Made by a program: the position numbers and the translations under genes | The notes under the pieces: model-generated | What the model was told of the DNA's origin: nothing | Databases searched by the model: none | What the model saw: only the letters and a program-made list of their open reading frames with translations | Shown: one piece after another, positions 1-64,000 of the stretch | Numbering within the stretch: the first letter of the stretch is position 1 | Layout: each line of letters begins with the position of its first letter | Assembly: GCA_022264855.1 (NCBI GenBank) | Contig: JABYQU010000002.1 | Coordinates: 434,001 to 498,000 of the forward strand | Length of the DNA stretch: 64,000 bases | Origin: Lenzites betulinus | Lineage: Eukaryota; Basidiomycota; Agaricomycetes; Polyporales; Polyporaceae | Reading direction: 5' to 3'

Positions 1-3000
1 TCCCTGCGCGCGCGCCGCGGCGGATGAGCCTTTGGCGCTGACGGAGGTTGGGGTGCATGCCGCGGCACCCCCTCTCTGACGCACGCCCAGCAGTAAGTGA
101 CACAGCGCGCGAGGTTCGTTTCCTCAGCCTTCCCCTCAGTCTGACAAGTTGCCGCGCAGGCAGAGCTAATGGCAATGAATCGACTCGTGCCGGGCGGGCA
201 CAGAACTCGCTAAGCAGACGTGGTCTGGCACCCAAACGAGTCCGGATCCGTGCGGCGCCCCGCCCCTCGTCCCTGTCCCCTCACTCGAGACGCGCTCGCG
301 ACGCCGTGCTCTGGCGGGCATTGGCTCTCGCCCGCCGCTATAGTAGCCTGTACGTGACCGTGCCCGCCCATTCCGGTCCCAAACGGTACCGAACGTGTGC
401 GCATCGACCGCGAGCAACGCAGCGATCGCGTTGCGAGCTGCTCCGTCGAACATGTTCGCTGACGCGCCCGGTGAGTCTTTCCATTCTGCGCTCGTCGCAA
501 AACACACAGTGATGCTTGCGTAGAGCCCGCATCGATACGCGCGCAGGGACGGTACCGCCGCAGAAGCTACCAGTTGTGGCCCGCTCTCTGGCGCAACACT
601 CTCGGGACTGCGCGATTCAGGGCTCGAATCCGTTACGGCCGCCGGCGGATTCAGTCTGCGATAGTGTGGACGCTTCCAGCAGCACCCTCGCGCCGCGCCT
701 CCGCGTACTTGGTCGGTGTGCCGAGTTTCAAGATGGTAACGTTGCAGTGCACGTAGGTATGTTTCACTCGTGCCCCTACTCTACGTGTACTAACCGCCCT
801 CCTGTACAGGCTTATTGACGGTCTGTAAATTACTCGTTATGGGACGCGGCCAGGCTCGCTGGGGAATCGATTCGCGGCCGCCTTCGTACCAGAGTCTTTA
901 TGCGCCACCCCCGCCCAGACTCTATTAGCGGGACTCGAGCGAGCTTGCATGACGCGGAGGACACTCTCGGAGGACAGGGCGCTGCGCTGCGCGCTCGCCA
1001 TGCCGCCAACACGATACCCGACTCCGGACGACTGCAGGGTCGCGCAGAGCCCTCGAAAACGCCACGCGCGTACCGACGCTCCGCGAGTTGGTCGGCGGCC
1101 GTTCACGAACTCATCATGAACGGCGCTCCACGCCGCCATCTTGGCTCGCCCTCGCGGCCGTCGTCCCCTGCGGCGGAGACTCGGAGCAGATCGCGCGCTG
1201 CACAATGCAGAGGATGAGGCCCCGTGAGTGTTTCTTTCTGGTTTCTTGCGCGAACGCCGAATGGACACCACAGTGCTCGCATGAACTTTGCGAAGATACG
1301 CGAACAGGGACGGCGGCGCCGTGGAGACAACAAGTTGTCGCCGCCCGCACCCCTAGCACCGCGAAGTGTCTCGTCCCACGTAGGGCTCGAATATGTTACG
1401 GGCGTCGGTGGGCTCGCACCGAGAGTCAGCGTGCCGAACTGCAGCGTGGCGACACATGGCCGCAGCGGGGGGTAAGGCTGCTTCCCTCGTGTCCCCCCTG
1501 GCCATATACTCACCACACTCCTGTGCACACAGTCCCTTGACGGCCTCTAAACGATTCAGCACGGGACGCTCCCGGGGTAGCTGCATAATCGTCTCGCAGT
1601 AGCGCTGTTCGCGCCGGATTCTTCCAGCAACACCCGCGGACAAGCCTGCCTTGTCTCGGCCTGTCTCAAACTTGGTGAGTGTGTGCCAGCGGTGGCACAT
1701 TGGTCTCGTCTGTACCGCCTCCAAATGAGTGCTAACTATCGCTTGCCATGTAATAGACTCCATTGGCGGTCTCGAACGAGCCAGCGCAACGTGGAGTTCC
1801 CCACCAGGGGACTGGGCGCCGCGCGCCCGTACGCGCTCGCTTCCGGGTACCGCAAACACGATGCCTAAAGTGTGAACGTCACTCGACAACAACAGCAGGG
1901 TCGCGCAGAGCCGCCGCTCGCGTACCGAGCGCCCCCGTCGGTAGCCTCAGTACGAACGAACGAACGGCGCAGTCACCTGGCAGTGTCTCGTGTGCTGGCC
2001 ACCTTGGCTCGTACTGCCCCCATTGTCGGCCGCAGCGCAGAGGGTGTATGGTCGTGCACGCAGGTTGCACGCCGCGCAACACACAAGGAAGCGCGAGCGG
2101 AAATGGAGGACACAAATCGCGCCATAGCACAAGAACCGCGCAAACACGTCGTACGCGGTCTCGGACCCTGGCGTCCGTCCCGTACGCTCTCACCGCCCAA
2201 CGTGAAACAGACAAAGCGGTCTGAATCCGTGCGCTGCCAAGGGTACCGTACGGACGAAGTTCGCATGTACGAGATCGACAAATATATTGTCTTTTCCGAC
2301 GTAGACAAGGACGGTGGCATATTCGTGGTGCGAAGGACCTGTAGTTCCCCTGGCGCCGGAAATCCCAAGACTGGCAGACTCTCGTGCAACAACACGACGC
2401 ACGGCCGAATACGTTGTGGGCGGGACGTCGTCAATTTGGTACGCGACCCCGCCACCTCGATGCACCACTTTGTTTCGTGTTGCCTGGGCGCTGGGCGTCG
2501 AGCGCGCCGCGCGGAGGTACTTCTACGACCATGCCGCAAGCAGTCGCCATCTAAATGTGAGTGGAAAGGGACACCGCACCGCGAAATCACAAAATCGGCC
2601 GCCGACAAAGACTCTCCCATCGCCGTGTTCAGAGAATCCGTCGCCGCCGACCGGCATCGTGCCCCCGTGTGCTGATACCTGGTACGCGCGCTGCCCTGTA
2701 CGTTTCGCGCAAATGCGCCGATTTACAGCCCGATCCGAGCATTTCGAGTGTTTGACCTTTGACAGGCCTGGTGCAGGCGGGCTTGGTCGCGCCGCGGAAC
2801 AGGCCAAAAGTCGAATGCCTCCGATAGAGCTGTAACTCGACGGACGTGTTCCAAACGTTCACGATAGCCCGTTCGCTACGCGGCTGCAAGCGGGGGAGAG
2901 ATTTCCGCCCGGGGCGCACATTTCTTGGTACGGGGCGCGCGGGGGCGAGTGTACGGCACGGGCGGGGATCGGAAACGATTGCGACGCGCTGGAAATGGGT

Positions 3001-3590
3001 GAGCCTATGCAGAGAGTATGCGTGGATGGGCGTACCATGTTTCAGGGCCGCGCGAAGCGACGTCGGGTTGTTGTTTGCGATGTTCTATTCCGGCGCCCGG
3101 CGCTGCAGAGCGAAGTCACGCTTTTGTCTGCTCCGGCGGACCTACCAACCCTCAGGCGGGTGCAGGATAAGCAAAGAAATCCGCGTACCAAGTGCCAGGG
3201 CGTCCGGGCACGATGCCAGCACGGGGTGGACGATCTTGGGTGTACATGGGGGGACTGCATCACGGGGCAGGAGCTTGGACTGCTCGGGAAGAGCTGCGAT
3301 TCGATGAGCGTATGCCGTATATCCAGTACAGTGTACGTACCAATTTGCGGGGCGAGGGAACATGATTCCAGCTCAGGGTGAGCAATTTCGCGTATGCAGC
3401 CCTATGACAGCATCGGCACCAGAGGGACGGATTCGCGGACAGCGCGGATGACGCTGCGCGTTGGTGGGTTCACTCGGTGTGTGTAGGAGAGCGTGCGAGT
3501 ATAGTTTGAAGCGATCTGGATGGGAGGGTGAGCCTCGGCGCATGATTTTGTACCCTGCTCACTGAGACTCACAGAGATTCGTTCAGCGCA
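1..3590. other. Gene-poor GC-rich repeat DNA, left end
   Basis: No reading frame here looks like a real protein. All open frames are short, rich in Arg/Ala/Pro/Ser and open on several strands at once, as expected from GC-rich non-coding DNA. The stretch contains diverged direct repeats with intron-like signals (about 471-2050, listed separately). From about 2.9 kb it grades into the satellite that follows. There is no rRNA, tRNA or transposase-like reading frame that I can recognise. The first gene begins only at 8.2 kb, whereas the rest of the window carries a gene every 2-3 kb. A subtelomeric, pericentromeric or silenced repeat block is possible, but nothing in the sequence decides this. 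Confidence 0.6.
471..2050 (+). repeat. Two diverged ~0.75 kb direct repeats with intron-like signals
   Basis: Positions about 471-1223 resemble about 1224-2050. Matching landmarks are a GTGAGT..CACAG block (471-509 and 1224-1273), a block with the core GGGCTCGAAT (about 621 and 1384), a second intron-like block (757-809 with TACTAAC at 788, and 1472-1532 with ATACTCAC at 1505), the following TTGACGG (813 and 1536), and GCAGGGTCGCGCAGAGCC (1034 and 1894). The second copy carries an extra intron-like insertion at 1675-1756, with a GTGAGT donor, a GCTAACT branch and a TAG acceptor. The similarity is patchy, probably 60-70 percent. No protein is conserved between the copies. A decayed duplicated gene or a spliced non-coding transcript would both fit. 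Confidence 0.45.
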
Positions 3591-5985
3591 GCACGAGATC
3601 GCGTCCCGGCGCGATGCAACTTGGTGAATGTGCTACTGTGAGCGTACGGAGTGTGCGCGCGCGTTCGCGGCGTGAACGGGGTGACTTGACTTTTCGCTCA
3701 CTTTGGTGCGAGCAGGGGACGACGGCCTGTGAGGGTGCAAATACAATTCTCCTGAATCGCGCTGGAAATGCGTCAGCGTGTGCGTTTCGTGTAGCGATAG
3801 ATACGTACCAAGTTGCAGAGCGAGGGGAGCAGGCACGAAGGCGGCCAGGGGCGAGTGATCCTGTGTGCACCCATGAGATGGCACCAGAGGCACGACAACA
3901 GGGACAGCTCGGATCGCGCTCAAATTTCACATACGCACGACGTGTACTCCCGTGGACGTATGTTCCGAGTTTCGGCGGGCGCAGTCGCGATGCCGGTCGG
4001 CAGTCAGCGATATTGTGTTTGTGACCTAGCATGTATGGGACTTTGAGAAGTAGACACCATCGGAGGAAGGTGGACAGCAGCGAGGAGAGAATCGTCGGAA
4101 GAGATCTCTTGGTGTGCTGTGACGACGACGCGAGGCGACTGCTGAGACGGAGCATGCGGCGGAGAGCAGGATGGGAGGTTGGGGCGAGGGTGTACTCAGA
4201 ACGAGGGCACGGGAACGAATTCCTCCCGGATCGGGCTGGAAACACGTGAGCATATGCGCAGTACATAGCGAAATGTACCCACCGAGCTGCAGATGAAGCG
4301 GTTCAAAAACGAGGGTGCGATGAGCGATCCTCTGTGCACACACATGAAATCGACCCAGAGGAGCCTGAAGGCGGAACTGCCCTGACCACGCTGGAAGTCA
4401 GCGAGCGCACTCGGTATATGCGCGCATAGACACGTCACACCAGTTTCCGCGAGGAGGCGTCGCGATACCAGGCCGCGGCGGACGATTATCTGTGTGTGCA
4501 CACAGGCCCAGTGCACAGGAGGAGCGAAACCTGGACCGTCCCGGATCGCGCGCGGAATCGCTGAGGCAGCTCCGTGCGCATACGGGAGTATTTCCGTGGA
4601 GTTTGAGCGCGAGGGGATGAGCGGGGAAGGCGGGGTGCGCGATTTCGTCTGGCATGCCCTTGAAAATGCGCAGGAAAGGCGCATTTTCGAATTGCTCAGA
4701 TAGAGCTGCGAATGCACGTGTGCGTTCCGTACAGTCAGTCGAGCCTGCATGCAGAACATTAGCTCGAGGGAAAGCGATCCCAGTGGGCGGGGGATGACTC
4801 TTTCCACATACCAACTGACATGTCATGAATCCGCGCAGAAACGGCGCATCTTCAATTCGCTCAAATCGAGCTGCAAATGCGCGTGTGCGTCCCGTAGAGT
4901 CGTTCGAGGCTGTGTTCGAAATATCAGCAGGAGAGAGAGCGATCCGAATGGACAGTGGGCGATTCTTTCCACGTGCCCACCGAAATACCATGAATCTGCG
5001 CAGAACGGCGTATTTTGGAAGTGCTCGCATCGAGCTGCAAATGCGTGCGCAAGTTCCGTACAGCCAGTCGAGCCTGCATGCAAAGCGTCAGCTCGGGGAG
5101 CGCGATCCGAATGGGCGGCGGGCGACTCTTGCCACATACCAACAGAAATGCCATGCATCCGCGCACAAACGGCGTCTTTTGAAAGCTCTCGGATCGGGCT
5201 GAAACTGCGTGTGCACGTTCCGTACAGCCAGTCGAGCCCGCATGCAAGATATCAGCCCGAGGAGAGACGATCGAGTGGCGGGCGGGGGATTATTTTCACG
5301 TACTGGCTGAAATGCAATGAAATCGCGCAGAAACGCGTGTTTTCAAACCAGTCGGATCGAGCTGCGAATGCGCATGCCAGCTCCGTATGGTCACCAGAGC
5401 CTGCGTTCAGAGTATTAGCGTGGGGGAGCGTGATTTGAGTGGAGCGCGAGCGAATCTATCCGCGCACCGAGTGGAATGGGGAGACACAAACTGCTCGCAT
5501 CGCGCTGTAGCTGCACACGGGCACTCCGTACGAGCACTGGAGTATACATTGGAAGTTTTAGAGCGACGCGACGGGAGGGGAGCGCAGCGCAAGCCATTCG
5601 GCGTACACACTCATGGAATGGGACTTGGTCTGCGACGACGAACATGGACTTTCAAAATGCTCGCATCGGGCTGATATTTCGCGTGAGGGCTCCGTACGCA
5701 CAGTACAGTGCAGGTCTACGAGCGCAGCGTGCGTGGTACAAACTGGACGACGCCTCGCCGTTTCTCTCCGCAGCCGCATGAAATGGCTTAAAAGACGTGA
5801 AACTTGGACTCGTCGTCTCGGGCTGGGATTGCGTGTGCGCACTCCGAGTGCACAGTACAGTGCACGTTCACAATCGCAGCGCACGCGCAGGCGAAACGAG
5901 TGCCGCGCGGCCACCTTTTTCTCGGTATATGAAATGGCACAAGGTGGTCGAGGACGAAGGCTGCTCGGATTAGGCTGAGGCTCGA
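3590..5985. repeat. Decayed tandem satellite, 143-166 bp unit
   Basis: An anchor of the form TCG-R-GCTG followed by (A)AATGCG recurs at about 3754, 3911, 4228, 4391, 4542, 4699, 4863, 5027, 5190, 5353, 5496, 5662, 5816 and 5966. It is followed 25-30 bases later by a second anchor, (T)TCCGTACAG or ACTCCGTA. Spacing is 163-164 bp in the best-kept part (4699-5353) and 143-166 bp elsewhere. Other shared words are CATGCA, GCGATCCGAATGG, CCACATACCAAC and CGCGCAGAAACGG. Weaker units can be traced left to about 2.9 kb. The unit length is close to one nucleosome repeat. No coding capacity is conserved between units. Confidence 0.75.
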
Positions 5986-6580
5986 CGTGAGCGTGCAGTA
6001 CACATATGGAAGGGCATATACGAAGTAGCATTGCGGGGAACGGGGGGCGGCCGCGCGATGAGCAATCTACTGTGGGACCCCCAAGATGCTTCCTCCCACG
6101 CAAGAAGCCGTCGGCGGCACGGACGCCCGAACTATCAAACGGGATGCACTCCGGGCGTTGGGATGGAACACAGGGCATATTCAAGCGTGCCGGGCGGCCT
6201 CTGCTAGGCGGTTCCAGGCGGATGTCTGAATGTACTTGTGCGCCGCCGACATGTCCCACCCTTGAGCTTCGGAGCAACGCCGCGGCGACGCGGCCTCGGC
6301 GGGAGTGTATCCCCGTGGCGCACTCGTTCTACTTGTTCGAGCCGAGAGGGTCGAACGCGGGCGGGCCGCCAGGAGACGGACACGGCCGCAAAATGCACGG
6401 CGCGCGGGCGAAACACAATATCGTCGGTTGCACACGACGAGTCGGATGCTGGGATACACTACGACGCGTACGTACATGGCCGGAACTGGACGAGGAGGAA
6501 GCGGGCGCATGACGACAGGGACGGAGGCGGCGGGCGCGGGGTCCGTGCGCGGGCGGCGCTGTGCTGTGCGTGTGTGCACG

Positions 6581-6588
6581 TATATAAG
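6581..6588 (+). promoter_or_regulatory. TATA box with downstream pyrimidine-rich tract
   Basis: TATATAAG lies in a GC-rich setting and is followed about 40 bases later by a C/T-rich tract (about 6621-6680), the usual arrangement of a fungal start region. A well-formed 57 nt intron (6787-6843, GTACGT donor, CTGAC branch, GCAG acceptor) lies about 200 bases further on. The box may drive the doubtful unit listed next. Confidence 0.4.
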
Positions 6589-6764
6589 GGGCGAGGAGGA
6601 TTGGGAAGGACATCAGCTCGAGTGCCTCCTTCCCCCGCTCGTCCTTGTTCCCTCGGCTGCCCTCCTCCGCGCTCGCTGGACGTGTGTCCTACCGCCGCTC
6701 GACACCCGGCTCTCGACGTCGGGCACCTGCCGCTCGGCGCCTGGCAGACCACGCTGGACGTCGA

Positions 6765-7145
6765 ATGGCGGGCACCCAGAGGTCAGGTACGTTGCTGTAC
6801 ACATCCGCGCCGCCGCCCGACACTGACACGGAGTGCGCCGCAGGTATGCACTTGCGAAACGACGGGGGAGGACGGCGGAGGCGGAGCGCCCGTCGCGGGC
6901 AGTCCCGCGCACGTTTGCTGCGGTGTCGGATGGATACACGCAGCCCACGGCGCGAGCGCGCGATCTTGAGAGTAGGGAGACGCAATATATTAGATTTGAT
7001 CGCGCACCTGTGTTATGCGATGCGGCATGCCCACCGAATGGGGTACCAGGGTCGTCCGGGATTGTCGGAAAGCAGACAACCCGAGCGGGGCTCGGTCCAT
7101 GTGGTCCTGCGGCGAGGGAGGCTACTTGTACCAGAGGGGCGGTGA
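6765..7145 (+). CDS. Doubtful small Arg-rich ORF, two exons
   Basis: Joining 6765-6786 to 6844-7145 across a canonical 57 nt intron gives an open frame of 107 residues that ends in TGA. It starts 184 bases after a TATA box. The predicted protein is very rich in Arg and Gly, matches no family I know, and has the composition that random GC-rich DNA gives. The promoter and intron signals are the only reasons to list it. A spliced non-coding RNA is at least as likely. Confidence 0.2.
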   Translation: MAGTQRSGTLLYTSAPPPDTDTECAAGMHLRNDGGGRRRRSARRGQSRARLLRCRMDTRSPRRERAILRVGRRNILDLIAHLCYAMRHAHRMGYQGRPGLSESRQPERGSVHVVLRRGRLLVPEGR

Positions 7146-8227
7146 ACAGCACGCCGCTACCGGTTCGAATACGAGACCACTCGAGCCTCAGCGTGACCAG
7201 CGTCGAGTGCGAAGGACGCGAGCACACTCAATGAGCGCGCGGGGGCAGTCTGTACGCGAGTTGCCGCCCGCGTGGGTGTGCTCGAAGAGCGCGAGTCTAT
7301 TAGTTGATACTTACGTTGAGGGGCGACGGTAGCTACTAGTCCTAGGCTATATGCCGGGTGACAAGCAAGATCTCGCACCAGATCAGCGCGCAGTTGTATA
7401 CGCGGGGCTAGCAGGGCGCTCGCGAGCAGCACGCAGACGCGCGCGGAGGGCGGCGACTGTCGATGGCGGTCAGTGCAGGCGGGCGCAGAGTCGGACGCGG
7501 CGGGGGGAGTGGACTTGGCGAGGGAGGCGGGGACGCGTCGGCGCAGGGGAGAGGCGTGTATGCGCAGAGGGCATCGAGAGCAGAGGGGCAAGTCGGCGCA
7601 GCGAGAGACAGCCGCGGTCGAGAGAGAGAGGACGGGAGGTTGCTGCAGGTCCGTTCGCAACGATGGCGCCGGTCCGGCCTTGTGTATGCGGTCCTGGTGA
7701 TACGGCCAGCGAGAACGGCGTTGCCGCAGAGGAACAAGCTGCAACAAGAGACATCCATCGGAAGCGCTCGCATGACGCGCGCTCGCAAACCCTAATCCGA
7801 GTGGCAGGGCGTGAGTGTGTATAACTGTAGTAACCTGTGGTTGAGGGGGAAATTATTTCTTCCCGCTTCCTCCGGTACCACCATATGCACCCTTACGCAC
7901 CCCGGTGTTTCCAGGGCTTGCGGCCATGCCGACCTCGCAGTGTAATCGATGTTCCTAAGCATGCACCCCTCGAATACACTCGTCATCTCCCACCGGCCCA
8001 AGGGTCCCCAATCACGCGGCCTCAAAGCTTCACGGTCCCTCACGTCCATGATCTCGGAATCGGAATCTCAGATGGCCACAGTAACAACGCTCGGTGCTCG
8101 GCTCGAGTGCGGCCACGACTTGCATTAGCCACCCAAACAATGCCGACGCCTGTCCGACTTCTTATACCGCCCCGCTCGAGCATACCAGTCCTGAGATCGG
8201 TCTCCGACTCACTCGCCTACCACAGAC
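7146..8227. other. Intergenic, no gene seen
   Basis: GC-rich sequence with no convincing coding frame. The last few hundred bases (about 7.8-8.2 kb) are less GC-rich and presumably hold the promoter of the acyltransferase-like gene. No clear TATA box was seen close to its start. Confidence 0.5.
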
Positions 8228-10167
8228 ATGTCCGTCCCCGCTGAAATACTCACGCCTCCCCTCTCCGCGACCGACTTTCCCGAGGATGTCTGGGACAAGT
8301 ACACACTACACCACGCTGCGTCTAGTGCCCCTGGGCCATCCAGCGGACATCGCTACGAGCGCAAGATGGGCGAGACTGAGCTCTCGTATTTTCTGCCATC
8401 ACGACAGACGGGCGTGAACGACATGTGAGTGAGCGGCGTGCGCGAGAAGGACAGCTTTGCTAACGGCCTGCGCAGGTACTTGCATCTCGGGTTTAGAGCG
8501 CCCGAGCATATCGCCCGGCGTGAACGCATGTGCACCGTGTGGGCCATCCTCCGACTGCGGCATCCGATGCTCTGCGCCCGCGCCGACATGCGTGACTACG
8601 GCGACGTAAGGTTCATGTACGTGCTATTCGTGTTTTCATCTGTGGGCGCGCTCTAAGTGCGTGATTGTCACCGCAGCTATGACGCCCCCTCGTCTGCCCA
8701 GGATGCCTATTGCGATGCGGACGCTAACCTTGAGTATCGCACCCAGACGAAGGATGGTCTGTACATAGCCTCTCCCGCCCTATCCACGCACTGACGTCGC
8801 TATGTTCTTGCAGAACTGATTGACACCTATCTGAATGGCCCGCGCACGCTCTCGAACTCTAGGCTGTCATACCTGATCATGTCGGAGCCTGCCAACTCCC
8901 CGGAGCTCATGCCGACGCCCCCTCGCACGCCGTCACCCGCCAACGTGCAGCTAGACCTTGGTGCGGCGCCCGAGGCCGAGGCCGAGATCGAGCCCAAACA
9001 GGAGTACGAGCTGCTCATCTGCGCAATGCATTTCCTCGGGGACGGCATGGCGCTGCACCAGTTTGCAAATGACCTCTTTGGATTACTCGGTGGCGCGAAG
9101 TCTGACGAGGAATTGCAAGACTTGCTGCAAGAGGAATGGCGGACCCGGTGGCAGGTCGCCCCTGAGGAGGTGAGTTCCTATCCTTGACGTAGAGTTTGAG
9201 TTTGCACGGCATCTTAACGCCGCGACGGTAGTGCGTCCTTCCCCCCGCGCTCGAAGATAACATGCCATTGCCATCTTTAAGGTTCCGCCGGGTTGCCGCC
9301 CAGGTCGACTTCCAGCTCTCGCAGCAGCGGCTCGTAGGCGGGCAGGTCTTCCCGCGCCAGAAGCACCCCGAGCGCCACACCGTCGTGCCGACCGTCTCCT
9401 TCCCCGAAGAGCGCACGAAGGCTATCTTGAAGAACTGCAAGGCGCACGGCGTGTCCATCTCCGCGGCGCTCTTCGCCGTCTGCAACGCTGCCTGGAGCCG
9501 CACGGGCGGCGGGAGCAAGGCGGCGCCCACGCTCATGTACTCCGCGCTCAACCTCCGCCCCTACTTCTCCGTGCCGCGCGCGCTCCCGCAGTGGGACTCG
9601 TACTGGTACCTCGCCATCGGGTACTTCAACGTCGTCCTTCCCAGCTTCCTCCCTGCGGACGCCGCCGCCGCCGCCACGACGTTCTGGCTCCGCGCGCGCG
9701 GCGCGAAGGAGCAGAGCACGCGCGCGGCGAAGAGCCCGCTGGTCGCCTCGCGCACGCACGAGATGGCGCTCGAGCGTGGGGAGCGCGCGCGTGCGTGGGC
9801 GAAGGAGGACGACGAGCGCGAGCTGGGTACTTGGGTCCCCCCCGTGCCCGCGCCCGCGGACGCCAGCTCGCCTCCGCGGGAGTCGGTGTACCCTGCGCGC
9901 GCGAAGGCTCCGTCCGCCGCGCTGATCGGGCTGTCCCTCCTGGGCAATCTGGACGGCATCTACAAGCACGCCGCGTTCCCGGGCGCGGAGCTGCACACGC
10001 TGACGACAGGCTCGCGCCAGCGCCAGGGCGCGATGCTGCTCTTTGGGTACACGTTCAAGGGCCGGCTGTGGATTAGCTTGGGCTACGACCGCAACGGGTT
10101 CGAGGGCGACGTCGTGGACAGGTTCTGGAAGGAGGCGCTAGACTGTGTGGACGAGTTCCTAGGATGA
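8228..10167 (+). CDS. HxxxDG acyltransferase-like protein (condensation-domain fold)
   Basis: Five exons (8228-8424, 8476-8616, 8677-8756, 8814-9169, 9232-10167) give 569 residues with all phases consistent. The motif HFLGDG at about residues 212-217 matches the HxxxDG active site of the CoA-dependent acyltransferase/condensation fold shared by alcohol acetyltransferases, trichothecene acetyltransferases and NRPS condensation domains. The late segment with SLLGNLDG and LFGYTFKGRLWISLGYD fits the C-terminal half of that fold. No carrier or adenylation domain adjoins it, so it should be a stand-alone acyltransferase acting on a small molecule. The substrate cannot be told. The last exon is strongly GC-biased. 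It is the first gene after the repeat block and has no cluster partners beside it. Confidence 0.82.
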
Positions 10168-10452
10168 GTGCGCCTATGGTTGACGCGGGCTTCCCCGCTG
10201 TAACGGACATGGACTTGCTTGTTGTACGAGGTATACGTAGGTGTTGCTGTGGACGATTTATACATCGATGACGTGAATACGCTCTCTGTATCTAGAATTT
10301 ATGACCCCGGCTGTGCGGTGCTCGTTATATGATTTGGCTTCCGAAATGACTCGTACGCAACGGGAAGCAGTACAAATTATATTCAAAGTCAGTGTGGTCT
10401 TGCAACGAAACGGGCAAACGTTGAGGCATACGAGGAAGAGCCTACAGGGTAG

Positions 10453-11514
10453 TTACCCAGCTAGGGATGAACAATGCTGGAAGACCACGCCTCGTGCGCG
10501 GCATGCATCTACGATGGACTCCAAAGCTAGTGCGTCGCCGTCGCCGGTAAGTTGCAAAGTAACCAGATTGTCAAGACCGTGGTGGACGTCCTTGAGGAGG
10601 CGAAGGAGAAGCGTCTCGTGCGCAAGAACAAATGGAAGCCGGAGCGACTGGAGCCCGGGCGGGATGGCCTGGAAGAGTGCAGAGGTGAAGACGCCCTCCG
10701 TGCAGCGAAGGTGCTCGAGCGATCGATAATTTTGGACGAGCTGGTCCACGATAGGAACAGGGATCTTCGGAGGGGCGAGGCCTTCGATGTCGAGTTGTCT
10801 GAGATTCGGACAGTGGGTGGTGATACAGGAGACCAGGCATGCGTCACTTTCAGGGTCGTCCCCTAGCTTGCTGGTCAGGCGGAGGGACTCCAGTTGGGGT
10901 CCTACCACGGAGAGGAGTGTGTCCATAGCAGAAGAAGGCCCTTGATGGGCAAGAAGTCGGAGATGTCTCAGTCTCAGGGGGGCATCCCCTACGAGAAATC
11001 CGTTTTCGTCTCCTTTGAGCTCGAGAGCGAGGCTCTGTAGGTACGGGAGATCGAGGATAGGTTGAATACTGCTGATGGAATAGATGTTTCCCTTAAGCTC
11101 AACGTGACGGGTTCCACGCATCGCAGGGGTTTCCAAGACAGAAGGTAGAAGATGACCGCGGTCCCATGTCCAACGGAAATCTTGTAGGCGGTCGGCGGGT
11201 ATACACCCAATCCAATCACAGAGGTCAGGAGTAGGCGAGTGGGTCCATACAGTAACCAAGGAAAGTCTGCGCACAAGAGAGCGGAGATGGGGGCGCGTCC
11301 TCATGGTACGAGCGAGAAGTGCCTCTCGGGGGCTGCAAGCTAGAGGTGAATACTCCAGCTCTCTGTAGAGGGCGGATTGCGCAGGAATAGTCCAACCGCG
11401 ACAGACAATGGCGGCATGAGCAAGAGCTCGTGGGTGGTGGACATGCTCAAATACTTGGTGAAGCAGATCTTCTTGCAAGACAGCGGGCGGGCGATAGTAT
11501 ATCAACGGTGCCAT
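10453..11514 (-). CDS. F-box / leucine-rich-repeat protein
   Basis: A single open frame of 353 residues starts at the Met of MAPLIYYRPPAV. The frame is open for another 34 codons upstream to 11616, but that extension does not look like protein. The N-terminus (about residues 10-50, with LLHQVFEHV and ALAHAAIVCRGW) is an F-box, which would bind Skp1 in an SCF ubiquitin ligase. The rest contains irregular Leu-rich repeats such as LQSLALELKG, LRHLRLLAHQ, LESLRL and LRQLDIEGL, the likely substrate-binding part. Such genes are numerous and fast-evolving in Agaricomycetes, so the target is unknown. It is divergent from the Rsc9-like gene. Confidence 0.8.
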   Translation of the reverse strand: MAPLIYYRPPAVLQEDLLHQVFEHVHHPRALAHAAIVCRGWTIPAQSALYRELEYSPLACSPREALLARTMRTRPHLRSLVRRLSLVTVWTHSPTPDLCDWIGCIPADRLQDFRWTWDRGHLLPSVLETPAMRGTRHVELKGNIYSISSIQPILDLPYLQSLALELKGDENGFLVGDAPLRLRHLRLLAHQGPSSAMDTLLSVVGPQLESLRLTSKLGDDPESDACLVSCITTHCPNLRQLDIEGLAPPKIPVPIVDQLVQNYRSLEHLRCTEGVFTSALFQAIPPGLQSLRLPFVLAHETLLLRLLKDVHHGLDNLVTLQLTGDGDALALESIVDACRARGVVFQHCSSLAG

Positions 11515-12004
11515 CGCGCAACAAGTATCCTGCATGTCATCAGTACAATTAGCGAACGTTGAAAACAGGAAGCGGACACGATTGAGACTGTGACATACAT
11601 GTGCTGAAGGTCCCAATCCTTGGAGTACTGCAAACGGATGGGAGACTAGCTGGAGGTGCGAGGGGATGGGTTACCGGACTCACCCATGTAGGACCACTGA
11701 CTTTATGGGTGAGCTCAACAGGAAGCCGCGTTGTTTTCATGTAACGTCCAATTCAGTTGTAGCCGGGAGCATACTGAGGTCAGCACAATATAAGTCAGCA
11801 CGTTCGGGGAGCAGTCGCGAAGCCAACCGCCTCGGTCAGCGATGCTGAAGTCGAGGGGACCGCTCAAGTGAGCCTCGGCCGACGCCGACCTTCCAACGTA
11901 AATGTATGCATCAAGCGCCCAAAGCGAACGTGGCACGTGCACGACGCGTTCGACGCGTCTTTGCACTTTGCTCCGCATCCACCAACTCTCTCTGCCTGGC
12001 TGCC
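11515..12004. promoter_or_regulatory. Divergent promoter region between F-box and Rsc9-like genes
   Basis: 490 bases separate two divergent starts. An AT-rich CACAATATAAG lies near 11785. No coding frame of interest was seen. Confidence 0.4.
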
Positions 12005-14020
12005 ATGTCCGTCCTCGCAACTGCAGCACAGTCGGCCGTTCACCGACGCCAAACGCCTGTTCATCCTCGCCCCAATCTCACAGACGACTATGAACGTAAG
12101 TCTTTCCACCCATGTCATGCATGCACCTCACGAACAATCTGCTGCAGGATGGTACACCGAAGCCGCCCCGAATAACCGCATGCTCCTCTCTCTGCGCTCA
12201 GGAATAGACTCTGAAGTTGCCTGGGCCTTGGACCGTCTATGCAGACTTTGTCAAAACGAGCAATTCATGCTGAGGGCTATCCCTGGCTTGACGGACGCCC
12301 TCTTCGAATGGCCCGAATGGTACACTAAGGAGGGCTCAAAACACTTCGCCACGGACGCCATGTTCTTTTCTGTTTCTCCCCAAAAGGAACGAAAGCGCAG
12401 GCATGCTATTGAGTCGCTCTTCATACTTCGCAATGCATGCATGCATCCGTCCAACGCAGACGAACTTGCTATCCATCCCAACACCCGAGACCTCATCCTC
12501 TGCTCGCTGCATGAACTCAAGCCCGACTCCGACGCCAATTCCGAGTTCCTTCTGTATGTCATCGAACTTCTCCAGTCCATCGCCAACAAGATCATCCTTC
12601 CCCCACCTGGTACATCTCCTATGGCCAGTCCGGTTGGTCCTCTTCAGCAAATTGCGGGGTCATCCTCAAACCGCGCTCTCATCGTCAGTGCCTTGACTGC
12701 ACTAACAATCATGTATTCGATTCCCGGGAACGCCGTCCATCTTTACGCGGCGGCTCCCGCGCTCGAGACCTCCATGAACGTCCTCCCGCTCATCCTGGAC
12801 AAGGATCTCATCGACTCTGCGCTGAACTATATGTACGCACACCTCTCGCATCCACCTATGACGAAGGCCTTCTTGCACCATCCAAGGATGCCTGGAACTC
12901 TCAGACTGCTGGTCTCGCTTATTCTCGCGGACCAGATGGAGGAGAACGTGTCGTTCGAGATCGGGATGCCTGCGTATACTGCCCCCGCCCAGTCCTACAC
13001 CATCAAGGACCACGAGCTGACAAAGGAAGAGTTAGATTCGCTATTAGCGATGTCAGAACCTCAGCGATGCTACGAATGGTGAGAGTCTTTTTCACTACAA
13101 AAACACTCCCGCTGACTTTGCAGCACAGGATGAAGTACATGTTCGTGTCCAAACCGGACGGGGAGTTGACGCAGGTTGACTTTTGGAACCTGTACAAGGA
13201 CGTGTTCTTGCCTCATCAAGATCGGCATCCCCTCCTGGTCGCGTCTGACGTGATCAAAAACGTCAACAATGTCTTCCCCCTTGCTCAGGCTATGGTCCTT
13301 CCAGGACCTCCGCAGCGTTTCGTCGTCCGTGGCGTGGATCGGCGGAAAGACTTCACGGCCAGCTCGCAGTTTAAGTGCCACTGGGATCGCTCCGCTTGCT
13401 CCGCGGAGGCGTTCGAATCCACGGATGCTCTTTACGAACACGTACTCGAACAGCACCTTACTCCTTTCGAAGGCGCCCATATGCCTTGCCTATGGGCATC
13501 CTGTCAGCAATCCGACATCACGAAGGCGCAGATGCGAGGACATGTCCTCACGCACTTGCCAGACATGCAACCCGCACCAAAACACCCCTCGCAGCCAGAT
13601 ACCGTGACACTCCCCTCGGCTGGTTTCCCGCATCCAGTGCCCGAGCCCACCTCCCGTCCACCGCCGCCTGCGCGATCGACTCGTGTCACATACATGCGCC
13701 CCCATGTAGACCCACCACCGAGCTCCCTCACCGCGTTGCTCTGCCTACGAGTCCTCTTCCGCGCGTCGTTCGCGTCTGCAGACGCCGCGCCCCGCGCAGA
13801 CGAAGACCACTTCGGGTTCCCAGGGATCGTGGACGAGCCTGAAGAAGATGACGAGGAAGAGCGCAACAAGACCTCGGAGAGCGATATGGAGGGGGAGCGG
13901 AGGGGGAGGAAAGCGTTCATTGGCATCCGGTACCTGATGGAGGATGTGCGGTTGCGGCATGAGACGTTCCAGGGCTGGGTCTCGGAGATGGTCGACGCAG
14001 GGCTCTCGGGGACTGTGTGA
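12005..14020 (+). CDS. RSC9: Rsc9-like subunit of the RSC/SWI-SNF chromatin remodeller
   Basis: Three exons (12005-12095, 12148-13078, 13129-14020) give 637 residues. The short first exon joins in phase to give DDYERWYTEAAPNNRMLLSL, and the second junction gives CYEWMKYMFVSKPDGE. The middle is an all-helical armadillo-like region (about residues 40-330). It is followed by an RFX-like winged-helix segment around DGELTQVDFWNLYKDVF. Two C2H2-type zinc-finger-like segments follow (first Cys near residue 424, the second around CLWASC..HVLTH), then an acidic stretch and a conserved C-terminal segment. This order fits fungal Rsc9 and the metazoan ARID2 relatives. No ARID is visible at the predicted N-terminus, so an upstream exon may be missing or the domain absent. 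Confidence 0.82.
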
Positions 14021-14376
14021 GATGCGGCTGACACTGTTTGCTGTAGACGTGGCATTGGAAGTATCGACGCTATATATTCGTATCATTATTTCTCTTCGCG
14101 GTGGTTCGTATAAGGTCTGAGTGTCTCAGCGTTCCGTCCCAACGAGCGCGCAACAGTCAACTTCCATAGAAGCGACACTGCCACCAAAATAGACGAACGT
14201 GGCTGAAGGCGACTCGTATGTCTTGCACCACTGCACAAACTACAACCCTGCAGCCTCCTGCTGCGACAGCTTGAGGAACCGTCGCCTTTTGTCTGCTCAC
14301 TGTATAGGCAGTGTTGAGCAGTATATAGTGTACATCCGCGGGGCCTCCCCATTCCCCGTAGCGTTAGTAGCATCAA
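14021..14376. other. Intergenic, no gene seen
   Basis: 356 bases between same-strand genes. TATATATTCG near 14072 probably belongs to the 3' end of the Rsc9-like gene, and an AT-rich GCAGTATATAGTG near 14320 could serve the ARMH3-like gene. Confidence 0.35.
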
Positions 14377-17029
14377 ATGGAACGTCGCGACTCTGTGCAG
14401 TTTGCGCCGAAGTTCGTGACAGTGTACACTCGGCTCCTGCAGGTAAGCACTGTGTTGTGTCCAGCATTCCCACGGAGTCTAACGAGAAACCAATGCTTGT
14501 AGGGGAACACCCCGGAGCAGATAGCCCCCAAGGTTACTGCGGAGAGGTTCTGGTTAGACCTCCTGTCCCTTGAGGTCGACAGGGACTTGCTCTCGGCCAA
14601 AATCAATGAAGTCCGGAAGGACGATTGCTTAGGAAAGCTCAAGGTCCGTACATATGCATGATAGTTCTACGCGGTTTGCTGATCGTATATAACGCCGCTA
14701 GTAGCCTGTGCTCAACGGCCTCGTAGACGCATGCATACGGGTGCTGCGCACCGAAGACGCCGACGAGGTGAAGAAGAACCATGCCGCCATTACCTTGGCA
14801 GTTGTGAGCAGGGGCCTCCTAAGCAAGAACCTTGCGGGCTGGGAAGTTATGGATGTGTTTGCGGGCGGAGTCAGCGATAGCGACAGAGTTTTCAGTGTAG
14901 GTTAATCAATACCCAATGCTTATTCGTAGCTGACGTTCTTGTAGGGCCTCACGTCTGCGATAGATGAAATCCTTAGCAACTCTTCAGCATCCGGTAGGGA
15001 CTTCTGTCGGTAAAGGGCTCGCATGGTTACTGATGAACTCCGAATCAGCTAGCCTGCGGCATGAAGTGCTTCAAATGACTATTATTTTCGTTTGTGGCAT
15101 AAGTCAGCTCAGTCCTGGCGCGTACTTCCTCCGTCACGACCTCTTCCCAAGTATCGTCGCGGTGCGTTCGTATGGCTATCGCGAGGTCGTACCTCAGCTT
15201 AACCATGTCCGTAGACCATCACCTCACCCGACACTGGCCAGTTCACGTTCGAAGCTGTTCTGCTCCTCGCGCTGCTCGCGAACTTCCACAAGTCCGACGC
15301 TGCGAAGATGAACCCCTATATCGGCCGAATACAACAGGCAGACGACGAAGCACTCATGCGCAAGATCTGCTGGGCTTCCAACTATGCTGCGTCCGCCGTC
15401 GTGAAGTGCATGCATATTGTACCCTTTGTAGACCCTACAGAGTCACTAACATTCATATCACCGCAGAGCCTATCAGAGCATCATGGACGACTCGCCGCCT
15501 ACATTGACTGCAGCATTTGGGACATTTCTGTCATCACTGCGACCGGACCGCGCACTTGCCGCGAAGCCCGCCGATACATCTCGAGAATTGTTCAAGAACC
15601 AGTACGTCTACGTGACGAACGTTAGTCTATGCTGAATAATAACGTCGAGAATGCATAGCCCTATCGAAGCCTGTGTTGTACTACTACCTCTCTTCGAGTT
15701 CCTATACGCAAGCCCAACATTTCGCAAGGTATTCGCCGACACACTTTCCCCGGAAGACGAGCAGAAACCCCCGACGCACATCACGCCGCTACCCCTCACC
15801 CTCATCTCCTTGTCTTCGTACCTACTGTCTCATGCTTCATCTTCCTCCTCCCCACGAGCCATCGCCTATGCGAACCTGGCGCTCAATACCCTGCTCGTGA
15901 TCTCTGAGAGCGACATTCTACTGAACGCGCTACGCCAGGAGACTCATGAACATTTACGGCTATGTCGACAGGTTTGTGAATACTTTTGTATATATTAATA
16001 AGCACAGGGCTGATCAAACCTCAGAGAGAGCCCCAACTGCCGCCCTTTGAACCACCCCAGTCGCCTCTATGTGCTCTACTGGATTGTTGTATACTATGGT
16101 TTAGGCACAACTTGCACAAAAAGCTGGAAGTGCAGTGTTACCTGTACGTCCGCTGCTTTCTCTCTGGAGTGTTTCGTGTCTGATTGGACTTTCATGCAGT
16201 ACATGTATTAGGACATGCTACAGGGTGTTGTGGTTCTTACAAAGAGAACGTGTAAGACTAAGTGAGTTAGTCTTGGCTCGTATTCAAGTTCTATGTCGTA
16301 GCTAACAGTTGTGCAGACTACCACTGGCAGGAGCTATGGCGCGCCTTAGTCCTTCTCCTGGACTTCTTGGCAAACAAGCTCGATAGTCTTACAACTAGCG
16401 GAGGTGTAGAACAGCTAGTGCAAGAGGTTCGGTTTTTCACCACGGATTTGGACGTCCCACTTACAAAATCTCGCAGACACTGTTGCTCGTCGACTTCGCA
16501 CTTTGCCGTAGCGAACAGCTTCTTCCTACCCCCGCCACAGTCCACGAGTTGGTTGTACGTATTATTTCACCTTTCTGGGGCCTGAGAACTCAACTTAACG
16601 CGTTATAATAGTACGAAGTCGTGCGGTCTGCCGAGGCGTTCCGAAAGCAGCGCGCCTTACTGGACAAGCTTGCCAATCCCCACTCTGACGCCGCACAAAA
16701 GCGTCTGTCAGGAAGCCAGTCGCGCGTCGACCAAGCTCTCGGGAATATCATCGCGCTTGTGGAGCAGTTCGAGGCGAAGCTGCGGGATGCGGGCGTCCGC
16801 TCCGCGAACCAAGGGTTGCGTACCGTCGCGAAGGATATCGAGAAAGATGGCCTGAGCTATGGGACTGATCTTCATGGCACGGAAGACCCACCGTGAGTGT
16901 CGTCTTTGCGATCCCTTGACTTGACTGCGGCTTACATGTCCGCCGATCTCCTCTTATAGGAAGCAGTCGGAAGATGTAGTTGGATTTATTCGGTTCGCCT
17001 ACGCCGATGGGATGGCCCTCATGCCTTGA
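14377..17029 (+). CDS. ARMH3-like armadillo protein (C10orf76 / DUF1741 family)
   Basis: Fourteen exons can be joined in phase: 14377-14442, 14503-14643, 14705-14896, 14945-14993, 15049-15161, 15242-15405, 15467-15601, 15659-15971, 16025-16143, 16200-16261, 16317-16426, 16477-16554, 16612-16892 and 16960-17029. They give 630 residues. Family-like segments are SQLSPGAYFLRHDLFPS, NHPIEACVVLLPLFEFL, LCALLDCCILWFRHNLHKK, YHWQELWRALVLLLDFL and the closing LVDFALCRSEQLLPTPATV. In animals ARMH3 is a cytosolic armadillo protein that binds GBF1 and PI4KB at the Golgi. The same role here is inference. The many very short exons are typical of Agaricomycete genes. Confidence 0.8.
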
Positions 17030-17829
17030 CGTAACAAGAGACCACTATCGGTGTTTCACTTACTCTTGCCTTACGAAAGATGGAAAGTAACTTAATGTTA
17101 TCGTGCCCCGCATCATCGACATTACCCAAGGGTCCAACATGCGCACTGCGTGGGCCTGGATACTATCGCCCTTGTGAACCGCCGAAATAGAGATAAGGAT
17201 TGCGCCTACAAATGGCTAAGTGCAAAGCAAGTACTAGTAGTCCGTATGGCATGAGATAGCATATGGTGCTGAGATGATGAGTACTAGGTAATAGTTATGT
17301 TCACTGACGACAACATAGACCGTCGGGATATTGGGCCTGAAATGGAAATAGGCCGACGGGCCCAGCCCACGGAACGGAAGGGCGGACGGCGCCGAGTCAG
17401 TTGAAAAAACTTTTTCACCATGTGGACTCTCACTCGTGACCGTTCCGCCTGCATGGTCCGTTTGACTTTCACAACGGACTAGCGGGATATATGCGGGCGG
17501 AAATGATAGGGGACCCACCGTAGATATTTATGCATATCATAGGCTTGTCTGTGTATTTTTCGTGAAAGGGACAGAGCAGGGAGAGCGAAAGGAGAAGAGG
17601 GAGAAGAGGCGGCTCGGGGAGACGCTGGCGGAGCGCCGGGGGCGGGAGAGGGAAAGGCGGCGGGGCTGGACGCTGTGTAGGACGATAAGCGTTTGCTTTT
17701 ACTCGGTGAATGGCTCGGTGAATCCAGCCTGCTCAAAATGCCTCCCCGTCGTCTCCGCCCCTCAGCCATCCTCTCCACCTCGCTCCCCCACCTAGCTTCC
17801 CTCTCGGGTCGCAGGGTCCGCTACCGCCC
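17030..17829. other. 800 bp upstream region of the glycine decarboxylase gene
   Basis: No coding frame is supported. The stretch 17560-17660 is strongly purine-rich on the + strand (repeated GAGAGG/GAAGAGG), followed by C/T-rich leader sequence just before the start codon. Such a layout is common for strongly transcribed fungal housekeeping genes. Confidence 0.4.
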
Positions 17830-20800
17830 ATGGCGGCCTTTCGCAATCTCTCTTCCCTCGTCTCGAGGAACGTTCCGCGTAATGCTCGGTCCGTGTCGTT
17901 GAAGGATCTTTCGCGTGGGCTCGCGACCGCGAAGGCCCCGTCCTCCCTTTTTGCATCTCTAGACACGTTCTCGGACCGTCATATTGGTCCAGATGACAGT
18001 GAAGCCGCACACATGCTGTCGAAGCTGGGCTACGACTCCATGGATGCCTTCGTTGCGGACACCGTTCCCGAAAAAATCAGGGTATCCGCCACCTCTGTGA
18101 GCAATGAGACAATCCCCGCCCTCAGCGAGTCGGAGCTGTTCCAGAGGGCGAAGGAGCTCGGGAGGGCCAACAAGCCCTTCAAGAGCTTCATCGGCATGGG
18201 CTACCATAACGCTGTGGTGCCTCCGGTCATATTGCGCAACGTATGTTCTTCTTGCCTGCAATGAATCCTAGTCTTTTCATGAGCTGCGGTGTAGATCATG
18301 GAAAGTCCGGCCTGGTACACCCCATACACTCCCTACCAGCCTGAGATTTCCCAAGGTACGACCGCGCCCCCGCTGTTGCTGTTGGGCTGTATCATGACTT
18401 CGTGCTCCAGGTCGCTTGGAGTCCCTGGTCAACTTCCAGACGATGGTGATGTCACTGACGTCGATGGACATCGCGAACGCTTCCCTTCTCGACGAGGCCA
18501 CGGCTGCAGCCGAGGGCATGGTCATGGCATTCACCGGTACGAACGGCAAGAAGCGCACCTTCTTCGCAGACAGCGGCGTCTCCCCTCAGAGCATTGCCGT
18601 GCTCAGGACACGCGCGAAGGGCTTTGGCATCAACCTGGTCGTCGGCGACGCATTGACGGCTCTGGAGGACGAGACGCTTCGCGCAGATCTTTGCGGTGTT
18701 CTCGTGCAGTATCCCGACGTCAACGGTGCCGTGAAGGATTTCTCCGGTCTGGCAGAAACTGTCCATGCCTCGGGCGCTCTGCTCGTGTGCGCAACTGACC
18801 TCCTGGCGCTTACCATGCTGAAGCCGCCGGGCGAATGGGGCGCGGACATCGTCTTGGGCAATTCGGCGCGTTTCGGCGTACCTGCTGGCTACGGTGGCCC
18901 TCATGCGGCCTTCTTTGCATGCACGGACAAGCTGAAACGCAAGATGCCTGGTCGTCTCATCGGCAGAAGTCGTGACGTCCACGGCAAGCCTGCGTACCGT
19001 CTCGCCCTTCAGAGTGCGTATCTGCTTTCTAGTCCAACGGTCTTGAGACTCACAGTGCAATAGCCCGCGAACAGCACATCCGTCGTGAGAAGGCTACCAG
19101 CAACATCTGCACCAGCCAGGCGCTCCTCGCCAATATGGCTGCGATGTACGCTGTCTACCACGGTCCGGCCAGCCTGCAACGCATCGCATATAAGGTCCAC
19201 AGCTTCGCTCAGATCGTCAAGGCCGCTGTCGAAACCTACGGCTACAAGGCTGTCAGCTCGCAGTTCTTTGACACGGTCACCTTCGATGTCAGCGGTGTCG
19301 CGAAAGATGCGGAGGCTATCCACGCTGCTGCTCTCGCGGCCGGTATCAACCTGCGCAGGATCAACGAGCACCATGTTGGCCTCACACTGGACGAAAGCGT
19401 GGGCGCGGAGGACATCGTGGCTCTCATCAATGTCTTCGCGTCGGCCGCCTCGGCTTCGCCGGTCTCCCTCAGTGACCTCTCGAGCACAGCGCCGCCTGTG
19501 GCTGCCATTCCGGAGAGCCTCCGCCGCACCTCCAAGTTCCTGCCTCACCCGGTCTTCAACACGCACCACTCCGAGACAGAGATGCTCCGGTACATCTACC
19601 ACCTCCAGTCGAAGGATCTCGGGCTCGTACATGCCATGATTCCGCTAGGCAGCTGCACGATGAAGCTGAACAGCACGAGCAGCATGATCCCCCTGACCTG
19701 GCCTGAGTTCTCGTCCATTCATCCCTTTGCTCCCAAGGACCAGGTCAAGGGCTACGAGCAGGTTATCAAGGTACGTCCATGCGCATTCGGGTTACAAGTA
19801 GATCGTTTGTTTACTATCATGTTCAGGAATTGGAAGAGGACCTCTGCAAGATCACTGGTTTCCATGCTTGCTCACTCCAGCCCAACTCGGGCGCTGCGGG
19901 CGAGTATGCGGGTCTTTCGGTCATCAGGGCGTACCACGAATCGCGTGGCCAGGGTCACCGTGATATCTGCCTCATCCCTGTCAGCGCACACGGCACGAAC
20001 CCAGCTGTAAGTGCATTCAATTCGGGTCATTATTCACGGTGGCTTATGACGCTCTACTAGTCCGCTGTCATGGCTGGCCTGAAGGTCGTTCCTGTGAAGG
20101 CGCACGCGGATGGCAACTTGGACCTGGAGGACCTGAAGACGAAGGCTGAGAAGCACAAGGACAACCTTGCTGCATTCATGGTAAACCCATCGACGTTTTC
20201 CAGCTTCCCACAACAACTCATGTACTTGATAGATCACCTACCCCTCGACCTTTGGTGTCTTCGAGCATGGTGTGCAAGACGCATGCAAGATCATTCACGA
20301 CAATGGTGGACAAGTGTACCTCGACGGTGCGAACCTTAATGCCCAGATCGGCGTCACGAACCCTGCGACGTGTGGTGGTGATGTCTGCCACATGAATCTG
20401 CACAAGACTTTCGCTATGTATGTGTTATCCAATTTTTTATAGATCCATTGTATGCTAACGAGCGCTCTACAGTCCTCATGGCGGCGGAGGTCCTGGAGTC
20501 GGCCCTATATGCGTCGCAGAACACCTCGCCCCGTTCCTTCCTACCCACCCTATCATTTCTACCGGCGGTGACAAGGCGATCAACGCGGTGGCGGCCGCAC
20601 CTTTCGGCAGCGCGTCCATCCTGCTCATTTCTTGGGCCTACATCAAGATGCTTGGCGGTACTGGGTTGTCCGACTCTTCCAAGCTCGCGCTTCTCAACGC
20701 CAACTACATGGCGCACCGTCTCTCCGGCCACTACAACCTTCGTTTCAAGAACGGCAAGGGTCGCGTCGCGCATGAGCTCTTGATTGATCTCGCCGAGTTT

Positions 20801-21459
20801 GACAAGGCTGCGGGCTTGAAGGTCAACGACTTTGCCAAGCGTCTCCAGGACTATGGCTTCCACCCGCCGACCTGCTCGTGGCCGATCTCGACGTGCATGC
20901 TCATTGAGCCCACCGAGTCCGAGACTCTAGAGGAAATTGACAGGTTAGCGACTTCGAAGTGTATATCAGACCAACCGTTGCTTACGACCCGTCGTCGACA
21001 GGTTCTGCGATGCCATGATCCAAATCCGCAAGGAGGCAGAAGACATCATCGCCGGCAAACAGCCCAAGGACAACAACGTTCTCAAGAACGCTCCCCACCC
21101 TATCTCCGTGATTGCGTTGTCCGAGGAAGAGTGGAACCGGTTAGTAAATGCGGGAACAATCTAGCTCGACATCATTCTCATTGACGTGTTCGCAGCCCAT
21201 ATTCCCGCCAGACTGCTGCGTACCCCATGCCCTGGCTTCTCGAGAAGAAGTTCTGGCCCACTGTTTCCCGCATCGACGACGGTCAGTTTGCACACGCTCT
21301 GCTCCTTTGTCGTCAGTACTGATATAGGTTTATTACTGCAGCCTACGGCGATCTCCACCTCATCGTGAGTTTTCTCCTTGAGACGATGTCTACAAGATGC
21401 TGACATACTTCTTGCAGTGTGACTGTCCCACCGTAGAGGAATCCGCATCTTCGCTTTGA
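17830..21459 (+). CDS. GCV2: Glycine dehydrogenase (decarboxylating), mitochondrial P-protein
   Basis: Twelve exons (17830-18240, 18295-18355, 18411-19013, 19064-19770, 19827-20006, 20061-20180, 20233-20417, 20473-20943, 21002-21139, 21196-21281, 21342-21364, 21418-21459) give 1008 residues, normal for the family. Residues 1-35 are Arg/Ser-rich without acidic residues, a mitochondrial presequence. SFIGMGYHN and [14 protein letters not shown] lie in the N-terminal half. In the C-terminal half are [18 protein letters not shown], with the PLP lysine near residue 752, and [12 protein letters not shown]. It decarboxylates glycine and passes the aminomethyl group to H-protein in the glycine cleavage system. 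A glycine dehydrogenase gene is a known neighbour of MAT-A in several mushrooms. Confidence 0.96.
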
Positions 21460-21680
21460 TCATCGCTAGCATTCGAACACTGTACTCATACTCTCACATG
21501 GGCTTTCTACTCTACTAGATGGCCCTCGCCCGGCCCACGCGTCCTGTTCAACCGCGCACGCACGTCTTCTGTATCATACCATTCGCTGTCTTGTCACATA
21601 CCGTAGTAGTTCGCAATACAGCATACGTTTCAAGGGTCGGCATCAAACAAATCAATGTGCGGTTGCAGGCGTATAGGAAA

Positions 21681-24059
21681 TTACGAAGAAATGGACAGAG
21701 AACGGTACAGCTTCGGCAGGAATCGTTTTATCCGGCTACGGACCTCCGCCTCCTTGTTCTCGCCGATGGCGAACTTCAGCAGGATCCGCGCCGACTCCTT
21801 GTCCGGCTCCACCCCGTCCGTCCGACCCGTCATCTCCAGGCAGAGCACCTTCATCGCCAGGTCGAGCCGGCCCAGGCGGCAGAGGCACTCCAGGTACGTG
21901 TTCCAGTTCTTCACGCTCATCGGGAACTCGACCTCGGTGAGCGCGTCGTACACGCGCACGGCCATGTCGTACGCCCGCGCGTACGCGCACGCGTCGAGGA
22001 TGACGCTCACGCTCGCGGCGTTGAAGCGCGCGGACGCGAAGAGCATCTGCCAGATGCGGCACGCCTCCGCGAAGCAGCCCGCGCGCTGGTACGCGTCCAT
22101 GAGCTGGTTCCAGAGCGCGGTGTCCGGCGTGAAGGACGGGTTCAAGTTGAGGTGGTTGTGGATGCGCGCGATCGCCTTCGCGACCGTCTCGCGCGCGGCG
22201 CCGTCGTCCGAGCCCGAGACCTTCGACGCGAGGCGCGCGAGCTGGGCGAGGACGACGGTGTACACCTTCGGGCCGAGGGGGATACCGCGCTTGCGCATGT
22301 CGGAGAGCATCTCGAAGAAGAGGGGCACGGAGGGAACGCGGTCGGCCCAGGTGGGCAGTTCGGAGAATGCGGCGAGGATGGCGACGTAGCCTTCCTGGTT
22401 CAAGACCAGCTCTTTGTTCGTGTTCTCGGGCTGCACGACTGCGCGGTACATCTGGATGGCGTCCTCGGGAGACGGAGAAGAGTCCATGAGGAGGATGACG
22501 ATGCTGGCGGCGGTCTGCGAGTCGAGTTCTACCTCGAATCGACGCATGTCCTCAACGAGCGAAACGGCCGCCGGGAGGTACTTCAATGTATTCTTCGCAG
22601 AGGTGATGGCCCGGAGCAGGATCTGGTACGTGGCCGCGTCAGGGTATCTGAGTTTCTCCTTGACACCAGAAGCGGCGAACCGGTCTTCCGCGTCAGTCTT
22701 CTCCCGGGATGTCTCTGGAGCCTGAGCCGGGTCGGCGGTCTCTTCGGTGTGGCCCCAACGAGCAAGGAACTCGTGGTATAGCTGCAGTGCTCTATCGAGC
22801 GCCTTCGAGGATGGCTTCTCTAGACCCTGCGACATAAGCAAGGATCGGACAGTGTATCGCAGAATGGAGGAGGTGATTGGAATTCCGCTGGACAGGGCGT
22901 AGTCGTATAGGTCTAGAGTAGGTGCGCTGGCCTTGACTCGTCGTTCCATCATGTCCGCGACGATGGAGGGCGGGATCTTGATCCTCAGAACAGCTTGCCA
23001 AAACCTCAGGTCTGCAAGGCGGTCAGAGTCACCTAGCACAGCAGCGAAGGTGGCCTTGGATGGCCCCAGGCCCACTGAAACCAAACGCTGGTATACACGA
23101 ATGACGATATAGCGATGCTTGCGCTTTGCGAGGTCTGCTAGCATCCTGTTCATGCGATCTGTGGGCACCAGGCCGGGGCGACCCAGCTGTGAGATGTAGA
23201 AGATCTCCAGGTGCTTCGCTTCATCGTCCATCCTGGCGCGAATGTAGCCTTGAGTGATGATTGCCAATGTTGCAGGGTGGTAGGGAATCCCGCAAGAAAC
23301 AAACGTCTTGATCAGATATTTAACGTTTGGCAAGGGAGGAGGGCCCTTGGTGCACGATGTGGTGGAGAATAACGCTCTGGATATCGTGATGGAGGTTCCC
23401 TCTGTCGCGGATATCCCTAGTTCCTTCATACACACGAGTATTTGCGTTATCCGTTTGTAGTCCCTAGACAAGGCCACGGGTTCCAGCAGCTTGTGCCAAG
23501 ATGGAAGCTCCAACGCGTATGCGACGTCTTGCACTTCCGCGGATGCGCTGAGCCAACCGAAGGCTGCCTCGAGATGGTTGTCCGAAAGCAGGCGTAGAAA
23601 GACATTTTCTCCGAAGTTGTGAGGCAGGACGTCTACCAGCTGAGCAATGTGCTTTGCGACGTCGGAGAAAACGATAGGGCCTTTCGGACTTCCATCCTGT
23701 GCAAGCCGAGCGAGAGCTGCCTGGAGCTTGTGTAGATCGGAAGGTAAAATTTCAGTACCGGTCCCTGCGAGTGTACGGAGACGGGAGAAGAGGGCATCGT
23801 ATGAGAGGCGAGGGGAGCTTGTTGAAGGAGAAGTGACCGTCAAGTAGAAGTCATGGATCGTATTTTGGACCTCAGTGTAGCTGGCGACCTGTGAAATGGA
23901 CGGAAAGGCCTCGATAGTTCCTCTACACGCAGAAATAGACAGATGTCGAGGGGTAAAGGTTGTGGCAGGATGGGGATAGAGGAGGACCCGCCGTGGACGA
24001 ACGGAGAGACGAAGGGCAGAGAGACTATTGCCTTCAGCGAACGCCCCCCGCAAGAACAT
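21681..24059 (-). CDS. Mitochondrial pentatricopeptide-repeat (PPR) protein
   Basis: An uninterrupted frame of 792 residues. The start region is basic and Ser/Arg-rich and looks like a mitochondrial presequence. Degenerate 35-residue helical hairpins run through the protein. Clear examples are in the last third: YVAILAAFSELP, YTVVLAQLARLA, LWNQLMDAYQRAGCFAEA, SVILDACAYARAYDMA and WNTYLECLCRLGRLDLA. Such proteins bind single mitochondrial RNAs and control their maturation or translation. The target cannot be predicted. The gene is tail-to-tail with GCV2 (222 bases between stops) and head-to-head with SSS1. Confidence 0.88.
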   Translation of the reverse strand: MFLRGAFAEGNSLSALRLSVRPRRVLLYPHPATTFTPRHLSISACRGTIEAFPSISQVASYTEVQNTIHDFYLTVTSPSTSSPRLSYDALFSRLRTLAGTGTEILPSDLHKLQAALARLAQDGSPKGPIVFSDVAKHIAQLVDVLPHNFGENVFLRLLSDNHLEAAFGWLSASAEVQDVAYALELPSWHKLLEPVALSRDYKRITQILVCMKELGISATEGTSITISRALFSTTSCTKGPPPLPNVKYLIKTFVSCGIPYHPATLAIITQGYIRARMDDEAKHLEIFYISQLGRPGLVPTDRMNRMLADLAKRKHRYIVIRVYQRLVSVGLGPSKATFAAVLGDSDRLADLRFWQAVLRIKIPPSIVADMMERRVKASAPTLDLYDYALSSGIPITSSILRYTVRSLLMSQGLEKPSSKALDRALQLYHEFLARWGHTEETADPAQAPETSREKTDAEDRFAASGVKEKLRYPDAATYQILLRAITSAKNTLKYLPAAVSLVEDMRRFEVELDSQTAASIVILLMDSSPSPEDAIQMYRAVVQPENTNKELVLNQEGYVAILAAFSELPTWADRVPSVPLFFEMLSDMRKRGIPLGPKVYTVVLAQLARLASKVSGSDDGAARETVAKAIARIHNHLNLNPSFTPDTALWNQLMDAYQRAGCFAEACRIWQMLFASARFNAASVSVILDACAYARAYDMAVRVYDALTEVEFPMSVKNWNTYLECLCRLGRLDLAMKVLCLEMTGRTDGVEPDKESARILLKFAIGENKEAEVRSRIKRFLPKLYRSLSISS

Positions 24060-24308
24060 TCACGAGGCACTTTATAGAGCTCAGAAGGGCCGTTCTCCTC
24101 AAGAATCTGCATTGCTCACCTTCCCATCCAACGAATTCCAGGCAAACGCACACAGGTCGCGGAGAGAGTGAGAGAACACGGCGGGCGCCTGCAGAGCGCC
24201 GTGCTTAGAAGGTCCCGTGATCGACAGAGTTACACGTCGCGCAACCGCCAGCAGCGTTCCTCCACCTCTTTCTCTTTCCCCCACCGGCACTCCGTCTCGT
24301 CCTCCATC
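24060..24308. promoter_or_regulatory. Divergent promoter PPR gene / SSS1
   Basis: 249 bases between two divergent start codons. C/T-rich leader sequence (about 24245-24305) lies just upstream of the SSS1 start. No clear TATA box on either strand. Confidence 0.4.
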
Positions 24309-24734
24309 ATGTCCGAAAAGCTTAAGGAATTTGTCGAGATCCCCCAGGAGTTCGTCCACGACGGCCAGCAGGTGCGTCCCTTTCACGCGGCTTCAAGAGT
24401 AACCGCTGAGAACACCCCCGCGTAGTTCCTCGTTCGGTGTACGAAGCCTTCGCGCAAAGGTGGGTTGGAATGCCACTATGGATTCTCTTGTACAGCCTCT
24501 GAGCTAGTGTGCAGAGTTCATTCAAATCTCGAAGGCTGTCGCCATCGGTTTCGCCGTCATGGGTTTCATCGGTTACTTCGTAAAGCTCATCCACATCCCG
24601 ATGTAAGTGCGGTCAACTGCTCGTTTCATACGCATGATGCTAACAGCGCGTTTTAGTAACAACATCCTAGTGTGCGTTACATGTTTCCCATTCGATGCAT
24701 TGAAACTGAGAGCCATTCCAGAGGCGGCGCGTAG
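24309..24734 (+). CDS. SSS1: Sec61 translocon gamma subunit
   Basis: Five small exons (24309-24371, 24426-24459, 24515-24602, 24657-24671, 24722-24734) give 70 residues, the usual length. The N-terminus [16 protein letters not shown], the amphipathic [17 protein letters not shown] and one membrane segment (about residues 43-62, [20 protein letters not shown]) followed by INNILVGGA are diagnostic of Sec61 gamma. It is a single-span protein of the ER protein-conducting channel. Exon 4 is only 15 nt, so automatic gene callers may miss it. SEC61 is reported near MAT-A in other mushrooms. Confidence 0.96.
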
Positions 24735-25098
24735 CGCAGTCACTCCGGATTTCGGACGTCACTTGTGTACATACGGGGATTATTTATTTCTTCTTTCGCA
24801 CAACTTCGCAACCTCCACCTATCCCTCCTTCTTTCGCCTTGCACCCAGTGCTTTTCATCCACAAGTTTCGTCGACATCGTTCCTGAAGTCCGCGAGGAGG
24901 TCGTGCGTTTGTGCGGAGTGACTGGGTGCGAAGTGCGGACCACGCTACGCCTAGGCGTGCTCCCTTACCAGAGAGCATCCCCCCGTTATAGAGGCGGGCG
25001 TACGGTAGACGATGACCGGTCGCTCGGCCAACTTCTGTTGGGTAACGCTGGGCACCTCCAGCAATGCGGCACACATTGATCCCATGTCGAGTGTGTCG
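24735..25098. other. Convergent intergenic region
   Basis: 364 bases between the stops of SSS1 (+) and the seven-TM gene (-). It holds both 3' untranslated regions and no supported gene. Confidence 0.4.
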
Positions 25099-26818
25099 TC
25101 ACACCATTGAGCCATCTGGATGCGAGAGCATCGATGAAGGATGGGTCGCGATTGGTGTCGTGGAGTCGATTGTCGTGTTGGAGGTCAGTGAAGCCGTACG
25201 GAACATCGCAGGTGTTGCAGACACCCTGATTGTGGGCTCTCCTGGGGTCCATTTGTGGTTGTGGTTCCAGAACATGAAAGATAAGACCACGTCCTAGGTT
25301 GGTGTCAGGGGATGTTTCCACACATACTATATCTATCGAAGTGCATACCTTCTGGGTTCCGAAGATGAGGAAAGCTGCCAATGGCACTACGGTAACGGTT
25401 AGCCTTGAATCAATCATGACTATCAAGCCGCGATGCAAACGACGTACAGGCTGCTTGTATCATATAACCAAAAACGCTTGCATCTTGCCTGAGGTCCATG
25501 ATGCATACCCTATAGAATGTGATGTAAGCGCGACCCTTTATATCATGAGTGTGCAACGCAACATACCCGAGAGCTAGAGCCGCGTAAACCAGAAAGAATG
25601 CAGCCTGCAGAAGTGTTGCCATTGTTAGCAATATGATGAACCTGCGCATACGTATATACATACTCTGCACCAAGGTGAAAGCGAGGGCTGCTTAGGCTCC
25701 ACCAAGGGGAACACCTTCTTGATCAGACGCCGCCCTCTGAAATATCGTATAATTGTTGCCACTGGGTTCGGGTCAATACACGACGCATATACGAACGATA
25801 CGGGTGTGGTACGCACCCTCGAAACCGATGATACTCAATACGAGCACCCCGCAGAATATGGGAACGGCGAGCATCTCGCTGTGAGCAAAACGGTGAGGGT
25901 GACTTTGAAGAACTATATAATATGCACTTACAATCTCCCATAACGCAGTCCACAATACAGCCCGTTCTTGACCTGGACCCACTGGGGATTCTTATAGCCA
26001 TACTATATCGATCTTGTAAGTGCGCGTGCTTCAATCCCAAGAGAGTCAACGCCACGTACATATCCGGCCGTAAGGGAAAACCCTATAAATACAAGGTAGG
26101 GGGGTGCGATAATCTATTCGGCACGAGTGCCATGAGCAACAAGCGTTCGTGGAAGGCCTTTTGGGACGTACTGCAAATAACTTCACCCATCTTGGGATGT
26201 TGACGAGACGAGCTTCCTTCCAGGGTTCTACAAACGTGCTCCAGATCTAAACGTAGATCTCTGTTAGTTTTTGTAATAAGACTATGATGTTTACAAAAAG
26301 GCATCACCTGCAGGACAACTGCGAGACCTGCGACGACGGCCCTACGTCGTTGCTCACGCTTAGACAGAACATTAAGGTACACAATACAGAAGACTCACAT
26401 GGGTGGCGCGCCATAGTTCATAGCTGCTTGTGTGAGGCATAGCGCGTGTGGCGGGTCCTTCTGTAGCGCTGTGCCTCCGTATAGCCTAGCATCACCCTTG
26501 CATCAGACTTGTGCAGTCCTTGCGCGAGGGATGAACACGTACAAGAGGCAATAAATGATAGAATACAGTATCCATATAACACAGAAGTTGATGATTGTAG
26601 CGTGTCGCTTCACCGTCTTCGAGAACAGGAATGTTGCTACAAGGAGAGGCAGGCCTATGTGACCTCCGAGTATGTGGATCGTGAGGAATAAAGGAGTGAG
26701 GCCCCTCAAGTCCGGCGGAGGGGGTTCTGAGGCCGCATCGCCGCCACAGTCACAGTGAGTACGCTGGAGTAAGACAAAGGTACGCGAGCTTAGCCTGCGG
26801 CTCACCTTGCAAGGACAT
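25099..26818 (-). CDS. Fungal seven-TM (GPCR-like) membrane protein
   Basis: About thirteen short exons, each joined in phase on the minus strand, give about 336 residues. The exons are 26818-26806, 26726-26543, 26485-26399, 26341-26308, 26246-26172, 26113-26060, 26002-25932, several more, and 25293-25099. The N-terminus reads MSLQEPPPPDLRGLTPLFLT. Hydrophobic spans include ILGGHIGLPLLVATFLF, IINFCVIWILYSIIYCLL, AVVAGLAVVLQ, IIAPPYLVFIGFSLTAGY, MLAVPIFCGVLVLSIIGF and AAFFLVYAALALG, and the last ends at PLAAFLIFGTQKD. This order, with NPQWVQVKNGLYCGL between spans 4 and 5 and a Ser/Thr-rich tail, is that of a large Agaricomycete family of orphan seven-TM proteins. Function is unknown, and there is no mating-pheromone receptor signature. 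Confidence 0.72.
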
Positions 26819-27726
26819 TACGGTCGTCGCCCGGGCGACCTGCGCGTGTCCAGGAGATCAACTCCGGTCCCGGCTACCTTCGTATCTCGAGCGTGGTGAG
26901 ACCAGCGACCAGCAACCAGCGAGCAGTGAGCAGAAGAGCCGTGCGGACCAGCAGCCGCCAGTGCTACCAGGACAAGAGGGGTGCGTTCAAGGCCCTCGGG
27001 AGGGGACGCCGGCGGCGATCGACTTCATAGGTGGGGGGTGTGAGAGAAGTCGAGAAGCCGATGGGGGCATCGCGTCTGCTCTGGATGATACCACCAGTGA
27101 TTTCTGGCCACACCTGACGCTCTGGCTGTATGTTACATCACGCGTCGTGGCGGAGGGGCGGTGTGCTGGGCTAGCTGCAATCAGCAGGGAAACATATCAC
27201 GGCAAAATGATCGTACTTGCACGTTCGACGCGGATCGACCATTCCCGCTGAGATAGGTTTGCAGGACCCCATTGATGTGAGGGTCGTGTGGGGCATACCA
27301 TATCGTGGTACGCTCAATCGATGGTCGAAGTCCGCATGATTGGGGATGCCCGCGCTTCAATGAAGACGCAGTTCGCGGGGCTTCAAAGCCGTGATGATCA
27401 CTGCGCCGGGGCCCAGCTTGGGAATGTAGTGATAGACACCAAGTCGAGATTGACTTCGCAGTCAGTCGCCCAGGGGAGATCGGGACATCTACCTTAGGGT
27501 CCCTACCGGCATAACGACAACAAATCAAGCATTGCAAAAGTACTCACTGAGTTTCAGGATCGTCATGTGGTGGCACTGTAACCTGGCGATCTTACAGACA
27601 ATACCCAACGTTCCGTGGAACTAGCATGAGAGGTTTGCAAGTCCATCTGCCAGACGAGAGAAAGTGAGGTAAATTATGTCAAGCGTGGGAGCACTTGTCC
27701 GAGTAGTGTCGGCTGTACAGGTATAT
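26819..27726. other. 908 bp intergenic region, no gene seen
   Basis: Upstream region of the seven-TM gene and downstream region of COG1. A short low-complexity run of GACCAGC/GAGCAG words lies at about 26905-26937. The open frame at 26961-27251 has no protein-like features. Confidence 0.4.
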
Positions 27727-30700
27727 CTATCTGAGCGCTGCGGCGCCCACCAGGAGCAGGCCAAATCGAGGGGGCGTCTTCACAAGTGCCAAAGCCGACT
27801 CAAAGCCTTGCTCGGCCGCCGGCGGGCCAAAGAGCAGCAGGCTAGAGGACTTGTCTGCCTTCTTGGTCGGTTGGCTCGTCGATGACGAATGACTTGGTAA
27901 TAGCGGCGCGAGGAGAATCTGGGTCTTCGTGAGATAGTCCTGTGTTGATGTATGGATGTCGGACTGTGGCAGAGATTTGACATCATCACGCTGTACACGG
28001 TCGTGGTCAGCGATGCACAGGCCGAAGTTCCAGCGCTAACGGACCTCTCGCAAGCGCGCAAGGTACGCATCCAAGCGTTCAAGCACGTCTTTGGAGGTTG
28101 TCTCCCGTAATCGTGTGAGTAGTCGAAGGAAAGATACGTCCCATAGCAGCTGATGACCATTGGCATGCCGTGGAGATGCACGCTCTTGTTCGTCCAGGAA
28201 AGTGGCCGCGAATTGTTCCAATGTCAGACCCACTTCTCGTCGGTGACGATCATCGTCCAAATAAACCCCGAGATGCTGCATCTCGGATGACAAGGAGAGT
28301 AGGGCTTCTGTAAGGCCTGCTGATGGTCGGTTAGTTAAGACGACGCTCCCTGTACGGCGTCAGAACACAAGGATGGGCTGAAAATCAACGATGACGGCAC
28401 CTTTGAGCAGAGATCGCGAACTACCGGATGAAACGCTGCCACAGAAGTGACTTTGTACTATTCCAGTCACAGTTTGTTGCCTCCAGGTTTGCATGAACTT
28501 GGTAGCAAGCGCAGTGAGACGCTCACGGAATCCTTTCACACCATGTTATATCAGTAGGAAGACTACTACAGGAAGAACGTAGCTTACCTTGAATCGCCGC
28601 CTGGTTGCAACCAACCTGGGAGAAGAAGCCGGAGGAACTTGATAACTCCTGACATATCCTGCCAACAAATACAGATGTTCTCAGGGAAGGATCTGCAACG
28701 TCAGGACAATCAGAATAAAGAGACGCTGATAGTACACCGGGAGACGAACCTTCGCGATCGGCAGTATTCTCAAGCACCACGCAAACGTTTCCACATACTG
28801 CTTCCGCATCGGTGCGATACGACGCTAATAGTTGTTGACTGAGGCCGCTACAATGGGTAATGGTCAACATTTGGCGGACAGTTGATTACATGCGCGCCCA
28901 CCTGTTGTCATCAGGCGAGTTGTACATAACGGCGAGGTCTTCTTGGATTCGGACTGCATGATGTTCCAGTGTTGCTAGCGCAGAATCGACCAGCGGCGTA
29001 CGGCCCTTGAGCTGTTGCTGTAGCGATGTTTTGTACTTCGAGAATTGAGTCGCCGCCGTGGCCGCAGAGTGTGCACCTCCTTGTAACCCGGATGGTATAG
29101 GAGGCGCTTGGAAGAGATGCGTCACAGGTTGAATATCTGATGACTCGTCAATCAACTGAACAGCAGGCGCAGTGCGATGCTTACCGAGAAGATATTTTCC
29201 GGTCCCCTCAGTTAACGCGGTTGTTGCAGTCGCTATAGCATTGCAGAAGGAGGACTCCAAGCGGGACAATGCAGCCTTCCAGACAGACGTTGCTTGTGTG
29301 AGAGACGCAGCGTCGATGGCGGTTTCAAGTTCTTGGCGCTCCGATGTATCAAGGCCGTCCGCACCTTTTAGCCACTGCAACAGTTCGGCACGTACATCCC
29401 AGACCTCGCGAACGCTGTCCAGAGGCGCGAACCAGTCTGCGAGTGCATCGCGGAGCTCTTGGAGAGCTTTCCTGAACCAGGTACGAAGCTTTTCTCGCAG
29501 CTGCGTTTGCAAGCTTGGGTCGGCGAGGGAAGTGTTATCGACGTATGGCTTGTAGGAACGAATGTTCTGAGGGAGGAGAAGGAGATGGCTAGATGACGGT
29601 AGCGAGGACAATAGTATCTGGGTTGACAACTGCAGCTCCGGCGGGAGTTCTTCTGCAATGTCGGTGGGAGTTTGGAGGAAACGTAATGCTTCCTTCATCA
29701 TGGGCAAACCTCCAGAAGGAACCTCCGCGAACATGAGCCTCGCGGTGCATACCGTGCGCGAGATGGCCTCCAAAACATGTTCAGCGTTATGTTTGGCCTC
29801 TCGAACTACAACTTTCCGCGGCCGGTGGGGACTCTTGCCATTCACCCGGGAGTCGGTCGCGGTACCGTTGCTAGATGCAGATGCGTTGCGATTTAACAGG
29901 CTTGAGAGCGTCCTCGTTCGCTGTGCCAAGTAGATTGATAACGTTTCAGGGATCGGACGAGACTCTAGCAGATGCAGAGTCAACAGTGTAGCGCAAACCT
30001 CCTGCTGTGTATTCAGCACACTGTAATCGAAAGTTAAGGTTGAAACTCACTCCAGGTGTGCTGCTCACTTCCCGCAGGAACAGGGTCGCTTTATGAGATA
30101 TTTGAGAGCGGAATGGTGTGATAGTATCCCACTGCCGCTGCACCAATGGCAATTGTTCCTGACACACTGTACGTCAGCAGGTGATAGCGGCGCGTCTCAT
30201 TATTAAACTTACAGCAACGTCAACCCCATATGTGCGCCAACTCTGGTCATCTTCGTCTTGGGAGAGGGCTCTGTGTACCACACGAGCTAGAAGGAATAAC
30301 CACGCGGCATTTAAGTATGCCTTCCTTTCCATCAAACGCCAAAGGTGCTCCGGCGCGTCCAAAAGGAGCCTGACATGGGCAGAAAGAGACTGTAGGGCTT
30401 GAAGGTGCTTGTCTAGGTTGATGTATTAGGCCCAGCTATACTTACATAGGACTGGAAATCGTACCGTCGCCGGTGACTGCTCGCTTGGGTGCTCGTGCAG
30501 GGGCGATGGAGTTCACGGTATCACGCATTTCGTCAAGGGCCTCGAGTACATGTGCCGACGACTTCGCAAGGGCCAGGATAGATGTCGACGCCTGCAGTAG
30601 ATCACGGTACCGTTCCCTGTCCTTTCATGACGCTCTTAGCGTGCCAATCAACGCGTTCCAGAGCTGCTCACGCACCCGACCATGAGCCGTAGCTCCTCCT

Positions 30701-31030
30701 GCTTCGCATCGGCCTCAGCCCTATGACCGCCAGGTTCACTCCGGTGTACACGCCACATGTCAACAGGAATTGTTACCTCAAACGATGCTGCACCTGTCTG
30801 ATCTCCGAGACGGCATATTTGGTGAACAGTTCATCAGGGTCAATGTCGTTCAAATTGATTGAACTGTCTAGCTTCTGAGATGAGGACGAAGGATGTGTAG
30901 CAAGTCGTCGAACAGCCTCATTAGGATGTATGTCTCGCTTGGGAGTAGTGAATGCTGTGGTCCCAGTTTGACGGGACTTTTCAGGGGATAATTCCAGACC
31001 TATTGAGCCAGAAGAGGGGCGTCGTGCCAT
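27727..31030 (-). CDS. COG1: Conserved oligomeric Golgi complex subunit 1
   Basis: Eleven exons on the minus strand give about 909 residues. The first is 31030-30777, the largest about 30001-28904, and the stop is at 27727. The N-terminus has a Ser/Pro-rich leader. It is followed by the Vps51-type segment DPDELFTKYAVSEIRQVQHR, ADAEAKQEELRLMVGERYR and DLLQASTSILALAKSS, typical of COG1. The C-terminus ends in TPPRFGLLLVGAAALR. COG1 is part of lobe A of the COG tether, which captures vesicles that recycle Golgi enzymes. Introns are 50-60 nt. The segment at about 28700-28760 is open in frame but carries good splice signals and was treated as an intron. Confidence 0.85.
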
Positions 31031-31377
31031 TCAGAAAGCGTGTACCGACCCAGACAGCAATGACCGCAGGAATCAAGTGGGTAACACTAGGCGCCCAGAG
31101 TGACGCAGCGCGCGAAATGACATGTCCCGGTGTATAATGTGCACGACAATATTGATTCTATGCTACCAGGTTGAAAATAGTGACACCAGGTTTACCGTCC
31201 CGAGTTATTGTGCTTTGCGAAAGAGTGGGTTACGAGAAGAAGACAGCCAGAACACGAGTAGCAGGATGCGTCGCAACGCATTTTGGTGTATTAAGCGCCC
31301 ATACATACACACGAGGAAATGTAGACTGTACGCAATTACGACAAATTAAAAGAGAGTTCATATCACCGATACAGAAT
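31031..31377. other. Upstream region of COG1
   Basis: 347 bases between the COG1 start and the stop of the TMEM115-like gene, both on the minus strand. No gene seen. Confidence 0.4.
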
Positions 31378-32689
31378 CTACGCAGAATCCGAGGAGCCCT
31401 TCGATGAAGCATCCGCCGAAGTAGCCATGGGTGCAGGGGTCTCACTCAACGAAGAAGGTCCAGTACGCGTAGACGTCGCAGAGCCATTGGTGGCCCTCGG
31501 GGGCGGCGCCGGTGACGACGCACCAGATGCTACTCGCTGGTCGAGCGCCTTCAACGCCATCGCACTAATGCACGGTCAGCATGCAGTCTACGGCACAGGC
31601 TTGTAACGTACCGTCTTCTCTCTGCTTCTGCACGCGCACCGCCAGGCAACTGGCTGTAACCTCCTGCTTCTACGTCACTACTCCCTGTAGGGATGACGTG
31701 GAATTTGGTCGCGAGACTATATGCTGTGTTTGCCAACAGCGTAATTGGCGTGCTGTTCCGTCCTCGTCAGTAACTTAACCCACAGTAACAAGACAGTAGA
31801 CCCTACTGGATGAAAGGAGGGAACCAGCTGACGAAAGCGAACGTTTCGCTTCTGTCGCCATATGCGGGACCTCCGCTCAAGGTCTCCCCCGAGTTTTTCT
31901 TGTAGAACCGGAGCCAGATGTACGACACGAGCCATCCAAACTGGATGACGATGAACGGGCACTGGAAGCCGATAATGCACATGACGGTCGAGAACGTCAC
32001 GTATGCCATGGGCAACGTCTGGTCCCCAGCATTTGTGAGCCAATAAAGCAACCAGATACTGAGGGAGTTACAGACCTTGACTCTCGCCTTGAGCACGCCA
32101 AAGAGCTGTACTTGATGTTCAGGTATGATTTGTGTGAACGCCACCAGCACGCCTATTTGGAGCGCCATTTGTCCATGGTATGCTTGCTCATAGCTAAGGA
32201 AAGCTTAGCCAGTTGTCAAGTAATAAAATGATGCATACTACTCACAGGATGCTAGGGTACCCGAGCACCATGTATTCCAGCCAATTGAGGCCAAACGCGA
32301 TGATATTGGAGACGGTGATGGTCACCGCGACGAACTTCGCAGTTTCCACCGCTCCCCAGAGCCGCTCTAGGTATCGCAGGGATGGGGGTATGGTGATAAG
32401 GGTGAAAGCGAGCTACGTAGAGTTTTAGCACCAGGACGTAGTCCAAGAATTGCGTCGCACGTACCTCTACAACAGTAGTCTCTATGAACGCAGACGTCAA
32501 GAGCGTCCATGGGTAGAATATGCTCGAGCCCGGTATGAGGACAAGCCATGACAAGGCGGTCACTTCATTCCCGGACCACCTCAAGAAGTAGTATACGAGT
32601 GACAAGACGATTGTCGCGGCGGTGATGACCCGGGTAGCGAGCGGTATCGAGGCTACAAATTGCAGCGGAGCAGAGGAGAGTACGGCCAT
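31378..32689 (-). CDS. TMEM115-like (DUF1751) Golgi rhomboid-related membrane protein
   Basis: Six exons give about 349 residues. The start at 32689 (MAVLSSAPLQFVASIP) puts the first hydrophobic span near residues 20-38. Key family segments are SSIFYPWTLLTSAFIETTVVE split by an intron, PPSLRYLERLWGAVETAKF, TITVSNIIAFGLNWLEYM, the spans around MAYVTFSTVMCIIGFQCPF, then GDRSETFAFVSWFPPF and the basic RRRAMALKALDQR, ending in a Ser/Pro/Ala-rich tail. TMEM115 belongs to the rhomboid superfamily without protease residues and acts in retrograde Golgi-to-ER traffic. The same role is likely here. The gene is head-to-head with the FAM32A-like gene. Confidence 0.85.
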
Positions 32690-32932
32690 TATTCCTAGTG
32701 TCGTCAAGCGGTCATGCACAAGTATACGTTAGAACAAGGAGACAGGGGGCGGTTGTACTGCACAGCGAGGGGGCCAAGAGGATGGCCTGCGCCTGAGGTG
32801 ACTGCGAGACTCGGGATGTCTGCGGTTTGCGACGCGCGCAGGGCGTGTCTGTCACGCCTCACTTCGTGAACGGTGTGTGTGACGCGTGACACATCAGCTT
32901 GATGACCTGAACGACCACCACGCCCGCGGACG

Positions 32933-33510
32933 ATGTCTTCGGACTACGACTTCCGCCCTGGCGGCTCCCTCAAACTCAAGGGGGGAGTGACTGACGGTGG
33001 GATTGTGAAGAAGTGAGTCACTATGTCGAGTTGTTCGGATCCTCCAGCTGACGGGCATAAAGGAAGAAGAAGGGCAAGTCAAAAGACAAAGAGAAGGACA
33101 AAGAAGTGGCTCGATCTGCTGGCGAGGAAAGGCTGAAGGCGTTGGAGCGTGCTATTGAGGAGGATGAATCCAAAGTAGCCTCATCCGCGGGTAGCGGTCG
33201 TAATTCGCCCGCAATTGCAGGCACCAGCGATCGGAAGACTGCCGCTGAGAAGCGATTTGAGGAGACTCAGAAGAGGAGGGTACGTGAACTGTTATTCTCA
33301 TTATCACTGGTCGTGACCTCTCGCTATAGCTCGCGGAGAAAGTTGCCAGACTGGCAACCAAGACGCACAAGGACCGCGTCAACGAGTTCAACTCGAAGCT
33401 AGAGGCCTTGAGCGAGCACCACGATATTCCGAAGGTACTTTTCATAGTATTTAGACATCGCTACACCTCACGTCTCACTCTCGTTTCTCATACAGGTCGG
33501 ACCAGGATAA
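32933..33510 (+). CDS. FAM32A-like small nuclear protein
   Basis: Four exons (32933-33012, 33063-33279, 33330-33434, 33496-33510) give 138 residues. It starts MSSDYDFRPGGSLKLKG and continues with a run of lysines (KKKKKKGKSKDK). An acidic linker and a conserved C-terminal part with TAAEKRFEETQKRR and KTHKDRVNEFNSKLEALSEH follow, then DIPKVGPG. This is the FAM32A layout. In metazoans FAM32A sits in the catalytic spliceosome at step II. The last exon encodes only VGPG plus stop. Divergent from the TMEM115-like gene with 243 bases between starts. Confidence 0.88.
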
Positions 33511-33816
33511 GACTCGTCGTATCACGTACTACTCATCTGCTTGTACTATCCGAGTCTCAGTCCAAATTCATTGCATCGGGTCGTCTACCTCATTTACATG
33601 TGTTGCCTTTATTCTGTCCTTGTACCCCGCTGTAACCGGTCGGCAAGGAAAAGAAACTCCTGCTAAACGCGATAGGTCTGTTGCCTTGTGTTTGTTCGAT
33701 AGATATGACGGAATAAGATGAAGTCGGCACTATAAACGTGACCGCTTGCGGCGCCAGTCCGTGCCTCACCCCAACTCTCACTCGTCCATGCACCTTCTCT
33801 GCCCACCACATTCACC
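33511..33816. other. Intergenic, no gene seen
   Basis: 306 bases between two + strand genes. It ends in a C/T-rich leader before the DDT-domain gene. Confidence 0.35.
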
Positions 33817-36031
33817 ATGAAGTCCGCTACCTCTGAGCCCTCCGAGAAAAAGGGTCATATTTGCCCCCCTTCCAACGCAAAGCATCCTATGGACCGTTGG
33901 GAGTCTCTGTTCGTATATGGCTTCATATGCCGGTTCACGAACCTACGAGGGAAGGTCGATGGTTTCAACTCACCCATGGAGTACGTCTGTTACAATGAAG
34001 TATCCTTTGAAGGATCTAGTCTGATGGTTGCGGGAATGGCTGTTAGTTTTGAGGAGGCTCTATTGTCGCCGGAGGCCAACCCTGTCATGACCCAGATACT
34101 CTCGCGATTTGTCCTCAACCTACGCCCGGGGACGCGTAATCTTAGGTGCGCATGCCTTTGACATCTTGTTCGGTGTGTATGACACGTTTTACCGACGTGG
34201 CGCGGACTTTAGCTCGGATGTGATATCTTCTACGGTGGCGAGTCTGCTGCAGGAGTACTTCAAGACCCCCGAGCATACAGTTTTCTGGGACGATGCATTG
34301 GGAGTCAACGTGGACCCCTTCCCAACTATGGACGGAGGATTTTTCGCTGCTGATTGGGATTTGAAGGTGCGCTTTCAGGCTTCTTGTGTGCCTTCCATCT
34401 AGTGCTCATCACCACATCCTCCTCCACAGCTCAAAATACTCCGCCAAATGGTAGAACTGCAGCTTTGTCATAGCCAGGAGATCAAGGCAGTGATAGACCG
34501 TGCGTGGGGCGTCATACACAACAAGCACAAGAAGATAGAGGTGACTGCACTACCCCCTCCTGCGGGCGACCCGCACAGCCAGGAACGGCTACAACTCGTC
34601 CCCGTAGGCCAAGACAAAGACAGGAAACGCTACTGGATCATCGACGGTGAGTTTGGAGGTGTTCTTGACAATATATCGTATTTGCGGGTGTTTGCAGTCC
34701 ATGCGGCCCAGGGTCGTATCGGACTGCCGGCACTTTGCGAAACCCGTTATCGAATCGCGTTTGAACACGGTTCCTAACGAATGACTTAATTTCGGCAGAT
34801 TCTCCAAGGGTATACATGTCGACGAATCCTTGGAAAATCACCGCGACATTCCAAACTATCGCCTCCACGCGAGATGAGTATATTGCGATTGTAGAGAAGG
34901 TGAAAGCGGGCGCACCTTCCGAGTCCAAGCCCGGGGCGCGCAGATCCAAGCTCGAAACCGCCCATCTTGCGCTACTCAAGGCTCTGGAAGACAGGATTGA
35001 AATTATTGACAACGAATTAGCGGTGAGTTGCTGTCATCTCGCCCACCTCAAAGGCGTGCGATGCCGGGAGGCGCGACCGGATGCTTTCCTGGTGCATCGG
35101 CCGACATTTTACTGGAAATTTCTTATAATCCACGTGACTGACGCCAACAATGTAGAGGATTCAACGAGCGCAGCGCAAGGTACAGCAACGCGCCCTCCTC
35201 ATAGCATCGGCCGAGCTCAGGGAAACTCGCACTCGCCGACGGACAACCCGTCCGGATTACGCTTACATGAACAATCCACCTGACGAAGTGAGTGATTACT
35301 ATTCTAGCTCAGCGAGTACCGCTGTATTAACTGCCGCCCTTGTTTAGGACGACGGGGATGATTACGCGTACCAGTCTCAAGAGCAAGAAGACGATGACTA
35401 CGATGACCAAATGGATCTTGACGACGCAGAGAATACTACCAATTCGCGACGTGGTGCTGCCGCAGGCACACGGCGGTCGACGAGAGCCTCCGCAACCAAT
35501 GGTAGCTCGCGAGGCGCTCAGGATCCATGGAGCGACTGGCGTGGAGAGCGACGCTCCACGCGGTTGGGCGCGCCGGGGGACGTGGAGCTGGACGGCCCTC
35601 CGCCAAAGCGGGCAAAAACGGACGATAGCGCCGTGAGCGGGAACTCTGGTGATGCATCAGGTGGACCAGGGAAGGCGGGTAGCGGGCTCAAGATCAAGAT
35701 CAACGGGGCTGCTGCGATGAAACCCACGGAGACAGCCGTTGAAGCTGTCGCAGGCAAGAAGAAGAGCAAGTTCTGGTATTACGCTGTTGAGCCTGTTGCC
35801 GGAGTTCCCGCCCCCAACGCCTACCCTCCTCCCTCGGATGGTGTCCACCTACCGCTATCAGACAAACCGCTGCGCGATGAGATGTCGGACGAGTCGCATG
35901 GGAACAACCGCCGCTACCCATCGACGACACCCTCGGCATCTGCATCCGCCACTGCCTCCAACGCCGACGAACTTTACGAGAAGAGCATCGGCGGCAGCCT
36001 GTCACCAACATCGAGCATGGACGAGTCATGA
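33817..36031 (+). CDS. DDT/WHIM-domain chromatin-remodelling accessory protein
   Basis: Seven exons (33817-33980, 34047-34145, 34213-34366, 34430-34646, 34799-35022, 35156-35287, 35348-36031) give 557 residues. The DDT domain covers about residues 25-130 (WESLFVYGFICRFTNLRGK, then EALLSPEANPVMTQILSRF). WHIM motifs follow: MDGGFFAADWDLKLKILRQM, then VPVGQDKDRKRYWIID and VYMSTNPWKITATFQTIAS. A coiled basic helix (RIQRAQRKVQQRALLIASAE) precedes an acidic, Ser-rich tail. DDT and WHIM proteins bind ISWI ATPases and contact linker DNA between nucleosomes. No bromodomain or PHD finger is seen, so it resembles the compact fungal accessory subunits more than Itc1/ACF1. Confidence 0.85.
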
Positions 36032-36460
36032 TTTCGTCACACGTACGTTCTCTCTTGCTTATATGCTTTGTTCTTGTGGTCCACCAACGCACTGCGCCTG
36101 CCGCACTCGCATCCTCGCTATTTCGGACCGGTTTTACCTACAAATACAGCTCTCTGAATCTCCACCGCCGCCCTCCGGCCCTTGGGTACCTATGGTCATG
36201 TAATTGCAAGCTCTCGTAGACTCACCTAGTAGTTACACGCATCCAATCCAGTTATCTGTGTTTCGATGTAACTTTGAGCTGCTAAGCGCGTATGGTAGAT
36301 CCTGCTGTGACTAAGATCGTGGCCACGACTGGGCGCGAGCTGGGCGGGGTCGCCCGATGTGCATTCTCGGCAAATACCGGACATAACCGAAGGGGCAAGA
36401 ACGCACTTTTGGGGATCGTGCTCGCCTCTCCGACTTCTCACCACTTCTCCGTCTCGCTGG
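36032..36460. other. Intergenic upstream of MIP, no gene seen
   Basis: 429 bases. The frame that enters MIP is open from 36359, but the family start lies at 36461. Confidence 0.4.
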
Positions 36461-38950
36461 ATGCTCGCGAAGGCAGCTAGACATGCGTTCCCTAGATCGC
36501 CCTCAAGACCTCTTCGCTGGCGCGGCTGCCTCAACGCCGAGCGCAGGTCGAAGACCAAGGGATTACTTTCGTTCAAGCGCTCAGCCACCACATCAGCTAT
36601 TCAGCCCGCCTCCGTCGACGACACAAATCTCATAGCCTTTTTCGACCATCCACAGCCGCCTCAGAAAGTCATTTCTCCTACCGGTATCTTTGGCCACCGC
36701 ATCCTCACCACGCCAGCTGCTTTCAATGCTCTCGCGGATTCCACTCTTCGACGTGCGACCCTACTTACGGAGCGTATACTTCGTGCGCGGGAGTCTCGGG
36801 ACGAGCTATTCAAAGTAGTGAAGAACTTGGATAGGCTGAGTGACATGCTATGCGGTGTCATAGACCTCGCAGAGCTTTTACGCAACGCGCACCCGGATCC
36901 TATTTGGGTCCGGACCGCTGAGGAGGTTTACGAGAAGTTATGCGAGTTTATGAATGTCCTAAACACCAATGTTGGCTTGTACGAAGTAGGCGATCATTTG
37001 TACGTATCCGCATAACAATAACTAAATTTCGATGGGTAGGTTTTGGGCATAGTCCTCTCTGATCAAGAGATTGTGAAGTCGCTCAGTTCGGAGGCCCACC
37101 AGACAGCCCTCATCTTCTGGCGTGACTTCGAGAAGTCGGGTATCCATCTTCCTCCGGCGCAGCGAGCGCGCTTTGTCGCCCTGTCCACTGAGATTATCGT
37201 TCTTGGCCGTCAATTTCTGAACGAGACTGCCGCACCACGGCCCCCCGCCAGGATCAAATACGCCGAACTACAGGGTGTGAAGGACTTGGGGATGGGAGCC
37301 CGGCTGCGCCTCCAAGCTCAGGTCACCAAGCGCGACTTACTCGTCTATCCGGGTTCTCTGCAAGCTCAGATGATTATGCGATCTGCGCCAGCCGAAGAAC
37401 CGCGGAGAAAGGTCTACATGGCAGCCAATTCCAGTACATCGGAGCAAATAGAGTTGTTGGAGCGTCTGCTGCGAGCGCGTGGAGAACTTGCTCGTCTTGT
37501 TGGGAAAGAAAGCTTCGCACACATGGCGCTTTCTGATAAGATGGCAAAGTCACCTGGTTAGTCTACAAGATCTCGCAAATGCAATGGTTCTTGACATTTC
37601 GCCACAGAGAATGTCCAACACTTTCTCGATTCCCTCATGGACCACACTCGTCCGTATGCAAGACGTGCTCTGAAGGCGCTGAGCATGCGGAAGCAGGCTC
37701 ATTTGACAACGCCTCCACTCCCCACCATTCAACCTTGGGACCGTGATTACTACTGTCCTCCCGAACCGCCCGCCCCACCGGTCTCCCTTCCTCCTCTTAC
37801 ATTGGGTACGGTTTTCATGGCTCTCTCGCGGCTCTTCCAAGCACTATATGGTATATCCCTTCGTTTGTCGGAGCCGGCGCCGGGCGAAGTCTGGCATACG
37901 GACGTACGCAAGTTGGAGGTCGTCGACGAGGAACTAGGCGTCTTGGGCTGGATCTACGCCGACCTCTTTGCACGAGCAGGAAAACCCGGCGGCGCTGCAC
38001 ACTATACCGTACGATGTTCCCGACGGACAGACGACGACGACGGCGAGGGTGACCACATACTCGCGAACGAATTTGACTATGCGGCGGCACGACTCTCGAG
38101 AGACTTCGAGGCCGAGAAATACGTGCGAGTACCCTCTCGAGATGTGACGTGTCAGCTGCCTGTGGTGGTTTTGCTGTGCGAATTCATGCGTCCAACCGCT
38201 GGTCACGGACCGGCCATTTTGGAGTGGCACGAAGTCCTGACACTCTTCCACGAGATGGGCCACGCGATGCACTGTGAGTACTTTGTTGCGACGTTTGAAT
38301 TGACTTACCGACGCTTTGCAGCCATGATCGGCCACACGGAATATCAAAACGTTTCCGGCACCCGCTGCGCGACAGACTTCGTGGAGCTTCCGTCAATCTT
38401 GATGGAGCACTTCCTCACATCTCCCATCGTCCTCTCTCTCTTCGAAATCAATGGTAGCTCTACCGTTCGTCAAAGCAGCAACTACGAAGAGGATCCGTGT
38501 CGCTCCATTGACACGCATACGCAAATCCTCCTGGCGATGCTAGATCAGATATACCATTCTCCGGGAGTTACTTCTCCAGACTTCGCCTCGACCACCTCTC
38601 TGGCAAACTTATACGCTACGCGTGGGCTGATACCCTACGTGCAAGGCACATCGTGGCAAACACAATTTGGTCATCTCTTCGGCTATGGCGCCACCTATTA
38701 CTCCTACCTTTTCGACCGTGCTATTGCTTCGCGAGTGTGGCGCAAACTATTTTGGAAGGATCCACTCAACAGGGATATGGGGGAGTCCTACAAGAGGCAG
38801 GTTTTACGACTAGGAGGTGCCAAGGATCCATGGGAGATGGTCGGTGCCCTCTTGCACTCGTCAAAACTCGGAGGTGGTGACGCGAAGGCCATGGCGGAAG
38901 TAGGGAGGTGGAGAATCGAGGACGAGATTGCTATGCCTGCAGGCCATTAG
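36461..38950 (+). CDS. MIP: Mitochondrial intermediate peptidase
   Basis: Four exons (36461-36985, 37040-37556, 37608-38273, 38322-38950) give 778 residues, the usual length. The first ~50 residues are rich in Arg/Lys/Ser, a mitochondrial presequence. The M3-family zinc site is FHEMGHAMH (His562, Glu563, His566), with the third ligand Glu591 in DFVELPS after the exon 3/4 junction. The enzyme removes an octapeptide from precursors already cut by the matrix processing peptidase. Family-like blocks include [17 protein letters not shown] and [17 protein letters not shown] is the classic flank of MAT-A, and here its stop lies 276 bases from the HD2 stop. The N-terminal part before residue 60 is poorly conserved, so a small intron there cannot be excluded. 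Confidence 0.95.
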
Positions 38951-39226
38951 TATCGTAACACGAGCCGTAACTATTGGCATTGATCTCGCTACATTGGCAC
39001 GCGATCACGAGAAGTAGGCGCAGTTGCACAGACATGTTGGCATTTAGTTGGAAGGGAATAATGTTACACATTGCGAGGTCGTACAGAGAAAGACTACAAA
39101 ACAGCTATAACGATAATTAACAGAGGGGCGGACAGCGGGTGGAAAGCAGCGAGGACAGGGGGTTGAGGACGAGAAAGAAACATAGCAGTGCATAACATAC
39201 GAACATAAGCAACTTGCCGATTAACA

Positions 39227-40923
39227 TCACGATAATTCTTCAAATGAATGTCCAAGCGACAACTTCGCATATAGCCAGCCACGAATGTCGTGATAATCAT
39301 GAGCGCCAGATGCCGGGTCAACGATGACAGGTTCGGCGAGGTGGCTGAGATGCGATATAGGGCTGCAAAGAGGTGATTCGGGATCGAGGGGAGTGCGTGC
39401 ATCGCACGTTGACACAGAGCTAACAGAAGAGGCTCTAGATGACGAGGCTGATGGTGTTGGGGTTGGGAATGTATGGAATCCAACCGGGACGCCTTTAGGA
39501 AGACGGCGAGGCAATGTGCGCTTTGCGGTAGGTAGCAACGACCCCGGCAGTGAGTTGCAAGTCTTGCTACAGCCCTCAGGCTGGCTAGGGACGTCCCAAT
39601 GCGCGGCGGAGCCACGGGCTCGAGACAAACGTCTGTTGCTCCCGAAGAGCGCTGGATGAGGCGCGCGTGTACACGGGGCGAGCAGGCCGAGATGGGACCA
39701 GAACTGGGAGCGTCTGCAGGGTGATAGAGACGTTGTAGCCATCTCCTTCTGCGCTGGGAGCTGATCGTCCACGACTGACAATCGAGCGAAGCGTGTCACC
39801 AGATCGGAGATGTCTGGCCCGGAGTTTACACATGACGACTTGGCACGTGGAGAGCGGATCCACGGTAGTTGGAAACCCCTAGTTGCTGCATCCATTGGAA
39901 AAGGCTCATACGAGCATAGAGGCGGATAAGGCGTGGGGTAGGCGTGATGTGGTGGTCCCTTGTTGAGTACCGACCATCCAGGGTATGGCGCTGTAGTGTG
40001 GGGCTGTTCATTGATGAGCGAATGTTGCAACTGGCGCTAATTAATGTCTACGTACGTTGCAGGCGCCTGAGAATATTTCAAGCTCATCTTCTGGCCCAGG
40101 AGGCAGCAACGCGTCTACGACGGTTTCTTCCAGTTCTCGCAACAACGAGCTGTCACCTGAGGGTCTCCTTGGGCGTTTGCCTTCTTTCCTATGCCGGCTA
40201 CGTCGATTTTGAAACTAGGGCAGATGTTGAAGCTTACACCTCATTCAGCGAAATGTCCACTCACCCAAACGTGTATTTGCCTATATTCCATATTACACTT
40301 CGACGCCAGCTCAAATTTCTCCAGACGCGACGGAAATGCGTTCCCTTCGAAAAATTGTTCCAAAAACGGTACAGCACTCTGAGAAATACGGATCGCAGAT
40401 GAGCAATACTGCTGACCGAAGTATATGTGCTACTCACCTGGTTGAAGACTTTCTTACGAGATGTAGAACCACCTTCAGCCTCCCGCTTCGACTGGGCCTC
40501 TAGAACGCGAGGTGTGATGTTGTGGATGAGGTATGACGCCCAGTTGTCCAACGTGCGCGTGTAAATCGCAAGATAAGCGGACGGTATCAAAGCGGAGGAC
40601 TTTGTGTCGTGGTTGAAGTGCGTGAGGATGTGGGGAGACTGTCGACGACGATGATAATCTGATGCGCAGATTTCTTTGAGACGAGTGGCAGATTGGACAA
40701 AAGCAGAAGAGATTTGAGCAGCAGACGATTCATTGACCCCGAGCGAGACGAGTTGCTTCTTGAGAGGATCCGGGGCAGGAAGTGCGAGGTCGGGGGAGCA
40801 ATGGCTAGGAAGCGCCGACTCCTTAGGTGGGTTGGCATGGGGGGCTGCCCGTTTCATCAGCGCTTCGGCAGTTAATCGTGTTCTGCGGAGGGCAGATATC
40901 ATCGCGATGAGTGGAGAGGGCAA
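39227..40923 (-). CDS. HD2: HD2-class homeodomain mating-type protein (MAT-A)
   Basis: Four exons (40923-40438, 40378-40265, 40214-40056, 40003-39227) give 511 residues. Residues 1-150 form the variable N-terminal region that decides compatible pairing (for example DPLKKQLVSLGVNESSAAQI). The homeodomain spans about residues 157-217. It runs from KVFNQ across the first junction to SAVPFLEQFFEGNAFPSRLEK and CNMEYRQIHVW, then FQNRRSRHRKEG after the second junction. Helix 3 is WFQNRR, the canonical HD2 form, with all DNA-contact positions kept, and a basic KRPRR follows. The C-terminal half is Ser/Pro-rich. The last junction skips an in-frame TAA through a 52 nt intron. It heterodimerises with HD1 from a compatible mate. 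Confidence 0.92.
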
Positions 40924-41154
40924 GCTCGCTGGGGGAAAGTCAGGGGAAAGGATGAAGCGCTGAGCGTTCTATGCAGCGCTATATGGAGGACGCGTGGGAA
41001 AAAAGGACAATGGGCCAAGCGTGAGAATCTCTTGGTTGACAAACGTCGGTTCCCAATACTGCCATTGTCCCGGTGGCCATAAGATCTCTCCCACTGCACC
41101 TGCAGGGAACACTCAACGCCCCCACCTACACTCCTGAACGCCCTCGTAGCCGCT
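40924..41154. promoter_or_regulatory. Divergent HD2/HD1 promoter
   Basis: 231 bases between the two divergent mating-type start codons, the standard arrangement of an HD pair. An AT-rich GCTATATGG lies near 40980. I looked for the HD heterodimer operator described in Coprinopsis (GATG, nine bases, ACA) and did not see it here. Confidence 0.6.
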
Positions 41155-42679
41155 ATGCTATCATTTCAGGATCGCTTTCTACGCGCCGAAGACGAGTTCT
41201 GCCAGGCACTTGTCAACGGTGGAAATGCGCTCATGACTTTCGAAGTTCGATGGGAAAAACTACTCGAGGAGGTGGATATGGCCTACGCGTCCTCCTCACT
41301 GGATTCAGAAACAGCAGCTTTGGCTCATACAGTCTCTATGCGTCTTGCTACCCTAGCGGATGCAAGCGTTGAACTCTACTCCAGCTATAATGCTTTCACC
41401 TCGGAACTCGTTGCCGACCTTGACACTTTGATGTCAGAGTTGACCCTATCCGAATGCCCGTCGCCTCCCACCTCCGTATCCTGGATGCAACCTTCCGATC
41501 ACCATTTGCCTCCTTGTCGAAGCACCTCCCGCAAGCGCTGTCGCAGCGACTCGCCTCCGCCTCCGCCTCCGTCCAAACGTACCTGGTATGTGCGTTGTGC
41601 ACATCGTCTCGAACTCGCTAACTTTCTGGTGATAGTATCTCTGATTATAGCAGCGCGACTGGGACCAGATCGGATGCGATATCCGAAGCGTCCCCTCACC
41701 GGTCTCCGATCATGACCTCTGTCCCACCATCGTCCCCACTGGTTCCTCCAAAACAGTGCCGCAAGCGTCGACTCTCGGATGCAGATAGCGATGCTTCATT
41801 CCGTCCATCCAAACGTCTGTACGCAGGTCCACGGCTCCACGCTGTCTCCGACTCTTTCCCTGTCCTTCAAGCAACGTATTTGAAAACAGACACCTTGCCG
41901 CTTTCAACTTGGTCATCCCCTCGCTCTGCTGCGAATTCAGACTCGTCCTCCCCTCCAAGCGCCCCCGCGCTCGCCTCGACTAATGCGATTTCCTTGCCTG
42001 GTACGTACTTCTCCGACGAATGACCCATCATCTATCTCATCTAGTTTACCGTGTAGCGCATGACACAACCCTCGACGATGTATTCGACTTCTTCACGTTC
42101 CCCCTGTCTTCCTCGTCCGAATCGCTATCGCAAGAGATGAGTGGTCTGGACGCCATCCTAAGCTCACTGCTGGAGCAACATGATACGACCTACGCTGAAG
42201 CCTCTACCTTCCCCCCGTCGGAAGATCGTACATTTTCACCATCGCTAAATCAAGCGAGTTCCCCTGGCCTCTCTGATGATTACGGATCGCCATCGTCGTC
42301 TTCCACCCCTATATTCATTTCCACTCCCCCTCCAGGGGCCGAGACCTATCTTACAACACCTGAACATGACTTCCCCGACATCTTTGACCATTCGTTGTTC
42401 GGTCTTGATGACGACAGCTCATGTCTCGCACGACGTCTATTCGATCTTCCAGCGCCATGCACGCCAGCGGCCAGATCGACTTCGCCTACCTCGTCTATCC
42501 TGGAAGATATACCTTCAATCACTTTTGACCTCGATTGGAAGACGTTTCCAAGCTATGTAGGCCATGATTCTCCATCTCCCCTGACCCGCTGTTCCCCATT
42601 AGGCCCGGAAGCACCCCACCCCAGTGTTATCAATGCATCAACACTGCCTGTTCGTTCCCCACACCATGACGATCTCTAG
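41155..42679 (+). CDS. HD1: HD1-type mating protein lacking a recognisable homeodomain
   Basis: Three exons (41155-41585, 41636-42000, 42045-42679) give 476 residues. Residues 1-100 look like the HD1 N-terminal recognition and dimerisation region: FLRAEDEFCQALVNG, FEVRWEKLLEEVDMAYASSS, ALAHTVSMRLATLADAS and FTSELVADLDTLMSELTL. In ordinary HD1 proteins the homeodomain follows within about 30-50 residues. Here the sequence passes straight into a Ser/Pro-rich segment with basic runs (SRKRCRSD, KQCRKRRLSD), and no WFxNxR helix occurs in any frame of the region. The rest is Ser/Thr/Pro-rich and acidic, like HD1 activation regions. Position and orientation (divergent from HD2, next to MIP and beta-fg) support the assignment. 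Confidence 0.78.
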
Positions 42680-43218
42680 TCCGTTTGCAACTTCACAACT
42701 TCACACCAGTACTATACACTACGTTGATCTAATTTTTGCTCCATTGTACGCTCCCATACAGGTCTTATACCACCATTGTTCTGATTGCATGCCGCGTTGC
42801 TCTTTATGTCCGCTGTCCTCTAGCTCTCACAGTTCCGCTTTGTACGTTTTGCCCTACCCGACACCTGCTGCATGTTTCTGAATGTCCACGTACTGTTATG
42901 TATCTACTCGTATGCCACAGCCTGTATCACACAACACATACTACGGTTGATCTGCTTTTCTGTGCTGCTAAGTAAGTCGGAATAACTGAACTACCAGCAT
43001 ATACATCGACGGAAAATTGATCCAGCGTGACTACAAACTGAAGACATATGTTACTACTTTCGAGTCATCAATGTATACTAGCAACGATGGTCAAGGCTAG
43101 GCAGTCAAATCATGTTACTGAAGAAAGCGAGCTACAAAGGGCAGTCCGCTGATCAGCATTGGGCAGTAAATGGTGCTAAACAACACGATCGTCTCTCGGC
43201 ATCTTTGGTATTCGTCTG
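42680..43218. other. Convergent intergenic region HD1 / beta-fg
   Basis: 539 AT-richer bases between two converging stops. No coding frame or RNA gene was recognised. Confidence 0.4.
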
Positions 43219-44095
43219 TTACATGAACTTAGCAGCCTAGAATGATCTTGTCAACATCATGCGACACCGAAGCAAGAGATATCCTACCAGGCCCATAATT
43301 CCACTCAAACCACCACTGCTTCCTCCGCCTGATGCTCCGCCGCTGAACTTGGATTGAACAAGCAACTTCATCACAGTCATAGCAGCGCCATTGACCGCAT
43401 CTTGCTTGTTCCCGGAAGCAGCACCGCCAGATTGGTCGAAGAGCTTAGAAGCCTCCGCCATAGCAAGACTAATGAGCTGCGACTGAGAGCCGCCCCCGCT
43501 GCTCCCGCTCGAGGTGAATTGCTTTAGGACCTAGTGTGCAACGAATCTATGTTCAACAAGCAGTGATCGCATCGTGCGCGCTGCGCGTACCTGCAGTGCG
43601 GCCGCGCCGCCCATGGAGTTCGCACTCAAAGAACCCCCGGATCCTTGTTCGTATGCCTGGCGATGGGCGTTCACGACATGTTCCTCGTCGATGGGCTGCT
43701 CGTGCTCGCCCTGAATCGTAGATTCAGCAAGCGACAATCAATACCGCGGCAGCATACGCTTGCCTTGTTCTGCTTGATGAAGCCGAGCGCGCTGGAGAAC
43801 ATCGAATGGTCGCCGCTGCCCTCGCGGGTAGCCGTGTTCACGACCTCGTCGTCGTCGACTGCCAGAGGCCGATCAGCACCATCGCACACATAGAACACCT
43901 CATCACGCACACTGGGGGCGATCGTGCTGGCTCGTGGTGTGGTGGGGGGAGTTGTACTCCGCGCCGCCGGTCTTCGAGACGTCCGCTAGAGATGCGCGAA
44001 GCCGCTATCAGTCGCTGGTCGCCTATACCTCGGTACGCGCCACACGCACTCTGAGACCGCTCGTAGGCCTGCATGCCTTGTTTAGCGAGGTTCAT
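43219..44095 (-). CDS. beta-fg: Beta-flanking gene product (MAT-A flank, unknown function)
   Basis: Six exons give about 198 residues, starting MNLAKQGMQAYERSQ and ending GIMGLAAKFM. Typical blocks are DDDEVVNTATREGSG, SMFSSALGFIKQNK, PIDEEHVVNAHRQAYEQG, NSMGGAAALQVLKQF and SKLFDQSGG. This is the small Gly/Ala/Gln-rich protein called beta-fg, found beside MAT-A across Agaricomycetes. Its function is unknown. The third intron appears to use a GC donor (AAG then GCAAGC, acceptor TTCAG, 53 nt). The last exon encodes only AAKFM plus stop. An additional 5' exon cannot be excluded because the N-terminus is short. Confidence 0.82.
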
Positions 44096-44501
44096 AAAGC
44101 TGTCCTGTAGCCATCGTATAAGTCGCGTTGCATTACTGGCACCTGTGGGCGAGCAGCGATGTACACACCATGGTGGTAATTGTCGAAGATGCTGGAGACG
44201 ATAACCCCGCACAGGACGACGTTGTGATGGACGTCATATGAGCGTCTATCTACAGCATCGGTCCCTAGCGGCGGATTCCGAGATGATCGGAAACAGCGGA
44301 TAGTGGCGGTGCCAACATCCAGCGAACGGAAGTGCGCCGAGCGTGTCCGAACCTGCACACCGTCTTACGCTGCCATGCTGACACGGGGTTCTCGTCCTAG
44401 GCCCCCTGTCGCCGTTCTATAGCTCGTATATAATACCTCAGCAGGGATGGGTGGACGGTAGGCATCTGCTCAAGCGCTCTACGCATATTCACCTGCTCAC
44501 A
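44096..44501. promoter_or_regulatory. Divergent region beta-fg / MFS with TATA box
   Basis: 406 bases between divergent starts. TATATAAT at 44427-44434 stands 68 bases before the MFS start codon, a normal fungal spacing. Confidence 0.5.
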
Positions 44502-46738
44502 ATGTCCACTCAGAGTCCAACCACTGGTGCCGTCGGTGCTGCCCTTCCCTCGGCGGAACCACTCCAGTGTCGGAAAGCGGATTCGTACTCCAGCAATTCA
44601 CCCACTGTCGCTGCAGAAAAAGACGCAGTACACGAGAAAATGGCCTTTCCTCCAGGTACAGAAGAGTCTGACGATGCCATCGTGGTCGGGTGGGACGGAC
44701 TCGACGATCCCGCCAACCCGCGCAAGTATGTCCACCGATGTTCAGTCTCAAACTCTAGCTCATTTAATATTTTCAGTTGGCCCGCGAGGCGTAAATGGGT
44801 CGCCGCGCTGACCGTGTCGTCCTTCACGTTCATCCCGCAGCCAGCCAGATCGCGGAGACATTTGATATTCGCCATAGCTTCGAAGTGAACCTCAGCATTT
44901 CAATATTTGTTCTTGCTTACGGTATGTTCCCGGGTTGACCGTGTTCTATTTTGATTTGTCTCTTGACACGCCCGTTCGCCAGCTTTCGGGCCTTTGATTC
45001 TTGGACCACTGTCCGAGATGTACGGAAGAGCGAGGGTTCTTCAGGCCGCCAACTTTTTCTTTTTCGGTACGGTAAATAAGTGGTATAATTTTCTGCCCCA
45101 CTGACACGGCGCATATATTTTCAGTGTGGAACCTTGCATGTGGGTTTGCGCAGACCGAAGCACAATTTCTGGTCTTCCGCTTCCTCTCCGGATTCGGTGG
45201 CAGTGCTCCTCTATCCGTACGTGCCCGTCTTCTATAACCCACATCTCGCATCTAACAACATACGCAGTGCGGTGGTGCCGTTTTGGGAGATATGTGGACA
45301 CCCGAGGAACGCGGGAAGGCTATGGCCGTGTACTCTCTCGCGCCTCTGCTCGGACCCACGATCGCTCCTGTGGCGGGTGGGTGGATAGCAGAACGGTCCA
45401 CTTGGCGCTGGGTATTTTGGTCCACGAGCATTGCGGCGGGGCTAGTGGAGATATTTGGTTTATTCGCCTTACCCGAAAGTAGGTTTATCGCTACATTGAA
45501 ACCGAGAGCGCTTACTTACTAACGGTGCTATTGGCTAGCGTACCCCCCGGTGCTACTACAGAGGAAGGCGGATGTTATCCGGAAGCAGATGGATGTCGAG
45601 AAGGGATCTGTGAAAGCGGTTCGTACAATCCTCGAGAAGCCCGGCCAGACGAGAAGGTAAGCCACCGCATGTCACTGTCGCGGATCCTCATCCTCATGTA
45701 TCTGCCAGTTTCAAGGCCTTTGTCTTCGCGTCTCTCGTTCGGCCTTTCGTTCTGTTCTTCAAGGAGCCCATTATTCAGCTCGTCGCCGTGTACCTCGCAT
45801 TCACGTACGGCGTGATATACAGTGAGTGGAACTCCACGCATACAGCCACGCACATGATCTGACCGCCCCATAGTGGTTATTACGACCATTCCACCGATCT
45901 TCACGGACATCTATCACGAGAAGACTGGCATCATCGGCCTACACTACATCTCTCTCGGCCTCGGTACGTGTTTCCCCACCATTATATCAAGGGCGCGAAA
46001 CTAAATGTGCAGACAGGATTGTACATCGCGTCGCAGATCAACGCGCGAACCCTTGACAGAGTATACGCCGCGCTCAAGAAACGCAACAACGACCAGGGCG
46101 AGCCTGAGTTCCGTCTACGTGAGTACATTACTCCCCTCCACCGCACACGCCCTCCTGCTCACGCATATATGCGCAGCCACCGTCGTTCCCGGTGCGGTCT
46201 TCCTGCCCATCGGCCTGTTTATATCCGGCTGGGGAGCCCAAGAACACGTCCATTGGATCGTCCCCGACATCGTAAGCACTCGTTTGATTCCAAATATACT
46301 GTACACTAAGAGATGGAACAGGGATTTTTCTGTATCGGCGTCGGCATGGTCCTCACTGCCCAGGGTATGATAACCTATGTGATCGACGCGTTCGCCATGT
46401 ACGCCGCTTCCGGTGCGTGGCCCTTGCATTTACTATATGCCCACATAGCCTCTAACATCAGAACCTTCCACCCTATCAGCCCTCGCAGCAGTTTCCTTCT
46501 TCCGATCTATGGCCGGCTTCGGTTTCCCGCTGTTTGCGCCCTCAATGTATGCGGCGCTTGGCTATGGCAAAGGGAACACAATCCTCGCAGCGTTCTCAAT
46601 CGCCGTAGGATGGCCAGCGTGCGTAAAACTTGGTCATATCTATGGAGACGTTGATACTGACGTGTACATAGGCTGTGGGTCTTCTGGCGCTACGGGAAGA
46701 AGATCCGCGGAATGAGCGTACACGCTCAGAAGAAGTGA
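44502..46738 (+). pseudogene. MFS (DHA1, polyamine/drug type) transporter with frameshift in TM1
   Basis: About a dozen exons reconstruct a twelve-span transporter. Segments include NWPARRKWVAALTVSSFTFI (TM1 start), LGPLSEMYGR, the antiporter-like motif APVAGGWIAE with the preceding LAPLLGPT, TWRWVFW, EPIIQLVAVYLAFTYGVIY, PIGLFISGW and AMYAASALAAVSFFRSMAG. It ends RGMSVHAQKK. At about 44833 the frame jumps. TTCAT runs directly into CCCGCAGCCAGC, so the second half of TM1 (8-9 residues in relatives) is missing and the frame shifts, meeting TGA at 44886. No splice signals explain it. Everything after this point is intact, so either a recent inactivating deletion of roughly 25-28 nt or a local assembly error is likely. 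The intact gene would export polyamines or drugs at the plasma membrane. Confidence 0.75.
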
Positions 46739-46933
46739 GAGATATCCTGTGACGGAGCATGGATGAATTGTTGGATGCGCTCGAAACGCTTCGACGGTGC
46801 AATGTGTGTCCCATCAAAGCTGCCGTTTCACGCATATTGAACAGGACGAGAGAATGCACCAGTACATTATACACCTAATCTACACTAATACACCGAGTAT
46901 ACATACATCGATCGCGTGGGTATATGTCCTTAC

Positions 46934-47350
46934 CACGGCAAGCATAGGCATTTTGCAGGCCCCCTGACACGCCCATGGAATGACCTCCACAGCTTTGGTG
47001 GCATTAAACCTCCTTGACGATGTAATTAAGCTAGCCATTGATCATTCCAATATAATACCTTCAATTATGACCGTCCACGAGGAATATAAGCTTTGTTGTG
47101 CTTTGGAAGCACTCTGGGATGTGTGCGGAATCTGACATGTCGCGGGCGCGTCACTGTACAATGAATAATATAGAAATATAGTCTTTCGAGCACAAGGGAA
47201 GCGACCAGGAACGGCTCATTTCGATACACGAGGAAGTATCGGTGTCGCGTTGCGTGGAATGTCTTTGTCACGGAACATTGCAAGTCACAAGACATTTCAA
47301 AAAAATCGATGAATTCCAGTGGACGTTGAATTTCCTTGGTACTTCAAATG
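46934..47350 (+). repeat. Left arm of perfect inverted repeat
   Basis: Pairs base for base with 47382-47798 on the opposite strand. Symmetry axis at 47366. Confidence 0.92.
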
Positions 47351-47381
47351 TAATTCCTTTGTTCGATTGGAATCTTCTTGA

Positions 47382-47798
47382 CATTTGAAGTACCAAGGAA
47401 ATTCAACGTCCACTGGAATTCATCGATTTTTTTGAAATGTCTTGTGACTTGCAATGTTCCGTGACAAAGACATTCCACGCAACGCGACACCGATACTTCC
47501 TCGTGTATCGAAATGAGCCGTTCCTGGTCGCTTCCCTTGTGCTCGAAAGACTATATTTCTATATTATTCATTGTACAGTGACGCGCCCGCGACATGTCAG
47601 ATTCCGCACACATCCCAGAGTGCTTCCAAAGCACAACAAAGCTTATATTCCTCGTGGACGGTCATAATTGAAGGTATTATATTGGAATGATCAATGGCTA
47701 GCTTAATTACATCGTCAAGGAGGTTTAATGCCACCAAAGCTGTGGAGGTCATTCCATGGGCGTGTCAGGGGGCCTGCAAAATGCCTATGCTTGCCGTG
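47382..47798 (-). repeat. Right arm of perfect inverted repeat
   Basis: Reverse complement of 46934-47350. Its outer end overlaps the final codons of the Ala-rich gene on the minus strand. Confidence 0.92.
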
Positions 47799-48661
47799 TA
47801 CACCGCCGTAACTGGGGTGGTCTGGGTGGCGGCCGGGTAAGGCTTGACAGCGTTAGGGCCGGTTTCTAGAGGCGCAGTGGAGGGGGTCGTAGTGGTACCG
47901 GTGACGACGCTCTTGGCCTTCTCGATATGCGGTTGTGCGGCGGCGGCAGCCGACTGCACGTACGGTTTCGCAGTCGCAGCAGCCGAGTCGACGTAAGGCT
48001 TCGCGGTGGCTGCCGCGGATTCGACGTAAGGCTTCGCAGCCTCCTGCGCCGACGCGAGGTACTGCTGGCCGGTGGCGACCGCAGACCGGACAGTGGATGA
48101 TACACCGTTCGCGGCGTTGGTAGCAGTAGTCCCAGGTTGTGCTGCGGCACCGCCGACGTACGACTAAATGCACAACTGGGTTAGTATGGCATATCAGCAG
48201 TAACAATGCACGTCACATACCTGAGCCGTCGCGAGGGCACTGCTTGCGAGGTTCTTCGCCTGCTCGACGTAGCCGGTGGCAGTCGCCTTCGCGGCCTCGA
48301 CATCGGCTGCGCCTTCCGAAGCGGCGACATCAGTCTTGTGGCTGAGGCCCTCCTCGAGCTGGTTCACTGCCGAAGTGGCGTGGGGCTCGTGGATCTGGAT
48401 AAAAACAGGTTAGAAGATGACTTGGAAGGATCGGATGAGAAAACGAACCTGGGCGGTGATAGCAGCATCGGTGGCAGCATTGTGGAGCTTGTTCGCGTTC
48501 TGCTGCACCTCCTGAGAGATGTTGACAGTGGAAGCCTCAGTCTCGGCAACGGCAGCGACTGTAGCGTAGCGGGCGTCGCTCCTGAAAAGTCGTCAGCATG
48601 TATCGTGTGACATGTACGTGTTCTCTACTCACTGTCCAGTGGGGAGAGTGGCAGCGGACAT
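47765..48661 (-). CDS. Ala-rich repeat protein, LEA-like or lipid-surface amphipathic protein
   Basis: Four exons, the first 48661-48633 (MSAATLPTGQ), give about 244 residues. The protein is Ala/Thr-rich and predicted to be one long amphipathic helix. An 11-residue motif of the form AKPYV-(E/D/Q)-SAAAT repeats three times, with looser copies before and after (AEAAKATATGYVEQAKNLA). This resembles group-3 LEA proteins and perilipin- or apolipoprotein-like surface helices. The exact role is unknown. The last 11 residues (YTASIGILQAP) come from the foldback element. Without the insertion the frame would stop right after TTPVTAV. Upstream lie a TATA box and two CRE cores, suggesting strong, stress-responsive expression. 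Confidence 0.75.
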
Positions 48662-48775
48662 GTTAACGTTGATTGGAGGAGTGGTATGAGGTTGAGTGAG
48701 AGTTTGCGTTAAGTCGTGAGATCGTGAGACGGGTGGATGAGAGTAGATGGGGTCTCCATGGCTCCTCGAGCGAGC

Positions 48776-48783
48776 CTTATATA
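48776..48783 (-). promoter_or_regulatory. TATA box of the Ala-rich gene
   Basis: TATATAAG on the minus strand, about 115 bases before the start codon at 48661. Confidence 0.65.
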
Positions 48784-48831
48784 CTGCGCGGATGGTGGGC
48801 TGGGCGAGGTGGAGCGCAGATGGACGGGGCC

Positions 48832-48927
48832 GACGTCACTCGCCCCGCCCGTCGGTTTGTCCGTCGGTCCCACACAGGCGCCCACATCGTCACTCGACGT
48901 CTGCATGAGCATCGACGCGTGACGTCA
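48832..48927. promoter_or_regulatory. Two CRE/ATF-like sites
   Basis: A palindromic TGACGTCA stands at 48920-48927 and a second core, GACGTCAC, at 48832-48839. These are binding sites of ATF/CREB-type bZIP factors, which act downstream of the stress MAP kinase in fungi. They lie 50-150 bases upstream of the TATA box of the Ala-rich gene. Confidence 0.5.
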
Positions 48928-48939
48928 TTGCGGCGACGC

Positions 48940-49498
48940 GTCAATCAGGGCACGTCGCCTCCGAGCCGAGCAGCCCGAACTTTGTGCCTACACTGCCTTT
49001 TAATTACTCCACGGAACCCGGGACGCTAGCTGGAGAGGCACACGCACAAAGCGGCGATGGAATTAATTGCAAGGGCTCCGGGTAGCTGACACGAGCGACC
49101 CTTCCCTACTACTTCAGTCCGTGGACAATGGCATATACTGTCTAGGGGATTTCGAATGAATGGACGGCGATGACGAATCAGACCTGGAAAAGTGAACGGA
49201 ATGGGGGTATGTGCACGGATGGGGAGGTATGCATGCGATCACAGGAAACGAATGAACGTTGAGAACCGGGACACGACGTGCAGGAGGAAGAGACGGGGAG
49301 ACAGGGCCGGAGACGGGACGGAACGAGTGCACTTGCAGAGGAGAGAGGGCGAGAAATGCGTAGCGAAAGAGAGACGGAGAGCGGATGAGAACCCAAAAGT
49401 AATAATGAGACAGACAACATCTAACAACTACAGAGAAAGGTAAGAAGGTTGCAGGGAGGAGAGTGACAACATACTCGTGGTGGAGGAATATACGGTCA
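48940..49498. other. Intergenic, no gene seen
   Basis: About 560 bases between the promoter of the Ala-rich gene and the glycogenin stop. GA-rich sequence at 49250-49400 gives long open frames on both strands, but none looks like protein. Confidence 0.4.
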
Positions 49499-52400
49499 TC
49501 AGACAGGACGCCGGTGGCCGTCATCAGAGTCAAACGACCCATGGCGGAGGAACCGCGCAAGCACCTCTTCTGAGGAACGCTTGAACACGTCGACGCCACG
49601 CGCAGGATCCCAAACTCGGCCACCCTTCTGCGGTCTCATCACCGGCGTGTTCTCCGGCGTCTCCACAGGTCCTTGCGTCGACGGGGACGACGCGAGCGCC
49701 GTGTCGGTCGAGGATGTGCGATGGAGCGGGGGCGAGAAGGGAGAGGTGAGCTGTGCCAATTTCGGTGACTGGCGCGGGGACGGGGTACCCGCCGCCGCAA
49801 CAACAGGCGAAGTGGGCTTCGGTGATCCCGACCTGGGAGACCCTGCGAGCCTGCTGGTAGGCATCTGCGCAGACGACAGGCGGCGTGGAGACATAGCGGC
49901 TTTCGGAGAGAGAGGTCCCTTCGGGGAGGGGACTTTTGGAGGCGAGAGCACCTTCGGCGAGGCGAGCTTGGACGGAGAAGGAATGCGGAGAGGGCTTCCG
50001 GCTCTCGGCGGGGAGTACGTGCGCGGAGAACCCAAGGTCTGAGGAGACCTCAGGCCGGTAGGCGACGCGCTCGACGGGAAGGGCATGACCCCCATGTGCG
50101 GCTGCGTCACAGTGGGGGTGGCAACCCCCATCTGGTCTGCGTCCCGTTTGATCTCGCGCATCGACACCGAAGGGAGCAGTCCTATGCCCGCTCCAAGCTG
50201 AGGCCACTGTTTCAACGATGTCGATGTCCCGACACCAATGCCTCGCCCAGGTTTGGGTTGCTCGACCTTCTGAGTAGCGGACGCGACTCCTCCTGCCCAG
50301 GCATCAACCTGCACGCCCATGCTGCGCGTCTCGATACGCTCCGTCTGAATACCGCGACCTCGGTATTTCTTCCCTTTGGCGGAGGTGGCGGACGCATTGC
50401 TACCCGCACGCGAGCGCCGTGGCTGATTCCGGTCCCGACTACCCTCGCTGTCCCAGCGTGTGGTCTGTCCATGTGCGCCGTCGTCTTCATCACCCTCATC
50501 CTCATCGTCGCCATCCATGCTGCTGGCATCCTGCTTCTCCTGGAACACGCGTTCGCGCTCCTCATCCCACCGCCTCCAGCCCTCATCGTATGCTGGCGGC
50601 GGCGGCTGATGGATCGAATGATGAGGGCGTACCAGTTTTGTCGCGTAATTCTGGATACTCGGGACGGTGTCCCACGCATTGGTGTAGGTGAGGTTGAAGG
50701 GAAGGCTGATCGGCGGAGACGGGGTGTGCGACTGAGAAGCCAAGCGTGGCTGCTTAGGGGCAGGCTTGGGAGGGCGAGGCTCTTCGACGAACTTGCCGAC
50801 AGGGGGTGGGGAGTCAGACACTGGGAACACGCGGCGAGGCATCGGTCTCGGCTTCTCCTCCCAGGGGAAGATGGCGTGGAGCTTGCTGGGGTCGGGGGTG
50901 GGAGGCACCGGCGGAGACCCGGGCGAGCTCTCTGCGGGGCGGCCGATCACATTGTCGTATTGACCTTCACGGAGCAACTGCTCGGGTATTTCGGCGGGAG
51001 GAGGAGGGTTGAAGAACGTCTCCGACTTCGGACCAGGGAGGTGAGCAGGGAACGACTGATGAGTCGCATCGTGCTCCTGACTCGGAGCCTGGTCCCACAC
51101 GTTGGGGAAATATGTGTCCACCGGGAAAGCAAAGGTGGGAGGGGGCGTTCTCGGAGGTGGCTCGATGGCAGGGTTCCATGTCATTTTTGGTGGAGAGGCC
51201 GGGCGAGGAGAGTGAGATTGATCATGAGGTTGATGTTGGTGTTGGGGCTGATGCGAGTGCTGGGGTTGAGGCTGGTGTTGGTGCTGATGGGAAGGCTCGT
51301 GCGTATGCTTGGGCTGATGCGGGTGCAGATGCTGACCCGGGTGCGGATGCTGCGGGCCAGGTTGGTGGACGTGAAGAGGGGGAGAATGGCGAGTGTGAGG
51401 AGGAGAATGGTGACCCCGAGGTGAGTGAACGCCTCGGGGAGATTGGAAGCCTCGAGGAGACTGAACGCCTCGGGGGGAATGGTGGCCATGACGAGTGTTG
51501 ATGTGAGCAGGGAAGACGGAGGGGCTTTGCTGTCCGCTTTGGCGCGCTCCATCGCGGTGCAAGGTATGATGACGACGTTCTGTAGCGGGTGGGTTTTGCG
51601 ACTCTCCCTGGGCTCGGTGGTGATGATGGTGATGGCTGTGAGGACGTTCTGACTGGGGGGAGTTCCGCGGACGTTGGGCTTCCGAGCCTTTCCATGACGG
51701 CTGCCAAGGAGTGGGTTCATCCTGGTCGTCGGATTGCTCGCTCTCGTGCCCGTAGTGCTGCGGAGCCTGTGACCAAAAACGCCTATCACCTTGGGGAGAC
51801 CAATGGCCCGGCAGCGCGCCGGGCTGGCCAGGGATGCCACTTGGGAACGGGAAGTACGAACCATCTTGCTGTTGCGCTGCAGTATAATGGGGATGGTGTT
51901 GGAAATCGGAATCCTGCCACTCGGAATCATCATGTGACGGCTGCTGTAAATGGGGTGGATACTGTCGAGACTGCGAAGGATGGTACGGAGTAGGTGGGAG
52001 GGAAAGTGGCGCATGGTACGGAGCCCCTGGGACCTCATTTGGGAGAGGTGTAGGCAAAGTCTCCATCCTCGGAACTTCACCACCGCCCAGGACCTGGAAC
52101 GCCTGCTTGGGCGTCAGGTTCTGGTCCTCGCCGTGATCCCCGCTATGGTCACGCCCACCTTCTTCCTTGGCAGGTGGAGGCTCTTTGCGCGGCCGCATCA
52201 AGTCTACGCGTCCCTCCAGCGGCATCGATCGATACTCGCCAACCTTGGGGGGCTGTTCCGGCTGCCGTGCGGATGCGTTGTAGCTGCTGATCCCCTCGAC
52301 AGCGATCCTCCGCAAGTCATCGAGGCCGAGTGCGCCGCCAGGCGGGGGTGCTGACGCTGCTCGAGTGATCTCGGCTCCGAAGCTAGACCCAGAATCCCAA

Positions 52401-53510
52401 GCGGAGTCGTATCGAGTGAATTCGAAGTTCGCATGATCGGGGGACTCTTCAGAACGGTAGTTCCTGTCATACACGTCGAACCAGCGGTCGACGAGAGAGT
52501 CGTAATTGTACGCTGGGGCTTTCGGATCCAACGTCTTGTCTGAAGGCTGGCCGTACTTTATACCCGGAGGCCGATAAGTGATAGAGACCCAAGGCTTAGT
52601 TGGCCCAATGAAGTGGATGGCAGATATTTCCGACCCGAAACGCTCGTATGCCGGCGCGTAGCTGGTCACATTCGTTGGTTCAGCTGCTCAGTCATGAGAC
52701 TGGTGAAGACGCAAGACTCACGTGTAAGCTGCTGTGGGCGTAGTGTTATACGTAAAGCTGAGCCGATTCCAGTCTCCGCCTCTCCATTCGTTGAGAAGGC
52801 CTTGGTCGCCTCCGTCCCACGTTCCCTTCGTCTTCAGCAGTTCCGTGAGCTCCTTGAACTTGTCCTCGCCAGGGGTCAATACCATGACACCTGAGTTAAA
52901 GATGTCTGGCCATCCAACATCTGGTACGGCCGAAAACTCGTGGGGGATGGTGAAGAGATGCGATAGCGGCCGTATCGGAAGCACGTCTGCGTCGAGGAAG
53001 ATTATCTTGGCATACTGGCTTAAACGAAAGACGTGCAGTTTGGTCAGAACACGGCCAAGATCCGGGCGACCTGCAGTAACAAGGTTAGCACACGAACAAC
53101 TATATACTCATCACGCTGATGATAATGATGGGAGCGAGGACGGTCTATGTTTGCATATTGATGTGTGCAGCAGTGATATGTACTGCCCGCAAAACGCGTC
53201 GGAAGGGCTGCTGGGACCCAACGAGCGATTAGAACCAAAACAATGCGCGTGACCTACCCAGTAGCCGTAGTCCGGTTTCGTCTTCCTGCTCGATAACCTC
53301 AACCCCAATGACTACGTCAAAAGCCCTCCGCAGGAGTTTGGTGGACGACACGTCGACCGTCTCCGGAGTGACCAAACATACTGTTTGGAAGGACACCTCC
53401 GGAGCGGCGGAGGACGAATGAAGTTCCTTGAGAGCCGCAACAACAGCGAGAGCACCGGGAAGATAGTGATCCGAAGTTACGAGGGTTGCAAAGGCATAAG
53501 GAGCGTCCAT
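49499..53510 (-). CDS. Glycogenin with very long low-complexity C-terminus
   Basis: Three exons (53510-53258, 53070-52722, 52661-49499) give 1254 residues. The GT8 catalytic domain fills about residues 1-290: MDAPYAFATLVTSDHYLPGA, the Mn-binding DAD (Asp111, Asp113 in FLDADVLP), FNSGVMVL, GDQGLLNEW, and the closing FIGPTKPW. The enzyme primes glycogen by self-glucosylation. The remaining ~960 residues are disordered, with a His/Gln/Pro-rich tract built of HSPRG and HQ(P)HQ repeats (about 51190-51480), an acidic patch, and a final conserved stretch VFKRSSEEVLARFLRHGS. It is far longer than yeast Glg1/2. Glycogenin is a known linked gene of MAT-A. Confidence 0.9.
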
Positions 53511-54850
53511 GAGCGTGAAGCTCGGGCGAGAGGGCGGCGTCGACGACGACGAAGAGGGAGGAAGACGAGAGCACTTCACTGCGCTAGCGCCCTATTCTCG
53601 CCGTCCCCCGTCCCGTCAAACCGGCTATCTCAGTCTGATGTCACGTAAGCATCATGTGTATTCATCTTGAAAATTCTTCGAACTCCACTCAAGTACTCAG
53701 TACTCAACCCCAGTCCTTTCCCCACGGCACGGAGTGAAACACTAGGAACACCGGACGAATTGTTTCTGCGCGACACAGCTGACCGCCAGGCATCTGCATT
53801 ATTGCAGCATATCATAGCTTCCCAAGAGCTTGGAGAACGTATTGCACACATGAAATGTAGAAAGTCAGCAAACGATAACCTGAAAATGCAATAGCACATC
53901 ATCAACCCCCTGAATTGACGACGTATCCTCGAAGAATCCAGACTATAAAGCAAGCCGACAGTCTGGGCTCTGATGCAGCAGCCTATTCAACGCCGGTGAA
54001 GTCTCCCATGCCAGGTCGAGACTCCGAAGTCTCTGTGGGATAATCGATGAGCTGGCAGATACAAGGAAAGGCTGAGTTCCGCTTTGTAACCTGTATGTAT
54101 GATGCTAAGAAAAGTCCGTTCGGCCCAGATGTCAGTGCGATCCCCGGAAGGTATCGACACCGTCTAATTGATACCGACGGATCGGGCGACGCTCACGCTG
54201 CGTTCATGATTACGCGATAGGGGCGTATTCTAGGACACATCTCCGTGAGCCGATGGAGAAGTTGGGCGAGGCCATGTTCGAAGCCTAGTGTGCAACGAAT
54301 GAGAAGTCGCGATGCCTGCGCTGAGACGGACTCCGACGGGGAATGCGGGACAAGGTCCAGTGATCATTTGCCACTCACCTAGATGTGATGTTGTTGATAC
54401 TGTTCACGACTGGTATATGTCTATCGAAATGCATGATCAAAATTACAAGCTGAACGTGGCTCGCAGGTTATACGCTCAGAGCGCGCGATGCACGTAGTAT
54501 TATTTCGAAGCTGTCTCGCATCAGGGCATGGATATTTGTGTTTGTATGTGTGTAGGCTCACCACTGTGTTTCGTTCTATGCGACGTTGAGGCGTATAATC
54601 GACCTCCGGCATGGTGTACATCTGTAGCAGGAGTAACCTGAGTTGTAGGCACTTACGCGAAGGGTGGTTGAGATACACGTTTTGCTTAAGCGCCTAAGCG
54701 GACAGGGCAGGCTCACGTGAGACTACGTAGTTGTGAAACGCCCGGCGACTCCGAGTCGTCTCCTCCGAGTTTGCGCGTCCTCGCCGTCTCGGACGACGCA
54801 GTCCGTCTGCCCCCTCCATAGCTGCTCTCGCCGCCGTCCATAATGTCCTC
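53511..54850. other. 1.34 kb divergent intergenic region
   Basis: Lies between the glycogenin and ABC1-kinase starts. Open frames at 53667-53894 (+) and 53630-53953 (-) overlap on opposite strands and show no domain, so neither is called. I recognise no RNA gene or mobile element. Confidence 0.4.
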
Positions 54851-57241
54851 ATGCCAGCTATGGCTTTACGCTCTGCGCTTTTTCCACCTCTCGTGAGGCA
54901 GGCTGTCTTCTCCAAAGGCCCTGTCCCCTTCCGACGCGTACCAAATTGGCACAAAAGCTCGCACTTCCACACCCAGCTTGGCCCCCGACCGAATCTCTCC
55001 CACTCGTTTTTCTCCAAGAAGCTCCTATGGGTAGTGCCTATTGCAGGCGGAATCGCTCTCTACGCTGCCCCAAGACCCCGCGAACACAATGTGTTCGCTT
55101 CCCCCACTCTAATCCCATGCCCCGCACCTGCGCCGGAATCCGTTGAACCTATGATCATGTCGCCCTCGGAGTCCGACCGTTCGCTCCTTAGGCGCATAAT
55201 CACCTTTTTCCGCGACAGACTCATAGAGCCCATCCTCACGGCGAAGCGGTTTGTCTACCTGTGTTGCATTTTCGTTCCGGTCCTTCTGGCGGCCCCCATG
55301 CTTCTAGTCGGTCAGCCCGAAACCAAACTTGGTGGTGACAGATGGGGCGCGGTCTGGTGGTACGGGTTTCTGACATCGCAAATGCAGTGCGCTGGGCCGA
55401 CGTTCATTAAGGTGAGTGTGTATGAAGATAATGAGATTCGAAATATTCGCATGCGTTTATCTGCGAAGATCGTTCATATATGCTTTCCCCCCTCGTACCT
55501 AATGTCTTCGCGACCGTATGAACAACCTCACTCACACTAATTCACAGTTGGCCCAATGGGCGGCCTCTCGCGCGGATCTATTCCCCGCGGCGCTATGCGA
55601 GCGCATGGGTGCACTGCACTCGCGCGGGAGGGCGCATCATCTATCTCACACGAAGCGCGTCATCGCAGGGGTGTTCCAACGACCTTTCGAGGAGGTCTTC
55701 GAGGAATTCGACGAGACCCCCATAGGTACAGGTGCAATTGCCCAAGTATGTACGACACCCGTTGCGTATGGCAGACGCTCATCCGGCTCCATAGGTCTAT
55801 AGGGCGACCTTGAAGAAGGACCTCATTCCCCCTTCCCATCTGACGCCACGACGTCAAGGAAAGAGGAAGATGGTTCTCCCTCCTGCATTGACGAATGAGC
55901 CTCCTCCCTCGGTACCCACTGCCTCAGTGGCCATAAAGGTGCTCCACCCGCATGTCACCAAGATGATCAACCGGGACTTGAGCATCATGACATTCTTCGC
56001 GAACGTGATCACGATCTTCCCGGGCATGCAGTGGCTCTCACTACCTGAAGAAGTTGCGGTCTTCGGAGGGATGATGCACGAGCAGCTCGACTTGCGCATA
56101 GAAGCGGAGAATTTGGCAACGTTCGAGAAGAATTTCGAGGCTCGCAAGTTGCCTGTGACATTCCCCCGGCCGCTCAAGGTTTGGAGTACGAAGGATCTAC
56201 TGGTGGAAGAATACGAGAACGCGCTACCCCTGGAAATGTTCCTCAAGAATGGCGGCGGACCATACAATGATACCCTTGCGGAAGTTGGACTTGATGCGTT
56301 CTTAGTAAGTTCTCAGCGTTGCGAGCTTGTTTCATGGCGCTGACTGCTCTCTCAGAACATGCTGCTTCTAGACAACTTCGTTCACTCCGACTTGCACCCA
56401 GGCAACATCATGATTAAATTCACGAAGCCGCGCACCGCGCAGCTCGAACAATCGTGGACGACCTTCCTCAAGCAACTCACCGGAACGACTGCTGATGCCG
56501 CGGATCCCACATCACCTCCGGCGCCTAGCCAAACTGCCGACGACATCGTCGACCACCTCCGTACCCTCGCACCCGAGCCCGAAAAGTGGCGTGCAGCCCT
56601 CGACCAAGTGACAGCAGATGGCTGGTTGCCCGAGATCGTCTTCGTTGACGCGGGACTCGTGACAACGCTGAACGGCTCGAACCGGACCAACTTCATCGAC
56701 CTCTTCCGCGCCGTTGCGGAGTTTGACGGGTACCGCGCGGGGACGCTCATGGTCGAGCGCTGCAGGACGCCCGAGCTCGCGATCGACGTAGAGACGTTCG
56801 CCCTGCGCATGCAGCACATCGTGCTCAACGTGAAGCGCAAGACGTTCTCGCTGGGGCAGATCAAGATCTCGGACATCCTCACGGAGGTGCTCAAGGCCGT
56901 CCGGAAGCACCACGTCAAGATGGAGGGCGACTTTGTCAACACCGTCATCTCTATACTGTTGCTGGAGGGCATTGGGCGGCAGCTGGATCCTGAGCTAGAC
57001 CTGTTCAAGAGCGCGTTGCCGATTCTGAGGCAGCTTGGGCGGCAGATGTCGACGCAGGAGACGATGACTCAGTTGCCCTCGGGCAACATTGGGGCGTTCA
57101 TCAAGGTACTACATACTGATTATCAGTATGACCAATAGCTAACGTGTTTGTCAGGTCTGGGTATGGATGGAAGCTCGAGAGCTTGCTTCGGCGGCGTTCG
57201 TCAACGCCGATGACATGGTAAAATACGACTGGTACGGATGA
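54851..57241 (+). CDS. Mitochondrial ABC1/UbiB-family atypical kinase (YPL109C/ADCK2 group)
   Basis: Five exons (54851-55411, 55548-55745, 55795-56304, 56356-57105, 57155-57241) give 701 residues. A basic, hydroxylated N-terminus (presequence) is followed by hydrophobic spans near residues 55-70 and 133-152. The UbiB signature is FIKLAQWAASRADLFP, equivalent to the KxGQ region. The Ala-rich nucleotide loop is IGTGAIAQVYRATL, the lysine strand is SVAIKVLHP, and the catalytic loop is HSDLHPGNIM. VFVDAGL replaces DFG. The sequence is closest in layout to yeast YPL109C (Cqd1) and human ADCK2, inner-membrane proteins that affect coenzyme Q distribution and lipid homeostasis. YPL109C homologues are reported near MAT-A in other mushrooms. 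Confidence 0.88.
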
Positions 57242-57540
57242 CCTTGCTCTTCCTAACGCATATACGTATACTTACATCGTTATCCAGGCTAACACCGGCG
57301 ATATAGATATACAACAGCACGTTAGACTTCTTGACAGCGGACAACAAACCTCCATAATAGCATGTAGAATAGTCTACCCAAGCACGCATAATCGCATTCC
57401 ATCTCATCTGAACGTTGTCTCTGCATGCCATGGGATACTCGATACTATACAAAGTGCGTACTTCCTGTGCCTCACAAGTCTACCATTTATGGGTTCCCGG
57501 CTTCACGTCTAGGTGATCCTCACCTGTGTCATGGTACTCT

Positions 57541-59203
<1,663 letters not shown>

Positions 59204-59672
59204 GGTGAAATTGCTGAAGCTTGATTTTAACAAGGTCGAGAATCGCAGGGTTATGCAGGTAGTCAATCTAGGCGACGCCCAAGGAGTTCGGTCAAGTTGA
59301 GGAAAGCGCGGTTGGTGGACGAGGCGATGAAGGAGTCTGCTTGTGGGCATAGAAAATACTCGCCCCGTATTTATGTGCCGACGATCCACGACCTAAGTTT
59401 CACGTAGCGCTGCACGGGCGTCCGACAATCGAAGATGCGGGGAGAGCACGGCGTCCCTGCACTTCCCATCGCCCGGACGTACGGGCCGCCGCAGCGTGTT
59501 GGCCAAGTAATGTCGTCATCAGCATCCCACTCCGATTTGTGCGGGCTTGTCCCACAGTCGCAGCCCGTCGCCTCCGACTCGCGCTTGCAATAGCCCGCCA
59601 CCGCCGTCCACGTTCCCTCCTCTGCATCTCAATCGTTTCTCGCCCATTGGACCTGGGGGTCCACATCTTATC
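59204..59672. other. Divergent region OYE / fructosamine kinase
   Basis: 469 bases between divergent starts. No TATA box was recognised. The open frame entering the kinase from 59547 is Ser/Pro-rich leader and probably untranslated. Confidence 0.35.
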
Positions 59673-60812
59673 ATGCGTGCTCATCGCGTATTTGAACAAA
59701 TTATCCAGCGCGACCAGCTTGAGGTCACACTCACTCGGGATGACACTTCTCTCCGATCTTCGGCCGGGTTGCGTTACTTCGCTAAGCTAGGAAGTTCGAG
59801 CGATGTGGACCAATACATAGGAGAGGCTGAGTCACTCATGGCGATAGAGCGTGCCGCCCCCGGCCTTGCTCCCAAGCTGATAGACTGCGGGCTTATAGAA
59901 TTTGACACAAAAGAACGCGATACCGATGTGGGGAGGCCGTACTTCCTATCAGAGTACAAGGACATCGGTTCTCTATCACCGACTGCTGCAAAGGCCCTCG
60001 GGAAGCGTCTTGCTACGGAACTCCACGCGTACAAGAGTCCGAAGGGCTTTGGGTTCCAGGTGCCTACGTACTGCGGACAGACGCGGCAGGACAACGGGTG
60101 GTTCGAAACGTGGACGGAGTGTTTTGATGCTCTCGTCGGAGGCCTGTCCGATAAGCTCCAGGCGCAAGGAGGATACGAACCACTCATAAAGCAGATTGGA
60201 GAAGTGAGAGAACGGTGAGTCGCATTGGAAAGGTTATGAATTTCAGACCTAGCTATGACCTTACATGGACCGGATCAGGGCCATCCCAGCTCTCCTCGAT
60301 CATCTGACCATTGAACCTGTTCTTCTGCACGGCGACTTGTGGGTGAGCTGCGTTTTTGAATTACAACGCGATCCGCGCGCCACACTAGTCTCTCACTTGT
60401 CAGAGTGGCAATACGGGCATCGACCGGGGTACAGGCGAACCTGTTATTTTCGACCCTTCATCCTACTTTGGCCACAATGAAGCAGAGTGAGTAAACCCGA
60501 ATTTCGTCTTGCGAAACTACTGAGTGAAGACCCGCTGCAGTTTAGCTATCGGCAGAATGTTCGGCGGCATACCTGAGTCGTTCTACACTACCTACCATGA
60601 GCATTTGCCGAAATCCCAGCCCCAGGAGCAGTATGCTCTCCGACAAGAGCTGTACCAGCTTTACCACTATCTCAACCACACCGTGTTATTCGGTGTAAGT
60701 TTTGCCTTCTAGACTTACCATATTGCTATTGACGGAATTCACGAAGGGTGCATACGCCGGTGGTGCACGCCAGAAGATGGATCGACTACTGAAGGAGGTA
60801 CCTGGAAAGTGA
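59673..60812 (+). CDS. Fructosamine-3-kinase / ketosamine kinase
   Basis: Five exons (59673-60214, 60279-60342, 60404-60486, 60541-60694, 60747-60812) give 302 residues, typical for FN3K. The kinase features are YFAKLGSS (phosphate-binding lysine), EAESLMAIERAAPGLAPK, the catalytic LLHGDLWSGNTG, FDPSSYFGHNEAELA (metal-binding Asp) and RMFGGIPESFYTTYHE. It phosphorylates sugars attached to lysines of glycated proteins, which then detach, so this is a protein-repair enzyme. The acceptor of intron 1 (GGATCAG) and the last intron (GTAAGT..GAAG) were chosen by phase. Confidence 0.92.
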
Positions 60813-61450
60813 GCCGGGTCGACATACTGTATGAAGGTTTGAAAAATCAGTATGCTTGTTTCATATGTTTCAGCAACGGTATAACGCAAATATTGTGCCA
60901 ACGGTGCCAGTTCGATCGGCGGCCGGGCACAGCTCAGCTTTGAGAGGGCCAGTATTTCTCCAATATATAGTTCACGAGATGTTCAGCTGGGAAACCGAAA
61001 ATAAGGGAGTGGCGCGATATAACCCAGAGCTGTTTACCAGGAGTAGGACTGAGACGGAGGTTTGGATTAGGGCGTCGGCGGAAGACAAGACGCAGACTAG
61101 TGAGAGCATAACAAGCGCTGGTAACATAATGCGCGCCTATTGATGTTGGTCAGCGTGGACGCGTCCCAGCCGACTCAGGGCTTCCTTCGCCACCGCCCAC
61201 GACCACTCCTCTGCTGCTTTGCCTAATTCCGTCCTCTTTGGAAAGCGAAGGTTGAAGCTGGGACCTTGGCTCTTCTAATTAGTCGAATTTCGCTCTGTGA
61301 CACGCTTTTTTGTTCTCTGGTGTAAGACACGGCATTTCTTGTTGCCCACACAGTTGCTTGTTCAAAATGAGCCAAGGTTCGTTCGTAAAGCTCTTCTATC
61401 TCTCGAATCCAACTTGACCTTGTGGTATAACGATTAAAGCATTTGACGCC
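60813..61450. other. Intergenic upstream of RPB2
   Basis: 638 bases with no supported gene. A 95-codon open frame at 60856-61143 has no protein-like character. The start of RPB2 is preceded by C/T-rich leader sequence. Confidence 0.4.
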
Positions 61451-64000
61451 ATGCAAGCGTCGTTTTATGACGATGGGTATGGTCAAACAGGCGAAGGTCC
61501 GGAGTATGAGGAGGTTACCCAGGAAGATTGCTGGACGATCATCTCAAGTTTCTTCGACCGGAGAGGTCTCGTGCGACAGCAGCTGGACTCTTTCGACGAG
61601 TTCGTGCAAAATACGATGCAGGAGCTCGTTGATGAAAACTCGGACCTTATTCTTGACCAGGCAGACCAACATACAGGTCATGAATCAGACGTCACCCGCC
61701 GCTATGAGATCAAGTTTGGACAAATCTTCCTTTCGAGACCGACAGTGACGGAAGCAGATGGCTCTGTCGTTCCTATCTTCCCTCAAGAGGCTCGACTACG
61801 GAACCTGACATACTCTTCGCCGCTTTACATCGAGATGAAAAAGAGGGTTCTTTTGGGGAGAGAGGATCCCGACAGCGCTACCGGGGACATGGTCTGGGAG
61901 ACAGAGCATGATGATCTGTCTGACGACACGAGGAAAGTGTGGATTGGAAAGGTTTGTCCCCGTCACTGCGCGCCCGAAGGTTGACTTACCATAAACATGA
62001 ACAGGTTCCTATCATGCTCAGGTCCACGTTCTGCATTCTTCACGACCTCTCAGATCGTGAGCTCTACGATCTCAACGAGTGTCCGTATGATTCTGGAGGA
62101 TACTTCATCATCAACGGTTCGGAGAAGGTGCTCATTGCTCAAGAGCGCATGGCCACGAACCATGTCTACGTCTTCGCGAAAGCCCAACCCTCACCCATCA
62201 GTTTCCTTGCCGAGATTCGCAGCGCCGTCGAGAAGGGTGGAAAGACGATCAGCCAGTTCCAAGTGAAACTGTACCACCGCAGCCAGGAGCGTTCGGTAGG
62301 TATTTGCTGGCGCACATGCTCATCCACAACTTGACTGTTGGACGTCGTGTTATTTAGCTCGGGAACGTCATGAAGGCTACTATCCCGTATATCAAGGTCG
62401 ACATCCCCATCTGGGTCGTTTTCCGCGCGCTTGGCGTTATTTCCGATCGTGACATCCTGGAGCACATCTGCTACGACATGCAGGACAACCAGATGTTGGA
62501 GATGCTCAAGCCGTGTATAGACGAAGGGTTCGTGATACAGGACCGCGAGGTCTGTTACGCCACTGTCTAGTGTGCCCAAACCGTCTTGCTCACATTGAGT
62601 AGATCGCGCTTGACTACATCGGCAACCGTGGAACGACGACCGGTCTCAACCGAGAGCGTCGTCTGCGATATGCTCAGGAGATCTTACAGAAGGAGATGCT
62701 TCCACATGTCTCCATGGCTGAAGGCTCGGAGTCGAAGAAGGCGTACTTCTTTGGCTACATGATCCATCGTCTCCTACTTGCGGCGCTCGAGCGGAGAGAC
62801 CTTGACGATCGTGACCATTTCGGGAAGAAGCGTCTGGATCTTGCTGGGCCGCTCTTGGCGAATCTCTTCCGCATGCTGTTCCGCAAGCTGACGAAGGACG
62901 TATATCGGTACCTTCAGAAGGTTGGTGCACAAATCACGCTTACGACCTTGATACTGAGTGTCCTTAGTGTGTCGAAACTCACAAAGAGTTCAACCTGTCT
63001 CTGGCTGTGAAGCATAACACCATCACCAACGGGCTGAAGTACTCCCTCGCCACAGGTAACTGGGGTGATCAGAAGAAGTCGATGTCGTCGAAGGCTGGTG
63101 TCTCACAGGTGCTGAACCGATACACTTACGCATCTACATTGTCCCATTTGCGTCGCTGCAACACCCCTCTCGGCAGAGAGGGCAAGATCGCCAAGCCCCG
63201 TCAGCTGCACAATACTCACTGGGGAATGGTGTGCCCTGCGGAGACACCGGAAGGGCAAGCTTGTGGTCTCGTCAAGAACTTGTCGCTCATGTCTTGTATC
63301 TCCGTTGGCTCCCTGTCTGCTCCCGTCATCGAGTTTTTGGAGGAGTGGGGGCTGGAATCGCTGGAAGAGAACGCTCACTCGTCGACGCCTTGCACTAAGG
63401 TCTTCGTAAACGGTGTTTGGATGGGCGTGCATCGCGATCCTACCAACCTGGTCAAGACGCTCAAGAAGCTCCGCCGGAAGGACGACATCAATGCCGAAGT
63501 TTCTGTGGTCCGCGACATCCGAGAACGCGAGCTTCGCCTCTACACCGATGCTGGCCGTGTGTGTCGGCCACTCTTCATCGTCGAGAATCAACAACTTCTC
63601 ATGCAGAAGGTGCACATCGAGAACCTCAATCGTGCGAAGGAGGAGCGTGCGGAGGAGGAGCGTAAGAAAGCGGAAGGTATAGAAGAACCGGAGGACCCGG
63701 ATGACCCCCCACCACCGAGGTACGAGTACCAGTGGGAAAACCTCATCAAGGATGGTGTCATCGAGCTCCTGGACGCGGAAGAGGAGGAGACCGTTATGAT
63801 CTGCATGACGCCGGAAGACCTCGAGAACTCTCGACTTCAAGCGGCAGACATCGACCCACACGAGAACGATACCGAGGCCGACCCTTCTGCTCGTCTCAAG
63901 GCCCCAACCAACGCGCACACTTGGACCCACTGTGAGATCCATCCTAGTATGATCTTGGGAGTCTGTGCCAGCATCATCCCTTTCCCCGACCACAACCAGG
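61451..64000 (+). CDS. RPB2: RNA polymerase II second-largest subunit (3' end outside the window)
   Basis: At least five exons, the first 61451-61951. The N-terminus [12 protein letters not shown] leads into [30 protein letters not shown] and [20 protein letters not shown], then [20 protein letters not shown]. Later blocks are [19 protein letters not shown] (lobe), the fork region around [20 protein letters not shown] and [19 protein letters not shown], and [20 protein letters not shown]. The C-terminal hybrid-binding, wall and anchor parts lie beyond position 64000. RPB2 forms half of the polymerase II active-centre cleft. It is one of the genes commonly found on the MAT-A chromosome arm. 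Confidence 0.97.

Follow-up and report, generated by a model that had tools for sequence, protein, structure and literature searches.

An 865-bp palindrome with near-identical copies in the genome of Lenzites betulinus, probably a recently active non-autonomous DNA transposon

In the window (the whole stretch of 64,000 nucleotides analysed here) a palindrome of 865 bp (46934-47798) overlaps the end of an alanine-rich gene. It consists of two arms of 418 bp, which are 100% complementary to each other, and a spacer of 29 bp, so that inverted arms make up 836 of its 865 bp (Table 1). The pairing of the arms stops at the ends of the element, and the TAC triplets which flank it lie outside the palindrome. 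With a minimum length of 40 and a seed of 16, it is the sole inverted repeat listed within the window. A preliminary description of this DNA had reported a perfect inverted repeat with TAC on both sides. The exact arms and both triplets were found again here, but the sizes had to be corrected from arms of 417 bp and a loop of 31 bases. Its term "foldback element" fits the shape; the ends look EnSpm/CACTA-like.

Table 1. Position of the palindrome, its target duplication and the host gene in the window
Feature	Position	Strand	Basis
Left copy of the target duplication, TAC, 3 bp	46931..46933	.	Flank comparison
Left arm, 418 bp, starts with CACGGCAAGCATAGGC	46934..47351	+	Inverted-repeat analysis
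Unpaired spacer, 29 bp, sole asymmetric part of the palindrome	47352..47380	+	Same in 8/8 copies, either orientation
Right arm, exact reverse complement of the left arm	47381..47798	-	Inverted-repeat analysis
Right copy of the target duplication, TAC, 3 bp	47799..47801	.	Flank comparison
Host gene C2E23DRAFT_891924, 244 aa, Ala-rich, 4 exons as read here	47765..48661	-	Exact protein match

As single-stranded DNA the palindrome is predicted to fold with -568 kcal/mol (z -55 relative to 20 shuffled sequences). The longest stop-free stretch within an arm has 92 codons, and no Pfam match was obtained for three stretches tested at E values up to 1; coding capacity is therefore absent. Neither a tandem array within 46934-47798 (TRF score 50) nor a match in Rfam (gathering scores) or among plasmid records (E 1e-5) was found.

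The host gene takes its final 11 codons and its stop codon from the element, except for two bases which come from the target duplication. On the minus strand the reading is ..TTPVTAV, followed by YTASIGILQAP and a stop, and the public gene model (P0001) contains exactly this insertion-derived tail of 11 residues. When the element and one TAC are taken away, TAA follows GTG. Both this reconstruction and the extension by 11 codons had been put forward in the preliminary description, and both proved correct. Among 31 other proteins found as relatives, 19 (P0002-P0020) were aligned, and in 17 of these the final column coincides exactly with that of the V closing TTPVTAV, where the reconstructed stop lies. 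The two others, P0002 (with a different tail) and P0020, stop before this column. A natural ending in YTASIGILQAP among homologues had been named earlier as an observation that would speak against an insertion, and this tail is absent from all 19 aligned relatives. Since the TAA is restored and the relatives end at that column, the insertion hit the stop codon and made the protein longer by 11 residues. An insertion thus rewrote the end of a protein, and the rewritten end persists in the public gene model.

The preliminary description had also proposed a genome-wide search for further copies. We searched the genome (37.4 Mb in 108 contigs) with one arm at E values up to 0.001, and the resulting counts are lower bounds. 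The 16 arms detected, with no solo arm among them, form at least eight complete palindromes of 865 bp, one on each of eight contigs. Separate searches at E values up to 10, one with the outermost 120 bp and one with an inner part of 327 bp (spacer included), recovered the same eight copies, and outside of these no match to the arms or to a parent sequence appeared in the genome with any of the three queries. Six of the eight copies are base-identical, among them the one in the window (contig C21); the copy on C1 has one difference and that on C32 has twelve. None of the eight deviates by a single base in the spacer or at the inner breakpoints. Along the contigs, the spacer faces one direction in four copies and the opposite direction in the remaining four. 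The G+C content of the palindrome is 45%; flanks of 1 kb have 50-59% around seven copies and 42% around the C32 copy. Of eight flank frames tested around the copies, three gave a Pfam match to a gene above the cut-off.

Leaving the C32 copy aside, the seven others show a single difference across approximately 6,050 bases. Because of this low number their spread looks recent, and the "very recent event" suspected from the window alone agrees with the near-identity of seven out of eight copies. The C32 copy either is older or belongs to another sublineage.

Direct duplications flank all eight copies, and all are different (CAAC, ATG, ACT, TGT, TAC, AGA, CGA and TTG). Their length is 3 bp in seven cases and 4 bp (CAAC) in one, and no fixed target motif such as TWA is visible by eye in the eight targets. 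For two of the eight sites empty counterparts exist. The C69 copy sits inside a retroelement, called Gypsy-like from a reading of the flanking frames only, and the equivalent position is uninterrupted in all four other copies of this repeat that were found. Two of them, the most similar ones, on C99 and C42, have a single ACT with 147 and 146 of 150 bases matching on the left and 149 of 150 on the right in each; the equivalent on C17 is gap-free over 300 bases at 94%, and the one on C55 is more diverged (132/150 on the left, 98/150 on the right, ungapped count). For the C1 copy, which is located within a different repeat, C51 and C12 have the empty site with a single CGA (left 60/60, right 42/43). 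Weaker matches on C43, C12, C29, C25 and C76 also cross this junction uninterrupted (78-87%). For the six other sites no empty counterpart was found in the genome of this one strain; the searches returned the filled site only, plus a weak match to the right flank of the C88 copy. The Gypsy-like retroelement itself (L005, L060, L061, L062 and L063) has at least five copies, which are 87-100% alike over the 200 bases searched.

These observations bear on two explanations which do without a transposon. Foldback reads can create perfect palindromes, and a foldback chimera from sequencing or assembly, a possibility which the preliminary description had named as a refutation, could look like the structure in the window. 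However, the same 865 bp occur at eight sites, each of which has a target duplication of its own, and two of these sites have empty counterparts. Therefore, on the basis of the assembled sequence, an assembly artefact is excluded for practical purposes. The other explanation is a single inverted duplication, made by foldback priming at a break, a process which has been proposed as a source of inverted duplications (PMC10622511, in the part available). The founder palindrome may possibly have arisen in this way. For the copies, foldback priming is refuted by the eight loci: the ends are exact, target duplications are present at every site, and the flanks lie outside the palindrome, all of which makes a one-off duplication most improbable as an account of the element. 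The preference expressed earlier for transposition over random inverted duplication was thus well placed, with eight of eight sites duplicated and two of eight having empty counterparts. Target duplications, empty sites and exact ends together show the mobility of the palindrome. Judged by its sequence, the element is a recently active non-coding DNA transposon.

As to the transposon class, 5'-CAC..GTG-3' ends together with 3-bp duplications are taken as consistent with fungal EnSpm in the available part of PMC12730594, and such termini are present at all 16 ends of the palindrome family. By termini and target duplication only, the family probably belongs to EnSpm/CACTA. From this assignment, cut-and-paste movement is presumed, and the transposase would presumably be of the corresponding class and come from another element. 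The genome contains 42 domain matches to tnp2 (PF02992) and 132 to Plavaka (PF18759), counted exon by exon. For a possible helper, eleven tnp2 loci were read in stretches of 8-9.5 kb (L049-L058, L066), four of them also in short stretches (L043-L046). Of the Plavaka loci, ten were read over 3.7-4.0 kb each (L033-L042) and one pair over 8 kb each (L047, L048). Clear CAC..GTG terminal repeats were recognized in two of the eleven tnp2 loci. The element in L066 (C35:351734-359283) has 7,550 bp, ends with CACTGTGTGCC.., a duplication TGC and a frame of 536 aa over the tnp2 match. The one in L051 (C68:175280-182385) has 7,106 bp and ends with CACTGTGTGCCCGG.., and its flanks read CACGT/CACGT, which is not a clean 3-bp duplication. 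The terminal repeats of these two show that tnp2 elements with CAC..GTG ends exist in this genome. Their ends have only CAC in common with the palindrome end CACGGCAAGC. A search of the genome with the CACTGTGTGCC end pattern returned the four ends of L066 and L051 and two weak single matches (one match in the reversed control), and no further full pair.

Among the tnp2 and Plavaka loci read, none combines CACGGCAAGC ends with a 3-bp duplication. A search for an autonomous element with the 16-bp end and two mismatches, which could miss partners sharing fewer bases or absent from the assembly, gave the 16 ends of the family and 29 others, compared with 31 matches in the reversed control. With the 23-bp end and three mismatches, only the eight copies rose above background (reversed control 0). 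Several candidates were rejected. In L057 two pairs begin with CACGGC on one side; they have only 2-bp matching flanks and no AAGC continuation. Eight loose CACGG look-alikes in the fetched loci outside the family were judged, without a control, to be due to chance. The Plavaka pair L047/L048 was discarded as a helper, its common part ending in ..TTTGTGACA. These two loci (C21:553500-561500 and C16:653200-661200) hold Plavaka-type copies which are 98.9% alike over approximately 6.2 kb, and shifted self-matches suggest an internal array of units of about 157 bp. L047 is located about 56 kb beyond the right end of the window. One 16-mer recurs four times on one strand of another contig (G000 C50:149571, 160693, 171834 and 183483) with a spacing of 11.1-11.6 kb, perhaps reflecting a large tandem repeat.

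Academ and Harbinger are superfamilies with duplications of 3-4 bp, and one of these or a Plavaka-like group may possibly serve the element instead, an alternative which we consider doubtful but worth keeping in mind. It would accommodate the one duplication of 4 bp, the greater number of Plavaka than of tnp2 domain matches and the absence of the terminal sequence of the palindrome from every tnp2 element read. On the other hand, inspection by eye showed no constant motif like TWA in the eight targets, the CAC..GTG ends and 3-bp duplications agree with EnSpm, and the Plavaka ends described in the available part of PMC12730594 (TGT..ACA or CATCA..TGATG) differ from those of the palindrome. EnSpm/CACTA thus is the assignment that we favour.

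The differences between the copies are informative about the arms. In the C32 copy, ten of the twelve differences from the others fall into five mirror pairs (43/823, 91/775, 228/638, 339/527 and 376/490), each of which preserves the pairing of the arms, and two (824 and 849) are one-armed. When twelve differences were placed at random, four or more mirror pairs occurred in none of 200,000 trials. The single difference of the C1 copy is one-armed. Because the C32 differences are mostly mirror-paired and pairing is kept, arm correction is the best reading: each arm seems to be corrected by comparison with the other, as judged from one divergent copy. This agrees with the "ongoing gene conversion" which had been offered as an alternative reason for identical arms. 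The three one-armed changes (two in C32, one in C1) are then best read as not yet corrected. With one divergent copy and no outgroup, the changes are unpolarised, and the five pairs may have arisen on either branch. Symmetric differences would also be expected, without any repair, if the palindrome had been born twice from two versions of one parent sequence. However, the spacer and inner breakpoints shared by all copies and the failure to find a parent sequence with the outer 120 bp and inner 327 bp in the genome stand against this. Two independent births are quite unlikely, because every copy has the same spacer.

As a whole, we consider it very probable that the palindrome is a recent non-autonomous DNA transposon of 865 bp, probably served in trans by a tnp2-type transposase and presumably subject to arm templating. 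A sequence of 418 bp and its mirror copy around the 29-bp spacer constitute the non-coding, non-autonomous element. The CACGG..CCGTG ends would be recognised by a transposase acting in trans, which most likely is of the EnSpm/CACTA (tnp2) type, and a staggered cut at insertion would lead to the duplication of three (once four) target bases. The copy in the window landed in the TAA stop of the Ala-rich gene, adding 11 codons. The palindromic structure allows either arm to serve as a template for its partner; we infer that this may occur by copying primed from a hairpin (gap repair) or, after extrusion of a hairpin, by mismatch repair. The arms would thereby stay alike while the family drifts. 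A more far-reaching idea, which we regard as rather speculative, is that the element renews itself by self-templating, one arm being rebuilt from the other via a hairpin during movement or repair. If true, self-templating erases or doubles one-armed mutations, and the element behaves as a half-unit of 418 bases carrying its own backup copy.

Could the element also act as a silencing locus? A transcript reading through it is predicted to form a duplex of 418 bp (RNA fold -845 kcal/mol), which might be cut by Dicer. In the window the frame of the host gene enters the element, and the genome has domain matches to Argonaute (Piwi) at four loci and to Dicer_dimer at three, a few of which contain internal stops. 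A precedent would be Mu killer of maize, an inverted duplication with transposon ends which is proposed to act by hairpin RNA and for which, as for the palindrome, such RNA is possible by read-through from a flanking gene (PMC3440606, in the part available). Unlike Mu killer, which holds transposase sequence and has a known target according to the same part of that source, the palindrome is itself mobile, and neither feature was found for it. Since no other match to the arms was detected in the genome, the family itself is the only target that can be seen. Moreover, two of the matches at the Piwi locus on C14 are interrupted by stops. A silencing role therefore appears unlikely.

With fungal non-autonomous EnSpm/CACTA elements the family has in common the CAC..GTG ends, the mostly 3-bp duplications and the presence of tnp2 elements with such ends in the same genome, but it differs in being nearly all inverted repeat and in having only CAC in common with the termini of the tnp2 elements in L066 and L051. 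MITEs occur in high copy number, with ends usually far shorter than 418 bp. The palindrome resembles them in being short and non-coding, with a lower G+C content than most flanks and several near-identical copies; in contrast, at least eight copies only were found, and its perfect arms of 418 bp are far longer. Classical FB elements have arms built of short tandem repeats and target duplications of another kind, unlike the palindrome, whose arms are free of listed tandem arrays. Very long inverted arms and a short middle are shared with foldback-type elements (FB; Tetris, PMC9659126, in the part available). The palindromes of sex chromosomes, in which conversion between arms keeps these alike, are comparable as well, but they are large and located on X chromosomes (PMC8981503, as far as this text was available), whereas here the arms are the 418 bp of a mobile element.

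In the openly licensed literature, as far as its text was available, neither a perfect-palindrome transposon with arm correction from a polypore nor the present family was found among the matches listed, and the exact 21-bp end of the element had no match in viral_contigs and genome_contigs. Palindromic non-autonomous DNA transposons are a known kind, to which this family adds a new one that is unusual in the perfection of its arms. Fragility and instability are ascribed to long palindromic DNA (PMC4057610, PMC7999016, in the parts available); even so, eight copies of 865 bp persist in this fungal genome and have spread. The family is a natural system for studying how transposons of palindromic shape maintain the likeness of their arms.

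The window contains a further repeat, a tandem array at 4667-5434 with a period of about 164 bp and four to five copies, which have 71-79% identity to the reference copy; the single frame read there contains stops.
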